DNA from: Luteolibacter sp. LG18
GTDB taxonomy: Bacteria; Verrucomicrobiota; Verrucomicrobiia; Verrucomicrobiales; Akkermansiaceae
Length of the DNA stretch: 64,000 nucleotides
Assembly: GCF_036322585.1 (NCBI RefSeq)
Contig: NZ_AP024600.1
Location: 1,922,001 to 1,986,000 of the forward strand
Direction: 5' to 3'
Part shown: positions 1 to 64,000 of the stretch, piece after piece
Position numbering within the stretch: the stretch's first letter is position 1
Layout of the letters: each line of letters begins with the position of its first letter
Made by a program: the position numbers and the translations under genes
The notes under the pieces: model-generated
Databases searched by the model: none
Seen by the model: the letters and a program-made list of their open reading frames with translations, nothing else
Told to the model about the DNA's origin: nothing

Positions 1-2
1 TG

Positions 3-30
3 AAATTTCAAATCCCAAATTTCAAATACC
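3..30. repeat. Short tandem repeat, two 14-base units
   Basis: Two adjacent 14-base units (3-16 and 17-30) rich in AAATTTCAAAT differ at one base. They lie in the non-coding left edge (1-235), in which no credible gene is visible. A similar pair of 14-base units occurs at 11511-11538. Function unknown. Confidence 0.5.
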
Positions 31-65
31 CCGGCCTCCGACCCCACCCCCGATCACGTGCTCCG

Positions 66-91
66 GTTTGTTCATTTTTAGTTGAACAAAC
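66..91. other. Perfect 9-bp inverted repeat
   Basis: GTTTGTTCA (66-74) and TGAACAAAC (83-91) form a perfect inverted repeat around an 8-base A/T-rich spacer. No T-tract follows on the plus strand, so it is not a clear terminator. It could be an operator upstream of the polysaccharide operon or a weak terminator for a gene to the left. Function is inferred only. Confidence 0.35.
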
Positions 92-176
92 AGCCGATTT
101 CACCGTGGATGTCGGTGACCAAAGCCTTTCCGGATGGAGCGGCAGATGGCCATTTCCTGAATCCTGCCCTAGGTTT

Positions 177-194
177 CTTTTGCGAAAGCAAAGG
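177..194 (+). other. Leader hairpin with GAAA tetraloop
   Basis: Two 7-base arms (177-183 and 188-194) close a GAAA tetraloop about 40 bases before the first start codon of the large operon. GNRA loops are typical of structured RNA, so this may be part of the 5' leader of the operon. No known riboswitch class was recognised. Confidence 0.3.
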
Positions 195-235
195 ATCGAC
201 CAAGGGCGGCAGCGTGTCAGGCTCCCCGCGCTTCC

Positions 236-1207
<972 letters not shown>

Positions 1208-1214
1208 GCGCCGC

Positions 1215-2393
1215 GTGCCGGATCAGCCGAACATCGACTTCCTCATCGTCGGGGCCGGGTTTTCCGGCCTCGTGATGGCCGAGCAGCTCTCGAACGCGGG
1301 TTGGAAATGCGTGGTCGTCGACAAGCGCGATCACCTCGGCGGCAACGCCCACGACCGTTACGACGAGGCGGGCGTCCTGATCCATCCCTACGGGCCGCAC
1401 TATTTCCGGACCAATTCGCCGCGGATCGTCGGCTACCTCAGCCGCTTCACCGACTGGCATCCGGTCGATTACACGATCAAAAGCCACGCCGCCGGCCGCT
1501 ACTGGAGCTTTCCGATCAACCTCAACACCTTCGAGGAGTGGGCTGGCCGCCCCGCCACCACCACCGAATTCGAGGCCTGGCTGGAGGAGCACCGCGAGAA
1601 GATCGACCACCCCGCCAATTCCGAGGAGGTGATCATCTCCCAGGTCGGCCGCGATCTCTACGAGCTGTTCTTCGAGGGCTACACGCTCAAGCAGTGGCAA
1701 CGCCACCCGCGCGATCTCGATCCCTCCGTCTGCGGCCGGATCCCGATCCGCACCAACCGTGACGACCGCTACCTGCGCGAGGAATTCCAGGCCCTGCCGC
1801 GCGACGGCTACACCGCCATGTTCCAGCGCATGCTGGCCGCCTCTCCCGGCGCGGAACTCCACCTCGGCGTGGATTTCGAGACCGCGAAGACCCGCTGGAA
1901 CTACCGCCACCTGGTCTACACCGGGCCGATCGACGAGTACTTCGACCGCTGCTACGGTCCGCTGCCCTATCGCTCTCTGAGTTTCGAGCACGAGAGTTTC
2001 ACCGCGGAACAGCTTGTGGAACGCGAGCCGGTTTCGAAAAAGCCGGGATTCTGGCAGCCCGCCATGCAGGTGAACTACCCGGACGCCGGGGTGCCTTTCA
2101 CCCGCATCGTGGAGATCAAGCACGCCACCGGCCAGCAGACCGACGCCACCACCATCGTCCGCGAATACCCAAAAGCGTGGACTCCGGGGGACGAACCGTT
2201 CTATCCCGTCCCCGCCGCCGACGCGAAGGCCCTCTACCAGCGCTACGCGGAACTCGCCGCCCGTGAGGAGCACACCACCTTCACCGGACGGCTCGCCACC
2301 TACCGCTATTACAACATGGATCAGGTCACGGGCATGGCCCTGACCGAGGCTTCCAAGCTCCTCGAACGCTTCGGCGTTCGCGAACGCGCATGA
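1215..2393 (+). CDS. glf: UDP-galactopyranose mutase
   Basis: Flavoenzyme that converts UDP-galactopyranose to UDP-galactofuranose for cell-surface glycans. The 392-residue length fits the family. The N-terminus shows the FAD-binding GAGFSG (residues 13-18) followed by [12 protein letters not shown], typical of Glf. The later segments YTGPIDEYF and the C-terminal [10 protein letters not shown] also fit. A GTG at 1215 is chosen because it lies 7 bases after the previous stop and puts the FAD motif at the usual distance; the open frame runs further upstream but would overlap the previous gene. It overlaps the next gene by 4 bases (ATGA), so translation is probably coupled. Implies galactofuranose in the polysaccharide. 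Confidence 0.93.
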
Positions 2394-3706
2394 ATCTCCA
2401 GCAGAAACTCTCCGCCAAAACCGCCGTCGTCGGCGTCGTCGGCCTCGGCTACGTCGGCCTGCCGCTCGTTCTCGCCTACGCCCGCGCCGGATTCCGCGGC
2501 ATCGGCTTCGACATCGACCCGAAGAAGCCGGAAGCCCTCCACCGCGGCGAGAGCTACATCAAGCACATCCCCGCCGCCCACGTCGCCGAGGCCCGCGCCG
2601 CCGGGACCCTGGACGCGACCACCGACTTCCGTCGCGTTTCGGAGTGCGATGCCATCATCCTCTGCGTGCCGACCCCGCTCGACCACCACTTCGAGCCGGA
2701 CCTGAGCTACGTCACCGACACCCTGGAGTCCGTGGTGCCGCACCTCCGCGAGGGCCAGACAATCAGCCTGGAGAGCACCACCTACCCGGGCACCACCGAC
2801 GAGGAGGTCGTCACCCGCGTCGAGGCCGCCGGGTTCAAGGTCGGCACCAATCTCTTCGTCGTCTATTCCCCGGAGCGCGAGGACCCCGGTAATCCCAAGT
2901 TCTCCGCCACCAACATCCCGAAGGTGGTCGGTGGCATCACCCCTGCCTGCCTTGAGGCTGGCACCGCGCTCTACGCCGCCGCCTTCGAACAGGTCGTGCC
3001 GGTCAGCTCCTGCAAGGTCGCGGAGCTGACCAAGCTGCTGGAAAACATCTTCCGCGCCGTGAACATCGGCCTGGTCAACGAGCTGAAGGTCGCCGCCGAT
3101 GCGATGGACATCGACATCTGGGAGGTGATCCGCGCCGCCTCCACCAAGCCCTTCGGCTTCACCCCCTTCTACCCAGGCCCCGGCCTCGGCGGCCACTGCA
3201 TCCCGATCGACCCGTTCTACCTGACGTGGAAAGCCCGTGAATTCGGTGTGCACACCCGGTTCATCGAGCTCGCCGGCGAGATCAACCGCTCGATGCCGAA
3301 GTACGTCGTCCACCGCGCCATGGAGGCCCTCAATTCCCGCGGAAAAGCGGTGAAAAGCAGTAAAATCCTGCTCCTCGGCCTCGCCTACAAGGCGAACGTC
3401 GACGACATGCGCGAGTCCCCGACCTTCGAGCTGATGGACCGCTTCCGCGACCTCGGCGCCCACGTCGATTTCCATGACCCCCACGTGCCCGTCGTCGGTC
3501 CGACCCGCGAGCACATGAACTGGGCGGGCAAGGAGTCCGTCGCTTGGTCGCCGGAAACCCTCGCCTCCTACGATTGCGTGGTGATCTCGACCCACCACGC
3601 CGCCTTCGACCTCGCCCAGCTCGCGGCCAGCGCCGACCTGATCGTCGACACCCGCAACGCCATGGCCGCCATCGCTTCCCGCGAAGGCCAGGTCATCAAA
3701 GCCTGA
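2390..3706 (+). CDS. UDP-N-acetyl-D-glucosamine 6-dehydrogenase-type nucleotide sugar dehydrogenase
   Basis: NAD-dependent four-electron oxidation of a UDP-sugar C6 alcohol to the uronic acid. The 438 residues show the N-terminal dinucleotide site GLGYVGLP (18-25), the central dimerisation domain, and the active-site segment [11 protein letters not shown] with catalytic Cys270. The surrounding [13 protein letters not shown] resembles WbpA-type UDP-HexNAc dehydrogenases more than UDP-glucose dehydrogenase. Start overlaps the stop of glf (ATGA). The adjacent aminotransferase suggests use for an aminosugar uronate, but no WbpB- or WbpD-like gene is in the window, so the full pathway is not closed here. 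UDP-ManNAc dehydrogenase is the main alternative. Confidence 0.88.
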
Positions 3707-3713
3707 CTTCCCC

Positions 3714-4820
3714 ATGCCCGTCCCTCTTCTCGACGTCAACGCCCAGAACCGTCCGCTCGAAGCCGAGCTGAAGGACGTGTTCGCCAAGGTTCTCGCCACC
3801 GGCCGTTTCATCCTCGGCGAGGAAGTGGAAGCCTTCGAACGCGAGTGCGCCCAATCCATCGGCGCGAAACACGCGATCTCGATCTCCTCCGGTACCGATG
3901 CGATCCTGGTGGCCCTGATGGCGCTGGAGATCGGGGCCGGCGATGAGGTGCTGTGCCCGTCGTTCACCTTCTTCGCCACCGCCGGGTGCATTTCCCGCAG
4001 TGGCGCCACGCCGGTGTTCTGCGACGTGCGCGAGGACGACTTCACCATCGATCTGGCCACCGCCGCCAAGCGCATCACCCCGCGCACCAAGGCGATCATG
4101 CCGGTGCACCTGTTCGGACAGTGCTGCGACATGGACGCGATCCGCGCCTTCGCCGAAGAGCACAAGCTGATCGTGATCGAGGACGCCGCTCAGTCGATCG
4201 GTGCGACCTTCAAGGGCGTGCAGTGCGGCAACTTCGGCGAGGTCGGCTGCTTCAGTTTCTTTCCGTCGAAGAACCTCGGCGGCTTCGGCGATGGTGGACT
4301 CGTCACCACCAACGACGACGCGCTTGCGGAAAAGATCCTCAAGCTCCGCAACCACGGCATGCACCCGCGTTACTACCACCAGATGGTCGGCGGGAATTTC
4401 CGTATGGACGCCCTCCAGTGTGCCCTGCTGCGGGTGAAGCTGCGGCAACTCGATTCCTACGCCGACGGCCGTGCGCGCAATGCCGCGTGGTATGCCGCGA
4501 ACCTGCCGCTGCCGGCGGATTGCAAGGCACCCGCCGCCTTGGAACATCGCGGCCACGTTTGGAACCAGTTCACGCTGCGTATCGCCGGTGAAGGCCGCCG
4601 CGACGCCTTCAAACAGCACCTCGCCGATCGTGGCATCGGCTGCGAGATCTACTACCCGGTGCCGCTGCACCGCCAGGAGTGCTTCGCCAACCTGCCCGCC
4701 AGCGACTGCCCGGTTTCCGACGCGCTGGCCAAGGAGGTGCTCAGCATCCCGGTCTATCCGGAGCTGGTCCAAGCCCAGCTCGACGAGGTGGCGCTGGCGG
4801 TTGCGGCGTTTCAGGCCTGA
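3714..4820 (+). CDS. DegT/DnrJ/EryC1/StrS family sugar aminotransferase
   Basis: PLP-dependent enzyme that transfers an amino group, usually from glutamate, to a keto-sugar nucleotide. The 368 residues carry the family pattern: SSGTDAI near 58-64, PSFTFFATA near 82-90, EDAAQSIGA near 156-164 (Asp of the pyridine-nitrogen contact) and FFPSKNLG with the PLP lysine at Lys186. It starts 7 bases after the dehydrogenase. Which keto-sugar it uses cannot be told from sequence; a 3-keto UDP-HexNAc uronate (WbpE-like) is one reasonable option given the preceding gene. Confidence 0.9.
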   Translation: MPVPLLDVNAQNRPLEAELKDVFAKVLATGRFILGEEVEAFERECAQSIGAKHAISISSGTDAILVALMALEIGAGDEVLCPSFTFFATAGCISRSGATPVFCDVREDDFTIDLATAAKRITPRTKAIMPVHLFGQCCDMDAIRAFAEEHKLIVIEDAAQSIGATFKGVQCGNFGEVGCFSFFPSKNLGGFGDGGLVTTNDDALAEKILKLRNHGMHPRYYHQMVGGNFRMDALQCALLRVKLRQLDSYADGRARNAAWYAANLPLPADCKAPAALEHRGHVWNQFTLRIAGEGRRDAFKQHLADRGIGCEIYYPVPLHRQECFANLPASDCPVSDALAKEVLSIPVYPELVQAQLDEVALAVAAFQA

Positions 4821-4844
4821 GGTTCCCGAATCAATGGAATCCGC

Positions 4845-5957
4845 ATGAGCGGTCCGGCACCCATACGGCACGTCCTACTCCTCGCGCAGGTTGAGCCGCC
4901 CATCCACGGTCAGGCCATCATGGCCTCGCTCCTTGCCCGGGAAGCGGCCCGTTGGGAGGATTGCCGGTTCACCGTGGTCAATGCCGCCTATGCGACCGAT
5001 CGTGCCGGGCTTGGCGGGTTTTCCTTCGGCAAGGTTTTGCGCTGGTTTGGATATCTCGTCCGCGTGACGAAGGAGATCGTTTTCCAAGGGGTGGATACCG
5101 TCGTCATGACGCATGCCTTTTTCAAAGGTCCTTTCTTGAAGGACAGCGCGTTTGTGTGGCTGGTGAAAGGCTTGCTCAGGAAGCGCTTGTTCGCGTGGGT
5201 CCACATGGATCCTTCCCGGCTGGGCTTCGGTTCGCTGCCCGGGTGGCTGGCCCGCCACGCGGAAGCCACGCTGCAATTGCCGGACCGCTGGGTGGCTTGC
5301 TCGCCGGCTTTGACCTACGGATGGCCGCGGGAGATCCCGGCCGACAAGGCCACCGCGGTTTGCAATGGCATTCCCGATCCTGCCGGAGACAAGCTGGCGA
5401 CCCCAGCGGATTCGAAGCGCGTCGTCTTCCTCTCCGCCATGACGGAGGAGAAAGGCTGGCGTGAATTGTTCGAGGTAGGCCGGCGCTTGTGCGCGGAATC
5501 TGTCGACTTGGAAATCGCTTTCTACGGCGGCGCAGGGGCAGGTGAGACCGAGGAGTCGCTCCAGCGATTCTTCGTCAACGGGCCGTTCCCCGATCGGATG
5601 ACTTGGTACGGGGCCACCTGGGGAGAGGACAAGGCAGCGGCCTTGCGTGCGGGAGCGGTATTCTGCCTGCCGTCGTGGACCGAGGCATTTCCTCTCGCGG
5701 TGCTGGATGCCATGGCTTTCGGGTTACCGGTCATCGCCACGCGGGTGGGCGGAGTCGCTGATGCCGTTGTTCCCGGGAATGGCGGCTGGTTGGTTCCGGC
5801 CCGGGACGAGGCGGCGCTGGAAGCGGCGCTGCGGGAAGCCTTGGGTTCTTCCGCGCAAAGGCGGACGATGGGTGAATTCAACCGCGCCCGCTTTCTCGAA
5901 AATTTCAGCGTGGAGGCGTTCGGCCGCGCTTGGCACCGTTTGATTCAGGCCGCATGA
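4845..5957 (+). CDS. Glycosyltransferase family 4 (GT-B)
   Basis: Cytoplasmic sugar transferase of 370 residues. The C-terminal half has the GT4 signature: [16 protein letters not shown] (start of the nucleotide-sugar domain, about residues 188-204) and the acidic E-x7-E motif in [14 protein letters not shown] near 280, followed by PVIATRVGG. The N-terminus [16 protein letters not shown] is typical of the acceptor domain. Its stop overlaps the start of the GDP-fucose synthase. Donor and acceptor are unknown. Confidence 0.85.
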
Positions 5958-6895
5958 TTTCCATGAGTAGGAAACTCTTCATCGCTGGCGACCGCGGTAT
6001 GGTCGGTTCCGCCTTGGTTCGCGCGGCCTGCGGGTATGACGTCCTCACCGCCTCCCGCGCGGAGCTCGATCTGCTCGACCAGCGCGCGGTCTTCGATTGG
6101 CTGGCGGAGAAAAAGCCCGATGTCGTGGTGATCGCCGCGGCCAAGGTCGGCGGCATCCACGCCAATGCGACCTACCCGGCGGATTTCATCTACGAGAACC
6201 TCGCGATCGAGATGAATCTCATCGAAGGCAGCCGCCGCGCCGGGGTGCCGCGCGTGCTTTTCCTCGGCAGCTCCTGCATCTACCCGAAGCAAGCACCGCA
6301 GCCGATGACGGAGGACTGCCTGCTGACCTCGCCGCTCGAGCCGACCAACGAGGCCTACGCCATCGCCAAGATCGCAGGGCTGAAGCTCTGCCAGCACTAC
6401 CGCGCCCAGCACGGCCTGCTCTACCACAGCGCGATGCCGACGAACCTCTACGGGCCCGGCGACAACTACCACGCCGAGAATTCCCACGTCATCCCCGCGC
6501 TGATCCGCCGCTTCCACGAGGCGAAGGAGCGCGGCGACGCCTCGGTCACCATCTGGGGCACCGGCACACCCTGCCGCGAGTTCCTTCACGTGGATGATCT
6601 CGCCGCCGCGTGCCTGCACCTGCTGGAGCAGGACAATCCGCCGGATTGGGTGAACGTCGGCACCGGCGAGGACCTCACCATTCTCGACCTCGCCATCCTC
6701 GTCGCGGAAACCACCGGTTTCGCCGGCGAAATCCTCACCGATCCCACCAAGCCGGACGGCACGCCGCGCAAGCTGCTCGACATCTCGAAAATCCGGGCCA
6801 CCGGCTGGTGTCCGACCATCGGTCTGCGTGAAGGCCTTGCCGCGGCCTACCAGGATTTCCTCGCCTCGCTCGGCACCGCGGCGGCCCGTCTCTAA
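5954..6895 (+). CDS. fcl: GDP-L-fucose synthase
   Basis: Epimerase-reductase that converts GDP-4-keto-6-deoxy-D-mannose to GDP-L-fucose with NADPH. The 313-residue product has the Rossmann motif [10 protein letters not shown] near residues 11-20, [15 protein letters not shown], and the catalytic Tyr135/Lys139 in [10 protein letters not shown], positions that match characterised enzymes. The ATG at 5954 is chosen because it overlaps the previous stop (ATGA); a second in-frame ATG at 5963 is possible. It works with the next gene, gmd, though their order (fcl before gmd) is reversed relative to the pathway. L-fucose is therefore a likely component of the polymer. Confidence 0.95.
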
Positions 6896-6915
6896 CTGCC
6901 ATTGCACCCACCCCC

Positions 6916-7950
6916 ATGAAACGCGCGCTCATCACCGGCATCACCGGTCAGGACGGCTCCTATCTCGCGGAACTGCTGCTTGAGAAGGGCTACGAGGTCC
7001 ACGGCATCATCCGCCGCTCCTCGACCTTCAACACCGACCGCATCGACCACATCTACCAGGACCCGCACCGCAGCGACAAACGACTGCTCCTGCATTACGG
7101 TGATCTCGCGGACGGCACCAATCTCGCGAAGCTGCTTTGCGAGATCCGGCCGGATGAAGTTTACAACCTCGCGGCCCAGTCCCACGTCCGCGTGTCCTTC
7201 GATGCGCCGGAATACACCGGCGATGTCACCGGCCTCGGCACCCAGCGCTTGCTGGAGGCGATCCGCCAGACCGGCCTGATCGAGCACGTCCGCTACTACC
7301 AGGCCTCGTCCTCCGAGATGTACGGCAAGGTGCAGGAGGTGCCGCAGACCGAGACCACCCCGTTCTGGCCGCGCTCGCCGTATGGCTGCGCGAAGATGTA
7401 TGCCTACTGGCTTACCATCAACTACCGCGAGGGCTACGGCCTTCACGGCAGCAACGGCATCCTCTTCAACCACGAGTCCCCGCGTCGCGGCGAGACCTTC
7501 GTGACCCGCAAGATCACCCGCGCCGCCGGCCGCATCAAGATGGGCCTGCAGGACAAGCTCTTCCTCGGCAACCTGGACGCGAAGCGCGACTGGGGCTACG
7601 CAAAGGAATACGTCGAGATGATGTGGCTGATGCTCCAGCAGGACACACCCGACGATTACGTGGTCGCCACCAACGAGACCCACTCGGTGAAGGAGTTCGT
7701 GCAGGAAACCTTCGGCCAGCTCGGTCTCGATTGGGAACAGTACGTCGATTACGACAAACGCTACGAGCGCCCCGCGGAAGTCGACCTGCTCATCGGTGAC
7801 CCGGCGAAGGCCAAGCGCCAGCTCGGCTGGGAGCCGAAGGTGCTGTTCAAGGACCTCGTGAAGATCATGACCGAGGCTGATCTCGAACTCGCGCGCAACG
7901 AGCGCGCCATCGCCCTCGCCACCGGCAAGCCGGTGGGGGCCGAACGCTGA
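6916..7950 (+). CDS. gmd: GDP-mannose 4,6-dehydratase
   Basis: First step from GDP-D-mannose to GDP-L-fucose or related 6-deoxy sugars. The 344 residues show [16 protein letters not shown] at the N-terminus, [11 protein letters not shown] (131-141) with the active-site Ser/Glu, Tyr156/Lys160 in [12 protein letters not shown], and [16 protein letters not shown], all diagnostic for Gmd. It follows fcl by 20 bases. No GDP-mannose-forming genes (manB/manC) are in the window, so GDP-mannose must come from elsewhere. Confidence 0.97.
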
Positions 7951-7955
7951 ATTCC

Positions 7956-7970
7956 TCCCGGTTTCCGGGA
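7956..7970. other. Perfect 6-bp inverted repeat between gmd and the fusion gene
   Basis: TCCCGG (7956-7961) and CCGGGA (7965-7970) around TTT form a short GC-rich hairpin in the 33-base gap. There is no T-tract, so it is not a convincing terminator; it may stabilise RNA or attenuate translation of the GTG-started gene at 7984. Confidence 0.25.
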
Positions 7971-7983
7971 AACCCCTCGCTGC

Positions 7984-9066
7984 GTGAAGAAGGTCTTCGT
8001 TTCCGGCTGCTACGACATCGTGCATGCCGGGCATCTCCAGTTCTTCGAGGAGGCCCGTGCCCTCGGCGACCACCTGACGGTGTCGTTCGCGTCCGAGGAG
8101 GTGCTGTGGATCCACAAGCGCCGCCGCCCCTCGATCCCGGACGAGCACAAGAAGGCGCTGTTGGAGGGGCTGCGGACGGTGGACGAGGTGGTCATCGGCA
8201 ACGGTCATGACGAGGGCATCGATTTCCGCGAGGACTTCCTGCGCATCCGGCCCGATTTCCTGGTGGTCACTGAGGATGACAAATATGCCCCGCTCAAGCG
8301 CGCCATCTGCGCCGAGGTTGGTGCCGAATACATCGTCCTGCCGAAGACCCCGCCGAAATTCACACCGGTCTCCACCTCCTCGATCGTGCGCTGGGTGCAG
8401 GCTCCGACCGAGGCCCCGCTGCGGGTCGACTTCGCGGGCGGCTGGCTGGATGTGCCGCGGTTCTCGCGTCCGGACGGCTACGTGGTGAACTGCTCGATTT
8501 CGCCGCTGGTGTCGCTCCGTGAGTGGCCCTACGAAAAGCAGGCCGGTCTCGGCGGCTCCGGAGCCTGGGCGCTGCTCAATGGCAAGGATGGCGTCGATGC
8601 CGAGCTCGACCTCGGCGTGGGCTGGCAGGATCCCGCCGTGATCCGTGAAACCGGCCTCTGCGTCTGGCGCTCCGGCCAGCGTCCAGTGCTCGATTTCAAG
8701 CGCAACGGCGACTTCCTCACCGGCTGCCTGGCGATCCTCTGGACCGGTGGCGATCACGACACGCCGGGCGTGGTCGAGCGGGCCCGCGATTACGACACCA
8801 TCGCCGCGTCCGGCCGCATCGCGCGGGACGGCGTGCTCCATGCCGATGCCGCCCGTCTGGCCGAGGGCATTTCGCTCTATCACCGTGCGCAGTTGGAGGA
8901 GGGGATGATCCCGCTCCCGGCCATCGAGGGCAGCCTCGCCGCGAAATACTGTGGCGGCGGCTACGGTGGCTATGCCGTCTATCTCTTCCCGGATCCGATA
9001 GTCCGCGCCGCGGCGCTTTCCCGCCATGCCGACCTCCGCGCGGTCGAGCCGTTCTGCAAAGTCTGA
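7984..9066 (+). CDS. Fusion of cytidylyltransferase-like domain and compact GHMP-type sugar kinase
   Basis: A 360-residue two-domain protein. Residues 1-138 are a nucleotidyltransferase of the RfaE/glycerol-3-phosphate cytidylyltransferase type: HAGH at 14-17 is the HxGH active site and STSSIV (130-135) the second nucleotide-binding motif. Residues 140-360 look like a shortened GHMP kinase: APLRVDFAGGWLDVP (motif 1, 144-158), GLGGSGA (phosphate loop, 188-194) and CGGGYGGYAV (motif 3, 323-332). Expected role: phosphorylate a sugar at C1 and then couple it to a nucleotide, like HldE or Fkp but with a different domain pairing. The kinase part, about 220 residues, is shorter than usual (about 300-350), so it could be degenerate. 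Starts with GTG. Substrate unknown; fucose or a heptose are guesses from context. Confidence 0.78.
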   Translation: MKKVFVSGCYDIVHAGHLQFFEEARALGDHLTVSFASEEVLWIHKRRRPSIPDEHKKALLEGLRTVDEVVIGNGHDEGIDFREDFLRIRPDFLVVTEDDKYAPLKRAICAEVGAEYIVLPKTPPKFTPVSTSSIVRWVQAPTEAPLRVDFAGGWLDVPRFSRPDGYVVNCSISPLVSLREWPYEKQAGLGGSGAWALLNGKDGVDAELDLGVGWQDPAVIRETGLCVWRSGQRPVLDFKRNGDFLTGCLAILWTGGDHDTPGVVERARDYDTIAASGRIARDGVLHADAARLAEGISLYHRAQLEEGMIPLPAIEGSLAAKYCGGGYGGYAVYLFPDPIVRAAALSRHADLRAVEPFCKV

Positions 9067-9074
9067 GTCCCACC

Positions 9075-9842
9075 GTGTCGATCGAGACCGTCCATGTCCT
9101 GGGAACTCCCGTCGCGGTGACCAACCGCGCCGAGGCGGCCACGACCGCCATCGGCTGGGCCCGGCTCGGTGACCGCGCCCGCGCGGTGGAGGCGGCGGAC
9201 ACCCATGTGATCACCCGCGCCCGCCACGAGCCGGAATTTCGAGCCGCCCTAAGGAACTTCGATCTGGTGTGTCCGGATGGCATGCCGCTGGTGTGGGCCA
9301 TCAATGGCGAGGTCGATGAAGCCCGGCGCCTGACCGAGCGTGTCAGCGGAGCCGAGCTGATGGGCGAGATCTTCCGCCAGTCCGCCTCGGATCCGGCGCT
9401 GAAACACTTCCTGCTGGGAGGCAGCGACACACTCCTCGAAACCCTCCAATCGAAGCTGGGCGATGCCTTTCCCGGCGCGACCATCGCGGACGTTTACTCG
9501 CCGCCATTCGGTCCGTGGCCGGAGGATGAATTCGAGCGGATCTGTGATCGCATCCGCGCGTCCGGCGCGAACTTCGTGTGGGTCGGCCTCGGTTGCCCGA
9601 AGCAGGAGCGCTGGATCGGCGACCATTTGACGCAGCTTCCTCCCGCGGTCTATTTCGGCATCGGCGCGGCGTTCGCATTCCACGCCGGCACCGTCGAGCG
9701 GGCTCCCGCGCTCTGCCAAAAGCTCGGGCTCGAGTGGGCCTACCGGGTCTACCGCGAGCCGAAGCGCCTCTTCCGCCGCTATTTCACCTACAATTCGCTC
9801 TTCCTCTGGTACTCGCTCCGCGACCGCATGCTCGCGGAGTGA
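9075..9842 (+). CDS. WecG/TagA/CpsF family glycosyltransferase (GT26)
   Basis: A 255-residue membrane-associated transferase that usually adds the second sugar (for example N-acetylmannosamine or its uronate) to a lipid-linked first sugar. Family motifs seen are CPDGMPLVWA near residues 69-78 with the conserved Asp, RVSGAELM near 91-98, and VGLGCPKQERWI near 168-179. It starts with GTG 8 bases after the fusion gene. Together with the polyprenyl sugar-phosphate transferase at 40294 it can provide early steps of repeat-unit assembly. Confidence 0.9.
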   Translation: MSIETVHVLGTPVAVTNRAEAATTAIGWARLGDRARAVEAADTHVITRARHEPEFRAALRNFDLVCPDGMPLVWAINGEVDEARRLTERVSGAELMGEIFRQSASDPALKHFLLGGSDTLLETLQSKLGDAFPGATIADVYSPPFGPWPEDEFERICDRIRASGANFVWVGLGCPKQERWIGDHLTQLPPAVYFGIGAAFAFHAGTVERAPALCQKLGLEWAYRVYREPKRLFRRYFTYNSLFLWYSLRDRMLAE

Positions 9843-9857
9843 ACCGATCCCTTTCCC

Positions 9858-10463
9858 ATGGCCGCCACCAACATCCACACCGAGTTCCACCGCTTCCTCA
9901 ACCGCCAGGACAAGGAAGCCCTGCTCGGCCAGCGCGGTCTCGTGATCTGGATGTACGGCCTCTCCGGCTCCGGCAAGTCCACCATCGCGAACGCCGCCGA
10001 GCGCCTGCTCCATGAGCAGGGCCGTTTCACCGTGATCCTCGATGGCGACAACCTCCGCTCCGGCCTGAACGCCAATCTCGGCTTCTCCGATGAGGACCGC
10101 CTCGAAAACGTCCGCCGCGTCGCCGAAACCGCCAAGGTCTTCGCCGCGAACGGCATTGTCACCTTCGTCTCGGTGATCACCCCCCGCGCCGCACTGCGCG
10201 ATCTCGCACGTGGCATCGTCGGCGATGATTTCTTCGAAGTCTACGTTCAGGCCAGCTTCGAAGCCTGCGCCCAACGCGACGTGAAAGGCCTCTACGCCAA
10301 GGCGGCCAAGGGCGAGATCCCGAACTTCACCGGCCGGGACAGCTCCTTCGAGGCTCCGGAGCGCCCCGATCTTCTCCTTGATACTGAGGGCACCACGGTG
10401 ACCGAGGCTGCCGCTTCCTTGCTGGACGCCATCCGGGACCGGATTTCCGACGGGAATTCCTGA
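9858..10463 (+). CDS. cysC: Adenylylsulfate kinase
   Basis: Phosphorylates adenosine 5'-phosphosulfate (APS) to PAPS, the universal sulfate donor. The 201 residues show the P-loop GLSGSGKST (34-42), DGDNLRSGLN near 67-76, and the substrate segment ENVRRVAETAK. It is a stand-alone kinase, not fused to cysN. It sits between a sugar transferase gene and cysD, so sulfate activation is embedded in the polysaccharide locus. That favours PAPS for polymer sulfation, though a role in assimilation cannot be excluded. Confidence 0.95.
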   Translation: MAATNIHTEFHRFLNRQDKEALLGQRGLVIWMYGLSGSGKSTIANAAERLLHEQGRFTVILDGDNLRSGLNANLGFSDEDRLENVRRVAETAKVFAANGIVTFVSVITPRAALRDLARGIVGDDFFEVYVQASFEACAQRDVKGLYAKAAKGEIPNFTGRDSSFEAPERPDLLLDTEGTTVTEAAASLLDAIRDRISDGNS

Positions 10464-10587
10464 CTGAAATAGTAAACTTGGTAATTATTGCTTGCGGTGG
10501 AGCTGCTGCCTCATTACCTCCGCCCCGCGCCTGCGCGTGAGTCCGGTCGTTGAGTCCAGGCTCCCACCCATCGAAGTCCTTCTTCCC
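10464..10587 (+). promoter_or_regulatory. Possible regulatory region upstream of cysD
   Basis: This 124-base gap is the longest in the first 12 kb. It begins with an A/T-rich stretch (10466-10493) that stands out against the GC-rich surroundings and could hold a promoter or operator for cysD-cysN. No confident -35/-10 pair or known riboswitch was recognised. Confidence 0.3.
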
Positions 10588-11493
10588 GTGCCCAACTACC
10601 AACTCTCCCACCTCGACCAGATCGAAGCCGAGGCGATTTTCGTGCTCCGCGAGACCGCGGCGCAGTTCCAGAACCCGGCGCTTCTCTTCTCCGGCGGCAA
10701 GGACTCGATCGTGATGGCGTGGCTCGCCCGCAAGGCCTTCTGGCCCGCCCGCATGCCGTTCCCGCTGGTCCACATCGATACCGGCCACAATTTCCCGGAA
10801 ACGATGGTCTACCGCGATGAGTTCGTGGAAATGCTGGGTGCCCGCCTCGTGGTCGGCTCCGTGCAGGAGTCCATCGACACCGGCCGCGTCGTCGAGGAAA
10901 AGGGCCCGAACGCCTCCCGCAACGCGCTCCAGACCGTGACCCTGCTCGACACCATCGAGCACCACCAGTTCGACGCCTGCCTCGGTGGTGGCCGCCGCGA
11001 CGAGGAAAAGGCCCGCGCCAAGGAGCGCTTCTTCTCCCACCGCGACGACTTCGGCCAGTGGGACCCGAAGAACCAGCGCCCCGAGCTCTGGAACCTTTTC
11101 AATGGCCGCAAGAACTCCGGCGAGCACTTCCGCGTCTTCCCGCTGTCCAACTTCACCGAGATGGACATCTGGATGTACATCAAGCGCGAGAACATCCCGC
11201 TGCCATCCCTCTACTTCGCCCACAAGCGCGACACCCTCGTCCGCAACGGCGCGATCCTCGCGATCTCCGAGTTCGTCCAGCCGCGCGAGGGAGAAACCGT
11301 CGAGCACAAGCAGATCCGCTTCCGCACGATGGGCGACGCCACCATCACCGGCGCGATCGAATCCGACGCCGTGACGCTCGACCACATCATCGATGAGGTC
11401 GCCGCCGCCCGCCAGACCGAGCGCGGCAACCGCGCCGACGACAAGCGCTCCGAAACCTCCATGGAAGACCGCAAGAAGGAAGGCTATTTCTAA
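10588..11493 (+). CDS. cysD: Sulfate adenylyltransferase subunit 2
   Basis: Catalytic ATP-sulfurylase subunit that makes APS from ATP and sulfate, driven by the CysN GTPase. The product is 301 residues, the usual family length, starting from GTG 10588; the open frame extends 32 codons upstream but without family similarity. The PP-loop SGGKDS lies at 35-40, followed by HIDTGHNFPET near 64-74. Later segments GGGRRDEEKARAKER and the C-terminal TSMEDRKKEGYF are characteristic of CysD. It lies 51 bases before cysN. Confidence 0.96.
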   Translation: MPNYQLSHLDQIEAEAIFVLRETAAQFQNPALLFSGGKDSIVMAWLARKAFWPARMPFPLVHIDTGHNFPETMVYRDEFVEMLGARLVVGSVQESIDTGRVVEEKGPNASRNALQTVTLLDTIEHHQFDACLGGGRRDEEKARAKERFFSHRDDFGQWDPKNQRPELWNLFNGRKNSGEHFRVFPLSNFTEMDIWMYIKRENIPLPSLYFAHKRDTLVRNGAILAISEFVQPREGETVEHKQIRFRTMGDATITGAIESDAVTLDHIIDEVAAARQTERGNRADDKRSETSMEDRKKEGYF

Positions 11494-11510
11494 CCGACCT
11501 CCTCCTTCTT

Positions 11511-11538
11511 TCCGCACTTCGAAATCCGCACTCCGAAA
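11511..11538. repeat. Tandem pair of 14-base units between cysD and cysN
   Basis: TCCGCACTTCGAAA (11511-11524) is followed directly by TCCGCACTCCGAAA (11525-11538), a 13/14 match, filling half of the 51-base gap. Its architecture resembles the pair at 3-30, although the sequences differ. Function unknown. Confidence 0.5.
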
Positions 11539-11544
11539 TTTTCC

Positions 11545-12789
11545 ATGGACCTTCTCCGCTTCACCACCGCCGGCTCCGTCGACGACGGCAAATCCACCCT
11601 CATCGGCCGCCTCCTCTACGATTCCAAGTCGATCTTCGAGGACCAGCTCGAGGCCGTCGAGGAATCCTCGCGCCGCCGCGGTGACGAGCACGTCAACCTC
11701 GCCCTGCTGACCGACGGCCTCAAGGCCGAGCGCGAACAGGGCATCACCATCGACGTGGCCTACCGCTACTTCGCCACGCCGAAGCGCAAGTTCATCATCG
11801 CCGACACCCCGGGGCACATCCAGTACACCCGCAACATGGTGACCGGCGCCTCCACCGCGAACCTCGCCATCATCCTGGTGGACGCGCGCAAGGGCGTGAT
11901 CGAGCAGACCAAGCGCCACAGCTTCATCGCGAACCTGCTTCGCATCCAGCACGTGGTTGTGTGCGTCAACAAGATGGACCTCGTCGACTACTCGGAAGAG
12001 GTCTACAACCAGATCGTGAAGGACTACGAGGCCTTCGCCTCCCGCCTCGACAACATCGTCGACATCACCACCATCCCGATCTCCGCGCTCAACGGCGACA
12101 ACGTCGTCGACAAATCGGACAAGATGTCGTGGTTCCAAGGCCCATCGCTGCTCTACCACCTTGAGCACGTCTACATCGGCGGCGAGGAAAACCACGTCGA
12201 CGCGCGTTTCCCGGTGCAGTGGGTGATCCGCCCGATGAGCGACGAATGGCACGACTTCCGCGGCTACGCCGGCCGCGTGGCGGGTGGCGTCTTCAAGCCC
12301 GGCGATGAGGTCACCGTGCTGCCCTCCGGCTTCAAGACCCACGTCAAGGCCATCCACACCCCGGAAGGCGAGATCTCCGAGGCCTTTGCTCCCCAATCCG
12401 TCTGCCTCACCCTGCGCGATGAGATCGACATCTCCCGCGGCGACATGCTGGTGAAGAGCAACAACCCGCCGAAGGTCGCCCAGGACATCGAGGCGATGAT
12501 CTGCTGGTTCTCGAACAAGCCGATGCCGCCGCGCGCCAAACTCGTGCTGCGCCACACCACTCGCGAGACCAAAGCGGTCGTGCAGGAGATCAAGTACCAT
12601 GTCGACATCAACACCCTTCACAAGGTCGAGGATGTCGAAGGCTTTAACATGAACGACATCGGCCGCATCACCCTGCGCACCGCGGTGCCGCTGCTGCACG
12701 ATTCCTACCGCCGCAACCGCCACACCGGCTCGTTCATCCTCATCGATCCCGGCACCAATGAAACGGTCGCCGCAGGGATGATTCTCTGA
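11545..12789 (+). CDS. cysN: Sulfate adenylyltransferase subunit 1 (GTPase)
   Basis: Elongation-factor-like GTPase that powers APS synthesis by CysD. G1 motif GSVDDGKST is at residues 10-18, the G3 motif DTPGH is in IIADTPGHIQYTRNM near 86-100, and G4 is NKMDLVDY near 142-149. The 414-residue protein contains the GTPase and two beta-barrel domains but no C-terminal APS-kinase domain, in agreement with separate cysC. A terminator-like hairpin follows within about 10 bases, closing the sulfate-activation set. Confidence 0.96.
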   Translation: MDLLRFTTAGSVDDGKSTLIGRLLYDSKSIFEDQLEAVEESSRRRGDEHVNLALLTDGLKAEREQGITIDVAYRYFATPKRKFIIADTPGHIQYTRNMVTGASTANLAIILVDARKGVIEQTKRHSFIANLLRIQHVVVCVNKMDLVDYSEEVYNQIVKDYEAFASRLDNIVDITTIPISALNGDNVVDKSDKMSWFQGPSLLYHLEHVYIGGEENHVDARFPVQWVIRPMSDEWHDFRGYAGRVAGGVFKPGDEVTVLPSGFKTHVKAIHTPEGEISEAFAPQSVCLTLRDEIDISRGDMLVKSNNPPKVAQDIEAMICWFSNKPMPPRAKLVLRHTTRETKAVVQEIKYHVDINTLHKVEDVEGFNMNDIGRITLRTAVPLLHDSYRRNRHTGSFILIDPGTNETVAAGMIL

Positions 12790-12798
12790 CACAGGGAG

Positions 12799-12824
12799 CA
12801 AGGACATTCCTGTCCTTGTTTCTT
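12799..12824 (+). terminator. Rho-independent terminator after cysN
   Basis: CAAGGACA and TGTCCTTG form a perfect 8-bp stem around TTCC (12799-12818), followed by TTTCTT. It lies 9 bases after the cysN stop. It probably ends or attenuates transcription of the left part of the locus before the next gene. Confidence 0.7.
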
Positions 12825-12833
12825 AAACTCTCC

Positions 12834-12866
12834 GGAAGTCTGTAGCCATTCTGCTTCAGGCTTCCG
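12834..12866 (+). other. Hairpin in leader of the 12883 gene
   Basis: GGAAGTCTG (12834-12842) can pair with CAGGCTTCC (about 12858-12866), nine pairs with one G-T, leaving a loop of about 15 bases. No T-run follows. It may be a leader structure of the gene starting at 12883. Confidence 0.3.
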
Positions 12867-12882
12867 CTTCACCTCGCCGCCG

Positions 12883-13569
12883 ATGAAAGTCTTCTGCTGC
12901 TTCACTCCGGCGCACGAGATCTTATTCTCGGGCTACTTCCAGCCCTCGCTGCCCTCCGATTTCGAGGTTTGCTCCACGCTCCTCGATCTCAAGGGCGCGG
13001 GCGACTTCTACAGCAAGGAATTCCTGGAGTGCATCCGCCGGAAGATCGACCTGATCGTCCGCAGCATGGAGGAGAACGCCGGCCAGGTGATCCTGTGGAG
13101 CGACGTCGACATCATCTTCCTAGATGGCACCGCGGCGGATCTCGAATCGATATACGGGGCATCCGGCAAAGAAGTCCTCTTCCAAGCCGAGGGCCCGAAG
13201 ACCACCGAGGTGAACACCGGCTTCATCGTCTGTCGTGCCACTCCCGCGATGGCGGATTTCTTCCGCGAAGTGGGTGCCCGCCTCGCGGCTGATCCCGGTA
13301 AGAATGAACAGGCGGTGGTCAACGACATGCTCCGCGAGGGGGCCAAGGTCTCCTGGAGCACGCTGCCGCTCGAATACTACGCCCGCACCCACGGCTGGCC
13401 CGCCCCGGCCAACATCCGGATCTACCACGCGAACTACACCGCCGGAAAGGACGGCATCGGCCAGAAGATCCAGCAGTTCCGCGAGATGCGCGCCATCCGG
13501 CGTTACGGATTGGTTGCCAAATTGTGGTATGGCTTTGGCAAGGCGTTGCGCAAGTTGCGCGTCGCCTAG
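12883..13569 (+). CDS. Putative nucleotide-diphospho-sugar transferase
   Basis: A 228-residue protein with a GT-A-like look. VILWSDVDIIFLDG (residues 69-82) contains the acidic DVD at 74-76, a typical metal/sugar-nucleotide site, and TTEVNTGFIVCRAT followed by NEQAVVNDML resembles the nucleotide-diphospho-sugar transferase family (PF03407-like). The C-terminus is basic. It stands alone between the cysN terminator and the CDP-glucose genes. Donor and acceptor are unknown; assignment is by motif only. Confidence 0.6.
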   Translation: MKVFCCFTPAHEILFSGYFQPSLPSDFEVCSTLLDLKGAGDFYSKEFLECIRRKIDLIVRSMEENAGQVILWSDVDIIFLDGTAADLESIYGASGKEVLFQAEGPKTTEVNTGFIVCRATPAMADFFREVGARLAADPGKNEQAVVNDMLREGAKVSWSTLPLEYYARTHGWPAPANIRIYHANYTAGKDGIGQKIQQFREMRAIRRYGLVAKLWYGFGKALRKLRVA

Positions 13570-13653
13570 CGGTCGGCTCTTCTTTTATTCTCCCTTTTGG
13601 GGAAGAACTCGTCATGGGGACGGGCGCTATCCTCCTTGGGCATCATCATCGAC

Positions 13654-14421
13654 ATGAAAGCAGTCATCCTCGCCGGGGGGCTCGGCACACGTCTTTCGGA
13701 AGAAACCTCGCTCAAGCCGAAGCCCATGATCGAGATTGGCGGTCGGCCGATCCTGTGGCACATCCTCAAAATTTACAGTTCCCACGGCATCAACGATTTC
13801 GTGATCTGTGCTGGCTACAAGGGGTATGTGATTAAGGAATACTTCGCGAACTACTTTCTGCACATGTCGGACGTCACCTTTGACATGGTCGGAAACACGA
13901 TGGAGGTTCATCAAAAGAAGGCCGAACCTTGGAAGGTTACGGTCGTCGATACGGGGGATGAAACCATGACCGGGGGACGGATCAAAAGAATCCGACCCTA
14001 TGTGGAAGGAGAGACATTTTGCTGCACCTATGGAGACGGTGTCGGCGACATCGACATGACGGCTCTGGTCGCGAACCATCGGGCTTCGGGACGGGAAGCC
14101 ACATTGACCGGAGTTCAGCCTCCGGGTCGCTTCGGGGCACTCAGCATCGAGGATAACGCGATCACCGCCTTCCAAGAGAAGCCGGAAGGAGATGGATCGT
14201 GGATCAACGGTGGATTTTTCGTTCTTGAACCATCGGTATTCGATCGCATCGCTGGAGACTCCACCGTTTGGGAACGGGAACCACTTGAGGGCCTCGCGAG
14301 CGAGCGCCAGCTCGGTATCTACCGCCACCACGGATTCTGGCGACCTATGGATACCTTGCGGGACAAGCTAGAACTCGAACGCCTTTGGGATACGCGCTGC
14401 GCGCCGTGGAAATCCTGGTGA
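13654..14421 (+). CDS. rfbF: Glucose-1-phosphate cytidylyltransferase
   Basis: Makes CDP-glucose from CTP and glucose-1-phosphate. The 255-residue protein begins MKAVILAGGLGTRLSEET with the nucleotidyltransferase signature, followed by KPKPMIEIGGRPILWHI. CTYGDGVGDIDM provides the metal-binding Asp and NGGFFVLEP is typical. ATG 13654 gives the standard N-terminus; the open frame upstream adds 19 unrelated residues. It opens the CDP-sugar cassette and the less GC-rich interior of the locus. Confidence 0.95.
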   Translation: MKAVILAGGLGTRLSEETSLKPKPMIEIGGRPILWHILKIYSSHGINDFVICAGYKGYVIKEYFANYFLHMSDVTFDMVGNTMEVHQKKAEPWKVTVVDTGDETMTGGRIKRIRPYVEGETFCCTYGDGVGDIDMTALVANHRASGREATLTGVQPPGRFGALSIEDNAITAFQEKPEGDGSWINGGFFVLEPSVFDRIAGDSTVWEREPLEGLASERQLGIYRHHGFWRPMDTLRDKLELERLWDTRCAPWKSW

Positions 14422-14448
14422 CCGACCGCCGCCTTTGCATCGATCGCC

Positions 14449-15561
14449 ATGAACGTTTTCGGCAACGTCTACAGTGATGCCAGTGTCCTGCTCACCGGCC
14501 ATACGGGATTCAAGGGTTCTTGGATGGCCCAGTGGTTGCTACGCTGCGGGGCGCGGCTCACCGGCTACGCGCTGGATCCACAGCCGCATGAGACGCTTTA
14601 TCGTGACCTCGGCTTGGAGGACAGACTGGCGGCGGATCATCGGGGAAATCTTTCCGATCTCGAACGGCTCACGGCCCTCGTTTCCTCGGTGAAGCCTCGC
14701 TTCGTCTTCCACTTTGCCGCTCAGCCTTTGGTTCGTTTGTCCTACGACATCCCGGTGGAAACTTTCGCGACCAATGTCATGGGGACCGTTCATTTGCTGG
14801 AGGCCGTTCGGCGTAGCGGCCACGCATGCACTGTCGTCGTGATCACCACGGATAAGTGTTACGAGAACCGGGAATGGCTTCACAGCTACCGGGAGGAAGA
14901 CCCGATGGGGGGGCACGATCCTTACAGCGCCTCCAAAGGAGCCGCAGAGATTGCCGTCGCTTCCTATCGGCGCTCCTTCTTCGATCCGGGCGGCAAGGTT
15001 GCCGTGGCTACCGCCCGGGCTGGCAATGTCATCGGTGGCGGGGATTGGGCAATCGACCGGATCGTGCCGGATTGTATCCGCGCCCTTCGTGCCGGTGAAT
15101 CCATTCCTGTGCGTAACCGCGTCGCCACCCGCCCTTGGCAGCATGTCTTGGAACCGCTCTCCGGCTATCTTTGGCTCGGTGCCGTCTTGGATGATCCGGG
15201 CTTGGCGGCCTATCCCAGTAATACGCAGTTTCGCTCCGCATTCAATTTCGGCCCCCGCCTCACCAGCAACCGCCCCGTCTCCAGTCTGGTGGAAGAACTG
15301 CTCCGCCATACCGGTGGCCATTGGATCGATTGCTCCGATCCTGCCGCTCCCCACGAGGCCTCCAAACTCAATCTCGCCATCGATAAGACGCACCACCTTC
15401 TCCAGTGGCAGCCCGTATGGGATTTCCCCGAGACCATCGCCCGTACCGCGGAATGGTACCTGGCCGAACAACGTGGAGAAGTTCCCTCCATTCTTTGTGA
15501 CAAGCAGATCGAGTCCTACCAGACCGCGGCCGCCGAGGCTGGCTTGTGCTGGGCTGTCTGA
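14449..15561 (+). CDS. rfbG: CDP-glucose 4,6-dehydratase
   Basis: Converts CDP-D-glucose to CDP-4-keto-6-deoxy-D-glucose. The 370 residues have the NAD motif GHTGFKG (17-23), TTDKCYENREW near 133-143, and Tyr159/Lys163 in DPYSASKGAAE, all as in RfbG/DdhB. It follows rfbF by 27 bases. No RfbH (3-dehydrase) is present, so the pathway apparently does not go to 3,6-dideoxy sugars but to the methyltransferase, epimerase and reductase that follow. A 7-G tract (14907-14913) falls in its coding sequence. Confidence 0.95.
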   Translation: MNVFGNVYSDASVLLTGHTGFKGSWMAQWLLRCGARLTGYALDPQPHETLYRDLGLEDRLAADHRGNLSDLERLTALVSSVKPRFVFHFAAQPLVRLSYDIPVETFATNVMGTVHLLEAVRRSGHACTVVVITTDKCYENREWLHSYREEDPMGGHDPYSASKGAAEIAVASYRRSFFDPGGKVAVATARAGNVIGGGDWAIDRIVPDCIRALRAGESIPVRNRVATRPWQHVLEPLSGYLWLGAVLDDPGLAAYPSNTQFRSAFNFGPRLTSNRPVSSLVEELLRHTGGHWIDCSDPAAPHEASKLNLAIDKTHHLLQWQPVWDFPETIARTAEWYLAEQRGEVPSILCDKQIESYQTAAAEAGLCWAV

Positions 15562-15584
15562 GATTCCTTTCATTCCTCCAACCC

Positions 15585-16814
15585 GTGAATAAATCCCACT
15601 CGTGCCGCAGTTGCGGCTCATCCCATCTGAGAAGGTTCCTGGACTTGGGCAACCAACCGCTTGCGAACAATCTGCCGCGTCCTGATGACGCGTTGGATCG
15701 CGAACCCCGCTTCCCTCTTCGGGTTGCCGTTTGCGAGAGCTGCCGATTGGTTCAGATCGAGGATACAGTGCCCCCCGTCACCTTGTTTGGTGAATACCTT
15801 TACTTTTCCTCCTTTTCGGACGCGATGGTCAGGCATGCGGCCGAAGCGGTTGTCGTCCATACCGGCAGCTGCAATCTTGGTGTGGATAGCTTCGTCGTCG
15901 AGATCGCCAGCAACGATGGATATCTCCTGAAAAATTTTGTCTCCGCGGGCATTCCCTGCCTGGGCGTGGAACCTGCTGCGAATATCGCGGAAGTCGCGGT
16001 GGCCTCAGGGGTTCCAACCTTGTGCGAATTCTTCGGCGTTGCCACGTCGGCCAAGGTGGTCGCGGAATACGGGCAGGCGGATCTGATTCTGGGCAACAAT
16101 GTCTTTGCCCATGCTCCCGACATCAACGACTTCATCGGAGGAATGGCCGGCCTGTTGAAATCCGGTGGCCGGATCGTGTTGGAGTTTCCTTATTTGGGGA
16201 ACTTCATCGACAATATCGAGTTCGACACCGTTTATCACGAGCATGTGTTTTATTTCTCGGTTCTTGCGCTCGCTCCCGCTTTCGCGCGCCATGGGCTCGA
16301 GATCTTCGATGTCACGCTTCTGGACATTCACGGTGGTTCGCTCCGCCTTTCGGTCGGCCATGCTGGCGTGCATGAGAAGACCGTGGCGCTTCAGGAACTG
16401 GTTGGACAAGAGAAGGCGGCGGGCATGGATGCTGACTACTACTACGATAGTTTCTCCAAGCAGGTCGAACACCTGAGAACCCAACTCGTGGAGCTTGTCG
16501 GGGAACTCAAGGAGGCGGGGCATAGCCTCGCGGCCTACGGGGCTTCAGCAAAGGGCAGCACGCTCCTGAACTTCTTCGGGATTGGGCAAGGCACGCTCGA
16601 TTTCGTGGCGGACCGCAGCACCTACAAGCAAGGTCGGCTCACGCCCGGCACTCATCTCCCCATCGTTCCACCGGAAGCCCTGTTGGAGCGCATGCCGGAT
16701 TACACGCTTCTGTTGACTTGGAATTTCGCGAAGGAAATCCTTCTTCAACAGGACGCTTATCGGAAGGCTGGTGGCAAGTTCATCATCCCGCTTCCCGAAC
16801 CCACGATCGTTTGA
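15585..16814 (+). CDS. Sugar C-methyltransferase (zinc-binding, SAM-dependent)
   Basis: Probably adds a methyl branch to the 4-keto-6-deoxy CDP-sugar. From GTG 15585 the product is 409 residues. The N-terminal zinc site uses Cys7/Cys10 and Cys50/Cys53. The SAM-binding region is VVEIASNDGYLL, and YHEHVFYFS carries the Tyr/Glu/His residues used for deprotonation in characterised C-3 methyltransferases such as TcaB9. The C-terminal GASAKGSTLLNFF is the third domain of the family. The open frame extends to 15546, overlapping rfbG, but the later GTG better fits the zinc motif. C-3 is the likely site; C-5 is possible. Confidence 0.85.
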   Translation: MNKSHSCRSCGSSHLRRFLDLGNQPLANNLPRPDDALDREPRFPLRVAVCESCRLVQIEDTVPPVTLFGEYLYFSSFSDAMVRHAAEAVVVHTGSCNLGVDSFVVEIASNDGYLLKNFVSAGIPCLGVEPAANIAEVAVASGVPTLCEFFGVATSAKVVAEYGQADLILGNNVFAHAPDINDFIGGMAGLLKSGGRIVLEFPYLGNFIDNIEFDTVYHEHVFYFSVLALAPAFARHGLEIFDVTLLDIHGGSLRLSVGHAGVHEKTVALQELVGQEKAAGMDADYYYDSFSKQVEHLRTQLVELVGELKEAGHSLAAYGASAKGSTLLNFFGIGQGTLDFVADRSTYKQGRLTPGTHLPIVPPEALLERMPDYTLLLTWNFAKEILLQQDAYRKAGGKFIIPLPEPTIV

Positions 16815-16819
16815 TCTCC

Positions 16820-17353
16820 ATGGAGATTGTAGCGGGCAAACTCCCGGGCGTTCACGTCATCGACGCTCCCAAAAGGGGAGATGAACGGGGTTATCTTGTG
16901 CGCACCTACTGCGAGGATCATTTCCGGAATGCCGGGCTGAACACCCATTGGGTCCAATGCAGCCTCACTCATACTGCCCGCGAGGGCACTCTCAGGGGCA
17001 TGCATTTCCAGACCTCTCCATTCGGGGAAATCAAATTAATCCGCTGTGTCAGCGGTAGTGTCTGGGATTGCGTGGTGGACCTCCGCCCGACATCGCCCTG
17101 CTTCGGACAGTGGGAAGCATACGAGCTCAGCGAGGCAAACGAGCGGTCACTGTATGTTCCGGAAGGAGTCGCGCACGGGTTCTATTCACTCACGGATGAT
17201 GTCCGGATGCTCTATCAGATGTCAGCTCCTTATTCGCCGGAGCATGCCAGTGGAGTGAGGTGGGACGATGCGGAGCTTTCGATAGATTGGCCGCGGCCAC
17301 CGCGCCTTGTTTCCGAAAAAGACCTGGCCCTGCCTTGGTTCCAAAAGCGGTGA
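16820..17353 (+). CDS. dTDP-4-dehydrorhamnose 3,5-epimerase family protein
   Basis: Cupin-fold epimerase of 177 residues, here probably acting on the methylated CDP-4-keto sugar. The N-terminal DERGYLVRTYCEDHF matches the substrate-binding pattern, LRGMHFQ carries the catalytic His62, and Lys72 and YVPEGVAHGFYSL are conserved. ATG 16820 lies 5 bases after the methyltransferase stop. The stop overlaps the next start (GTGA). It may epimerise only C3 or C5. Confidence 0.9.
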   Translation: MEIVAGKLPGVHVIDAPKRGDERGYLVRTYCEDHFRNAGLNTHWVQCSLTHTAREGTLRGMHFQTSPFGEIKLIRCVSGSVWDCVVDLRPTSPCFGQWEAYELSEANERSLYVPEGVAHGFYSLTDDVRMLYQMSAPYSPEHASGVRWDDAELSIDWPRPPRLVSEKDLALPWFQKR

Positions 17354-18234
17354 AAATTCTTCTTACAGGCGCGAGCGGGTTTATTGGTCGTGAGTTGGCT
17401 CCACTGTTGATGGCAGCCGGTCATGAACTCACCATCCTGGCGAGGGAAGGAGGCCGGGAGGTGCCCTCGGATGTAGAGCGCCTCGCGGCTCCCGTTGGCG
17501 AATGGGTGTCCGCAGTCGGAAGCCGCTCCTACGACGTCTGCATCCATCTTGCTTGGATCGCCACGCCGGGGGTCTATTTACACTCGGAAGAAAATGAGAT
17601 CTTCGCAGATGTTACCTTGGCCCTGGCCGAAGTTCTCTTTCGGAACGGGCTCAGGTATTTCGTTGGAACCGGGACTTGCATCGAGTACTCACCCGACCAA
17701 AGCGAGATCTGCGTGGAGGATGTGACTCCCACAGAGCCGATCCACCCTTATTCCCTCGCCAAGGACCGAACCCGGCGCGGATTGGAACAGCTCTCCGTCG
17801 ACGCGGAGGCGGAGTTCACCTGGGCACGGGTTTTCTATCCTTATGGCCCTGGGGAGCACCCAGCGCGCACTATCAGTAGCTTTCTCCGCGAATTGCGCTC
17901 CCACCGAACCGTGACTCTCCGGAATCCGGGTTCCGTGAAAGACTTCATCCACGTCCGCGATGTCGCGACGGCTTTTTTGAAGGTCGCGGAAGGGAGCGCT
18001 CCACGGGGAGTCGTCAATATCGGCACCGGTAGGGGAATCTCCATCCGTGAAATCGCATTGCGTGCTGCCGCGGCCACTGGCGCTGATGCTTCTTTGATCA
18101 CTGCCGTTGGCGATCCGCCATACGATCCCTACGGCTGGCATGTTGCGGATATCCGAAAGTTGTCGGCCACCGGATGGCGGCCCGAAATCGATATCGACAC
18201 CGGCATCCGGCAAATTCTCGAAGTCCTTCGCTGA
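17350..18234 (+). CDS. NAD(P)-dependent sugar epimerase/reductase
   Basis: Extended SDR enzyme of 294 residues, probably the 4-keto reductase finishing the CDP-sugar. The nucleotide motif GASGFIG lies near residues 7-13, GTGTCIEYSP near 102-111, and the catalytic YSLAK near 134-138. FYPYGPGEHPARTI is typical of sugar epimerases. It starts with GTG overlapping the previous stop by 4 bases, which supports a joint pathway. A 4-epimerase role is the alternative. Confidence 0.85.
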   Translation: MKILLTGASGFIGRELAPLLMAAGHELTILAREGGREVPSDVERLAAPVGEWVSAVGSRSYDVCIHLAWIATPGVYLHSEENEIFADVTLALAEVLFRNGLRYFVGTGTCIEYSPDQSEICVEDVTPTEPIHPYSLAKDRTRRGLEQLSVDAEAEFTWARVFYPYGPGEHPARTISSFLRELRSHRTVTLRNPGSVKDFIHVRDVATAFLKVAEGSAPRGVVNIGTGRGISIREIALRAAAATGADASLITAVGDPPYDPYGWHVADIRKLSATGWRPEIDIDTGIRQILEVLR

Positions 18235-18294
18235 GTCGGTGTCATCGTCCGGCCTCTCTAATTATACAAGTCATCCATCGTCCCTAGCATCATC

Positions 18295-19062
18295 GTGAAA
18301 TACACACTCGATACTGAAAGCAAACTCTTGGCCATTGAAAGCGATGGCGAGGAACGTTCGATCGATCTCTATAGCAAGGAGGCTTTCGATCTGATCTCGG
18401 AGATCTGGCTGAAAGTCGGCTGGAATCAGAAGTATCCCTATTCGTTCTCCTGGATGGGCCGGCCGATCATCCAGAATCCGGAGGAAATCGTCCGAACCCA
18501 GGAAGTCATCTACCGAATCAAGCCGACTGTGATTGTCGAGACAGGCGTCGCTCACGGCGGTTCCTTGATCTACTACGCTTCCTTGTTCAAAGCCATGGGC
18601 ACGGAGGGGCGCGTGATCGGTGTGGATATCGAAATCCGCCCGCACAACCGCACCGCGATCGAAGCTCATGAATTGTTTCCTTCGATCACGCTGATCGAAG
18701 GAAGCTCCACGGACCCCGACATCGTGAGCCAGGTGGCAACCCTGCTGAAGCCGGACGATCGAGTGCTGGTTATCCTGGACAGCAATCACACCAAGGCCCA
18801 TGTCGCCGCAGAGCTTGCCGCCTATCACGGGTTCGTCACCCCGGGATCCTATATCGTGGCGACGGACGGCAGTATGGAAATTCTGCATGACGTTCCGCGT
18901 GGCAATCCCGAATGGCTTCACGACAATCCTTCCGAAGCAGCCCGCGAGTTCGCTGCCGCTCATCCTGAATTCATCCTCGAGCAACCGGAGTGGCCGTTCA
19001 ATGAAAGCCAGCTCGATAAGAACATCACGCACTGGCCCGATGCGTGGTTGAAGAAGCTCTGA
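18295..19062 (+). CDS. Cephalosporin hydroxylase-family (CmcI-like) methyltransferase
   Basis: A 255-residue Rossmann-fold protein of the CmcI/RhnM family; many members are SAM-dependent sugar or natural-product O-methyltransferases rather than hydroxylases. The SAM site reads IVETGVAHGGSL (about residues 79-90), followed by GRVIGVDIEIRPHN, and the family motif LDSNHTKAHV lies near 161-170, with metal-binding Asp/His. It starts with GTG after a 60-base A/T-rich gap. In this setting an O-methylation of a sugar is likely; the target is unknown. Confidence 0.8.
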   Translation: MKYTLDTESKLLAIESDGEERSIDLYSKEAFDLISEIWLKVGWNQKYPYSFSWMGRPIIQNPEEIVRTQEVIYRIKPTVIVETGVAHGGSLIYYASLFKAMGTEGRVIGVDIEIRPHNRTAIEAHELFPSITLIEGSSTDPDIVSQVATLLKPDDRVLVILDSNHTKAHVAAELAAYHGFVTPGSYIVATDGSMEILHDVPRGNPEWLHDNPSEAAREFAAAHPEFILEQPEWPFNESQLDKNITHWPDAWLKKL

Positions 19063-19103
19063 ATTCCCGCTCGCGGGTTGCGGGCGGTAAACGAGTTCTG
19101 GCG

Positions 19104-20609
19104 ATGACCGGAAGAAACATTGTGGCAAATGCCTTCGGGGGCCTCGTCGGCCCCTTGGCATACTTGGTGATGACGCCGTTTTACTACCGCGTCCTCGGTT
19201 TGGAGGCGGTCGGTCTGATCGGCCTCTTTGCCATGACAGTGAGCGTCCTCCAGGTGTTCTCCGCGGGGGTGGGGATCTCCTACCAGCGCAACATAGCAGC
19301 TTCGGATGAAAGCCATCCGGGAGATCTTCCGGCCTTGCTCTCGGGAGGCTTGCTGGTTTTTGCGACACTCGGATTGATCCTCGGGCTGATCCTGGTTGGC
19401 TTGGGAAGTTATCAATTCGACGCGTTGCTCCACAAGAGTTCCTTCCACGAACAAACCCTGAGACGTTCACTGCTGACGGTCTGCTTCATGCTCTCGCTCG
19501 GGATGGCGACGAATGGAGCCAGCACGACGATCAGCGCCCTCCGCGACCAACTCTGGCAGAACATCGCCCAGAGCTGTGTCACGATTGGCGTGGCGTTGGG
19601 GTGTTGGTTGTTGCTGAGTTGGTCTCCACGTATTGAATACTACTACTACTGCCAGGCTGTGGGTACAGTTGTCACCGCTCTCTTGTATGGATGGCGCTGT
19701 GTATGGCTGGTCTCGAGGCGGGCAGCAGGACATCAACGCCGCACTTTCCGCGAAGTCTGGAGGGAGCGCTACGGCAAGGACGGGGTGCTTGCCCTTGCCC
19801 TGATGGTCCACGAGGGCATGGGGGTCGTAATCGGCCAACTTGATCGCATACTGATTTCCGGCCTGCTTCCTTTGGCGAGTTTGGGAACGTATACGCTGGT
19901 GACCGGGCCGGCGAAGATGGCCCAGATGGTGACCTTGCCCTTCGGTACCGCGGTCTTCCCCGAAATCTGTGCGCTTGCCGGTGGACGGGAGGATCGTCAG
20001 GGCTTGGGCGAATATCTCGGTCGGATGGCTTACATGATGGGCTCGGCTTCCATCTGCCTTTTGCTGGTGGTTTTCGCCTGCGGCGAAAGCATCCTCACGC
20101 TCTGGCTCCGCGGCGCGGAGGTAGGAAAGGACATGGGCACTTGCTTGAGGTTGCTTTGCCTGGCCAATTGCGTGCTCGCGGGGGCGGGGCTCTTTTACGG
20201 CACCAGTGTTGCATTTGGGAAAGTTCGCTTCGCGATCGTGAAAAACGCGGGTGCTCTTTTGATTCTACCTGGCATAGGCTGGCTGGCGGTCAAGAACTGG
20301 GGCATTGTAGGCGCGGCTTCCTGCTGGCTGCTTTATTGCGTGGCGACCTTGTCGATCTGTGTGCTCGTGGTGTTTCGTCGACACGCGGATCTGAATGCGG
20401 CCGGCCGCTGGTTTGGACGCCTCGGACTTCTTGCCGCACTCGCCATCATTCTGTCGTGGCTTGCCAGTTTACCTGAGTGGAATTCAGTCGCCCGTATCCT
20501 GTTGGCCACAGGGATTTCCTCCATCACTGGCTGTCTGGCGATGTCTCTTCCCTTTGGCTTCTCGCCCCGCAACTGGATGAAGGCCTGTGAACTTGGATTT
20601 TCGAAATGA
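19104..20609 (+). CDS. Wzx-like flippase (polysaccharide biosynthesis membrane protein)
   Basis: Multi-pass inner-membrane protein of 501 residues that would move lipid-linked repeat units to the periplasm. It is hydrophobic throughout, with glycine-rich first helix NAFGGLVGPLAYLVMTPFYY and the general MATE/PST pattern of paired helices separated by short basic loops (for example RRAAGHQRRTFREVWRERYG). ATG 19104 is chosen; an upstream GTG at 19044 would overlap the methyltransferase. The stop overlaps the GT2 start by 4 bases. Confidence 0.85.
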   Translation: MTGRNIVANAFGGLVGPLAYLVMTPFYYRVLGLEAVGLIGLFAMTVSVLQVFSAGVGISYQRNIAASDESHPGDLPALLSGGLLVFATLGLILGLILVGLGSYQFDALLHKSSFHEQTLRRSLLTVCFMLSLGMATNGASTTISALRDQLWQNIAQSCVTIGVALGCWLLLSWSPRIEYYYYCQAVGTVVTALLYGWRCVWLVSRRAAGHQRRTFREVWRERYGKDGVLALALMVHEGMGVVIGQLDRILISGLLPLASLGTYTLVTGPAKMAQMVTLPFGTAVFPEICALAGGREDRQGLGEYLGRMAYMMGSASICLLLVVFACGESILTLWLRGAEVGKDMGTCLRLLCLANCVLAGAGLFYGTSVAFGKVRFAIVKNAGALLILPGIGWLAVKNWGIVGAASCWLLYCVATLSICVLVVFRRHADLNAAGRWFGRLGLLAALAIILSWLASLPEWNSVARILLATGISSITGCLAMSLPFGFSPRNWMKACELGFSK

Positions 20610-21589
20610 CTCAGCTTGGTAACCCCGGGGAATTCCTCGTCACCGTTGCGATTCCCACCTACAACCGGAGGGAATGGCTCGAACGTGCCATTGATAGCGT
20701 GTTGTCCCAGGGACACCCCGAAGTATTGGTGCACGTCTTCGACAACGCGTCCGCCGATGGAACCGAGGAATTCATGCGGGGATTGGTCTCGTCGAACCCG
20801 CGTGTGCGATATACCCGGAGGCCAGAGAACATCGGCTGGCTGCTCAACTACAGCGGTGCGATGCGCGCGGTCGATACCCCGTGGCTGATCGGCATGGGTG
20901 ACGATGATTGGCAACTCCCGGAAGGAATCGCCGCCCTGTTAAAACCTCTCGCGGACAACCCCGACGTTGGCATGGTGATAGGACGCACCCAGCGACTTGC
21001 GGAGGGAGTGAAAGTCGAGGTGTATCCAGACGACACCTGGAAGTCGGGACGAAATGAGCTCCACGAAGCGATTCCATCTTGGGCCGAACACGGAATCGTC
21101 GAATGGCAATCGATTTTGATCTCCCGGAAAGCATTCGAGGAAGTCGGGGGGCTCGACCATACGGTTGGCATCGCCACCGACATCAATCTGGAGCTGAAGT
21201 TGCTTCTGAAATACCCGGTGTTCGTGGTTCCTCAGGCGGTGTCCGTCTACAACTATCATCCGGGCCAGGAGAGCGCCAAGTTGAACGTCGACACCATCGA
21301 CCAGTTCCTAAGCATCGTTCATTTGTTTCGGCGTGCCGCACGGGAGTCGGGGAATCCGTCGCTCAAACGGGCTTCCAAGACTTTCAATCGGCGCTGGACC
21401 AAGGTGTTCGTCAATCGCCTTCCCAAGGTGGCACGGCTTCCGGGCCTCCTTCGCGCGGTGAAGGCATTGGCGATTGATTTCCGTTGCCCCGGTGCTGCCG
21501 CGAAGTGCGCGGCTCGGTGGGTGCTGTATAAACCGTGGTGCGCGTGGAAGCGGCTTTCCTCCCCTCGTCCCGCTCCGGTCCAATCCTAA
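20606..21589 (+). CDS. Glycosyltransferase family 2
   Basis: GT-A transferase of 327 residues. The N-terminal VTVAIPTYNRREWLERAID is the classic GT2 start, followed by FDNASADGT and the metal-binding acidic cluster GMGDDDW near residue 95. The C-terminus contains a basic region. ATGA overlap with the flippase gene shows tight coupling. Substrates unknown. Confidence 0.88.
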   Translation: MTQLGNPGEFLVTVAIPTYNRREWLERAIDSVLSQGHPEVLVHVFDNASADGTEEFMRGLVSSNPRVRYTRRPENIGWLLNYSGAMRAVDTPWLIGMGDDDWQLPEGIAALLKPLADNPDVGMVIGRTQRLAEGVKVEVYPDDTWKSGRNELHEAIPSWAEHGIVEWQSILISRKAFEEVGGLDHTVGIATDINLELKLLLKYPVFVVPQAVSVYNYHPGQESAKLNVDTIDQFLSIVHLFRRAARESGNPSLKRASKTFNRRWTKVFVNRLPKVARLPGLLRAVKALAIDFRCPGAAAKCAARWVLYKPWCAWKRLSSPRPAPVQS

Positions 21590-21609
21590 ACGCGACATCT
21601 GATTCTACT

Positions 21610-22416
21610 ATGCCCAGCATCGAACAAAATTACGGAAAATGGAACGATCCGGAGCACTGGAGCCACGCGGGTGACGAGTGGTCGGTCTTCTGGGGGTCTA
21701 CAGAGGCCCAATGGACCCATTCCATCCTACCCCGCATGAGACAATGGCTGCCCGCGAAGACGATCGTGGAAATCGCCCCGGGTCATGGGCGTTGGACCCA
21801 GTTCCTGCAACCGCAGGCGGAGACCCTGCATATCGTTGACTTGTCGGACGACTGTATCGCCCGCTGCAAGGAGCGCTTTGCCGCCGCGGATAATATCCAC
21901 TATCATGTGAACGATGGCAAAACCTTGCCCGCTACGATCGCCGATGGATCGGTCGATTTCGTGTACAGCTTCGATTCGCTCGTGCATTGTGAGATAGCCG
22001 TGATCGAGGCCTACTTCATGGAAATCGGGAAAAAGCTGGCTCCTGGTGGAACAGCCTTCATTCACCACTCCAATCTCGGCCACTATCCGCTCTATTTTAA
22101 ACTGGCCAAGATGATCCCTGCCGGACGCCAGACCCTAGGCAAAATGAGGATCGTGGACTACGATTGTTGGCGCGGCGTGACGGTGTCTCCGGAAACGGTC
22201 GCAGCCGCCGCGGCCAAGGCTGGCCTGGAAATCCACTGCCAGGAACTGGTGAACTGGTGGGCTGAGACTCGGCGCTGCATCGACGGCATCACGACCCTGC
22301 GCAAGCCGTTGGCGGGAGCAACGCCCTCCGCACCGCCAGCTCCCTGGTTCAATGCCTCGTTCATGACCGAGGCACGGGTCATACGCGAGCGTGAGGAGCA
22401 CTATCCGGCTGGATGA
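21610..22416 (+). CDS. SAM-dependent methyltransferase (class I)
   Basis: A 268-residue Rossmann methyltransferase. Motif I is IVEIAPGHGRWTQFL near residues 52-66, followed by the acidic VDLSDDCIARCKERF, and motif IV-like DFVYSFDSLVHCE. ATG 21610 gives a sensible start; the upstream open frame overlaps the GT2 gene. It may O-methylate a sugar or the chain end, which in some systems controls chain length. Target unknown. Confidence 0.82.
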   Translation: MPSIEQNYGKWNDPEHWSHAGDEWSVFWGSTEAQWTHSILPRMRQWLPAKTIVEIAPGHGRWTQFLQPQAETLHIVDLSDDCIARCKERFAAADNIHYHVNDGKTLPATIADGSVDFVYSFDSLVHCEIAVIEAYFMEIGKKLAPGGTAFIHHSNLGHYPLYFKLAKMIPAGRQTLGKMRIVDYDCWRGVTVSPETVAAAAAKAGLEIHCQELVNWWAETRRCIDGITTLRKPLAGATPSAPPAPWFNASFMTEARVIREREEHYPAG

Positions 22417-22468
22417 ATCCCATCGCAGTTTCGATGCCGGCGAGCGAGCGCGCTATCATCCTTTCCTT

Positions 22469-23743
22469 ATGAAGGTCGTCCATCTTTGCAAGAGCACGGA
22501 CAATGGCGGATTCATCGCCGCATGGAGATTACACCAGGCGTTGGTGGCCGCGGGCATCGACTCGAGAATGGTGGTCAGGGAACGCAACGGAAATGATGCT
22601 CCGGGATTGGTGGCATTCGACGACAGCCGGATGTGGTGGTTCTGGTTCCGGGTAAGGGGAGCATTGAGCCGTTTTCTGCACCGGATACTGTTGGGAAAGG
22701 GAGCCATCCGGGAATTTTACCTGCAATGGATTCCGACATTTATTCCGCAGGCGGTACGCCGCCGTCTGGCTCCCGACATCCTGCACGTACACGCGGCGGA
22801 TGACGGACTTTGGTCGCTGTGGGAGCTGTCGAAGTGGCCGGACCCCATCGTTTGGACGTTCCACGCCTATCGGGATTTCTCGCAAGGGTACATCTACCTA
22901 GCGCATCGGCTCGATGAATGGGTGGAGGCTGGTCGGCAGGGATCCCTGCACGACCGGGACAAGCGACTGGTGGCCGGGATGAATCTTTCCCTGAAAAAGA
23001 AACTCATGTCCGGTCGGAAAGACATTTGCATCGCTCCCTCGGCGCATGTCCACCGGGCGGGTCGAATCTCGGGCGTTTTCGATGGCTCCCAGCACCAGGT
23101 GGTTCGCAATTGCGTGCCTCTCGATTATTTTCGCGCCATTGGACGGGAAGAATGGAGGGTTGCCCGAGGGATCGAGGAATCGGCATTCGTGGTCCTGGCA
23201 GGGGCCCATTCGTTGGAGTATTTGATCAAAGGGTTCGATCTTTTGGTTGCCGCTATCCTTGGCGATGCGGAGGAATTCCGGTCAGCATCCGTCACCGTGG
23301 TTTTGTTTGGGGGGGGGCGTGTTCCTGACGAACTGCAAGCCGCCGTCCGGGTCATTGAACTTGGGTACTTGGACGAGGAAGGACTGCGCGCGGCTTACAG
23401 CGGCGCCGATCTATTGGTGATCCCTTCCCGAGAGGATAATTTTCCAAACGTCATCGTGGAGGCCCTTGCCTGCGGCCTTCCATACGTCGGATTCGATGCT
23501 GGCGGAGTGGGGGAGATGGCCGCTGAAGATCACATGGTAGGGGAGACGGTTCCAGCTTACGACACAGCCCGGCTTGCAAAGGCAATTCTCGACAGGGCCG
23601 TCGGCTCGCTCGAAAAGCGGTTGCAATCGCGTGAAGCCGCACGTGCTGTGGCGGAGGCCAATTGTGACCCCGTCAAGGTGGCTGCCCAGCATATTTCCCT
23701 ATACGAAAGTCTCCTCGCACGCCGGTCTACTCCATCTTCCTAA
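22469..23743 (+). CDS. Glycosyltransferase family 4 with internal 9-G tract
   Basis: GT-B enzyme of 424 residues. The N-terminus KVVHLCKSTDNGGFIAAWRL is the acceptor domain start, and the C-terminal REDNFPNVIVEALACGLP contains the E-x7-E motif of GT4, followed by GFDAGGVGE. A run of nine G (23309-23317) encodes the three glycines in LFGGGRVPDEL. One-base slippage there would truncate the enzyme before its donor-binding motif, so the gene could be switchable. Start at ATG 22469. Confidence 0.85.
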   Translation: MKVVHLCKSTDNGGFIAAWRLHQALVAAGIDSRMVVRERNGNDAPGLVAFDDSRMWWFWFRVRGALSRFLHRILLGKGAIREFYLQWIPTFIPQAVRRRLAPDILHVHAADDGLWSLWELSKWPDPIVWTFHAYRDFSQGYIYLAHRLDEWVEAGRQGSLHDRDKRLVAGMNLSLKKKLMSGRKDICIAPSAHVHRAGRISGVFDGSQHQVVRNCVPLDYFRAIGREEWRVARGIEESAFVVLAGAHSLEYLIKGFDLLVAAILGDAEEFRSASVTVVLFGGGRVPDELQAAVRVIELGYLDEEGLRAAYSGADLLVIPSREDNFPNVIVEALACGLPYVGFDAGGVGEMAAEDHMVGETVPAYDTARLAKAILDRAVGSLEKRLQSREAARAVAEANCDPVKVAAQHISLYESLLARRSTPSS

Positions 23744-23789
23744 CCAGTCTTTTCAGCGGCCCCATTTTTCCCGACCCTGAGTTTTCTCC

Positions 23790-25343
23790 ATGAACCAAAA
23801 CGCGATCCAAAAGCTCCTTCTTCTTATACTGATGATCGGCGGGGCCCTCTGGTTGGTCGTCGAAATCTTAACCGGGGGTGGGAACACGCTTGGAAAGTTC
23901 TACCTCTTCAGTGCGATTGGCGCATTTGTGACCGGGCTGGTTGCTCCTCGCTTCGCAGTCGTTGTTAGCTTGTTCTGCACGACCTACATCGACCTCCTGA
24001 AGAGATTGATGATATTCGATAGCTATCTAAGCTACATCGATTTATATTATGTTCTTGGCATTCCGCCTTTGCTGATAGCGGGAGCGGTTTTGTCCGTAAT
24101 TTTGGGGGTCATTGTCAGAAAAATTAACCTCGATCGATACCTGGTAGCTAATTTCTTTTTGTCTTGCGGTTTGTTTGGGTTAGGTATTTTCGCGATTGGC
24201 GACAGCACTGGATATCGATCGCTGGGTGATATCGTAAACCAAGGAGCCTATGCATTCTTTTTCTTTTTGCTTCCTGTGCTGTTCAAAACCGTGGACGATC
24301 GCAGGAAACTACTGAACTGGATGCTGTTTCTCTTCTTGGGAGTGGCGATTTATATGTTCCGGCACCGCTATTTCGGATTGGCTGAATTCGAGTATCGATA
24401 TCTCCTGTCAGGCTTGACCATCGAAAAGCGAATTCTGACAGATCAAGAAGCTTTGCGTGGATTTTCAACTATGAACGGTGCCGCCGTGGTGTCGGTATTC
24501 ACCTCAATGATGATTTTGGTGAGCCTTGTGCCACTAAAAAAGGATAATCAAAAGCCCGAGCTTTTGCAGTGGATCGGCAGAATTATCATGGCGATTATTT
24601 TCCTCTTGGCTTCCTACTACACGGTCTCTCGTGGTGGGTGGTTCTGTGGGATTGGTGCGATTCTAACCTATGTTCTTCTTTCATCCCGCAAGTTGTCGGT
24701 GGTTGGAGCGGGAGCGGCAGTGGCTGGTGTCGGGTTGCTGATAGGATTTGCCCCCTTTATCCAAAAGGACCGGACGCTTGAAAAAGGTGAGAAGATTCTC
24801 AAAGACATGTTTTTGAGTAATCAGCACGATGCTTTCGCAGAGCGTGCGGTTGTTTTGGGTACGGCGAACGACCGGTTGCAGGGTTGGGTGAATCTCACCC
24901 AAAATCCGCAGATTTGGCAGCCATTTGGGTTTAAGGCGGCTGGCATGGAAGACAATATCCACGATTTGGTGTGGGGGCATGACTTGATTATCGATACCCT
25001 CATCACGGTTGGTTGGGTGCCGCCACTTATTTTGGGGATGTTCGCTTTTTGGGGAGTAATGAGGGCACAGAGATGGTTCTTCCAGTTGCCCTCTCGCTCG
25101 CTGGAGCGGAAGCTAGTTCGGCTGAGTTTTGCCTTGGCGATCGGTATTCTGGTGGGTGGATTAGGTAATGGTCAACAGTTGCGGGTTTATCCCCAGAACT
25201 TCTATTTCTATTTGTTTCTGGGGATCATCTATACCTCGTATCGAAATTCTATCCGGGAAAAGCGTTCCTCCCAAGTATCTCAAGATCTTGTAAGGCGGCA
25301 AGATGTTGCGGACAATCGGAGAGCTATTGAAGCCTCCATCTGA
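23790..25343 (+). CDS. O-antigen polymerase/ligase-like membrane protein (Wzy candidate)
   Basis: A 517-residue protein dominated by hydrophobic segments, about ten or more, with a larger polar loop around residues 325-410 (the segment from KDRTLEKGEKILKDM to DNIHDLVWGHD). The H-D/L-W-G-H-D stretch in that loop resembles the periplasmic loop of the O-antigen ligase/polymerase (Wzy_C) family. The gene is strikingly A/T-rich compared with flanks. It lies next to glycosyltransferases, fitting a repeat-unit polymerase. A second ligase-like gene is at 42756. Confidence 0.75.
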   Translation: MNQNAIQKLLLLILMIGGALWLVVEILTGGGNTLGKFYLFSAIGAFVTGLVAPRFAVVVSLFCTTYIDLLKRLMIFDSYLSYIDLYYVLGIPPLLIAGAVLSVILGVIVRKINLDRYLVANFFLSCGLFGLGIFAIGDSTGYRSLGDIVNQGAYAFFFFLLPVLFKTVDDRRKLLNWMLFLFLGVAIYMFRHRYFGLAEFEYRYLLSGLTIEKRILTDQEALRGFSTMNGAAVVSVFTSMMILVSLVPLKKDNQKPELLQWIGRIIMAIIFLLASYYTVSRGGWFCGIGAILTYVLLSSRKLSVVGAGAAVAGVGLLIGFAPFIQKDRTLEKGEKILKDMFLSNQHDAFAERAVVLGTANDRLQGWVNLTQNPQIWQPFGFKAAGMEDNIHDLVWGHDLIIDTLITVGWVPPLILGMFAFWGVMRAQRWFFQLPSRSLERKLVRLSFALAIGILVGGLGNGQQLRVYPQNFYFYLFLGIIYTSYRNSIREKRSSQVSQDLVRRQDVADNRRAIEASI

Positions 25344-25382
25344 CGGCAGGACTGTTGGCGGGCACTGTGCAATCTGGAACAC

Positions 25383-26471
25383 ATGAAGATTCTTCTTCCA
25401 ATAAATATCGACAGATGGCGAAGTTCTATAGCTACCCAATTGAGGGCAGTTGTCGAGGCCAATCCCGATCTTGAATTCACCAGTTTTTCCAGTCCTACCT
25501 CCGAGGAGGATCGGCAAAGGGGCGAAGTGTTCTGGAATCTTCCTCAAGTCACGAAAGCGAGTCAGGCAATGGCGTTGACGCGGCGATATGATATAGTCCA
25601 ACTCGCCGCGATCAGTCGCAAGAACATGCTCGCTGCGCGCATAGCCCGATTGCGTGGGTGCGGAAGCACGAAGATTGTCAGCATCCTATGCCTTGAAATT
25701 GTCAAAGAGGATGTCTGTTCCTGGCGGAATTACCATCGACTGCTTCCTCTTCCGGATTATTTCCTAGCTGTCAGCCATGCGGCGGGAGTGTTGCCAATGA
25801 TGGATGCGCCCGAGCGCTACAAAGGTGTCATTCCCAATGGATTCGACGAAGTATTCTTTGATCCCGCGGTAGCGGATGGCACGGATTTGCCGGAAGAGGT
25901 TCGGAGGATAGGGGGACGTCCGTTTCTTCTGTATGTGTCTTCCGTCGAACCTCGGAAGCGCACGGATTTTTTGCTTCGGATGGCAGATCGGATGCCGGAT
26001 GTGATGTTTGTGGCCGCAGGTTTCGTGGTTCCGGGAATGGGCGAACCTTATTTGAAAGAACTTTGCAGAAAGCCGAATATTATCTGGCTCGGCTTGATTG
26101 AAAAGAGAGTGCTTCGGGAACTGTATCGGGTGGCGAGCGCATTATTTTTTCCATCGGAACGGGAGGGCATGCCTCTTGCCATTATCGAAGCTTTTGGCAT
26201 GGGGTTACCTGTGATTGCTCAGCCCAAAAGTTCGATGCCTGACTTGGTAAAGCCGGGGGTAAATGGTGAATTAATTGATTGCTCGGAAGAAGACACATGG
26301 GAGAGCGTGTGCCGTAAGTACTTGGCACAGCCGATTTCCGAGCGGGAACAGTTTCGAAAGACGATCCGGCGTTGGGCGATCGAGAACCACTCCTGGTCCA
26401 AGGTGGGCCGTTTGTATGGACGGTTCTACAAGGCGATCCGGGACGGAAAGGTTGATTCGTGGCAGCAGTAG
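25383..26471 (+). CDS. Glycosyltransferase family 4
   Basis: A 362-residue GT-B enzyme. PFLLYVSSVEPRKRTDFLLR (about residues 180-199) starts the donor domain and EREGMPLAIIEAFGMGLP has the E-x7-E motif, followed by PVIAQPKSSMPDLV. The DNA is A/T-richer than the outer parts of the locus, like the preceding gene. Its end overlaps the following frame by 13 bases if that gene uses GTG 26459. Confidence 0.87.
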   Translation: MKILLPINIDRWRSSIATQLRAVVEANPDLEFTSFSSPTSEEDRQRGEVFWNLPQVTKASQAMALTRRYDIVQLAAISRKNMLAARIARLRGCGSTKIVSILCLEIVKEDVCSWRNYHRLLPLPDYFLAVSHAAGVLPMMDAPERYKGVIPNGFDEVFFDPAVADGTDLPEEVRRIGGRPFLLYVSSVEPRKRTDFLLRMADRMPDVMFVAAGFVVPGMGEPYLKELCRKPNIIWLGLIEKRVLRELYRVASALFFPSEREGMPLAIIEAFGMGLPVIAQPKSSMPDLVKPGVNGELIDCSEEDTWESVCRKYLAQPISEREQFRKTIRRWAIENHSWSKVGRLYGRFYKAIRDGKVDSWQQ

Positions 26472-28009
26472 CAAGAGATCACATGTCGGAGGGGAGGGAA
26501 TCGGTGTGTGTGCTAGTCGGGTTGATCTGGGCGCTCGCCACGTTCTGGCTGCTCGACCGTACGGCATGCCCGATTGTCGATGGTTTTCAGAGTTTGGGCG
26601 CGGCGGTCCAGCCGGGCCATCCGGGGCAGTTATCGTGGCCGTTTGTCGGAAGTTTTATGGGATATGATCGGGCCTGGGGATTCCACTGGTTCGGCTGGCC
26701 TTGGTTGAGATCGATATTGGGAATGGCTTTCCCTTGGTCGTCGTGTGGCGACACGCTTCTCCTGACGGCAGTATGGGCGATCACAGCGATTTGGACGGGG
26801 GATTTCGCGCGCAAAGTCTTCGCGTGGCGCGGTGCAGGACTCTGGACGACCGTTACGCTGCTTTTGCAACCGTTGTTTCTGGTATCCGTCCAGAGCTACC
26901 GTCCCGAGATCCCCACAGCGCTGGTGCTTTGGTTAATATCCTTGGCGTGGGGCGCGAGGGAACGCTGGAAAGTAGCCTTCCGGTTCGCGGGGTTGGTTAT
27001 TCTGCCATTATTCCATCCTCTTGGAGTTGTAGTGCCTGGATTGTGGCTCGTGGTTGATATCTTCCGGTGTCGCACATGGCGTGACCGGTATCGGTCGGCA
27101 TTTCGAATGGACAGTGTGGCGATGCTGATAGGGCTGGCATTGTTTGCTGGCTGGTACGTCGGCGGATTGGCGGGAGAGCAGTTCCTAGCCAATATTTCCG
27201 CGCAACGCGCCCTAACCCAGGCGATGAATGCTGGCTACGGGGCCCTGTTTCATTTCGGCTTCTCTTCCAACGCTGCGAAACTGGCGCTTTCATTTGGGAT
27301 CGTTGCGACATGGGAGGCTATCCGGATCGTCTGGAAAGCAACAATGGGTGGAGACGCATATGTCCGCTTGGGGCCAGCGCTGGCGTGGCTTGGAGCCTTA
27401 GCTTTTTCGATAGTCTCAAAAAACCCCAATCCGTTGCACTTGTTGGCTGTTTTTCCCTTCATGGCTTGGCTTGTGGCTGGAGCGATCAATGATCTGATCG
27501 AGCGGAGTGGAAATTCCATTCGGTTGGGGGTGATCGCGACCGCATGGATTCTGTCGGCCTCTTTGTGTCTCACCGCGGTCAAGCGGACGGTTCTGGTCTT
27601 GAGTCAGGGCGGTGCAGGTTACAGGGCGACATTACAGGAGATTTTGAACTCGGTTCCCCAAGCAGATCGCATTTACCTGCCGGTTTGCTTTTGGGAGGCT
27701 GCGGTCGAATCCGGGAGGTGGGGTTCATATCGCTTTTCAACCTTTCCCAATATCCTTTCCAAGGCTATGAGGAAGGATTATGAAGAGCTGGTTTTCAGGG
27801 ATTCCCGCGCGGGTGACATCTTCATCCTCGATCCTCACCAGGAAGTGGCTGGAGTGTTCAACGAGTATGATGAGACTGCCATGAAGCAGGTGGCGGTCAA
27901 GCCTTGGGAGCAAGCTGAATGGACAGAACTGAAGCGCGTCAGACTCGGTTTTTCTTATTCGTTTGGTCAATCCGAGGAGTTTGTCATTTTCCAGAAGAAT
28001 CACGATTGA
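26459..28009 (+). CDS. Multi-pass membrane protein, GT-C/GT39-like
   Basis: A 516-residue protein with an N-terminal hydrophobic helix (VCVLVGLIWALATFWLL) and many further helices up to about residue 390, then a soluble C-terminal tail of about 120 residues. The layout of several helices plus a periplasmic tail suggests a GT-C fold enzyme using a polyprenyl-phosphate sugar, as in GT39 families, but no diagnostic catalytic motif is clear. GTG 26459 overlaps the previous gene; ATG 26483 is an alternative start. Function is tentative. Confidence 0.55.
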   Translation: MAAVARDHMSEGRESVCVLVGLIWALATFWLLDRTACPIVDGFQSLGAAVQPGHPGQLSWPFVGSFMGYDRAWGFHWFGWPWLRSILGMAFPWSSCGDTLLLTAVWAITAIWTGDFARKVFAWRGAGLWTTVTLLLQPLFLVSVQSYRPEIPTALVLWLISLAWGARERWKVAFRFAGLVILPLFHPLGVVVPGLWLVVDIFRCRTWRDRYRSAFRMDSVAMLIGLALFAGWYVGGLAGEQFLANISAQRALTQAMNAGYGALFHFGFSSNAAKLALSFGIVATWEAIRIVWKATMGGDAYVRLGPALAWLGALAFSIVSKNPNPLHLLAVFPFMAWLVAGAINDLIERSGNSIRLGVIATAWILSASLCLTAVKRTVLVLSQGGAGYRATLQEILNSVPQADRIYLPVCFWEAAVESGRWGSYRFSTFPNILSKAMRKDYEELVFRDSRAGDIFILDPHQEVAGVFNEYDETAMKQVAVKPWEQAEWTELKRVRLGFSYSFGQSEEFVIFQKNHD

Positions 28010-28067
28010 CGTGGACGACGCGCCAGATTGGTAGTTGTCTTCGAGGAAAACTGGGCCGACCCGCCAA

Positions 28068-29207
28068 ATGATGGGTGGAAAAGAACTGCTGGAAATCGCT
28101 CATATGGCGGGTCAGGAGAAAGTCCAAAAAATGGAAGGGGGGCTCGCAATCAGCCCACAAGAGGTTTCCAGCAAGGACGAGCTGGAGGAGCAGAATGACT
28201 CACCGCGCTTCGGATGGGTGGACGGGTTTGACTACCTCCGCGTGTTTTTCATGATATCGGTGATTCTCAATCACTGTAATTTCGTCACCGATCTAGCCGC
28301 AAGGAGCAGCAGCGGGCCCAATCTGTGGGACTTTTTTCATCTGCATGTTCAATCATGCGCAGTGCCGGTGTTCGTGTTGGTGTCGATGCTGTTGTTTGTC
28401 AGAAAGCCTCCCTCGTGGGATCGCTTGACTGAAAGGCTGCGAAAATTGGGCTATCTTTATGTATTCTGGGTAGGCGCCTGGATGCTCTATACAAGGGCTT
28501 TTCCTATTCTCGAAGTCGGTTCCATAGTGGAATTTCTTTTGCGCGGGGGGGGCTGGGTGTTCTATTTCATCGCAAGCCTGATCCTTTGCTCGCCCTTGGC
28601 ATGGTTCGCGTCCAGGCTACCTCTTTGGGGACAATGGGTCGGCTTCTTTACTGCAATGGGCGTGATTGCGGGAACCTTCGCCTATCTCGCTCCGGACCAC
28701 CTCTGGACCGTTCGGCAGTACTATTGGCTCCCCACGTGCTTTATGATGATGCCTTTTGCGGCAGTGCTGATTACGCCCCATTCCAAGCAATTGAGCGCGA
28801 GTCGGGAATTGCGGTTCAAATGGATTGCCGGAATGATGGTCATCGCGATTCTGTTTGCGGTGATCGAGTGGCACTTCGCTGCGCCCCTAAGTACGGTCGG
28901 CAGACTTCGGAGTTGGTTGCCCAAGCATGCCCGTTTGTCTATTCAGTTCGGTGCCATCGCATTCGTATTTGTCGGCTTCGGCATCCGAAGGCACCCACAT
29001 GGATTGATCTCGTTTCTTGCTAGGAATTCCCTCGGCATCTATTGCATGCACCCTTTTGTGCTGGGCGGGTTCATCAAGGCGGCTCAAAAACTTGTATCGC
29101 CCCATGTCGCGTGGTTGGCGATGCCTGTTGCCACGGCTACGGTCGTATTTTGCTGCGGGATGGCTTCTGAATTCCTGCGCAGGGCATTCCGGCATCGGTT
29201 GGTCTGA
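28068..29207 (+). CDS. Acyltransferase family 3 membrane protein with 8-G tract
   Basis: Integral-membrane O-acyltransferase that would acetylate or otherwise acylate a sugar. The catalytic-type histidine lies in DYLRVFFMISVILNHCNF, and about ten hydrophobic segments follow, ending in NSLGIYCMHPFV, which is typical of the family. From ATG 28068 it has 379 residues; an N-terminal soluble extension of about 45 residues precedes the domain. A run of eight G (28545-28552) sits in the codons for LRGGGWVFY and could slip. Acyl group and target are unknown. Confidence 0.82.
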   Translation: MMGGKELLEIAHMAGQEKVQKMEGGLAISPQEVSSKDELEEQNDSPRFGWVDGFDYLRVFFMISVILNHCNFVTDLAARSSSGPNLWDFFHLHVQSCAVPVFVLVSMLLFVRKPPSWDRLTERLRKLGYLYVFWVGAWMLYTRAFPILEVGSIVEFLLRGGGWVFYFIASLILCSPLAWFASRLPLWGQWVGFFTAMGVIAGTFAYLAPDHLWTVRQYYWLPTCFMMMPFAAVLITPHSKQLSASRELRFKWIAGMMVIAILFAVIEWHFAAPLSTVGRLRSWLPKHARLSIQFGAIAFVFVGFGIRRHPHGLISFLARNSLGIYCMHPFVLGGFIKAAQKLVSPHVAWLAMPVATATVVFCCGMASEFLRRAFRHRLV

Positions 29208-29301
29208 CTGGGGAGCCCTGTCTACGCGATTCGTTTCAATTTGGTTCTTGCGCGGGCTTTTGTTGAGACGATCATGCGTTGTTAAACCTCCCCCCTGTAG
29301 C

Positions 29302-31404
29302 GTGCGCGGAAGCAAAATCCTTTCAAAGGTAGTGGCTTTAGCGGTCGGACTTTCGCTTCCGATGGCTTACAGTCAGGTTCTGACGACCTACGTCGATTTC
29401 GGAGCCGCTGATCTCCCGACGTCCGGGCCTGACGCCAATGGCAACCTTTGGAACAACGTCACAGAAAGCATTTCAAATTTGGCTAATTTAATTTCAAGTG
29501 ATGGAAAATATACGGGTGTCGCCCTTTCCATCACTGGCTTCGGAGCCTCACAGGGTGCCAATAAGAATGGAACGAGAGTTCCGGACGTCACCGCCCTCGG
29601 AAATCTCGGCATTGTCTCGGCGACGTCCGACAGCTTGTATGTTTCGGGTTCCGACGTGATCACCGTGAAGCTTTCCAATCTGGCCCCCGATGGGATTTAC
29701 CGCCTGTCCTTGTTCGCTTCACGGGAAATCGATCAGAGACGGGTAACCCGGTACGATGTGAACGGCTGCGGAGCCCCCCTGAGTCAGACACTTCAGACGA
29801 GTGGCACCGGGTTGAACTCATCCACTCAGCCGACCGCGAACCGCTCTGGGCTGGCGGTTTTTGAGAACCTGAACTCCGTGGGCGGAATAATCACCATTTC
29901 CGTATCGAGGGACGTCGGTGATTACGCTTACCTAGGAGCCCTGCGTTTGGAATTAATGAACCAGCCAAACAGTCCGCCCTCCGCCGGATTGGTTATATCG
30001 AGTGGATCTCCGCGTGTAGGATCCCGGCTGGTCGGCAGCTACGTATACAGTGATCCGGAAGAGGATGCGGAAGCGACTCCGGGATTCGTTTGGGAAAGGG
30101 CATCCTCTCCGGGCAGCGAGGCGGTCCGCGTTTCCGGGGAGTTGCCAGGCACGACTACCTATGACGTCCAGACAGCCGATCAAGGTTGCTACTTGCGGTT
30201 CGGGGTCATTCCATCGGCCTCCACGGGGCGGCAGCAGGGAGGCGTCTCCTATTCGGGGTGGTATGGTCCAGTGCATGCGTCGGGCACTTTAGCCACCTTT
30301 CATATTGGCAACAGTTTTACGCGGTGGAGCAATATTCCGCTCCAACTGGGAGTGCTTACGAAATCCGCGAGTTCAGATATCGCGACAGGATTTCAACTCC
30401 ATGACGGACAGGCTCTGCGTTTTGACTGGGATCATGGAGTGCCGGGCGCGGCATTGATGTCCGGCACGCCTTCCCGAGTGGAGCTGGCCACCGGCACATG
30501 GGACGCCGTGGTTCTCCAACCCATGAGCCGTGAATGGCTGGCCATGGATGATTTCAAAAACTACGCCAAACTATTTTACGACCTGGCCGACGCCAATGGA
30601 ACGCAGGTTTACCTGTTCGATTACTGGCCGTATGTCGGCGAAGCCGTGGAGACGCAGACGTCGATCAACTCAGCCTTCGAGCAGGTCAGGGCCTCCATCA
30701 GTGTGGGAGGGCGGAAGCCTGCGCTGGTTATTCCGGTTGGGGAGGTCTTCAGGGCGGTTGCAGCCGCCTCTGGATCGGGGGGGCTAGCGGGTATCGATCG
30801 TTCCGCCCTTTATCTGGATGATCGCCATCCCAGCAATCTCGGGGGCTACATTTCGGCGCTTACCCATTACGCCACGATATTCAAACGGAGTCCGGTGGGG
30901 CTGACTAATGTGACGGTCAACGCGGGCTACGAGAATGACATGCCCATGTCTATTTCACCGGACGTTTGCCTGCGTCTACAACAGATTGTCTGGAGTGTGG
31001 TGTCGTCCTATCCCAATTCCGGGGTTTCGGCGTTTTCAGGTTCCGTTTTGCCACCAATTACGCCGGTGTATGTGCATCATGACCCCGCGACATTCGATCC
31101 CTCACTGCTGGTCTATGCATTTGGTCCGGCAGGCGCCGACGGCAAGGTTCCGGCGGAAAATTTGCCCCGCAGTCGGCCGGACGGAGCCGGTGGAGAACTT
31201 TTCGAATACCGCTTGAATACAGAGGCGGAGCAATCCGGGGTCACCTATTCGTTGGAATGGTCCAGCGATCTTGTGAATTGGTCGAACGTGCCGCCGTCGG
31301 GGAGCGCTGTGGTTAGGGTTGGCGCACAGGTGAAGGTCACCATGACCGGTTCGGCGGCAGGCCAGAGAAGGTTCATGCGGGTCTTTGTGCGGGCACCCAA
31401 TTGA
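29302..31404 (+). CDS. Secreted SGNH-hydrolase-like protein with C-terminal beta domain
   Basis: A 700-residue exported protein from GTG 29302. The signal peptide is KILSKVVALAVGLSLPMAYSQ. Residues roughly 25-220 form a beta-rich region (VDFGAADLP, SITGFGASQG). The catalytic part starts with FHIGNSFTRW, the nucleophile block of SGNH esterases, and ends with DDRHPSNLGGYI, the Asp-x-x-His block. The C-terminus, YSLEWSSDLVNWSNVP ending in RRFMRVFVRAPN, matches a domain type frequent at the ends of exported Verrucomicrobia proteins. Possible role: deacetylation of the polymer. The open frame further upstream overlaps the acyltransferase and is not used. Confidence 0.72.
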   Translation: MRGSKILSKVVALAVGLSLPMAYSQVLTTYVDFGAADLPTSGPDANGNLWNNVTESISNLANLISSDGKYTGVALSITGFGASQGANKNGTRVPDVTALGNLGIVSATSDSLYVSGSDVITVKLSNLAPDGIYRLSLFASREIDQRRVTRYDVNGCGAPLSQTLQTSGTGLNSSTQPTANRSGLAVFENLNSVGGIITISVSRDVGDYAYLGALRLELMNQPNSPPSAGLVISSGSPRVGSRLVGSYVYSDPEEDAEATPGFVWERASSPGSEAVRVSGELPGTTTYDVQTADQGCYLRFGVIPSASTGRQQGGVSYSGWYGPVHASGTLATFHIGNSFTRWSNIPLQLGVLTKSASSDIATGFQLHDGQALRFDWDHGVPGAALMSGTPSRVELATGTWDAVVLQPMSREWLAMDDFKNYAKLFYDLADANGTQVYLFDYWPYVGEAVETQTSINSAFEQVRASISVGGRKPALVIPVGEVFRAVAAASGSGGLAGIDRSALYLDDRHPSNLGGYISALTHYATIFKRSPVGLTNVTVNAGYENDMPMSISPDVCLRLQQIVWSVVSSYPNSGVSAFSGSVLPPITPVYVHHDPATFDPSLLVYAFGPAGADGKVPAENLPRSRPDGAGGELFEYRLNTEAEQSGVTYSLEWSSDLVNWSNVPPSGSAVVRVGAQVKVTMTGSAAGQRRFMRVFVRAPN

Positions 31405-31453
31405 GGGGGGCTTCTGACAGGGCGGTCCCAGGGCGCGATCTTATTTTTATTCG

Positions 31454-32995
31454 ATGTTGTTCAATTCTTGGGAGTTTCTTGTCCTGCTTTTGGTCACGTT
31501 CGTGGTGTATTACGTTCCGTGGTTGCGTGGGCGTCATGGTAAGGCGTGGCAGGTGACCGTGGCGCTGGTGGCCAGCGTGGTGTTCTACGGCTGGGAGGAT
31601 CCGCGGCTGTTGCTGCTGCTGGCGGTTTCCTGCGTGGGAAACAGCGTCGCGACCGGCAGGATCATCCAGCACAAGCTGGCCGGGGACGAGGGCCGGGTGA
31701 AACGCTGGGTACGGATGGCGGTGGCGTTGAACCTCGGGTTGCTCGGGGTTTTCAAGTATGCCCCGTTCATCGCGGGGATGCTGCCGTTCCTACCGGTGCA
31801 GTGGGTGCAGGCGTTGCGGAGCATTCCGCTGCCGATCGGCATTTCCTTCTACACATTCCATGGCATCAGCATGATCGTTGATGTTGCCCGCGGCGAGGTG
31901 ACCCGGGAGAGCGATGTGCTCATGTCCGGTGAATCGGGTGCGGTGGAAGCAGCGGTGGAGGAGACGCGAGGGGATGGCGCGGCGGCGCATGGCGGGCTCC
32001 GTGCCTTTTTGTCCCATGGACAGCGGTTTGCGAAGGGAGTGCGGGACATCGGATTTTACCTGTTGTTCTTCCCGCAGTTGGTCGCGGGGCCGATCGTCAA
32101 GGCGAAGCAGTTCTGGCCGCAGATCGCGGCGAAGCGATTCGGAGACATCGCCTGGGGAACGGTGTGGCGGTCGTTGATCGCCGGCTACTTCCTGAAGATG
32201 GTGGTGGCGGACAATCTCTCCGAGCAGACCGTGACCCTTACCAAGCCGTGGATGGCCCAGCTGAGTCCTCCGGATTTGATGGCGCTGCTGTATGGATACA
32301 GCCTGCAGATTTTCGCGGACTTCGCCGGGTATTCGCTGATCGCCATCGGACTGGCGGCCATGTTCGGCTACCGGTTCCCGATGAACTTCAATTTCCCCTA
32401 CCTCTCGACGAGCGTGACGGAGTTCTGGCGGCGCTGGCACATGTCGCTCTCCGGTTGGCTGAGGGACTATCTGTACATTCCGTTGGGCGGGAACCGGAAG
32501 GGGGAGCGACGGACTTACCTCAATCTTTTCATGGTCATGTTCCTCGGGGGATTGTGGCATGGCGCGGAGTGGAAGTTCGCGCTCTGGGGCAGCCTCCACG
32601 GCCTGCTGCTCGCGGTGGAGCGGCTGGTCTGGCGCAGGCGCGACCGGCAGGGGCCGCGGCCCGGGTGGCTGGCCTGCGCCGGGTGGTGTTACGCGTTTCA
32701 CGCGGTGACCTTCCTGTGGCTGACGTTCCTGATGCCGGACATGAGGCAGATCGGCTTGTTTTTCCACCAGCTCGCCATTCCCGGGAAAGCGCACGGGCCT
32801 GCGGTGTTCGTGCCCGCGGTGTTCGGGACGGCGGTGGTGATCTACCATGCCGCGGGCTGGGTCCGCGAGCACGCCCCGCCTTGGGCCACGCGGTTCCGCG
32901 GATCGCTGGCGGAGGGCCTGGTCTATGGGGGCATGTTGTTCCTGCTCCTGACGAACGCCGGGTCCCCGCAGGGTTTCATTTACTTCCAATTCTGA
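31454..32995 (+). CDS. MBOAT family O-acyltransferase (AlgI-like)
   Basis: A 513-residue inner-membrane protein that moves acetyl groups for polysaccharide O-acetylation. Family hallmarks are FWRRWHMSLSGWLRDYLYIP with His329, LGGLWHGAEWKFALWG with the conserved His369, and LHGL with His382. The usual FFPQLVAGPIV motif is at 205-215. Unusual: a polar insertion of about 45 residues (150-198, rich in Glu, Ala and Gly) splits the normally continuous segment between the DVARGE and FFPQLVAGPIV motifs. The next gene, 6 bases on, encodes an SGNH-like partner. Confidence 0.93.
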   Translation: MLFNSWEFLVLLLVTFVVYYVPWLRGRHGKAWQVTVALVASVVFYGWEDPRLLLLLAVSCVGNSVATGRIIQHKLAGDEGRVKRWVRMAVALNLGLLGVFKYAPFIAGMLPFLPVQWVQALRSIPLPIGISFYTFHGISMIVDVARGEVTRESDVLMSGESGAVEAAVEETRGDGAAAHGGLRAFLSHGQRFAKGVRDIGFYLLFFPQLVAGPIVKAKQFWPQIAAKRFGDIAWGTVWRSLIAGYFLKMVVADNLSEQTVTLTKPWMAQLSPPDLMALLYGYSLQIFADFAGYSLIAIGLAAMFGYRFPMNFNFPYLSTSVTEFWRRWHMSLSGWLRDYLYIPLGGNRKGERRTYLNLFMVMFLGGLWHGAEWKFALWGSLHGLLLAVERLVWRRRDRQGPRPGWLACAGWCYAFHAVTFLWLTFLMPDMRQIGLFFHQLAIPGKAHGPAVFVPAVFGTAVVIYHAAGWVREHAPPWATRFRGSLAEGLVYGGMLFLLLTNAGSPQGFIYFQF

Positions 32996-33001
32996 CCGCC
33001 G

Positions 33002-33859
33002 GTGACCTCCACGCCACCCAACCGCCCTTTGTCGTTCACCGGTGTTGTCGCCGGGCTGGTGCTCTGTTTCGCGCTGCAGGGGTTGGTGGCGTTCGGGCTG
33101 GGGTGGAAAGCGACCAAGACGGAATCGAACTACTTTTCCTCGCTGATTCGCTTCCAGGCGGCGGCTTCTGGGCCGGCGGAGTTGACGGTGGTGGGCTCCT
33201 CGATCACCGGACGCCTGCCCGGTCGGGAGATGGGGAACCCGGATGTCGCCAATTTGGGGACGGATGGCGGATCGTCCGCCGACGGGCTCAGATTGTTATG
33301 TGACGGTCGCATGCGGACGGGCAAATGGGTGATCCTTGAGACGAACACGTTCCTGCGGGTGGTGCTGGACCCGCCTTCCACGATGTTGGATTCGGTGGGT
33401 GGCGCGGCGTTCCGGGCGGGCGCGGGAGTTCCCGCGCTGGGCTATTCCGCCCGCCCGACCGGGATGTTGTATGGGAAGCTGCTCAACCGAAAAGCCGGGG
33501 GGGGGGAGGTCCAGGTTTTTCCCCTGGCGGCGGACGCGGCTCCCGTGGCGGAGGCTCCCGTGGCCGGCCAGGAGGCGACCCGTTACGCCGGGCTGGTGGA
33601 TATGATCGGCCAGCTCCAGGCGAAGGGGTGCCGCGTGCTGCTGGTCGAGTATCCGTCCGAACCGATGGCACCCGAGGTGCGGGCGATGACGGACCGCGGC
33701 GTGGCCTATGTGACGGCCCGGACCCGCGTTCCCTTCCTCGACCTGGCCAGGCAGATTCCGCGCGACCGCCTGACCTTCACGGACACGGTCCATCTCTCGC
33801 CCGGCTCCGCCCGCGATGTGCTGGAGAGCCTTAGAAACTTCCTCGTCACCCAACCATGA
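33002..33859 (+). CDS. Membrane-anchored SGNH-like partner of the MBOAT protein, with 10-G tract
   Basis: A 285-residue protein with one N-terminal membrane helix (residues 12-34) and a periplasmic domain. TVVGSSITG (63-70) is a block-I SGNH signature with Ser nucleophile candidates, and DTVHL (261-265) gives the Asp-x-x-His block. In AlgI/AlgX- or DltB/DltD-like systems such partners carry acetyl groups to the polymer. GTG start, 6 bases after the MBOAT gene; the stop overlaps the next start by 4 bases. A run of ten G (33497-33506) encodes three glycines and could cause phase-variable truncation. Confidence 0.75.
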   Translation: MTSTPPNRPLSFTGVVAGLVLCFALQGLVAFGLGWKATKTESNYFSSLIRFQAAASGPAELTVVGSSITGRLPGREMGNPDVANLGTDGGSSADGLRLLCDGRMRTGKWVILETNTFLRVVLDPPSTMLDSVGGAAFRAGAGVPALGYSARPTGMLYGKLLNRKAGGGEVQVFPLAADAAPVAEAPVAGQEATRYAGLVDMIGQLQAKGCRVLLVEYPSEPMAPEVRAMTDRGVAYVTARTRVPFLDLARQIPRDRLTFTDTVHLSPGSARDVLESLRNFLVTQP

Positions 33860-34620
33860 CCACAGCCCTCATCGGATACAGCGGCTTTGTCGGCGCCACC
33901 CTGGACGCCGCCCTGTCGCCCACCCACCGCTATCGCTCCACCGACATCGATGAAATCCGCGGGAAGTCCTTCGATCACGTGATCTGTGCGGGAGTGCAGG
34001 CGAAGAAGTGGTGGGCGAACCTGCATCCCGAGGAGGATCTCGCGGGCATCCTCCGGCTGCTCGGAGCCCTGGCGGAGGTGGAGGCCGGGCGCTTCACGCT
34101 GGTTTCCACGATCGATGTTTATCCCGCGCCGCGGGGTGTGGACGAGGACTCTTCGATTTCCAAGGACGGGCACCATGCCTACGGGCTCAACCGGCTGCTC
34201 GTGGAGGAACGGGTGGCGGCGGCCTTTCCCCGGGTGGCGATCCTGCGCTTGCCGGGGTTGTTCGGACCGGGTCTGAAGAAGAACCTGATTTACGACATGA
34301 TCCACGGCAATGAGATGCAGAAGGTGCATCCCGGCGGTGTGTTTCAATACTATGATACCCGTAGGTTGGCGGCGGATATCAACCGTACCTGGGCCGCAGG
34401 CATTCCGCTGTTGAATGTTTCGTCCGAACCGCTAGCCACTTCGGAGATTCGCGACCGCTTTTTCCCAGGAGCGGTCCTAGGGGAGGAGGGTGAGACCCCA
34501 GTGGGTTATGACATGCGTTCGAAACATGCCGCGAAGTGGAACGGGAGCGATGGCTACCTATATTCGAAAGCGCGGGTGCTGGAGGATCTCGGGAGCTGGC
34601 TAATGGACAGTGAGCCGTGA
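33856..34620 (+). CDS. NAD(P)-dependent epimerase/reductase-like protein
   Basis: A 254-residue SDR-type protein. ALIGYSGFVGATL at the N-terminus is the nucleotide motif, LVSTIDVYPAP near residues 82-92 corresponds to the Ser/Thr site, and HAYGLNRLLVEE carries YGLNR, in which Lys of YxxxK is replaced by Arg. FGPGLKKNLIYDMI follows. The altered catalytic Lys and short length suggest either an unusual reductase or a non-catalytic member. It starts in a cassette with a TIM-barrel protein and a flavin enzyme. Confidence 0.75.
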   Translation: MTTALIGYSGFVGATLDAALSPTHRYRSTDIDEIRGKSFDHVICAGVQAKKWWANLHPEEDLAGILRLLGALAEVEAGRFTLVSTIDVYPAPRGVDEDSSISKDGHHAYGLNRLLVEERVAAAFPRVAILRLPGLFGPGLKKNLIYDMIHGNEMQKVHPGGVFQYYDTRRLAADINRTWAAGIPLLNVSSEPLATSEIRDRFFPGAVLGEEGETPVGYDMRSKHAAKWNGSDGYLYSKARVLEDLGSWLMDSEP

Positions 34621-34750
34621 TCGGCTCGAATGGGATCGTTAGGCTCGGTAAACGTGAACACAACCGTCGGCTCCTAACACAAACGGAAAGCGGTGCTGGG
34701 CAGTTTCGCTCTGCCGCACTACGAACCGGCAAGTCCGATCCCCGACTCCG
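34621..34750. other. Structured 130-base intergenic region
   Basis: No gene is visible. GTGC and GGCAG (around 34692-34702) can pair with CTGCC and GCAC (about 34712-34720) with a two-base bulge, making a strong hairpin, and two further short inverted segments lie upstream. It separates two sub-operons of the locus and may carry a promoter or RNA element for the sugar isomerase gene. No known RNA family was recognised. Confidence 0.3.
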
Positions 34751-35578
34751 ATGACCGCCTTTTCACCCCTTTCGATCTCCCACATCGCTTGGTCTCCCGA
34801 ACGGGAGGGTGCCCTATTGGACAAGGTTCTGGAGCTGGGTGTGGGGACGGTTGAGCTGGCGCCGCTGCGGGCGTTCGGGGATCCGTTGCGGGCGGACGAG
34901 AGGGCGGTGCGCGCCAAGGCTGGATGGTATGTGGAGCGCGGTTTCCGGATCGGGTCTTTCCAGGCGCTGTTGTTCGGGGCGGAGGGGGTGTTTCTTTTCG
35001 AGGACCAGGCGGCCCGGCAGCGGATGAAGGAATGGCTCATCGCGGTCGGGCAGGTGGCCGGATGGTGCGGCGCGGGGCCGATGGTGTTTGGGTCGCCGAA
35101 GAACCGTCTCAAGGGTTCGCGCTCGCACGCGGAAGCGATGAGGATCGCGACGGAGTTTTTCAGGGAGGTGGGGGATGCTTGCCATCGGAGCGGTTCGTGC
35201 CTGGTGATGGAGGCGAATCCGGAGGCGTATGGGGCGGATTTTTGCACCCGCCTGGAGCAGGCGGCGGAGCTGGTGGAAGCGGTGGATTCTCCAGGGTTCA
35301 GGTTGCATGTGGATGCCGGGGGGCTGGCGCTGAGCGGCGAGCATTTCGAGCCGGTGGTGGCGCAGGCGGCCGGGCTCATCGCGCACGTTCATGCGAGCCA
35401 GCCGAACCTCGGTGCATGGGATGTCCCGGACCCGGTCCATGTCCGGCTTGCGGGGGCCTTGGCGACGGCGGGTTACCGTGGGCAGGTGGCCATTGAGATG
35501 AAGGCCCAAGAGGAGGAGGTGCCCGCGGTGGAGACAGCCATCCGCAGGGTGAGGGATTGTTACGGTATCCGGAAATGA
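34751..35578 (+). CDS. Sugar phosphate isomerase/epimerase-like TIM-barrel protein
   Basis: A 275-residue protein of the xylose-isomerase-like TIM-barrel superfamily (AP_endonuc_2 type). Metal-site residues fit CLVMEANPEAYG (Glu), FRLHVDAGGLAL (His, Asp), IAHVHASQPN (His) and VAIEMKAQEEE (Glu), the usual Glu-Asp-His-Glu order. It isomerises or epimerises a sugar or related compound in the cytoplasm. Its end overlaps the start of the FAD oxidoreductase by 4 bases, so the two probably act in one pathway. Substrate unknown. Confidence 0.8.
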   Translation: MTAFSPLSISHIAWSPEREGALLDKVLELGVGTVELAPLRAFGDPLRADERAVRAKAGWYVERGFRIGSFQALLFGAEGVFLFEDQAARQRMKEWLIAVGQVAGWCGAGPMVFGSPKNRLKGSRSHAEAMRIATEFFREVGDACHRSGSCLVMEANPEAYGADFCTRLEQAAELVEAVDSPGFRLHVDAGGLALSGEHFEPVVAQAAGLIAHVHASQPNLGAWDVPDPVHVRLAGALATAGYRGQVAIEMKAQEEEVPAVETAIRRVRDCYGIRK

Positions 35579-36693
35579 ACGGCAGGGAACCCGATGTGGT
35601 GATCGCGGGCGGAGGTTTTTTCGGCTGCTCGATCGCGCAGATGCTGTGCCGCCGCGGATTGACGCCGCTGGTGGTGGAGGCTGGCCCGGAGCTATTGGGC
35701 CGGGCTTCCCGTGTGAACCAGGCGCGGGTGCATGGCGGTTACCATTATCCCCGCAGCCTGATGACGGCCTACCGGTCCAGGCACAATTACGAGCGGTTCC
35801 GTGAGACCTACCGGGAGGCGATCGTGGACACGTTCACGAAGGTCTACGCGGTGGGCCGGCTTTTTTCGAAGGTATCGGCGGGGCAGTTCGAGCTGTTCAT
35901 GAAACGGATCGGTGCGCCGTTGAAGCCCGCTCCGGACAAGATCAGCCGGTTGTTCAATCCCGTTCTGACCGAGGCGTCGTGGATCGCGGAGGAGTGCGCG
36001 TTCGATTGCTCCATCCTGCGCCAGCGTTGCCAGCGGGACTTGGAGACAGCCGGCGTGCCGGTGAAGCTGGAAACCCGGGTGGTTTCGGCGCGACCGGGGG
36101 CTGACGGCTTGACGGAGGTGTGCCTGGGCGATGGGAGCGAACTCCGGGTGAAGCTGGTGATCAATGCGACCTACAGTGGCTTGAATGTGCTGACGAGCGG
36201 CAGCGGCCTGCCAACGATCCCGCTCAAGCACGAGCTGGCGGAGATGGCGCTGGTGGAGCTGCCGCCCGCGCTGGACGGGCTGTCGGTGACAATGATGTGC
36301 GGCCCGTTCTTCTCGTTCATGCCGTATCCCTCGCGGGGACTCACAACCCTGAGCCACGTGCGCTACACGCCGCACCTCCAGTGGTTCGAGAAACCCGGTG
36401 AGGCGGCGACGGATCCTTACCGGCGCTTTGAACAACTTTCCAAACACAGCCATTTCGAATACATGGTCGGGGATGCTTCCCGATACCTTCCGGCGCTGCG
36501 CGACGCGGTGCACCGGGATTCGCTGTGGGAGGTGAAAACCCTGTTGCCCCAGACCGAGGTGGATGACGGCCGGCCGATCCTGTTTCGCCGGGATCCGGAG
36601 CTGCCGGCGGTGATCCATGTGATGGGTGGCAAAATCGACAATATTTTCGACGTCGAGGACGAGCTGGACTCTGTATTGTCCCGCGCGCCCTGA
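35575..36693 (+). CDS. FAD-dependent oxidoreductase (DAO family)
   Basis: A 372-residue flavoprotein. VVIAGGGFFGCSIAQML at the N-terminus is the ADP-binding fold, followed by VVEAGPELLGRASRVNQARVHGG, as in D-amino-acid-oxidase/glycine-oxidase-type enzymes. The C-terminal HVMGGKIDNIFD fits the second FAD contact. It is translationally coupled to the TIM-barrel gene (ATGA). It may oxidise a sugar amine or alcohol before transfer by the following GT2 enzymes; substrate unknown. Confidence 0.82.
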   Translation: MNGREPDVVIAGGGFFGCSIAQMLCRRGLTPLVVEAGPELLGRASRVNQARVHGGYHYPRSLMTAYRSRHNYERFRETYREAIVDTFTKVYAVGRLFSKVSAGQFELFMKRIGAPLKPAPDKISRLFNPVLTEASWIAEECAFDCSILRQRCQRDLETAGVPVKLETRVVSARPGADGLTEVCLGDGSELRVKLVINATYSGLNVLTSGSGLPTIPLKHELAEMALVELPPALDGLSVTMMCGPFFSFMPYPSRGLTTLSHVRYTPHLQWFEKPGEAATDPYRRFEQLSKHSHFEYMVGDASRYLPALRDAVHRDSLWEVKTLLPQTEVDDGRPILFRRDPELPAVIHVMGGKIDNIFDVEDELDSVLSRAP

Positions 36694-36720
36694 GGCGCGG
36701 CTGCTTTTTCCCATTTCATC

Positions 36721-37719
36721 ATGGATCCTCATACCGTCATCAGCGTGGTGGTGCCGCTTGAAAACGACAGCGACATCCTTGACGCGTTTCTGGCCGATCT
36801 TTCCCGGACGATGAGCGGAGGTTTCCGCTTTTACGAAATCATTCTGGTGGACGATGGTTCCACGGATGCCACCCGGCAGACGGTGGACCGTCTGCTGAAG
36901 GATGTCTCGCGGGTGCGTTACTTGCGGCTGTCCCGTTCCTTTGGTCGTGAGGTGGCTCTTTCGGCAGGCATTGAGTCCGCCATCGGCGACTACGTGGTCA
37001 CGCTTGACCCCACGGGGGATCCGGTGGCCGCGATCCCGGAGTTGATCGCGGTGTGCCGGACGAACGGCGGGATCGTGCACGGGGTGGCGTTGAACCCGCG
37101 GCTGCGCTCTGGGGTGCGTGAGTTCCTCGGGAATTTGTTCCGCCGCTATTGCAACCGCCGCCTCGGGGTCGAGCTGAAGCGCGGAGCGGAGGATTTCCGG
37201 GCGATGAGCCGCCAGGCGGTGAACGCGTTGCTCCAGGTGCGGGTGCAGAGCCGCTATCTGCGGGTGTTGACGCTCACGCTGGGGTACCACCACGAGTTTT
37301 TCCCTTACCGCCGGGAGGAGCGTTTGGAGCGGCCGAAGCGCAGTTCTTTCACCTCGGAAGCGGCTACGGCGATCGACCTGCTGGCTGCGAACACGCGGCA
37401 TCCGCTACGGGTGGTGACGCTGGCGGGCCTCACGGGGGCGGTGCTCAATTTGCTCTACGCGTGCTACGTGGTGTGGATCTACCTCGCGAAGCCGAATGTG
37501 GTGGCCGGTTGGACCACCCTGTCGCTCCAGCAGAGCGGGATGTTCTTTTTCATCTGCCTCATTCTTGCGGTGCTCAGCGAGTATGTGGGGACGATCCTCG
37601 GGGAGGTGCGCAGCCGTCCGCTGTATTTCATCGGCCATGAGGCGAACAGCTCGGTGCTGCTGGAGGACACCGTGCACAGCAGCATCGTGAAGGAATCCAC
37701 CGAGGAGGTCGCATCGTGA
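36721..37719 (+). CDS. Glycosyltransferase family 2, polyprenyl-phosphate type (GtrB-like)
   Basis: A 332-residue GT2 enzyme with two C-terminal membrane helices (about residues 235-255 and 270-292), the layout of bactoprenol/dolichol-phosphate sugar transferases. ISVVVPLENDSDILDAFL begins the domain, EIILVDDGSTDATRQT has the DDGSTD motif and VTLDPTGDP stands in for the usual DAD/DLQ-type site. With the GtrA protein two genes downstream it would load and flip a single sugar across the membrane. GTGA overlap with the next gene. Confidence 0.85.
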   Translation: MDPHTVISVVVPLENDSDILDAFLADLSRTMSGGFRFYEIILVDDGSTDATRQTVDRLLKDVSRVRYLRLSRSFGREVALSAGIESAIGDYVVTLDPTGDPVAAIPELIAVCRTNGGIVHGVALNPRLRSGVREFLGNLFRRYCNRRLGVELKRGAEDFRAMSRQAVNALLQVRVQSRYLRVLTLTLGYHHEFFPYRREERLERPKRSSFTSEAATAIDLLAANTRHPLRVVTLAGLTGAVLNLLYACYVVWIYLAKPNVVAGWTTLSLQQSGMFFFICLILAVLSEYVGTILGEVRSRPLYFIGHEANSSVLLEDTVHSSIVKESTEEVAS

Positions 37720-38522
37720 GTGGAGAAGGGAATTTGAGGGGCGATGACGTGCGGAGCCCGCGTTACGAGGTCGCATGGGAGAGGCCGCGTGCGCGGCGGT
37801 GGGCGACCTGCGTGTTCGTGATCAACGAGGGCGAAAAGATCCGGAAGCAGGTGCGGGCGATGGCCGCGTATGCGCCGCTGGTGGACGTGATCGTGGCGGA
37901 TGGAGGCAGCACGGATGGATCGCTCGATGGGGCGCTGATGGGAGACGCGGGGGCGAAGGCGTTGCTGGTGAAGCGCGGACCGGGCAAGCTCAGCGCCCAG
38001 ATGCGGATGGCCTTCGATTATTGCCTGGCCGAGGGCTACGACGGGGTGGTGGTGATCGATGGCAATGGCAAGGATGGCCTGGAGGCGATCCCTTCGATGG
38101 TGGAGCTGTTGGAAAATGGCTTCGACCATGTGCAGGGCAGCCGTTTCATTCCGGGTGGCCACCATGAGAACACACCGCGGAGCCGTTACCTGGCGGTGAA
38201 TTTCCTGCACGCGCCGCTCATTTCACTGGCATCGGGTTTCCGCTATACGGACACGACGAATGGCTTCCGTGCGTATAGCCGTCGACTGCTGACGGACCGG
38301 GAGATCGGGGTGTTCCGGCCATGTTTCGACCGCTACCAGCTGCACTATCATCTCGCGATCAAGGCGGCTGCGCTCGGTTACCGGGTGATCGAGACCCCGG
38401 TGTCGCGGGTGTATCCGGCCACGGGCAAAACGCCGACAAAGATCAAGGGTTTCGGCGGATTGTTCGCGGTGATGCGCCAGCTCGTCGAGACCTGTATGGG
38501 CAAATACGATACGGACGCATGA
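37716..38522 (+). CDS. Glycosyltransferase family 2 (DPM1-like, soluble)
   Basis: A 268-residue GT2 protein without obvious membrane helices. WATCVFVINEGEKIRKQVRA starts the fold, IVADGGSTDGS is the sugar-nucleotide motif, VVVIDGNGKDG holds the acidic metal site, and DTTNGFRAYSRRLL is typical of dolichyl-phosphate mannose synthase relatives. It begins with GTG overlapping the previous gene and ends overlapping the GtrA gene by 4 bases. Donor unknown. Confidence 0.85.
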   Translation: MSGEGNLRGDDVRSPRYEVAWERPRARRWATCVFVINEGEKIRKQVRAMAAYAPLVDVIVADGGSTDGSLDGALMGDAGAKALLVKRGPGKLSAQMRMAFDYCLAEGYDGVVVIDGNGKDGLEAIPSMVELLENGFDHVQGSRFIPGGHHENTPRSRYLAVNFLHAPLISLASGFRYTDTTNGFRAYSRRLLTDREIGVFRPCFDRYQLHYHLAIKAAALGYRVIETPVSRVYPATGKTPTKIKGFGGLFAVMRQLVETCMGKYDTDA

Positions 38523-39046
38523 AAGGCTTGGCCCGCTATCCCTTCGATGCCTTGCGGGATACTGCCGAATTGGTGTCGGACGCTCGTGCGCGTGGGTGGC
38601 GTCCGGCCCTGGCAACGATCCTGAGCCCGGAGGCGCGGGGGAGCTGGCAGTTCACGAAGTACCTGGCGATCGGCGGAACGTCGGTGGTGGTCTTTTTCGC
38701 GGTGTGCGCGGTGTTCCGATGGGCAGCGGTGGCGTTGGGAGCCTCCTACGGAAGCCAGCGGTTGCTGTGGAATCTGGTGGAGATCACGGTGGGTTTCATT
38801 CCCACCAACGCGTTCACCTACGAGACGAACCGGCGCTGGGTATTCGTGGCGGGTCGGCATGCGCCGCGGAAGGAGTTCGTTCTGTTCACGGCGGCTGCGG
38901 CTGCTAGCTTTGTAGCGGGACAGACCGCGGCATGGTACCTGATCACGTACTCGCATGTGAACGATTTCCTGGTCAAGCTGGGGGTGATCGTCGTTTCGAC
39001 GTTGATCAACTACGCGTTCCGGAAGTTTGTCGTGTTCCACTCCTGA
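38519..39046 (+). CDS. GtrA family membrane protein
   Basis: A 175-residue protein with four hydrophobic helices in the last 120 residues, starting at FTKYLAIGGTSVVVFFAVCA and including EITVGFIPTNAFTYETNRRWVF, the central GtrA signature. GtrA proteins are proposed flippases for polyprenyl-phosphate-linked sugars. The ATG at 38519 overlaps the preceding stop. An N-terminal soluble stretch of about 40 residues is longer than usual. It likely works with the GtrB-like enzyme at 36721. Confidence 0.88.
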   Translation: MKGLARYPFDALRDTAELVSDARARGWRPALATILSPEARGSWQFTKYLAIGGTSVVVFFAVCAVFRWAAVALGASYGSQRLLWNLVEITVGFIPTNAFTYETNRRWVFVAGRHAPRKEFVLFTAAAAASFVAGQTAAWYLITYSHVNDFLVKLGVIVVSTLINYAFRKFVVFHS

Positions 39047-39056
39047 TGTTTCCCCG

Positions 39057-40250
39057 ATGAATCCGCCCTCCCCCTCCGAGCGAACGCGCGTGGCATTGGT
39101 TACCAATATGGTGGCACCCTATCGTGTCAGCTTTTACAACGCTCTTGCTGAGCTGTGCGATTTGACGGTCGTTGTCGATACCGATAGCGAGTTCAACCGA
39201 AGTTGGAAACTGGATGAACGTCAGTTTAGGTTCACCCGACTCGTGATGAATTCGACCTCGGTTGTGGTGCCAAGAAAAAGGAAGGACGTTGCTTACGAGG
39301 AGCAGCGGCAAGTGCATTTCTCGCAACGCCTTATGGGGGTGCTTCGGGCTGTAAAGCCAGATGTCGTGTTGAGCAATGAGCTTGGCTTGAGGAGCTTTTG
39401 GAGCTTTTTATATTCGCGTTTGTATAGGTGTCCATGGTTGCTCGTATCAGAGGCGACCGAGCACACCGAAGGCTGGGTCGGCATTACGAAGGCCTACTTC
39501 AGGAAATTTTTGATCTCTCAAGCGGATGGTTTTTGGAGCAACGGTATCGAAACGACACGATTTTTAATCAACCGAGGGGCGGCCAGCATCGGAATTACGT
39601 CGGATATGACAGGGATTGCTACCCGGGAGTTCCGAGAAGAAGCGCTACGAGCGTTTAGGGATCGCCAAGGCTTGCGAAAGCTGTTAGGTCTTGATGGCAT
39701 CGTGTTTTTGTTTGCAGGTCGGCTGGAAAGTGGGAAAGGAATACCACAGTTACTTCAGGCGGTAATGGAGCGTCGTGTGGAATTGGCCGGACGATGCAGC
39801 TTGCTTTTCGTGGGAGACGGTACGTTGCGTGAAGAGGTGGAGTCGTTTGGACGGGAATTGCGGAGCGAAATTCCTGTTTATTTGACAGGCTTTGTTCAAC
39901 CGGAGAAGCTCCCACCTTTGTTCGCTGCGAGTGACGTTTTTGTCATGCCCACCTTGGATGACAATTGGCCTCTGGTAAATCTGGAGGCATTGGCAGCTGG
40001 GCTACCTCAGATTTATTCCATTTATAACGGAGGGGCAGCTGATTTGAATTCCGTTGCTGGCGTTGGGATGGCCATCGACCCTTGCACGCTAGGAGAGCTT
40101 GCTGCTAAGCTCGTGGAATGCGTGAATGTGTTGCCAAGCAGGGTGCAGGGCGCTGCGGCCATCCAGCGGTTGGTGCATTACTCGCCGGAAGCGCAAGCTC
40201 AGCGGGCATTGGATTCTATTAGTCGATCTTTGGGCAGTCATAGGGCCTAA
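39057..40250 (+). CDS. Glycosyltransferase family 4, atypically A/T-rich gene
   Basis: A 397-residue GT-B enzyme. RVALVTNMVAPYRVSFYNAL is the acceptor domain start, IVFLFAGRLESGKGIPQLL begins the donor domain, and PTLDDNWPLVNLEALAAGLP provides the catalytic-type acidic motif. The DNA is clearly richer in A/T than the genes on both sides, suggesting separate acquisition. It lies 10 bases after gtrA and 43 before the initiating transferase gene. Confidence 0.87.
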   Translation: MNPPSPSERTRVALVTNMVAPYRVSFYNALAELCDLTVVVDTDSEFNRSWKLDERQFRFTRLVMNSTSVVVPRKRKDVAYEEQRQVHFSQRLMGVLRAVKPDVVLSNELGLRSFWSFLYSRLYRCPWLLVSEATEHTEGWVGITKAYFRKFLISQADGFWSNGIETTRFLINRGAASIGITSDMTGIATREFREEALRAFRDRQGLRKLLGLDGIVFLFAGRLESGKGIPQLLQAVMERRVELAGRCSLLFVGDGTLREEVESFGRELRSEIPVYLTGFVQPEKLPPLFAASDVFVMPTLDDNWPLVNLEALAAGLPQIYSIYNGGAADLNSVAGVGMAIDPCTLGELAAKLVECVNVLPSRVQGAAAIQRLVHYSPEAQAQRALDSISRSLGSHRA

Positions 40251-40293
40251 TCTAGGATTATTTACGTAAAGAAAGGACCCATTCTTCATCCCC

Positions 40294-41712
40294 GTGTCCG
40301 CCAACCGACGCCAATCCTTTTCGATCCAAGTTCTGCAGCTCGTGGACGCGATGCTGATCTGGGGGGCTTTTGCGATGGCCGCGTTGCTGCGCGGGCCGTT
40401 GATCGATTGGCTCAATGGGATCGGGGTGCACATTTTCAAACAGGACATCTCCGGGCTGAAGGAAATCACCTGGTTGTTGTTCATCGTGGTGCCGTTCGCG
40501 CCCCTGGCGCTGGAGTTGTTCGGCTTTTACCGCAATCCGCTTCGGCAGAAGTTCGCGCCAGCCCTTTGGCAGATCATCAAGGCGTTCACGATCCTGGCGG
40601 TGGCGATCAGCGTGATGGTGGTGTTCTTCCGCTTCAATGCCTCCAGCCGCGCGGTACTGGCGATGGCGATTCCGTGTGCGGTGTTGTTCCTGCTGTTGAG
40701 GGCGTGGTTGGTGACGGAGCACGCGCGCCGGGCCAGCATCACGGACAACCGAAAGGAGGCGATCGTGCTGGCGGGGACGCCGGAGGACATCGACCAGTGG
40801 CTGCGGGAGGTTCCGGAGGACGAGTCGATGCTGTGGCGGATCGTGGGTCGGCATGATTTGACGGGCGATGACTGGCTGGGATTCCAGCGCCTGCTGGAGG
40901 ACGAGGCGGTGGAGCGGGTGGTGTTCGCGGCGAAGCACGCGGCGTTCGACAAACTGGGCACCGCGATCGAGATCTGCGAATCACGGGGCATCGAGGCCTG
41001 GGTGGCGGCGAGTTTCATCCAGACCCAGGTGGCGCGGCCGACGTTCGATACCATCGGCGGGCGCCCGCTGCTGGTGCTGCGGTCCACGCCGGATCTTTCC
41101 TGGGAGCTGCTCGCGAAGGGGGTGATCGATTGGATCGGAGGGATGACTTTGCTGATCCTGACCGCGCCGTTGTGGGTGGTGGTGGCGATCGCGATCAAGA
41201 TCCAGAGCCCGGGTCCGGTGTTCTATTTCCAGGAGCGGGCCGGGCGGTATGGCAAGCCGTTCCGGATGTGGAAATTCCGGACAATGATACCGGACGCGGA
41301 CCGGAAGCTGGAGGAGCTGAAACAGCAATCGGGCAACCAGATGTCGGGCCCGGTGTTCAAGCTGCAACATGACCCGCGCATTTTCCCGGTCGGACGCATC
41401 CTGCGGAAGTTTTCCATCGATGAGTTCCCGCAGTTCATCAACGTGGTGCGCGGGGAGATGAGCTTGGTGGGGCCGCGTCCGATGGCGATGTATGAACTTC
41501 CGAAGATCGAGAATTCGTCCCACCGGCGGAAACTCAGCGTGAAGCCGGGGCTGACCTGCATCTGGCAGGTGAGCGGGCGGAACGAGATCACAAGCTTCGA
41601 CGAATGGGTGAAACTGGACCTGCAGTATATCGACAACTGGTCGCTGTGGCTGGACATCAAGATCCTGGCACAGACGATTCCGGCGGTGTTGCTGGCCAAG
41701 GGAGCCAAGTGA
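40294..41712 (+). CDS. Polyprenyl glycosylphosphotransferase (initiating enzyme, WbaP/WcaJ type)
   Basis: Starts repeat-unit synthesis by placing a sugar-1-phosphate on undecaprenyl phosphate. The 472-residue protein has four N-terminal membrane helices, a central CoA-binding-like domain (about residues 145-260), one further helix (GGMTLLILTAPLWVVVAIAI), and the catalytic domain with FYFQERAGRYGKPFRMWKFR, IDEFPQFINVVRGEMSLVGP and RPM. This matches the full-length WbaP/WcaJ architecture. It starts with GTG. First sugar is likely glucose or galactose, not provable from sequence. Confidence 0.93.
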   Translation: MSANRRQSFSIQVLQLVDAMLIWGAFAMAALLRGPLIDWLNGIGVHIFKQDISGLKEITWLLFIVVPFAPLALELFGFYRNPLRQKFAPALWQIIKAFTILAVAISVMVVFFRFNASSRAVLAMAIPCAVLFLLLRAWLVTEHARRASITDNRKEAIVLAGTPEDIDQWLREVPEDESMLWRIVGRHDLTGDDWLGFQRLLEDEAVERVVFAAKHAAFDKLGTAIEICESRGIEAWVAASFIQTQVARPTFDTIGGRPLLVLRSTPDLSWELLAKGVIDWIGGMTLLILTAPLWVVVAIAIKIQSPGPVFYFQERAGRYGKPFRMWKFRTMIPDADRKLEELKQQSGNQMSGPVFKLQHDPRIFPVGRILRKFSIDEFPQFINVVRGEMSLVGPRPMAMYELPKIENSSHRRKLSVKPGLTCIWQVSGRNEITSFDEWVKLDLQYIDNWSLWLDIKILAQTIPAVLLAKGAK

Positions 41713-41737
41713 CGGAAGAATCCACCTGGCCACGGAC

Positions 41738-41995
41738 ATGCGCAATCTCCTGAGAAACATCGGTCATTTCTGGATCAGCCGTTTCGGCTCGCCGATCCGT
41801 GACGAGGAAACGGGGGAACTGTTGGGGCGGGCGCTGGTGGTGGTGTGGCGCGGGAAAATCCACCTCATCGGATTTTCCGGTAGCATGGTCCTGAAGCCCG
41901 TGTTCTGTGTGCAGGACCGTGTCCGCTACTGGAGGCAGACGATCGGTTTCACGCGTCCGCAGGAGCCTGACTTTCCCAGCAAATATCCGGAGTGA
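41738..41995 (+). CDS. Small conserved-looking protein of unknown function
   Basis: An 85-residue protein with no recognised domain. It has a basic N-terminus (MRNLLRNIGHFWISRFGSPI), a central beta-like region (ALVVVWRGKIHLIGFSGS) and a polar tail; no signal peptide or clear membrane helix. It is likely a real gene because it is tightly placed, 25 bases after the initiating transferase and overlapping the next gene's start (GTGA). It may be an accessory factor of the initiating enzyme. Confidence 0.6.
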   Translation: MRNLLRNIGHFWISRFGSPIRDEETGELLGRALVVVWRGKIHLIGFSGSMVLKPVFCVQDRVRYWRQTIGFTRPQEPDFPSKYPE

Positions 41996-42759
41996 TGGAT
42001 CGTCTTCCCCTTGTAGCAACCGTGCTGGTGACGCACGAGGCGCCGGACGCTGTCGCCCGGATGTGCGCCTATTGGCAGGAACGGGATCCGGATCACGCGG
42101 TGGTGGTGGCCTACGGGGGGACGGAGGAGAATTTCGCCGCCCTGGATGTGGGGCCGAAGGTGTTCGTGAGCGATCCATGGCTGCGCACGAAGGATCATCC
42201 CCGGGAGCGGCAGAGTTATCTAGGCGTGTTCCAGGCGGTGTTGCCGGTGATCCGCGCGCTGGACGTGACCCATGTGCACGTGGCGGAGTATGACGAGATT
42301 CCATTGGTGAGCGGGATGAACGCCCGCTTGGTCGGGATGCTGGAGCGGGAAAAGGCGGATGTGGCGGGGCACCGCCTGACGCGGCTGGATGAAACCGGGC
42401 ATCCCCATTACACATTCCATCGCAGGGATCCGGCATTCCACCGTTACTGGCGGACGATCACGTGCCGGGAGGAGCCGGAGGTGGTGCTGTCGATGCTTGG
42501 ATGCGGGTCGTTCTGGAAGCGGCGGGCTTTCGAGGCGGTGGCCTTGTTGGAACCTCCGCTGCGGATTTATCTGGAGTTGATGTTGCCCACGGCGGCGCAC
42601 CACCTGGGCTTCAGGGTCCGGCCGATGGATGGCGCGGACCGCTTCATGGCACCGGAGGTGCTGAAGACGCCGGGGGATTTCGAGGAATTCCGCCGTCAGG
42701 GCGCGTGGCGGATCCACCCGGTGAAGGGCTACTGGTCGGAGCCAGGAGGTGGAGCGTGA
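41992..42759 (+). CDS. Putative GT-A-like protein
   Basis: A 255-residue protein (GTG 41992, or ATG 41995) resembling a GT-A fold: LPLVATVLVTHEAPDAVARM at the start, VTHVHVAEYDEIPLVSGM with an acidic DE site near residues 95-112, and VLSMLGCGSFWKRRAFEAV in the acceptor region. No family name is secure. It overlaps the small gene before it and the ligase-like gene after it by about 4 bases, so all three are probably expressed together. Confidence 0.6.
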   Translation: MMDRLPLVATVLVTHEAPDAVARMCAYWQERDPDHAVVVAYGGTEENFAALDVGPKVFVSDPWLRTKDHPRERQSYLGVFQAVLPVIRALDVTHVHVAEYDEIPLVSGMNARLVGMLEREKADVAGHRLTRLDETGHPHYTFHRRDPAFHRYWRTITCREEPEVVLSMLGCGSFWKRRAFEAVALLEPPLRIYLELMLPTAAHHLGFRVRPMDGADRFMAPEVLKTPGDFEEFRRQGAWRIHPVKGYWSEPGGGA

Positions 42760-44696
42760 ACGCGGGGAAATGGTCCGCGGTGCTGTTGTCCATCGCGTTG
42801 GCGCTGGGGGTGGCATTCGCCTCCTCGCTTGAGCCCACGGCTCCCGGGCTGGTGTTGCTGGCGTTGGCTCCGGCCTTGGCGCTGGGCGCCTTCGCGGTGA
42901 CGGATTCGAAGCGGCCGGTGTTGCTGGCGTGCTTGGTATTCCTTGGCGGCGGGTATTTCGCGTGGCGGGCCACGGGGGCGACCGTGCGGGATTTCGGCCG
43001 CAGCGACCTATTGTTGTTGGCGGGCGGGCTGGCGGCCTGTTTCTGGGCGGGCTGGCTGGTGGACCGTAGGGCCCACCGCTGGGCGGCGATCGGGCTGGCG
43101 GTGCTGGCGATGGCGAATGTGGCGGTGGCGCTGGTGCAGTGGCACGACCCCGCGTTCACGCCGATCTTCGCCGGCCGGAAGACGGCCTCGTATCCCTCCG
43201 GGTTTTACGGGCACTACAACCATTTTGCGAACTTCCTGCTGGCAGCGGGTTTCGTGGCCTCGGGGTGCGCGTTGCTGGGGGAGGAAAAGCGGCGGAGCCG
43301 GATTGCGTGGACGTTGGTCGCCTTCGGGTGCTTCGGCGGGATTTTTCTGAGCAAGAGCCGCGGGGCCTGGGTGGCGGCGGCGGCGGGCGGGTTGGTGTTG
43401 CTGTTGTGCTGGATGCTGGATTTAAAGCGCCGCCATGTGAAGTGGTTCGGGCTGGCGGCGGTGGCGGCAGCCTTCGCGTTGCCGGTCCTTGGATTCAGCG
43501 GCTGGTGGATGGCGCGCCAGGTGCTGGCGGACCGCGGGGTGACGGGGGACGGGGCCAGAATGCTGGATGACAGCGGGCGCTTGAATTTCGCCTCCACGGC
43601 GATCGAGATCGCCTCGAATCAGCCGGTTACGGGGGGCGGCAGCCGCTCGTTCACGTATGAGATCTTCAAGCATTGGAACCCCGAGCAACTGTGGGTGGGG
43701 TCCGGGGACATTGACTTCGTCCACAATGAGTTTCTCCAAGCGGCTACGGATTACGGGTGGATCGGGCTGGCGGTGGTGGCCGGATTGCTGTTCGTGATCG
43801 GCCTGCGGGGGCTGCTGGTGATGGCGGTGGAGCCGGACAAGGGGAATCCGGGGCCGAGTGCCGGATTGGCGGCGGGGGCGATGGCTGGGATCGTGGCGGT
43901 CTCGGTCCAGGGTATGTTCAGTTTCGTATTCCACATGATCCCGGATGTGATCGTGTTGGGATTGTTGGCCGGGATCGTGATCGCCCAGCCGTGGCCGTTC
44001 GGGAAGCTGGCTTCCCGGCAGGTCGCGTGGGCGCGGCCCGCGCCGTGGGTGGCGGCGGGTTTGGCGGTGGGGTTGGTGACCTTGGGGTGGCGGGATGCCA
44101 TGGCATGGTGGATCGCCGCGCGGCCGGGGTCCGGTGGCATGGAGAACCAGGTGGCGGTCCGCTACGATGCCTTGAGGCGCGCGGTCGCGGTGCGGCCGGA
44201 TTTCCGGCTGGAGCATGATGCGGCGGAGATGGCGGCACGGATGTCGAAGACCGAATCCCCGCCGGCCTCGAACGAGTGGGCGGACAAGGCCTTCGGCCAT
44301 CTCCAGCGGGCGGTGATCCGGAATCCGTATGACCATGCGGCGCGGTTGAGCATGGCGCGGGTGCTGGATGAGTTCGGCCAGTTTTCGGAAGCAGAGGAGA
44401 ACTACCGGAAACTGCTGCCGCTGATGGACCTTCGTGAGATGTTCTACCGGACGCGGTTCGCCTACGGCAGCCATGCGTTCCGGCGGGCCAATGCATTGTT
44501 CCATGCCCGCAGGCCGGCGGAAGCGCTGGCGTGGGCGTTGGAAGCGCGGAATCAGATGGAAGCCAGCAAGCGCTTGTGCGGCTACGGCACGCAGTCGCCG
44601 GAGGGGATCGAGGCCGCGAAGGTCCAGGAGTTCATCAAGTGGCTGGAGGAGGCCCGTTACACTCCGGCTCCGGACGTGGTGCCGCCGTCCCCGTAG
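42756..44696 (+). CDS. O-antigen ligase-family membrane protein with TPR-like C-terminus
   Basis: A 646-residue protein. Residues 1-460 contain about ten to twelve hydrophobic helices and, around residues 210-310, a periplasmic part with SRGAWVAAAAGG and GDIDFVHNEFLQAATDYGWIG, where the FVHNEFLQ motif is characteristic of O-antigen ligase/Wzy_C proteins. Residues about 470-640 are soluble and helical, with TPR-like patterns such as LDEFGQFSEAEENYRKLLP. Starts with GTG overlapping the previous stop. It would polymerise or ligate the glycan. It is the last gene of the 44-kb run and is convergent with the next gene. Confidence 0.85.
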   Translation: MNAGKWSAVLLSIALALGVAFASSLEPTAPGLVLLALAPALALGAFAVTDSKRPVLLACLVFLGGGYFAWRATGATVRDFGRSDLLLLAGGLAACFWAGWLVDRRAHRWAAIGLAVLAMANVAVALVQWHDPAFTPIFAGRKTASYPSGFYGHYNHFANFLLAAGFVASGCALLGEEKRRSRIAWTLVAFGCFGGIFLSKSRGAWVAAAAGGLVLLLCWMLDLKRRHVKWFGLAAVAAAFALPVLGFSGWWMARQVLADRGVTGDGARMLDDSGRLNFASTAIEIASNQPVTGGGSRSFTYEIFKHWNPEQLWVGSGDIDFVHNEFLQAATDYGWIGLAVVAGLLFVIGLRGLLVMAVEPDKGNPGPSAGLAAGAMAGIVAVSVQGMFSFVFHMIPDVIVLGLLAGIVIAQPWPFGKLASRQVAWARPAPWVAAGLAVGLVTLGWRDAMAWWIAARPGSGGMENQVAVRYDALRRAVAVRPDFRLEHDAAEMAARMSKTESPPASNEWADKAFGHLQRAVIRNPYDHAARLSMARVLDEFGQFSEAEENYRKLLPLMDLREMFYRTRFAYGSHAFRRANALFHARRPAEALAWALEARNQMEASKRLCGYGTQSPEGIEAAKVQEFIKWLEEARYTPAPDVVPPSP

Positions 44697-44723
44697 GGAC
44701 GTCGGGAGGTGAGGCGGAAAAGG

Positions 44724-46691
44724 TCAGTGGGGTTGGCCGGGAGTGGATGATGTTTCATCGACCACGTAGCCGGTGGGGGAGACGAGGCTGGCGGAGAGGG
44801 AGGATCCGGTGGTCCCGGCCTTGAGGGGCGCTTCCCATGGGGTGTCACCCGGCTTGAGCGCGGGGACGGGCAGGACGCCCTCTTTGAGCACTCGGCCGGA
44901 GGCGTCCTTGCTTTGCCACTTCACCTGATAGCCGCGGAGCGGGTAGCTGGGCACTTCGTCCGCGGAGCGCGGTTCGATGCGGATGCGATCGCCGCTGACC
45001 ACGAGGGCGTGTACGGGCGAGAAGGCCTTGCGGACCTGCTGGTAGGCGGCTTTCGGGCGGCGGTTGGCATCGACCACGCCCCACTCGCGGTTGCCGGAGG
45101 CCGGGGTGCCTTTGAAGCCGCTGCGGTAGTCGTTGAAGGTCCAGAGGGACAGGCCGATGAGGAAGGGATGGCCGGAGACGGTTTCGGCGTAGCCCTTTTC
45201 GAAGTTCGGGATACGGGAGTCTGGATGTGCGCCGATCTGTGCGAAGCCCCACTCGGAGAAGAAGACCGGGCGGTCCGGCCACTGCTGGTGCACTTTCGCG
45301 ACGCGGTCGCCGAAGACGCGGTAACTGTTGATCATCATGATGTCGCTGATGCCCGCGGGGTCCTGCGCGTTGCCGAGGTAGGCGGTGTTGCTGGCGTAGG
45401 TGAGCAGGCGGGTGGAGTCGAGATCGCGGCGGATGTAGTCGAACATCGACTGCACGTAGTTGCGATGGTTGTTGATCTCGTTGCCAGGGCTCCAGCCGAT
45501 GATGCAGGGGTGGTTGTAGTCGCGCTGGATCATCTCGGAGAGCCATTGGCGGGTCAGCGGGTTGTCCTTCTTGACCTGGGCATCGTCCCAACCCCAGACC
45601 GGGATCTCGGCGATGATCATCATGCCCTTTTCATCGAGGTAATCGAGGAGGTTGGGGGCCTGGGGGACGTGCATGAGGCGGGAGAAGTTCGCCCCGGCGG
45701 ATTTCATGAGGTCGATGTCCTGGCGGACGAGCGCGTCGGGCTCGGTGTTGCCGTACTGGTTGCTGTCGCTGACGCGGTTGAAGCCGACCACGCGGACTTT
45801 CTCGCCATTGAGCAGCATGCCATCGGGCCGGATCTCGATCTTGCGGATGCCGAAGCGGTCCGAGCGTTGGTCGAGAGCGGTTCCGGCGGCGGTGAGCCGG
45901 GTGGCGAGGGTGTAGAGGTTCGGATGGTCGAAGTCCCAGAGGCGGACGTCCTGTTTCGGGAGGACGGCTTCGGCAGTCACGGTTTCGGTGGTACGGGGCT
46001 TGAGGGCGAGTTTGGCGGTCAGGGTGAAACCGCGGACGCCATTGAGGCTGGAAGCCAGTTCCAGGGGGAGTTCCTTGTCCGATTCGTTGGCAATCCGGTA
46101 TTCGACGCGGATCTTGGCGGTGCCGGCCTGAAGATCCGGGGTGGAGGTGATGTGCTGCCAGACCAGGCGGGCGTCGTTGTCCGCGACGAGGCTGACGCTG
46201 CGGCTGATACCGCCCCACGGCCACCATGCGCCCCGGGAGACGGTGTTGTCGGCCTGGACGAGGAGGGTGTTCTGGCCTTCCTGCACGGCGGTGGTGATGT
46301 CGAATTCGAAGGGCGTGTAGCCGCCCACGTGGGAGCCCAGCTCCTTGCCGTTCAGGGAGACCCGCGCCTCGTGGTTCACCGCGCCGAAGCAGAGGCGGAG
46401 GTGTTTGCCCTTCATCCCGGCGGGCACGGTGAAGGTGCGGCGGTACCAGCCTTGACCGCGATGGGTGGAGTATTGGGGCAGGGTGTCCCAGTTTCCAGGC
46501 ACGGTGATGGAATCCCAGCCGGGTTGATCACCGGTGGTGAGGGCCGGGGCGGTAGTGAACTCCCACGCGCCGTCGAGCGAAAGGGCGGAGGCCTGCACGG
46601 AGGATGTGGCGGTGGCTGACGCGGGTGCGGCCTGCAGGGGCGCGGAGCATCCGAGCGCGAGCAGGGAGAGGGAAAGCAATTTGGCAGTCAT
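44724..46691 (-). CDS. Glycoside hydrolase family 2 lipoprotein (beta-galactosidase/glucuronidase type)
   Basis: A 655-residue exported glycosidase. The N-terminus LSLSLLALGC gives a signal peptide with a lipobox-like end (Cys15), so it may be lipid-anchored. Residues 37-170 form the GH2 sugar-binding jelly-roll domain, 175-285 the immunoglobulin-like domain, and 286-600 the TIM barrel. The acid/base is Glu405 in GWSPGNEINN and the nucleophile Glu480 in VFFSEWGFAQ. It lies convergent to the polysaccharide operon and downstream of EpsI, suggesting trimming or recycling of surface glycan, but a catabolic role is equally possible. Confidence 0.9.
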   Translation of the reverse strand: MTAKLLSLSLLALGCSAPLQAAPASATATSSVQASALSLDGAWEFTTAPALTTGDQPGWDSITVPGNWDTLPQYSTHRGQGWYRRTFTVPAGMKGKHLRLCFGAVNHEARVSLNGKELGSHVGGYTPFEFDITTAVQEGQNTLLVQADNTVSRGAWWPWGGISRSVSLVADNDARLVWQHITSTPDLQAGTAKIRVEYRIANESDKELPLELASSLNGVRGFTLTAKLALKPRTTETVTAEAVLPKQDVRLWDFDHPNLYTLATRLTAAGTALDQRSDRFGIRKIEIRPDGMLLNGEKVRVVGFNRVSDSNQYGNTEPDALVRQDIDLMKSAGANFSRLMHVPQAPNLLDYLDEKGMMIIAEIPVWGWDDAQVKKDNPLTRQWLSEMIQRDYNHPCIIGWSPGNEINNHRNYVQSMFDYIRRDLDSTRLLTYASNTAYLGNAQDPAGISDIMMINSYRVFGDRVAKVHQQWPDRPVFFSEWGFAQIGAHPDSRIPNFEKGYAETVSGHPFLIGLSLWTFNDYRSGFKGTPASGNREWGVVDANRRPKAAYQQVRKAFSPVHALVVSGDRIRIEPRSADEVPSYPLRGYQVKWQSKDASGRVLKEGVLPVPALKPGDTPWEAPLKAGTTGSSLSASLVSPTGYVVDETSSTPGQPH

Positions 46692-46856
46692 GGGGTTGCG
46701 TGAGGTTCGAGAAGACGAAGCTACTCCATATGACGCGCTTTCACGATAAAATGTTTCAGAAATGCGCAGGGTTATTCTGAGCGCATGAATCCCGGATTGA
46801 AGAACGAGGTGTGGATCGCCGCGCTCCGGGGCGGATGAAAGGGGGCCGGGAGCCGG

Positions 46857-47585
46857 TCAGCGCTCGGCGATCCGGTTCCAATCGATGTTGGTGTCCGCCA
46901 GGTTCCCGAGGAACAGGCGGGCTTCCTTTTCGGCCTGTTCGCGGGTGCGGAAGCCGTTTTCACCGTTCTCGCTGAACCACATCGAGGCGGAGACGTAGGC
47001 CCAGCGCTGGTCCTGGCCGCGGAAGATGCGGTCGCCCATGTCGAGGGCGGTGCGCCACATGTGGTTTTCGGTGATCTGGTGCTGGCCGACGAAGAAGTAG
47101 TAGGTGATGCAGTGGAAGGTGGCGGTCTTCTCGCCTTTCGGGTCGAGAGGAATCGTCTGCATCGAGGTGAGTTCGCGGACCGGGAAGGTCTTGCCGCCCG
47201 GGGTGGTGATCGATTCGGACTTTGCGTCGTAGATCCGGTGGCCTTGGGCGGGCATGCACCGTTCGGGGCGGTGGATCGAGTTGTTGATGTCCGATCCGGA
47301 GAGAACCACGGAGAGATCGACGCGCTGCTTCAAGCGCATGCCATCCGGTCCGTAGACGCCGGGGATGGGAGCGAGGCAGACCGCCTTGCTGAAATCGGTG
47401 TCCTTGGCGAGGATGTCGACTTCCTTCTGGCTGGCTGGGATGATGTGGAACTCCCACTCGCCAAGATCCTCCGGCAGTTTCATCAGGATGGCGGACTGGG
47501 CGACCTTGCCGGCCTTCGGCAGGAACGCCACGCAGCCCATCACGGCGGCGAGCGCGACCGGGAGAATGAGCGGGCGCAGCGTCAT
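46857..47585 (-). CDS. epsI: EpsI family exosortase-associated protein
   Basis: A 242-residue exported or membrane-anchored protein that accompanies exosortases in exopolysaccharide loci. N-terminal hydrophobic segment PLILPVALAAVMGCVAFLP, then the family motif INNSIHRPERCMPAQGHRI with the conserved His-Arg-Pro-Glu-Cys. The start ATG (47585) overlaps the exosortase stop by 4 bases. The open frame upstream of that ATG lies inside the exosortase gene and is not used. Molecular function of EpsI is not known; a role in polymer assembly is inferred from co-occurrence. Confidence 0.88.
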   Translation of the reverse strand: MTLRPLILPVALAAVMGCVAFLPKAGKVAQSAILMKLPEDLGEWEFHIIPASQKEVDILAKDTDFSKAVCLAPIPGVYGPDGMRLKQRVDLSVVLSGSDINNSIHRPERCMPAQGHRIYDAKSESITTPGGKTFPVRELTSMQTIPLDPKGEKTATFHCITYYFFVGQHQITENHMWRTALDMGDRIFRGQDQRWAYVSASMWFSENGENGFRTREQAEKEARLFLGNLADTNIDWNRIAER

Positions 47586-48571
47586 GGCACGCGGGGGTCC
47601 GGGGTGGAAGAAGTGGCGGAGGTGTGGTTGGTGACCACCACGCGGCGGATCTCGCGGCGGGCGGTTTTTTTCCACGGCAGGCCGCCTTCGAGGACCGAGT
47701 GGACGGTCAGCAGCAGGAATAGCGAGAAGGGGTAGAAGAACACCAGCGGGGACCAGTCGTGCCAGGTGCTGCTGGCGAATTCGACGTTGCTGTATTTCGC
47801 GATGACAAAGATCGAGACCAGCCGCAGGGCATTGCCGAGGATGGCGATGGGGAAGGCGCTGAGGAACAGCAGCGCTTTCTTCCAGAGGGGGAAGCGGGCG
47901 ACGTAGGTCCAGGCGGCGGCGATGAGCATCAGGGCCCACAGCGAGCGGATGCCGGAGCAGCCTTCATCGACATCGAAGCCCTTGCCATCGGCCAGGATGA
48001 GGGTGTTTCCCTTCACGATCGTTTCGACCCCGCAGAGCGAGGAGCCGAGGTGGGCGAGCTTGGTGGCGATGAGCTGGAGGCCGCCGGTGGCCTGCTGGAG
48101 GAAGCCCACGGGGATGGCGAGCCAGATCAGGGCGAAGGGGAAGGCCAGCAGCCAGGCGGCGCGGCGGCCCCACAGATACCAAACGGAGCCGGTGAGGAGG
48201 AAGGGCAGGCCGATGATCGCCACACGCCACTGGATGGTGCGGTAGGAAAGGAGGAACAGCAGCGCGCCGAAGAGCGCGGGGACCAGGCCGAGGTTTTCAC
48301 CGTGGCCGCGGGCGGCGAGGATTTCCTTCCGCCGCCAGAACAGCAAGCCGGGCAGGAGGAAAGGGAAGATCCAGCCGTGTTCGAAATCGCTCTCCTTGTT
48401 CCAGGCGCGTGCCCACGTTTCGAGGGCGAACTCACCGCGCTGCGGGCCGAAGTGGCGGAGACCGATGTAGAAGAATCCAAGCACCAGAGCCAGAGCGACC
48501 CACGCGATCACCTCGCCGCGGCGGTCCGGCGGTGTCGCGGGCGAGAGGGGACCTTCATCGCTCGGTGTCAT
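47582..48571 (-). CDS. Exosortase (EpsH-family transpeptidase)
   Basis: Multi-pass membrane cysteine protease/transpeptidase that processes proteins with C-terminal PEP-CTERM-like signals. From ATG 48571 it has 329 residues with about eight helices. The catalytic triad fits Cys205 in DEGCSGIRS, Arg250 in GNALRLVS and His271 in TWHDWSP, at usual spacing. It is the first gene of a minus-strand pair with epsI. No protein in the window ends with a recognisable PEP-CTERM sorting signal, so substrates must be encoded elsewhere. Confidence 0.93.
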   Translation of the reverse strand: MTPSDEGPLSPATPPDRRGEVIAWVALALVLGFFYIGLRHFGPQRGEFALETWARAWNKESDFEHGWIFPFLLPGLLFWRRKEILAARGHGENLGLVPALFGALLFLLSYRTIQWRVAIIGLPFLLTGSVWYLWGRRAAWLLAFPFALIWLAIPVGFLQQATGGLQLIATKLAHLGSSLCGVETIVKGNTLILADGKGFDVDEGCSGIRSLWALMLIAAAWTYVARFPLWKKALLFLSAFPIAILGNALRLVSIFVIAKYSNVEFASSTWHDWSPLVFFYPFSLFLLLTVHSVLEGGLPWKKTARREIRRVVVTNHTSATSSTPDPRVP

Positions 48572-48666
48572 GATCGAGGGGACCGCCAACTCATTTTCGT
48601 CGCGGCGTTGCAAAGAGTTGCCGAGCCCGGCGCTGGTGTCAACAATCGGGGCCGCCGCTCCGTCCC

Positions 48667-49593
48667 ATGAAAATCATCAGTGGAACCGCCCACCGGGCCC
48701 TAGCCGAACGCATCGCAGACGTCCTCGGACAACCTCTTGCCGATGTGCATGTTACCGCCTTCCCGGACGGTGAAACTTTCGTCAAAATCAACGAGAACAT
48801 CCGCGGCGAGGACGTCTTCATCGTGCAGCCATCGTGCCCGCCGACGAACCACAACATCATGGAGCTGCTGATCATGGTGGACGCCGCCCGCCGCGCCAGC
48901 GCGGAGCGGATCACCGCCGTGATGCCCTTCTTCGGCTATGCCCGCCAGGACCGCAAGGACCAGCCGCGCGTGCCGATCACGGCGAAACTGGTGGCGAACC
49001 TGCTGACCTCCGCGGGCGTGAACCGGGTGCTGACGATGGACCTGCACGCGCCGCAGATCCAGGGCTTCTTCGACATCCCGGTGGACCACCTCTACGCGAA
49101 GTCCGCGCTCATCGGCTACCTGCGTGAGCGTCATCCGGACACCTCCAATCTCACCGTGGTCTCCCCGGACGTGGGTGGCGTGAAGATGGCCCGCGCTTAT
49201 GCGGAGGCCCTCGGCGCCGACCTGGCGATCGTGGCGAAGCACCGCGTCTCCGCCACCAAGGTGGAGGCGATGAACGTGATCGGTGAGGTGGAAGGCCGTG
49301 ACGTGCTTTTGGTCGATGACATGACGGAAACCGCCGGCACGCTCACCGCGGCGGCCGAGATTCTCCAGAAGCATGGTGCCAAGCGCGTGTTCGCGGGCGT
49401 TTCCCATGCCGTGCTGGGCGAACTGGGCCACGATCGGATCCGCGATTCGGTGATCGAGGAAGTGATCACCACCGACTCCGTGCCGCAGGCCGAGGGGCCG
49501 AAGGTGAGGGCGGTGGGCATCGCGCCGCTGCTTGGCGAGGCGATCCGCCGCATCAGCGGGGGCCAGTCAGTGACCTCGTTGTTCGAGGTGTGA
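48667..49593 (+). CDS. prs: Ribose-phosphate pyrophosphokinase
   Basis: Makes phosphoribosyl pyrophosphate from ribose-5-phosphate and ATP for nucleotide, histidine and tryptophan synthesis. The 308-residue product shows KIISGTAHRALAE, FPDGETFVKI, RQDRKDQPRVPITAK and the PRPP-binding VLLVDDMTETAGTL near 216-229, all diagnostic. It is divergent from the exosortase, separated by 95 bases. A structured repeat starts 6 bases after its stop. Confidence 0.97.
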   Translation: MKIISGTAHRALAERIADVLGQPLADVHVTAFPDGETFVKINENIRGEDVFIVQPSCPPTNHNIMELLIMVDAARRASAERITAVMPFFGYARQDRKDQPRVPITAKLVANLLTSAGVNRVLTMDLHAPQIQGFFDIPVDHLYAKSALIGYLRERHPDTSNLTVVSPDVGGVKMARAYAEALGADLAIVAKHRVSATKVEAMNVIGEVEGRDVLLVDDMTETAGTLTAAAEILQKHGAKRVFAGVSHAVLGELGHDRIRDSVIEEVITTDSVPQAEGPKVRAVGIAPLLGEAIRRISGGQSVTSLFEV

Positions 49594-49598
49594 AGAGG

Positions 49599-49730
49599 TG
49601 TAGCTGAAAGCCCTGCTTTCAGAGTGTCCCGGATGGCTCCAGTCATCCGGCGGAAGCGGTTTGTTCGTTCCGTCCGCCACCGCCAACTGGAGCTGGCGGA
49701 GACGATCCGAAGGCGGAGCCTCCGGCTACA
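49599..49730. repeat. Structured dispersed repeat, copy 1
   Basis: About 132 bases starting TGTAGCTG and ending CGGCTACA, so its ends are near-inverted repeats. It contains three hairpins: CTGAAAG with CTTTCAG, CGGATG with CATCCG, and CCGAAGGC with GCCTCCGG (one mismatch). A second copy lies at 56756-56889; outer segments are almost identical, and the middle 35 bases differ. Two base-pair positions changed in both arms between copies. It lies directly after prs and may also act as its transcript end. Confidence 0.85.
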
Positions 49731-49775
49731 TGGGAAGATGGAATTTCCTGTTAGGGAGATGAGTCATGTGCTGGG

Positions 49776-51335
49776 ATGTGGACCATCATGAACCGTGGTC
49801 GTGTCCCGCTTTTCCGTTCCCTGATCGACTGTCTCCGCGAGGCCCATGTGGCCAATACCGCCGGGGAGGGCTGGTCCCGCCGTGAATTCCTGCAGACGCT
49901 CGGTGCGGTCGGGGCGGCGGGTGCCTTGTCCGGGTGCGTGGCCGTGCCGACGCCGGGGCGGAACGTGCGCGGGCCGGTGGTCATCGTCGGCGGTGGGATC
50001 GCGGGGCTGACGGCGGCGCTGCGGCTGATGCAGCAAGGGGTGGATTGCGAGCTCTACGAGGCCTCGCCGCGGTTCGGCGGGCGAATGTTCACGAAGCGGG
50101 ACTTCAACCGCGACGGGATGTTCTGCGAGCTGGGCGGCGAGCTGGTGGACACCAACCACAAGGCGCTGATCGATCTGGCGCGGGAGTGCCATATTTCCAC
50201 CCAGCCGCTGAAGAAGGGCGAGAAGGGCCTCGATTTCTACCACATCGGCGGGAAGGTCTTCACGGACCGGGACCTGATCCCGGCGTTCCAACCGCTGGCG
50301 AAGCGTATCGCGGCGGACGCGGAAGGGCTCACGGACGCGCAGGACGAGTACACGGCGAAGGCGCGGCGGCTGGATGCGGTCAACTTGAAGCATTACCTGA
50401 CCGGATCGCGGCATGACACGCCCGCGTGGTTGATCGAGATGCTGGATGTGGCGTATTGCTGCGAGTACGGCGTGGACACGGTGCACCAGAGCGCGCTGAA
50501 CCTGGTGAACTTCATCGGCACGGACACGAAGGACGGCTTCGAGATGTTCGGAACCAGCGATGAGTCGATGCGGATCGAGGGTGGCAACGACCGGGTGCCG
50601 ACGGCGGTGTACGGGAAGATTTCGAAGAAGGTGCGGACGTTTCCGGAGCACGAGCTGGCGTCGATCGCGCGGACGAAGGGCGGGCTGCGGCTGACCTTCC
50701 GCCACGGCAGCCAGCGGGTGGTGAAGGAGGCGGCCCATGTGGTCTGCGCGATCCCGTTCACGGTGCTGCGGAACGTGGAGGGGATCGATTCGCTGGGGCT
50801 GAGCGCGGACAAGCGGCGCGCGATCCACACCTTCGGCTACGGGGCGAACGTGAAGGTGATGTGGGGCGTGAAGGAGCGGGTGTGGCGCGAGGAAACCGGC
50901 GGCCGGGACTTCTACTGCAATGGCTCGGTGGTGTCCGACCTGCCGTTCCAGCAGTTCTGGGAAACCAGCCGCGGCCAGAAGGGGCGCTCGGGGATTCTGA
51001 CCAATTTCATCGGCGGCACGCCGGCTGCGACCTGGAGCGCGGAGCGCCTGAAGGCATTCCCGGGCGAGGCGGAGAAGGTGTTCCCGGCGCTGGCGGGCCA
51101 GTGGGACGGGAACCGGGCGGTGATGAACTGGCCGAAGGTGAAGTGGAACCGCGGCAGCTACAGTGCGACGCTGGTGGGGCAGTACACGTGGGCCTACGCG
51201 GCTTCGGCGACACCGGAGCTGGACGGGGCGCTGGTGTTCGCGGGCGAGCACACCAGCCCGGATTTCGGCGGATTCATGAACGGCGGGGTGGAATCCGGCG
51301 AGCGGGCGGCGAAGGAGGTGCTGGCGAAGGCCTGA
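49776..51335 (+). CDS. Tat-exported flavin amine oxidase
   Basis: A 519-residue flavoprotein of the monoamine-oxidase/phytoene-desaturase-like family. The N-terminus has a twin-arginine signal SRREFLQTLG (Arg35-Arg36) and a possible lipobox ending at Cys54 (ALSGC), so it is exported folded with its FAD and may be lipid-anchored. VVIVGGGIAGLTAALRL is the FAD-binding fold, and ALVFAGEHTSPDFGGFMNGG is the C-terminal FAD motif with the conserved GEHTS. Start at ATG 49776; ATG 49788 is close. Substrate unknown. Confidence 0.88.
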   Translation: MWTIMNRGRVPLFRSLIDCLREAHVANTAGEGWSRREFLQTLGAVGAAGALSGCVAVPTPGRNVRGPVVIVGGGIAGLTAALRLMQQGVDCELYEASPRFGGRMFTKRDFNRDGMFCELGGELVDTNHKALIDLARECHISTQPLKKGEKGLDFYHIGGKVFTDRDLIPAFQPLAKRIAADAEGLTDAQDEYTAKARRLDAVNLKHYLTGSRHDTPAWLIEMLDVAYCCEYGVDTVHQSALNLVNFIGTDTKDGFEMFGTSDESMRIEGGNDRVPTAVYGKISKKVRTFPEHELASIARTKGGLRLTFRHGSQRVVKEAAHVVCAIPFTVLRNVEGIDSLGLSADKRRAIHTFGYGANVKVMWGVKERVWREETGGRDFYCNGSVVSDLPFQQFWETSRGQKGRSGILTNFIGGTPAATWSAERLKAFPGEAEKVFPALAGQWDGNRAVMNWPKVKWNRGSYSATLVGQYTWAYAASATPELDGALVFAGEHTSPDFGGFMNGGVESGERAAKEVLAKA

Positions 51336-51411
51336 GAGGGCGCTTTTTTGCGATTTCCGGGGTCCGGAGGGGCACAACGCCTGTCGAGGGAAGGGTTTAA
51401 GCAACAAAATT

Positions 51412-51440
51412 TTGACAAACCCGCGTTCTCCCGATACAGA
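51412..51440 (+). promoter_or_regulatory. Probable sigma70-type promoter for rplY
   Basis: A perfect TTGACA (51412-51417), 17 bases, then TACAGA (51435-51440), a weak -10. It lies 63 bases before the rplY start, within the A/T-rich part of the gap. A GC-rich inverted repeat (CCCCCGG/CCGGGGG) follows from about 51444 and may form a leader hairpin. Confidence 0.5.
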
Positions 51441-51502
51441 CCGCCCCCCGGTCCGGGGGTTGGAACCTCCGGCGCATCCCGCAACATCCACCACTTCCTG
51501 TC

Positions 51503-52090
51503 ATGGCCACCAAGCAGACACTCAAAGCCGCCCCGCGCGCGCGCACCGGCTCCGGCCGCCTCAACCAGATGCGCAAAGAGGGCTGGCTGCCGTCCGTCAT
51601 CTACGGGCGCAACACCGAGAACGTGAACCTCAAGGTCGATGCGAAGACCTTCGCCGAGCTTCTCGCCCACAGCACCTCGGACAACATCCTGATCAACCTC
51701 GATGTCGAGGGTCAGGGCGTCCGCCTCGCTTTCCTCCAGTCCATCCAGCACGACGCCATCTCCGGCGCCGCCCTGCATGCCGACTTCCTCGCCATCGACG
51801 AGAAGACCGAAATCACCGCCCACATCCCGGTGCACCTCAATGGTGAGCCAGCTGGCGTGAAGGCCGGTGGCGTGGTGGAACAGTACGTCCACACGCTCGA
51901 AATCGTCTGCCTGCCGAACGACCTTCCGGACACCATCGAGGTGGACGTGACCGGCCTCGGCGTGGGCGCCTCCCTCCACATCTCGGAGCTGGGCCTGCCG
52001 AAGGGCGTGAAGGCCACGCACGCCGGTGACGTCGTCGTCGCCCACGTGGGTGTCCCGGGTGCCGGTCTCGAGGAGACCCCGGCCGCCTGA
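51503..52090 (+). CDS. rplY: 50S ribosomal protein L25/general stress protein Ctc
   Basis: Binds 5S rRNA in the large ribosomal subunit. The 195-residue protein is the long CTC form: an N-terminal L25 domain (LKAAPRARTGSGRLNQMRKEG, then LPSVIYGRNTENVNLKVD) and a C-terminal beta domain (HIPVHLNGEPAGVKAGGVVEQ, LPNDLPDTIEVDVTGL). It has its own apparent promoter and a strong terminator downstream, and begins a cluster of translation genes (pth, rpsF). Confidence 0.96.
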   Translation: MATKQTLKAAPRARTGSGRLNQMRKEGWLPSVIYGRNTENVNLKVDAKTFAELLAHSTSDNILINLDVEGQGVRLAFLQSIQHDAISGAALHADFLAIDEKTEITAHIPVHLNGEPAGVKAGGVVEQYVHTLEIVCLPNDLPDTIEVDVTGLGVGASLHISELGLPKGVKATHAGDVVVAHVGVPGAGLEETPAA

Positions 52091-52108
52091 GCCAACTGAT
52101 TTTTCCGA

Positions 52109-52145
52109 AACGCCCGGTCCGCGCTGCGGAGCCGGGCGTTTTTGT
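52109..52145 (+). terminator. Rho-independent terminator after rplY
   Basis: AACGCCCGG and CCGGGCGTT, extended by TCCGC/GCGGA with one bulged base, form a stem of about 14 pairs around GCT, followed by a T-run (52139-52143). It ends rplY and isolates it from the toxin-antitoxin pair. Confidence 0.9.
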
Positions 52146-52189
52146 GTTCGGGACTTGCGGAAAAAGACATCCCCGACTAGTCATTTGGC

Positions 52190-52429
52190 ATGAAGGCATC
52201 GGTGGTCGACCTACGGTACCGAACCAAGGAAATCCTGCACGCGCTGGAGACGGGGGAATCCATCGAGCTGACCCACCGTGGTCAGACGAAGGGGGAGATC
52301 GTGCCGGTGGCGGCGAAGACGAGGTCCTCGCTGGCGGATCATCCGGCGGTGGGGATGTGGCGGGACCAGGAGGAACCGGTCGAGGACATGGTGAAGCGAC
52401 TTCGAAAGCCGAGATTCCATGTTGATTGA
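52190..52429 (+). CDS. Type II antitoxin, Phd/YefM-like
   Basis: A 79-residue protein. The N-terminal VVDLRYRTKEILHALETGES and IELTHRGQTKGEIVPVAAK match the Phd/YefM antitoxin fold (DNA-binding, neutralising a toxin with the C-terminal tail). The tail PAVGMWRDQEEPVEDMVKRL would wrap the PIN toxin. It overlaps the toxin gene by 11 bases, the usual coupling. The pair probably represses its own promoter in the short gap before it. Confidence 0.88.
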   Translation: MKASVVDLRYRTKEILHALETGESIELTHRGQTKGEIVPVAAKTRSSLADHPAVGMWRDQEEPVEDMVKRLRKPRFHVD

Positions 52430-52796
52430 TACCGATGTGTTGATCTGGTGCCTGCGAGGGAACCCGAAGGCGCTGGCGCGGCTCGATGGGCTCGCGGACT
52501 GCCGGGTTTCCCAGGTCACGCGGATGGAATTGATCGCCGGTTGCCGGGACAAGGCGGAGATGCGCCTGCTGAAGCGGTTTCTAGCCGACGGCGGATTCCG
52601 GGTGATGCCGCTGAGCGAGGAGATCGGTCATCGGGCGGACCTGTGGCTGGAGGAACACGTGCTCCAGCACGGTGCGGGGCTGGCGGATTGCTTGATCGCG
52701 GCCACGGCGTCGTTGGCGGGACTTCCCTTGTTGACGGGCAATCACAAGCATTTCAGACACTTTCCGGCGCTGGAGGTGGAGGAGTTCCGCCCCTAG
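52419..52796 (+). CDS. PIN-domain toxin (VapC-like ribonuclease)
   Basis: A 125-residue PIN nuclease. Acidic metal-site residues are visible: Asp4/Asp6 in LIDTDVLIW, Glu37 in VTRMELIAG, Asp90 in LADCLIAATA, and the C-terminal LLTGNHKHF where Asn108 replaces the last Asp, as in many PIN proteins. It cleaves RNA, in several VapCs initiator tRNA or rRNA. Encoded with the Phd-like antitoxin between rplY and pth. Confidence 0.92.
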   Translation: MLIDTDVLIWCLRGNPKALARLDGLADCRVSQVTRMELIAGCRDKAEMRLLKRFLADGGFRVMPLSEEIGHRADLWLEEHVLQHGAGLADCLIAATASLAGLPLLTGNHKHFRHFPALEVEEFRP

Positions 52797-52817
52797 TCCA
52801 GACGCTTCCCATTTCCC

Positions 52818-53402
52818 GTGGACACATTTTCCCTGATCATCGGCCTCGGCAATCCGGGGCGGCAGTATGAAGGCACGCGGCACAATGTCGGGTTCATGGT
52901 GCTGGACCGGCTGGCGGCGAAGGCCGGGGTGGCCTTCGAGAGCAAGCCGAAGTGGCAGAGCCACCTGGCGAAGCTGCCGGACGGCACGCTGCTGCTGAAG
53001 CCGCAATCCTTCATGAACCTGAGCGGGCGGCCGGTGCAGCAGATCCTGGCCTTCCACAAGTGGACGCCGGACCGGATCCTGGTGGTGTATGACGACGCGG
53101 CGCTGCCGCTGGGCTCGCTGCGGTTCCGGGAGAAGGGGTCCCATGGCGGGCACAATGGCATCCGCTCGCTGCTCCAGCAACTGGGGACGGACGTGTTTCC
53201 GCGGCTGAAATTCGGGATCGGCGGCAGCGCCGAGGGCGAAATGGTGGGCCATGTGCTGGGGAATTTCCGACCGGAAGAGCGGGACCTGCTGGAAAACACG
53301 CTTGCTTCCGCCGTTGATGCCGTACAGGTTGCGCGCTCCCAAGGCGTCGCCGTCGCGGCGAACCGCTTCAACACCCGCTCCAACTTACCTCCAACACCAT
53401 GA
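52818..53402 (+). CDS. pth: Peptidyl-tRNA hydrolase
   Basis: Releases tRNA from prematurely dropped peptidyl-tRNA. The 194-residue protein has IIGLGNPGRQYEGTRHNVGF with catalytic His22, LLLKPQSFMNLSGRPV and GSHGGHNGIRSLLQQLGTD, the full family signature. GTG start. Its stop overlaps rpsF by 4 bases, indicating coupled translation. Confidence 0.97.
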   Translation: MDTFSLIIGLGNPGRQYEGTRHNVGFMVLDRLAAKAGVAFESKPKWQSHLAKLPDGTLLLKPQSFMNLSGRPVQQILAFHKWTPDRILVVYDDAALPLGSLRFREKGSHGGHNGIRSLLQQLGTDVFPRLKFGIGGSAEGEMVGHVLGNFRPEERDLLENTLASAVDAVQVARSQGVAVAANRFNTRSNLPPTP

Positions 53403-53686
53403 GCCGCAAATACGAAGGCCTGATTATCCTCAACACCAAGGGTGTCGAAGGCAGCGTCGATGAGACCGTCGCCAGCGTCGCCAAGGAACTTGAAACCGAA
53501 GGCGCCAAGGTCGGCGAGATCAAGCAGATCGGCCGCCGCAAGTTCGCCTACAACGCGCAGCACCTGGAAGCCGGCCACTACGTGACCTACGTCTTCTCCG
53601 CCGAGCCGGCCGCGATCACCAAGATCCAAGCCCGCCTCGCCCTGAACGCGAAGGTGCACCTCCAGCACTTCCAGCGCGTCGCCTGA
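53399..53686 (+). CDS. rpsF: 30S ribosomal protein S6
   Basis: Small-subunit protein binding the central 16S domain with S18. The 95-residue product shows RKYEGLIILNTKGVEGSVDE, GEIKQIGRRKFAYNAQHLEAG and YVTYVFSAEPAAITKIQA, as in S6. It overlaps pth by 4 bases and is followed by ssb. The rpsR and rplI genes that often follow are not present here. Confidence 0.96.
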   Translation: MSRKYEGLIILNTKGVEGSVDETVASVAKELETEGAKVGEIKQIGRRKFAYNAQHLEAGHYVTYVFSAEPAAITKIQARLALNAKVHLQHFQRVA

Positions 53687-53693
53687 GCCGCGT

Positions 53694-53709
53694 TCGCTCT
53701 TCGGAGCGA
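53694..53709 (+). other. UUCG-type hairpin between rpsF and ssb
   Basis: TCGCTC and GAGCGA pair around TTCG, the very stable UUCG tetraloop. No T-tract follows, so it is more likely an mRNA stability or processing element than a terminator. Confidence 0.45.
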
Positions 53710-53754
53710 TCCGTCTTGCGACACCCCGGACTTTCTCCGTAGGTTCACGCTCAC

Positions 53755-54255
53755 ATGGCCAATTTGAACAAAGTTCTCCTGCTGGGGAATCTGACCCGCG
53801 ATCCGGAGCTCCGCTACACGCCGAAGGGCACCGCCGTGGCGGACATCGCCCTGGCGATCAACCGGGTCTGGACGAACGAGCAGAACCAGCGCCAGGAAGA
53901 AACCACCTACGTGGACATCACCCTGTGGGGACGGCAGGCCGAACTGGCCCAGCAGTACCTCACGAAGGGCCGCGGCTGCTTCATCGAAGGCCGCCTGCAG
54001 ATGGACACGTGGGAGGACAAGGCCACCGGCCAGAAGCGCAGCAAGCTCAAGGTCGTCGCCGAGAACCTCCAGTTCCTGCCGGATGGCAAGGGCGGCCCCG
54101 GCGGTCCTCCGTCCGGTGCCAGCCATGCTCCGCAGGGCAATGGTGGTGGCTACTCCCGCCCCGCAGGCGGTCCTCCGCAGCGCTCCGGCCCGCCGCAGGG
54201 TGGCTCCGCCGCTCCGGTGGAGGATTACCACGACGAGGACGACATTCCGTTCTGA
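53755..54255 (+). CDS. ssb: Single-stranded DNA-binding protein
   Basis: Protects single-stranded DNA and recruits replication and repair proteins. The 166-residue protein has the OB fold (residues 1-110: NLNKVLLLGNLTRDPELRYT, YVDITLWGRQAELAQQYL), a Gly/Pro-rich linker, and the acidic tail DEDDIPF, the interaction peptide. It follows rpsF, a common arrangement. Confidence 0.97.
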   Translation: MANLNKVLLLGNLTRDPELRYTPKGTAVADIALAINRVWTNEQNQRQEETTYVDITLWGRQAELAQQYLTKGRGCFIEGRLQMDTWEDKATGQKRSKLKVVAENLQFLPDGKGGPGGPPSGASHAPQGNGGGYSRPAGGPPQRSGPPQGGSAAPVEDYHDEDDIPF

Positions 54256-54281
54256 AGCGGTCGCCGAACCGATGATTTTGA

Positions 54282-54318
54282 AAAACGCGCTCCGGGAACG
54301 GGGCGCGTTTTGTTTTTC
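54282..54318 (+). terminator. Rho-independent terminator after ssb
   Basis: AAAACGCGCTCCG and CGGGGCGCGTTTT form a 13-pair stem around GGAA (one G-T), followed by a T-rich run. It closes the pth-rpsF-ssb group. Confidence 0.9.
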
Positions 54319-54428
54319 AGGGATGAAGCCGCGGAGCGTATCCGGAGGAGCGTTCAGGAGGGGCCTGGTCGCCGTTGAGTGACAGGCCATCACCTTCCCG
54401 TCATGTTGATCCGGGTAAGAGGGAGGGG

Positions 54429-55700
54429 ATGAAAGTTCGTGCGAATCTCTTGTTGGTGCCGGTCGCCGTGATGGCGGGGCTGGCTGGATTCCTCGCCGGT
54501 CGACAGGCGGAACGAGGTGGGTCCGGAGGAGGATCCGGGGTGCCTTCCTTGACGGCGGATTGGAATCCGGGTGCCACCGGTCGGGCGGGGCGCTCGGATG
54601 CGGGTGAGGTGGCTGGTTCCGCTGGAGGCCGGCGTTCGCGGCTTTCCTCCCTGGCGAAGCTGGGTCGGGAGCAGGTTCAGGAAAAGATGGGCGCCTTGAT
54701 GCGGAGTCCGGATGCGCAGGACCGGGCGCGGGCGTGGCTGGATTTTGTGGACGGGCTTGAACCGGGGCAGTTCGAGCAGGTGGTGGCGGATTTCCGTTCG
54801 ATGGGATTGTCCGGCTCGAACCTGTCGGAGTATGCCACGCTTTTGTCCGCGTGGGCGAAGCATGATCCGCTGGCGGCGCTCGATTTCGCGGAGAAGAACA
54901 CGGGCAACGTGTTCGCCCGGCAGACGATTCTGGCGACATGGGCGAATTCCGACTTGGCCGGTGCGATCGGTTGGGCAAACGGTCATTTCCAAGGGACACC
55001 GGATCAGGGAAACCCGTGGATGGTGGGGGTGATCCGGGGCATCGCGGCGGGCGATCCGGCGCGGGCGTCGCAATTGATGCAGGAGATGCCGTTTTCGCGG
55101 GAGCGCGGGGACGCGCTGGTGGCGCTGATCCCGACGGTGATGGCGCGGGGGGCGACCGAGGCGATGGCATGGGCGGATGGATTGCAGGACTCGTCGCTGC
55201 GGGATCGTGCGATGCGTGAAATCGCTCCCCGTCTGGCGGAGAAAGATCCCCAGGGGGCGGCGAACTGGCTGGCTGCGGCGAACACGCCGGAAGCCGCCAA
55301 TACGATCGACGATGTCATGACGGTGTGGATGAAGGCGAGTCCATCCGAGGCGGTGGGTTACTATGAAAGGCTGCCCGCGGGGGCGATGCGGACCGAGGCG
55401 CTGAGCAGCCTGGTCAGCTCAATGGCCTCCACCGATCCGGGGCAGGCGCTGGCGTTCCTGAGCAGCCACCGTGGCGAGGCGACGGATCCGATCTACGGGG
55501 AGTTCATCAAGAACTCGGCGGGCAGCCAGCCGGAGCTGGCGGTGGAGCAGATCGCCAACATCCAGGACGTGCAGAACCGTGACCGGACCTACCTGAAGAC
55601 GATCGGGAAGTGGATGAAGCGTGATCCGGATGCCGCTCGCCAGTATCTGGCGAGCGGCCGTGTGCCGGCGAATGTGGTCCAGCAGTTGAACGGCGGCTGA
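54429..55700 (+). CDS. Exported or membrane-anchored protein of helical repeats
   Basis: A 423-residue protein. The N-terminus ANLLLVPVAVMAGLAGFLAG is a signal/anchor helix, followed by a Gly/Ser-rich linker. From about residue 115 the protein repeats a pattern of roughly 30-40 residues, seen in WAKHDPLAALDFAEK, WANSDLAGAIGWANG, IAAGDPARASQLMQ, LAEKDPQGAANWL and MASTDPGQALAFL: a short Ala/Trp-rich helix pair with a conserved Asp-Pro. This resembles HEAT/Sel1-like scaffolds and is of a type abundant in Verrucomicrobia. A purine-rich ribosome-binding stretch precedes ATG 54429. Function unknown. Confidence 0.75.
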   Translation: MKVRANLLLVPVAVMAGLAGFLAGRQAERGGSGGGSGVPSLTADWNPGATGRAGRSDAGEVAGSAGGRRSRLSSLAKLGREQVQEKMGALMRSPDAQDRARAWLDFVDGLEPGQFEQVVADFRSMGLSGSNLSEYATLLSAWAKHDPLAALDFAEKNTGNVFARQTILATWANSDLAGAIGWANGHFQGTPDQGNPWMVGVIRGIAAGDPARASQLMQEMPFSRERGDALVALIPTVMARGATEAMAWADGLQDSSLRDRAMREIAPRLAEKDPQGAANWLAAANTPEAANTIDDVMTVWMKASPSEAVGYYERLPAGAMRTEALSSLVSSMASTDPGQALAFLSSHRGEATDPIYGEFIKNSAGSQPELAVEQIANIQDVQNRDRTYLKTIGKWMKRDPDAARQYLASGRVPANVVQQLNGG

Positions 55701-55802
55701 ACTTGACTGCGGCGGGGGCGGCGTTAGATCCCATGATCGTGGCAGGAGGGTGATCCCGGTGCCTGCCACGCCTTGAATCCCAACATCAACCCCTGTCATC
55801 CC

Positions 55803-56228
55803 ATGCAAGTTCTCTATACAGCCGAGGCCACCGCGACCGGTGGTGGTCGTGATGGAAAGTCCGCCACCTCCGACGGCAAGGTCGATGTGGCGCTTTCGAT
55901 TCCCAAGGAGCTCGGCGGCCCCGGCGGTCCGGGGACGAACCCGGAGCAGCTTTTCGCGACCGGCTACTCGGCCTGTTTCCTGGGCGCGCTGCGGTTCGTG
56001 GCGGGTCAGGCGAAGATCCACCTCCCTGCGGAAACCAAGGTCACCGCGCAGGTGGGGATCGGGAAACGGGACGATGGCGGCGGCTTCGGGCTGGAGATCG
56101 AGCTGACGATCCAGTCGGAGGGCTTCGACCGCGCGCAGCTTGAGGAGCTGGTGCAGAAGGCGCACGTGGTGTGCCCGTATTCGCATGCGACGCGTGGCAA
56201 CGTGCCGGTGACGCTGACGGTGGCGTGA
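55803..56228 (+). CDS. Organic hydroperoxide resistance protein (Ohr/OsmC)
   Basis: Thiol peroxidase that reduces organic hydroperoxides. The 141-residue protein begins with VLYTAEATATGGGRDGKSAT, has NPEQLFATGYSACFLGAL with the peroxidatic Cys58, and AHVVCPYSHATRGN with the resolving Cys124, the Ohr type rather than OsmC. ATG 55803 gives the normal N-terminus. A terminator follows. Regulation by an OhrR-like repressor is common, but no such gene is in the window. Confidence 0.94.
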   Translation: MQVLYTAEATATGGGRDGKSATSDGKVDVALSIPKELGGPGGPGTNPEQLFATGYSACFLGALRFVAGQAKIHLPAETKVTAQVGIGKRDDGGGFGLEIELTIQSEGFDRAQLEELVQKAHVVCPYSHATRGNVPVTLTVA

Positions 56229-56259
56229 GGATCGGCAGGTAATCCGATTGATTTCGAGG

Positions 56260-56296
56260 CAGCCGGGGGGAGCGATTCTCCCGGCTGTTTGCTTTT
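56260..56296 (+). terminator. Rho-independent terminator after ohr
   Basis: CAGCCGGG-GAG and CTCCCGGCTG pair around CGATT with a small G bulge, followed by GTTTGCTTTT. It ends the ohr transcript. Confidence 0.75.
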
Positions 56297-56320
56297 CCGG
56301 CGGGTTTTCTTGGGAAAGGG

Positions 56321-56764
56321 ATGCTGACGATTCCGGAATCGAGGGGATGGCTGAGGATACTGCGGCTCGGGCTGTTGTTCAGCGCCTGCGGGTGGGGCAT
56401 TTCCTTTTGGTTCACCTTCGTGCCGTGGGACGAGGCCGCCGACCAGCTCCAGGGGATGGGCGCGCGGCCGCTGCGGTATGATCCGATCCTGGATTACTGG
56501 CTGAAGATGGCGTCGAGCGCGTTCGGGTGCATCGGGGTCGCCTCGGCGCTCGCGTGCTGGCGGCCTGGGGCGTTCGCGGGGTTGGTGAAGCTGCTGCCGG
56601 GGTTCCATTTGTTCGTGGGCACGACGCTGCTGGTGTCGTCGCGGTTGAACCATCTGAACCCGCACCGGCATCAGACGTTCATCGCGGACATCACGTTCTG
56701 TTTCGTGACGGCGGTGCTGATCGGGTTGCCGTTGCTGGCTCGAGGTGGGCGGAGATGTAGCTGA
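56321..56764 (+). CDS. Small integral membrane protein, C-terminus running into a repeat
   Basis: A 147-residue protein with four hydrophobic segments (LRLGLLFSACGWGISFWFTF, the region near 65-80, LPGFHLFVGTTLLVSS and FCFVTAVLIGLPLL), no known domain. Its last three codons and stop come from repeat copy 2 starting at 56756, so the repeat probably inserted at or near the original 3' end. Function unknown. Confidence 0.55.
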   Translation: MLTIPESRGWLRILRLGLLFSACGWGISFWFTFVPWDEAADQLQGMGARPLRYDPILDYWLKMASSAFGCIGVASALACWRPGAFAGLVKLLPGFHLFVGTTLLVSSRLNHLNPHRHQTFIADITFCFVTAVLIGLPLLARGGRRCS

Positions 56765-56889
56765 AAGCTCTGCTTTCAGAGTGTATCGGACGGCTCCAGT
56801 CGTCCGGTGGGGGTGGGCGTCGCTTGGCCGGTGGGCCACCGCCAACTGGAGCTGGCGGAGACGATCCGAAAGCGGAGCTTCCGGCTACG
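56756..56889. repeat. Structured dispersed repeat, copy 2
   Basis: About 134 bases starting TGTAGCTGAAAG and ending TTCCGGCTAC. It matches copy 1 (49599-49730) over its outer parts with few changes. Hairpins: CTGAAAG/CTTTCAG, CGGACG/CGTCCG, CCGAAAGC/GCTTCCGG. Relative to copy 1, ATG/CAT became ACG/CGT and GGC/GCC became AGC/GCT, which keeps the pairing. It overlaps the end of the upstream membrane-protein gene. Confidence 0.85.
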
Positions 56890-56967
56890 ATGGGATGTGC
56901 ATCGCGGTTCAGTGAATGTGGAATGCGTGTGCGGGCGCGGCCTTTTGGGTGCGAGAAAGGGGCTGGG

Positions 56968-57002
56968 TGTAGCTTTCCGACGCGGAATCGCTTAAAGCTA
57001 CA
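56968..57002. repeat. Short palindromic element with TGTAGC ends
   Basis: TGTAGCTTT (56968-56976) and AAAGCTACA (56994-57002) form a perfect 9-bp inverted repeat around 17 bases. The ends share TGTAGC/GCTACA with the larger repeat copies, so it may be a reduced relative of that family. It lies 30 bases before the PVC cytochrome gene, and could affect its transcription. Confidence 0.6.
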
Positions 57003-57032
57003 AGCTGGGCCTGCAAGGGTGGCCGAATCCCC

Positions 57033-60000
57033 ATGACGTTCCGTTCCATCCCTGTCGCCGTCCTGTTGGCCGGCTGGTTTTGCCTGCCCGCCCATGCCGA
57101 GAAGGCGCGCTGGGCGGATGCCTCGATCCCGTTCGATGACGGGCTGGAGCTGTGGTTCGATGGCAGCCGGGAGAACGAGGCGCGGGAGGCTCACTACATG
57201 AACCGGCTGGCGGACGGCCAGCGGATGGATCTGTGGCACGATTCGTCCGGGCACTCGCGGCACCTTGCGCAGTGGACGGATGGGGCGCGGCCGGTGTGGA
57301 AGCGCGGGGTGGTGGAGTTCGATGGCGGCGATTATCTGGCGGCCTTGCTCGCGCCGGGGATGAAGAGCGCGGAATCCACGATGTTCATCGTAGCAGCGCC
57401 GGAGCCTTCGAAGGGCGATTTTCCTGGGCTGTTCAGCGCGGCGCGGCGGGAGGAGAACGATTTCACCAGCGGGCTGTGCGTGGATCTCGGGAAGGAGGCG
57501 TCGCAGGGCGGCGGGATCGAGCATCTGAACGTCGAGGGCGGCGGCCAGAACGGCGAGCGGAACCTGGTCACTACGCCGCTGGCGGGCGGGCAGGGGCACT
57601 TGTTGACGATCACCAGCGGGCCGGGCGGCACGGAGTTGAGGGCGGATGGGCAGGCGCAGGGGCGGAGGGACCGTGGCACGGTGGCGGCGAGCGTGGACCG
57701 GATCGCGGTGGGGGCGCGGTTCGTGGAGCCCTCGATGCGGCACTTCTACCGCGGCGGGATCACGGAGATTTTGTTCTTCAACCGCCGGCTCGATGCCGGG
57801 GAGATCGGGAAGGTGGAGGCGTGGTTGCAGAGAAAGCACGCGGGGTTTCTGGCTCCGGCCGATCCGAACGCGCCGAAGGAAGTGGCGCTGGAGACAGTGA
57901 AGAACGCGCCGGTGGTGCAGATGCTGGTGCCGGGGTTCACGGTGCGGGAGCTGCCGGTGGAGGTGACGAGCCTGAACAACATCGAGTACGCGCCGGACGG
58001 GCGGTTGTTCGCGGGTGGCTACGACGGACGTTTCCATCTGCTGCGGGATACCGATGGCGACGGGCTGGAGGACCGCGTGGACACGTTCTCGCCGCAGGTC
58101 ACCGACGACTATCCGCTGGGGATGGTGGTGAAGGACGGGATGCCGCACGCGCTGCTTTCGGACGAGCTGGTGCGTTTCCGGGACACGGATGGCGATGGCA
58201 TCCCGGACCAGCGCGAGACGGTGCTGAAGGGGTGGGACGATCCGAAGCTGCGGGACGATCCGGGGCTGATGCACCGCCGGGTGGACAGCGCGCTGGCGCT
58301 GGCGGCGGGGCCGGACGGGGATTGGTATTTGACGATGGGCAGCGCGAACCCGGGCAACGGCTACTGGCAGAAGGCGGAGGGAGATGTCTGGGCTCCGGAC
58401 GCGAAGAAGACCGGCGCGCCGGCGTATTCCCCGGACAAGCGGCGCGGGTGCCTGCTGCATTTCACGAGGGACGGGAAGGTGGAGCAACTCGCGAGCGGGC
58501 TGCGCTACATCATGTCGATGCAATGGGACCGCCACGGCGAGTTGTTCGCGACCGACCAGGAGGGGGCCACGTGGCTGCCGAACGGCAATCCCTTCGATGA
58601 GTTCCTGCACCTGGAGAAGGGGCGGCACTACGGATTCCCGCCGCGGCATCCGGGGCTGCTGCCGGGCGTGGTGGATGAGCCGAGCGTGTGGAACTATTCG
58701 CCGCAGCACCAGAGCGCGTGCGGGTTCCGCTTCAATGGTCCGGCGAAGGACCGGGCGCGGTTCGGGCCGGAGGCGTGGGCGTATGACGCGATCGTGACCG
58801 GGGAATCGCGCGGCAAGCTGTGGCGGACCTCGCTGGCGAAAACGGCGGCGGGTTACGTGGCGGCGACGCGGCAGTTCGCGAGCGTGGGGATGTTGGTCGT
58901 CGATTGCGCGATCTCGCCGCAGGGCGATCTGGTGATCTGCTGCCACGCGGGACCGCCGGACTGGGGCAGCGGCCCGGCGAAGACGGGAAAGCTCTTCAAG
59001 TTCCACTACCAGGACCCGGCGGCGGCGCAGCCGGTGGCGGCGTGGGCGGAAAGTACGACGAAGACCGTAGTGGCGTTCGATCGACCGCTGGACGCGGCGG
59101 CGTGGCAGGATCTGGCGGAACGGGTGCGGATCGAGGGCGGGCGTTTCGTCGGCGCGGCGGACCGTTTCGAGGTGATCCGTCCGGGCTACGCGGTGGTGGG
59201 GCGGCAGCAGCATGAACCGCGGTTCCGGATTCCGGTGAAGGCGGCGGCGCTGGGCGCGGACGGCCGCAGTCTGGTGATCGAGAGCGGGCCGCGTGTGGCG
59301 GCGGGCGGCTACGCGGTGACGATCGATTGTCCGCGGCAGGAGGCGGGGATTCCGCAGGCAGGAGCGATCGATCTGGCCCACGAGCTGACCGGTCTGGAGG
59401 CGGCGTGGCGAGGCAAGGATGGCGGGACGTGGAGCGGCTGGCTACCGCATCCGGACTTCGCGGTGGCGCGGGAGCTTTACCGTGGCGTGGAGCTGGCGGG
59501 GCTGGGGTATCTGAAGCGGCCGGGGACGCTGGTGCTGCGGGCGCGGCTGGATCTGGCGAACCTGCTGCAACCGGCGACCCAGCCGGGATCGAAGCTGGAC
59601 TACACGCCGGAGCCGGAGGTGGCGACGGTGACGTTCAAGAGCGACGCGGCGCTGGCGCTGAAGGTGGCGGGCGGTGCCGCGGCCACCGGCAAGTCGGTAT
59701 CATTTACGCTGAAGGTCGTACCTGGTGAATGGCCGGAGGTGGCACTGGAGGTGGCGACGCCCGCGACCACGCTGGAGGCGACCTTCCACACGGCGATCGA
59801 TCCGCGCGAGCGGCCGCTGGACACGCGGCGGTTCCTGATGCCCTTCGCGGTTCCTCCGGCGGGGATGAGGGCGGACGCGGCGCGGCCGGAGCTGGCGGGC
59901 GGGAACCGGGAGAAAGGGCGGGCCTTGTTCTTCGGCGCGGCCTCGTGTTCGACGTGCCACACCTTCGGCGGCCAGGGCCACGCGGTGGGGCCGGATCTGA

Positions 60001-60320
60001 GCAACACGGTGCACCGGGAATACGCCAGCGTGCTGCGGGACATCGAGGACCCGGGCGCTTCGATCAATCCGGACGCGGTGGCCTACCAGGTGACGTTGAA
60101 GGACGGCGGCGCGGTGGTGGGCACGCGGGTGGGCGAGACGCCGGAGGAGACGAAGTTCGCCGCGCCGGGCGGGAAGGTCACGGTGGTGAGGAAGGCGGAC
60201 ATCGCCTCGATCGCGCCGCTGCCGGTGTCGCTGATGCCGCCGGGGTTGTTGGGAGCGTTGAAGCCGGAGGAGGTGAAGGACCTGATGACGTTCCTGCTGA
60301 CGCCGGGGGAGAAGGAATGA
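57033..60320 (+). CDS. Large secreted protein: LamG-like, beta-propeller and PVC-type cytochrome c domains
   Basis: A 1095-residue exported protein, signal peptide FRSIPVAVLLAGWFCLPAHA. Residues about 25-260 are a LamG/concanavalin-like domain (LELWFDGSRENEAR, WHDSSGHSRHLAQW). About 300-680 are a six-bladed propeller of the kind named membrane-bound dehydrogenase domain in Planctomycetes and Verrucomicrobia (NNIEYAPDGRLFAGGYDGRF, LLRDTDGDGLEDRVDTF). The C-terminal 130 residues are a cytochrome c with the haem motif CSTCH (Cys972, Cys975, His976) and GPDLSNTVHREYASVLRDI, as in PVC haem-binding domains. Likely a periplasmic oxidoreductase acting on carbohydrates or glycans; substrate unknown. 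Confidence 0.85.
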   Translation: MTFRSIPVAVLLAGWFCLPAHAEKARWADASIPFDDGLELWFDGSRENEAREAHYMNRLADGQRMDLWHDSSGHSRHLAQWTDGARPVWKRGVVEFDGGDYLAALLAPGMKSAESTMFIVAAPEPSKGDFPGLFSAARREENDFTSGLCVDLGKEASQGGGIEHLNVEGGGQNGERNLVTTPLAGGQGHLLTITSGPGGTELRADGQAQGRRDRGTVAASVDRIAVGARFVEPSMRHFYRGGITEILFFNRRLDAGEIGKVEAWLQRKHAGFLAPADPNAPKEVALETVKNAPVVQMLVPGFTVRELPVEVTSLNNIEYAPDGRLFAGGYDGRFHLLRDTDGDGLEDRVDTFSPQVTDDYPLGMVVKDGMPHALLSDELVRFRDTDGDGIPDQRETVLKGWDDPKLRDDPGLMHRRVDSALALAAGPDGDWYLTMGSANPGNGYWQKAEGDVWAPDAKKTGAPAYSPDKRRGCLLHFTRDGKVEQLASGLRYIMSMQWDRHGELFATDQEGATWLPNGNPFDEFLHLEKGRHYGFPPRHPGLLPGVVDEPSVWNYSPQHQSACGFRFNGPAKDRARFGPEAWAYDAIVTGESRGKLWRTSLAKTAAGYVAATRQFASVGMLVVDCAISPQGDLVICCHAGPPDWGSGPAKTGKLFKFHYQDPAAAQPVAAWAESTTKTVVAFDRPLDAAAWQDLAERVRIEGGRFVGAADRFEVIRPGYAVVGRQQHEPRFRIPVKAAALGADGRSLVIESGPRVAAGGYAVTIDCPRQEAGIPQAGAIDLAHELTGLEAAWRGKDGGTWSGWLPHPDFAVARELYRGVELAGLGYLKRPGTLVLRARLDLANLLQPATQPGSKLDYTPEPEVATVTFKSDAALALKVAGGAAATGKSVSFTLKVVPGEWPEVALEVATPATTLEATFHTAIDPRERPLDTRRFLMPFAVPPAGMRADAARPELAGGNREKGRALFFGAASCSTCHTFGGQGHAVGPDLSNTVHREYASVLRDIEDPGASINPDAVAYQVTLKDGGAVVGTRVGETPEETKFAAPGGKVTVVRKADIASIAPLPVSLMPPGLLGALKPEEVKDLMTFLLTPGEKE

Positions 60321-60330
60321 GCGGGCGGAA

Positions 60331-60360
60331 ATAGGTCCTATGGGACGTATAGGGCCTATG
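60331..60360. repeat. Twin palindromic repeat ATAGGNCCTAT
   Basis: ATAGGTCCTAT (60331-60341) and ATAGGGCCTAT (60349-60359) are 11-base palindromes with the same pattern, spaced by 7 bases, between two convergent genes. Elements of this form are probably dispersed intergenic repeats; function unknown. Confidence 0.6.
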
Positions 60361-60368
60361 GATGCGGC

Positions 60369-60797
60369 TCACTTCAGTTTCCCATCGCGGATGTCCGCGG
60401 CGATCTGGCCGACGGTGGTTTCGAAGACCATGCACCCGGCGGCGGTGGAGACGGCGGCCTTCGAGTCCTTGAAGGCGGGGAAGGCTTCGTCGAAGGCCTT
60501 CGGGTCCTGGAGTTTCAAGCCGAGCAGGCCGTAGAGCTGTCCGGCGGGGGTGGCGGAGGCGACGAGTTTCTTGCACTCGGCCACGGCGTCGGCACGGGTG
60601 AGCAGGGCGCGGAAAGCGTTTTCAGCGGCGGACCTGGTGCCGGCGAAGCCGACGCCGCCGATGGTGAACTGGGTGGCGGCGCGGAGCTGGGCGGGGGCCT
60701 TGTCGGCGGGTTCCGCCTGGGCGGGTGGCGGAGCGTCCGCGGTGGCGAGGCCGGGAGCGAAGAGCAGGGCGATCAGACAGGACGCGATCCGATGCAT
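60369..60797 (-). CDS. Exported small protein of unknown function
   Basis: A 142-residue protein from ATG 60797. The N-terminus IASCLIALLFAPGLATA is a signal peptide. The mature part is Ala-rich and helical, with FRALLTRADAVAECKKLVAS and QLYGLLGLKLQDPKAFDEAF; a pair of cysteines (AECKK and AAGCMVF) may form a disulfide. No family recognised. It is convergent with the PVC cytochrome gene. Confidence 0.65.
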   Translation of the reverse strand: MHRIASCLIALLFAPGLATADAPPPAQAEPADKAPAQLRAATQFTIGGVGFAGTRSAAENAFRALLTRADAVAECKKLVASATPAGQLYGLLGLKLQDPKAFDEAFPAFKDSKAAVSTAAGCMVFETTVGQIAADIRDGKLK

Positions 60798-60889
60798 GAG
60801 GAGATCATAGCGGAAGATGGCGCGGGAGCGATGGATTGTTTTATGGGGCGGGGGCGTTGAGGGGTACGGTTCCACCGGCTCCACGAACG

Positions 60890-60916
60890 AAAAAGCCTCC
60901 GGTTTCCCGGAGGCTT
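60890..60916 (-). terminator. Rho-independent terminator after lpxC-fabZ
   Basis: Read on the minus strand, AAGCCTCCGG and CCGGAGGCTT form a 10-pair stem around a short loop and are followed by a T-run (the AAAA at 60890-60894 on the plus strand). It lies about 80 bases past the lpxC-fabZ stop. Confidence 0.85.
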
Positions 60917-60996
60917 CGTGAAATGGAAAAGGGAAGAACGGGACAGGAATGTTTGCCTCCGGCTATGTCCGCTGCGCTCCCATTCGACTCCTTGGA

Positions 60997-62310
60997 TCAG
61001 CGGTCCATGAGGGCGAACTTGAGTTCGCCTTCGGAGACGACCTCGCCGTTGACGAGGCACTTGCAGCGGGTCTGGCCGATGGAGCCGCGGATCTTGATGA
61101 CCTCGGCCTCGATGAAAAGGGTGTCGCCGGGGAGGACCGGGCGGCGCCATTTCACGTCGTCCGCGCTCATGAAGTAGCCGATCTTGCCGGCGTTCTCGGG
61201 CTTGCGGAGCATGAGCACGGAGGAGACCTGGGCCATGGCCTCGAGCTGGAGCACGCCGGGCATGATCGGGTGGTCCGGGAAGTGGCCGGGGAAGAACGGC
61301 TCGTTCATGGTGACGTTCTTCACGCCCGTGCACTTGGTGTCGCCCTCGAAGTCGACGACGCGGTCGACGAGCAGGAAGGGGTAGCGGTGCGGGAGGATCT
61401 TGAGGACGTCGTGGATGTCCAGGACGGTCTCGCCCTTCGGAATCGAGAACGGCGGGATCATCGAGCGCATGCGGGAGTATTCGCCCTTCAGGGTGGCGGC
61501 CATCTTGGTGTTCGGGCCGTGGCCCGGCTTCACGGCGATGACGTGGCCAAGGATGCGCTTGCCGGAGAGGATGAGGTCGCCGATGACGTCGAGCGCCTTG
61601 TGGCGGGCGAACTCGTTGGTGAAGCGGAGGGCTTCCTTCGACATCACCTCGTTGCCGCGGATGACGACGGCGCTTTCGAGCGAGCCGCCCTTGATCAAGC
61701 CCTTTTCGAGCAGCGGCTTGACGTCCTCGTAGTAGACGAAGGTGCGGGCGGGGGCGATTTCCTTCTCGTACTTCTCCGGGGTGACCTCGGTGGAGAAGTA
61801 CTGGGTGAAGCGGCCGTCCGGGCCGACATTGGTGACGGAAACGCGGAAGGTCTTGCTCGGGACGATGGTGATGAGGGTGCCATCGCCGGTCTCGAGGTGG
61901 ATGGGCTCGCGGATTTCCCAGGTCTTGCGCGGGGCGGTCTGGGCGGCGATGCCGGCCTTCTTGATGAGCTCGACGAAGGGCTTGGACGAGCCATCGCCGA
62001 TCGGCGGCTCGTTGGCGTTCATCTCGATGAGGGCGTTGTCGACTCCCATGCCGGTGAGGGCGGAGAGGACGTGCTCGACAGTGTGGACCTTCACGGAGCC
62101 CTCGGCGAGGGTGGTGGCGCGCTCGACGGTCTGGACCTTGTCGACATCCGCGGCGATGAAGGGCTGGTCCGGCAGGTCGATGCGGCGGAACTTGAAGCCG
62201 TGGCCCTCCGGGGCGGGCTTCAGGGTCAGGGTGACCTTTTCACCGGTGTGAAGGGAGGTGCCTTCGAGGGTGGCGGAACCGGCGAGAGTGTGCTGGACGT
62301 CGGCGGGCAT
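60997..62310 (-). CDS. lpxC/fabZ: LpxC-FabZ fusion: UDP-3-O-acyl-GlcNAc deacetylase and hydroxyacyl-ACP dehydratase
   Basis: A 437-residue bifunctional protein. Residues 1-285 are the zinc deacetylase LpxC, the committed step of lipid A synthesis: Glu79/His80 in HTVEHVL, His237 and Asp241 in RHKALDVIGD, His264 in KPGHGPN. Residues about 290-437 are FabZ, dehydrating 3-hydroxyacyl-ACP: HRYPFLLVDR, catalytic His343 in FFPGHFPDHPIMPG and Glu357. ATG 62310 is chosen; upstream codons belong to the repeat region. Implies a Gram-negative outer membrane. Such fusions are known in Bacteroidetes and Verrucomicrobia. Confidence 0.97.
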   Translation of the reverse strand: MPADVQHTLAGSATLEGTSLHTGEKVTLTLKPAPEGHGFKFRRIDLPDQPFIAADVDKVQTVERATTLAEGSVKVHTVEHVLSALTGMGVDNALIEMNANEPPIGDGSSKPFVELIKKAGIAAQTAPRKTWEIREPIHLETGDGTLITIVPSKTFRVSVTNVGPDGRFTQYFSTEVTPEKYEKEIAPARTFVYYEDVKPLLEKGLIKGGSLESAVVIRGNEVMSKEALRFTNEFARHKALDVIGDLILSGKRILGHVIAVKPGHGPNTKMAATLKGEYSRMRSMIPPFSIPKGETVLDIHDVLKILPHRYPFLLVDRVVDFEGDTKCTGVKNVTMNEPFFPGHFPDHPIMPGVLQLEAMAQVSSVLMLRKPENAGKIGYFMSADDVKWRRPVLPGDTLFIEAEVIKIRGSIGQTRCKCLVNGEVVSEGELKFALMDR

Positions 62311-62637
62311 GGGCGCGCAGTGGAAAGGCTGGAGGGCCTGCTGGCAAGGCGGAATCCAGCTCAAGGGCTTGTATCGCAAGGGAGAGCGTGGGCGGGCGGG
62401 TTTGCTCCAAACAGATGGAATTGAACCACGGATGGACGCAGATGGACACGGATAGGAGAGGAAGAGGGATGGACGCCAAAGGGAGACATCTCTCCCAATT
62501 CGTCCTGTCTTCCATCCGTGTGCATCCGCGTTCATCCGTGGTTGAAGCTCTTTCCTTCATGAATCCATGGAGATCCCGGCGCCACTTGATACGCATCAGG
62601 GCTTGGTTTTGAAGGCGGCGGAGGCGAGGTTGCGGGC
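62311..62637. other. 327-base intergenic region between divergent genes
   Basis: No gene is supported between lpxC-fabZ (minus) and the pseudouridine synthase (plus). The region is dominated by the long inverted repeat at 62424-62543. Promoters for both genes must lie here or within the repeat, but no clear -35/-10 pair was identified. Confidence 0.5.
62424..62543. repeat. Long inverted repeat with 30-base arms
   Basis: The left arm (62424-62453, starting AACCACGGATGGAC) and the right arm (62514-62543, ending TCATCCGTGGTT) match at 27 of 30 positions when one is reverse-complemented. Each arm is itself built of GGATGnAC-like short repeats. The 60-base loop contains a further palindrome (GGGAGA/TCTCCC). 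The transcript would fold into a long hairpin. Resembles an intergenic repeat family; exact origin unknown. Confidence 0.85.
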
Positions 62638-63387
62638 ATGGGTGTGCATGCGATCGCCGATTTCCAGGTCCTCGGGGAGAGTGATGACTGGATCGTCGTG
62701 GACAAGCCCGCGCCCCTGATCGTCCACCCGGCGAACGGCAAGATCGAACCGAACCTGCTGGGCGGGGTGGAGACGCTGCTGATGTTCGAGATGGAGAACG
62801 GGGCGGCGCTTTCGATCATCACCCGGCTGGACCGGGAGACGAGCGGGGTGGTGCTGATCGCGAAGCACCGGGACGCGGCGCGGGATCTTTCCCGGATCTT
62901 CGAGCGCCGGGAGGCGCGGAAGGAGTATCTGGCGATCGTCCACGGCTGGCCGGCCTTCGATACCTGGACGAACGATTCGCCGATCCTGCGGGCGGGCGAG
63001 GTCCAGGAGTCTCCGATCTGGCTGCGGCAGATGGTGCACCCGGAGGGACGCGAGTGTGAGACCGGATTTTGGGTGGAACGGCGGTTCGAACGGAACGGCC
63101 GCCCCTTCGCGGTGGTGCGGTGTTTTCCGAAAACCGGGCGGATGCACCAGATCCGGGTGCATCTCCAGCACTCCGGCCACCCGATCGTGGGCGACAAGCT
63201 CTACTCGGGCGAGGGCGCGGAGTATTTGGAATGGACGCGCACCGGCTGGACCCCGGCGCTGCAGGAAAAGCTGCTGCTCCAGCGCCACGCGCTGCATGCG
63301 GCGCTGCTGGGCGTGCCGTGGGGAGGCCACGAGGTGACGTGGCAGTCCGGGCTGGCGGCGGATCTGGCGGAGTTCGCGGCCGGGTGA
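62638..63387 (+). CDS. RluA family pseudouridine synthase
   Basis: A 249-residue RNA-modifying enzyme. VLGESDDWIVVDKPAPLIVHP opens the catalytic domain, RLDRETSGVVLIAKH carries the catalytic Asp65, and GRMHQIRVHLQHSGHPIVGDKLY is the C-terminal family motif. No S4 RNA-binding domain is present, as in RluA/TruC-like short members. Target position in rRNA or tRNA cannot be told. Confidence 0.92.
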   Translation: MGVHAIADFQVLGESDDWIVVDKPAPLIVHPANGKIEPNLLGGVETLLMFEMENGAALSIITRLDRETSGVVLIAKHRDAARDLSRIFERREARKEYLAIVHGWPAFDTWTNDSPILRAGEVQESPIWLRQMVHPEGRECETGFWVERRFERNGRPFAVVRCFPKTGRMHQIRVHLQHSGHPIVGDKLYSGEGAEYLEWTRTGWTPALQEKLLLQRHALHAALLGVPWGGHEVTWQSGLAADLAEFAAG

Positions 63388-63418
63388 GGTCACCGGCCGC
63401 GGGTGGCCGCGGATCCGG

Positions 63419-64000
63419 TCAGTTTTCGATCACGCAGCGGAAGCCGTTGTCGAAATCGTAGAGGGGGCTGGTGACGATGGCGCGCTGGTTGACATAGACT
63501 TTGTCATTGTCCGCCCAGGAGCCGCCGCGGAGGGCTCTGGACTCGCACCATTCCCACACGTTGCCACCTAGGTTGTGGAGGCCCAGGCCGTTGGTGGTGC
63601 CGCTGTCCACGGGGGCGGTGTAGAGATAGGGGTCCTTGAAGCCGGTGATGAGGCCCTTGGTCCCCTTGCCGGCGTTCGATTTCCACAGATCCTTGAGGTG
63701 GGCGAGATCGGCCGGGGAGGCATCCCGCCATTCCTGGCCACAGTAGTTGTAGAGGCCGCTGGCGGTGGCGGGGGGCCACTCCTCGCCCCACGGATAGGTG
63801 CTACCGCCTGCGGCGGCATTCCATTCCGCGGAGGTGGGAAGCCGGTATTTACGCCCTTCCTTGGCGGACATCCAATCGCACCACGCCTTGGCGTCGTCCC
63901 ACTTCAGATTGGCAGCGGGGTGGTTATAGCCCTGATTGTAGAAGGGGGCGGGATAGCCGCGGCCCGCGAGCTGGTATTGCGCCACGCTGGTTTCCGTCGT
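63419..64000 (-). CDS. Formylglycine-generating-enzyme (SUMF1)-like protein, cut by window edge
   Basis: The C-terminal 193 residues of a SUMF1/FGE-sulfatase domain protein; the 5' end lies beyond the window. Seen are ETSVAQYQLAG, WDDAKAWCDWMSAKEGRKYRLPT, AEWNAAAGG, GNVWEWCESRALRGGSW and the final NGFRCVIEN, all usual for the family. Most such proteins in bacteria are not true sulfatase activators; the FGE cysteine pair is not clear here. Could be involved in serine/threonine kinase signalling or surface binding. Confidence 0.9.
   Translation of the reverse strand, partial: TTETSVAQYQLAGRGYPAPFYNQGYNHPAANLKWDDAKAWCDWMSAKEGRKYRLPTSAEWNAAAGGSTYPWGEEWPPATASGLYNYCGQEWRDASPADLAHLKDLWKSNAGKGTKGLITGFKDPYLYTAPVDSGTTNGLGLHNLGGNVWEWCESRALRGGSWADNDKVYVNQRAIVTSPLYDFDNGFRCVIEN

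Follow-up and report, generated by a model that had tools for sequence, protein, structure and literature searches.

The window, a 64,000-nt stretch of the Luteolibacter sp. LG18 genome (contig NZ_AP024600.1), contains two copies of a structured repeat, one just downstream of prs and the other running into the end of a short open reading frame (ORF; Table 1). The earlier note had described two copies of about 133 bases, placed at gene 3′ ends and carrying matched base changes in two hairpins. The copies are real, with each boundary lying one flanking base further inwards than first given; both adjoin the 3′ ends of genes, and copy 2 supplies its neighbour's stop codon (a TGA within GTAGCTGA). 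Each runs from GTAG to CTAC, and the two align in two ungapped blocks of 86% (71 nt) and 96% (54 nt) identity.

Table 1. The two repeat copies, their hairpins (H1–H4) and the adjoining genes, in window positions.
Feature	Position	Strand	Remarks
prs, ribose-phosphate diphosphokinase (pyrophosphokinase)	48667–49593	+	neighbour gene, outside the element
Copy 1	49600–49729	+	130 nt; begins 6 nt past prs stop codon; covariance model 134 bits
H1, copy 1 (outer)	49604–49622	+	behind GTAG 49600–49603
H2, copy 1 (inner)	49630–49649	+	behind GTCC; bears CGGATG/CATCCG
H3, copy 1 (inner)	49680–49699	-	GTCT-hairpin on - strand
H4, copy 1 (outer)	49707–49725	-	GTAG-hairpin on - strand; CTAC 49726–49729; bears GGC/GCC
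ORF, 147 aa	56321–56764	+	neighbour; no Pfam or NCBIfam match; end provided by copy 2
Copy 2	56757–56888	+	132 nt; covariance model 143.6 bits
H1, copy 2	56761–56779	+	behind GTAG 56757–56760; TGA 56762–56764 is the stop of ORF 56321–56764
H2, copy 2	56787–56806	+	behind GTAT; bears CGGACG/CGTCCG
H3, copy 2	56839–56858	-	
H4, copy 2	56866–56884	-	CTAC 56885–56888; bears AGC/GCT

Both copies belong to a dispersed family. A covariance model (R1) built from 32 copies (alignment A1) returned 123 matches over both strands of the LG18 genome (one contig, 5.80 Mb), which reduced to at least 63 non-redundant places, 43 of them full length; this is a lower bound because 150 of 6,454 first-look candidates were scored. 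BLAST, with 40 of 143 candidates scored, gave at least 45 matches, and a pattern for the outer REP, allowing up to two mismatches, matched 101 times, against 0 for the reversed control pattern. The 20 degenerate or incomplete places were left out of the larger alignment (A2, 43 copies), of which A1 is an earlier subset.

Each full copy consists of two tandem pairs of 8-bp hairpins, inverted relative to each other: GTAG and H1, a short spacer, H2, a centre of about 35 nt, inverted H3, a short spacer, and inverted H4 ending in CTAC. By pattern, all four modules are present in 42 of the 43 full copies, and the remaining one has no match to the H2 pattern. H1 is mostly CTGAAAGC-TCY-GCTTTCAG. H2 comes in two types that share one 8-bp register, a majority type, GGGGAAGC/GCTTTCCC (34 of 43), and a minority type, CGGAYGGC/GTCRTCCG (9 of 43, including both window copies). 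On the minus strand, H3 and H4 read as hairpins of the H1/H2 kind, preceded by GTCT or GTAT in the case of H3 and by GTAG in that of H4. AAT is favoured before GTAG, and ATT or AAT after CTAC; in many copies AAT stands before the inner GTAG (that of H2) as well. An unpaired GTAG at the end of a short stem-loop, many dispersed copies and a position mostly between unidirectional or convergent genes, near their 3′ ends, are features of the GTAG REP superfamily, and two inverted REPs with a spacer between them form the layout of a BIME or REPIN. We consider the family to be a non-autonomous REP-type mobile repeat, in which inverted GTAG outer REPs (a BIME or REPIN) enclose a second inverted pair of hairpins, a reading that we hold with a probability of roughly 85%.

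REP/BIME and MITE elements had both been proposed as likenesses from the near-inverted ends (TGTAGC...GCTACA); inverted GTAG hairpins, copy number and 3′-end placement uphold the former, and the latter is less apt. In a MITE, these ends would be the terminal inverted repeats of a transposon of the classical DNA type, which a DDE transposase mobilizes. However, every inverted end is itself a hairpin and not a plain terminal repeat, and no target-site duplication lies directly at the edges of the 43 copies (identical 3-mers in 4 of 43, with 3.1 after shuffling, and identical 4-mers in 0 of 43). A 4-mer match 4 bases out from the edges in 3 of 43 copies (0.23 after shuffling, 0 of 500 shuffles) would favour a MITE, but was one of 40 combinations scanned, and we regard this origin as extremely improbable.

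The paired changes that distinguish the window copies are confirmed, one in H2 and the other in H4 (Table 1), and covariation across the family exceeds chance. Across the 43 full copies, paired cells make up 94.8% of the total, compared with 90.9% in shuffles, and sliding the partners by 1–3 columns lowers pairing to 34–51%. Cells changed on both sides number 55, against 13.8 in shuffles, none of 500 of which reach 55, counts that are not independent because the copies are related. Seven pairs show such changes, against 4.0 in shuffles (4 of 500 reach 7), with pair counts leaning towards the model structure because A2 was fitted to the A1-derived model whose pairs it counts; changes that keep pairing are also present in the 32 copies of A1. 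The number of further pair types did not exceed the shuffles, 104 of 500 of which gave at least the observed value, and the two H2 types may have come about by exchange of modules and not by stepwise covariation. RNAalifold favours closure of the element end to end, but among the 40 pairs of that fold only 5 are changed on both sides, 4 of these lying within or beside H2, and we therefore used the local hairpins. In both window copies, an 8-nt stretch of the H2 loop is complementary to the H3 loop, as would suit a folded non-coding RNA or DNA with kissing loops. Such complementarity follows from the hairpins being related and inverted, however, and loop deletions are not coordinated: of the 5 copies whose H2 loop is shortened, 3 also have a shortened H3 loop, as do 15 of the 38 others (Fisher P 0.63), so that kissing loops seem highly unlikely.

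Placement of the family is strongly biased. By approximate gene calls, made with a codon score of our own that was trained on 33 window ORFs, 48 of 75 facing gene 3′ ends lie within −20 to +25 nt of an element, against 8 of 49 facing 5′ ends; 40 of the 63 elements have a 3′ end within this range, and the intergenic regions are unidirectional in 33, convergent in 21 and divergent in 7 of 61 cases, with 2 unassigned. Fifteen elements provide the stop codon of a neighbour, 12 through the TAG of GTAG and 3, including copy 2, through the TGA of GTAGCTGA; the GTAG ends of REPs are described as often supplying TAG stops (PMC3733652, section 15). This placement after stop codons, together with the stable predicted folds of the window copies (z-score −5.1 for copy 1 as RNA, −6.3 for copy 2 as DNA), is compatible with elements kept as RNA, that is, as structured 3′ ends stabilizing, attenuating or terminating the upstream mRNA, and Di Nocera et al. 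saw signs of a possible RNA role in the fact that REPs lie at 3′ ends and have G–T pairs in their stems (PMC3733652, sections 5 and 15). Against this, the same placement can stem from purifying selection on insertions, and gene 3′ ends face the H1 side in 24 cases and the H4 side in 24, so that the direction of reading is not fixed. Neither window copy contains a terminator-like site (the scan found 4 in the region, 5.9 expected), and Rfam gave no match in the window at the gathering score, nor any at copy 1 when E values of up to 1 were admitted.

The polarity of wobble pairs bears on the same choice between folded RNA and single-stranded DNA, which the earlier note had left open. On the plus strand, wobble or mismatch cells in H1/H2 of the 43 copies comprise 46 G–T and 3 A–C, and those in H3/H4 comprise 64 A–C and 5 G–T, an A–C on this strand being a G–T on the minus strand. 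Predicted DNA energies concur, favouring the plus strand for the left half (41 of 43 copies) and the minus strand for the right half (42 of 43); from these two lines, each half folds best on the strand where GTAG comes first. All four variants present in at least 8 copies obey the rule. Such polarity is what a transposase would require if it read REPs, and not their inverse, on single-stranded DNA, and a single RNA would not require it; in TnpA-REP/REP systems the REP is reported to be processed and its inverse not (PMC8266576, in the part cited). A transcript that begins with H1 would carry the 64 A–C mismatch cells in H3/H4, with G–T only on the other strand. The polarity leans towards single-stranded DNA over RNA, with the serious caveat that it is weak when distinct site/types are counted (6 to 3 in H1/H2, 4 to 4 in H3/H4), and we judge selection as RNA to be unlikely.

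Across 73 genomes of the genus, the outer REP pattern with at most one mismatch was found only in LG18 (94 matches) and in one congener, G117 (63). A covariance-model search, which the earlier note had suggested, yielded further copies in LG18 and in this one of 72 congeners, with changes that keep pairing; a model search of 39 relatives' genomes gave a match in LG18 only, and missed G117 because that genome was outside the sample. In 195 genomes of the taxonomic family, the pattern matched once each, with one mismatch, in three genomes (G046, G059 and G129). A wider contig scan returned 11 stretches from unrelated organisms with a single match each, which we took as chance.

Module make-up differs between the two species. 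The best 25 places in G117 comprise 17 with H2, H3 and H4, 4 with all four hairpins, 3 with H1, H2 and H4, and 1 with H2 and H4. The form bounded by H2 and H4 recurs around a REP-associated tyrosine transposase (RAYT) gene of G117 and in clusters nearby, with the clustering resting on 54 of the 63 matches. At all four LG18 sites compared, the element is absent from G117; none is a perfect empty site, with differences beyond the element at the sites other than prs. At the prs site, the 146 nt between conserved flanks in G117 contain a different GTAG-ended palindromic sequence, equal in length to the element, and at the copy 2 site the G117 relative of the preceding gene continues to its own stop, in a rearranged neighbourhood. 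For the LG18 element at 2970549, the right-hand alignment to G117 begins at the first base past the element, and at 2977032 the intergenic region measures 393 nt in LG18 against 131 nt in G117.

The REP-associated transposase that had been proposed as a target of search was found flanked by the repeats in G117, but not in LG18. G117 has six PF01797 matches, five above the cut-off. An open frame of 255 aa at its locus L136 (1021–1788) matches PF01797 (E 4e-7) and, in NCBIfam, the REP_Tyr_transpos model at E 1e-20, where its 74.1 bits fall below that model's own cut-off of 80; family dimers lie on both sides of the frame. Its true start is probably near 1131, because the first codons overlap a REP. 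By sequence, L136 and its flanking dimers make up a predicted REPtron. LG18 has 16 PF01797 (Y1-transposase-like) matches; the model detected no family element beside any of them (best 10.5 bits), and the nearest model place lies at least 4.9 kb from each of the 16 loci. Several of these loci have other GTAG palindromes. The exception is the transposase locus L017, where a truncated half-REP of the family, a 17-nt core, lies about 120 nt downstream of the gene and ends where the gene's own inverted repeats start. This core speaks against a clean orphan status of the LG18 copies; it may stem from a family copy into which the L017 element inserted, or be the trace of a former link. The G117 RAYT gene finds at best 67% identity over 299 nt in LG18, where the closest protein (locus L022) is 51% identical and L024 is the other nearest by sequence. 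The LG18 copies thus look orphaned of a cognate RAYT, but they may be served by another RAYT in trans.

Most features of the family have counterparts in known systems. The sections of Di Nocera et al. 2013 (PMC3733652) drawn on here describe 24 GTAG families, some of them in Opitutus terrae (Verrucomicrobia), and report head-to-head REP dimers, a location at 3′ ends and dimers with two additional stem-loops in the spacer. Our family shares with them the GTAG tag, stems of 6–9 bp with short loops, head-to-head dimers, G–T stem pairs, placement after genes and GTAG giving TAG stops, but differs in that each of its ends bears two tandem hairpins. With REPINs (Bertels and Rainey 2011, PMC3116915, where the cited passages call compensatory changes common) it shares an inverted REP doublet with a spacer, folding and compensatory changes, but has four hairpins rather than two. 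Similar to group 3 of TnpA-REP/REP systems, the perfect palindromes in the cited part of Corneloup et al. 2021 (PMC8266576), it has a short perfect palindrome behind GTAG. Precedents for composite units are given in sections 14 and 16 of PMC3733652. Agrobacterium tumefaciens CGTC-3 dimers, whose spacer contains two more stem-loops, offer a four-hairpin case, although their tag is CGTC and they are described without a known transposase; double inverted repeats of P. putida and P. fluorescens join GTAG units to a further stem-loop, although their second stem-loops are unrelated. In the Luteolibacter family, unlike in both precedents, most copies have an H2 that is a GTAG hairpin in its own right, and in G117 H2 forms an outer end.

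Thus 3′-end placement, provision of stop codons and compensatory changes are already published for REPs; less usual are the four-hairpin unit, the likely loss of a cognate transposase in LG18, the module differences between two species and the wobble-pair polarity. We class the repeat as a new GTAG REP/BIME family, which may nevertheless equal a published one. Three core strings of the family found no match in the literature, a negative that says little because consensus figures lay outside the search.

We propose that, on single-stranded DNA, the GTAG-first half of each strand would fold into its own hairpins, and that a RAYT-type HUH tyrosine transposase, in G117 presumably the repeat-flanked one, would recognize GTAG and hairpin on that strand, cut the unit and join it elsewhere. 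Insertions would survive mainly right after stop codons, and in LG18 the copies would have lost their own RAYT or would be served by another one in trans. More tentatively, and with odds clearly against it in its full form, the family could be a compound REPIN, formed from a simpler dimer whose ends gained further hairpins in tandem. The unit of four hairpins would then be the one that replicates in LG18, G117 would keep mostly three-hairpin units (two-hairpin units around its RAYT), and the LG18 unit would have outlived its own transposase, either alone or moved by the RAYT of another REP family.

With this family, the known REPs gain a composite example, and LG18 and G117 form a pair of species that build units of two, three or four hairpins from one set of modules; the likely transposase is present in G117 but was not found in LG18. 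Such a pair offers a practical way of asking which unit of a REP replicates, and whether a REP that lacks its own RAYT can persist or move. The polarity of G–T versus A–C cells provides a simple sequence test of RNA against single-stranded-DNA selection, applicable to other inverted REP dimers.

The downstream end of prs, where the genome of the window (G000) carries one copy of the GTAG-REP element, bears a different palindromic sequence in the congener G117, GTAG-ended and of the same length as the element. The same spot is therefore occupied by two REP families in the two species. Several REP families coexist within G000, since other genes resembling REP-associated tyrosine transposases (RAYTs) there (loci L009, L013, L022 and L024) are bordered, on one side or on both, by distinct GTAG palindromes of their own. 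A further G000 locus, L017, holds a short RAYT-like gene with long inverted repeats of its own at the point where a REP of the GTAG-REP family is cut short; the arrangement looks like the insertion of one RAYT element into the REP of another family. In the G117 locus L135, an open stretch of 903 codons matches GcpE/IspG in two stretches and, inside it, Y1_Tnp at residues 502-556; this is an ispG gene with an in-frame RAYT-like domain lodged within it.

Because 33 of the 54 outer-REP matches listed (of 63) in G117 fall within 2.10-2.55 Mb of C1, 8.5% of the genome, local spread or regional bias is suggested. This cluster surrounds the G117 RAYT at 2.4567 Mb and includes an array of six REPs spaced by about 77 nt; among the same 54 matches, occupied one-kb bins number 21 inside the interval versus 18 outside. 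In G000, the 43 full-length copies, read with hairpin H1 first, lie on the + contig strand in 31 cases and on the - strand in 12 (binomial P 0.005).

Other repeats are also present. Locus L171 contains a roughly 200-nt repeat whose arms are inverted, found at about ten more places in G117. In the same locus the 7-mer GAGGTTA is repeated in tandem next to one element. The stretch that separates copy 2 from the next gene holds a distinct small inverted repeat, TGTAGCTTT...AAAGCTACA.

Coordinates of the features described
Feature	Position	Genome position	Strand	Matches
prs 3' site	window 49594-49739	G117:C1 3948477-3948622		
Six-REP array		G117:C1 2494411-2494818		
L017 features	L017 1275-1291 and 1850-2010	G000 about 3020000		
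ORF with GcpE/IspG and Y1_Tnp	L135 460-3168	G117:C1 about 4122237-4124945	minus	PF04551, PF01797
Repeat with inverted arms	L171 11476-11682			
GAGGTTA array	L171 about 7890-8025			
Small inverted repeat	window 56968-57002
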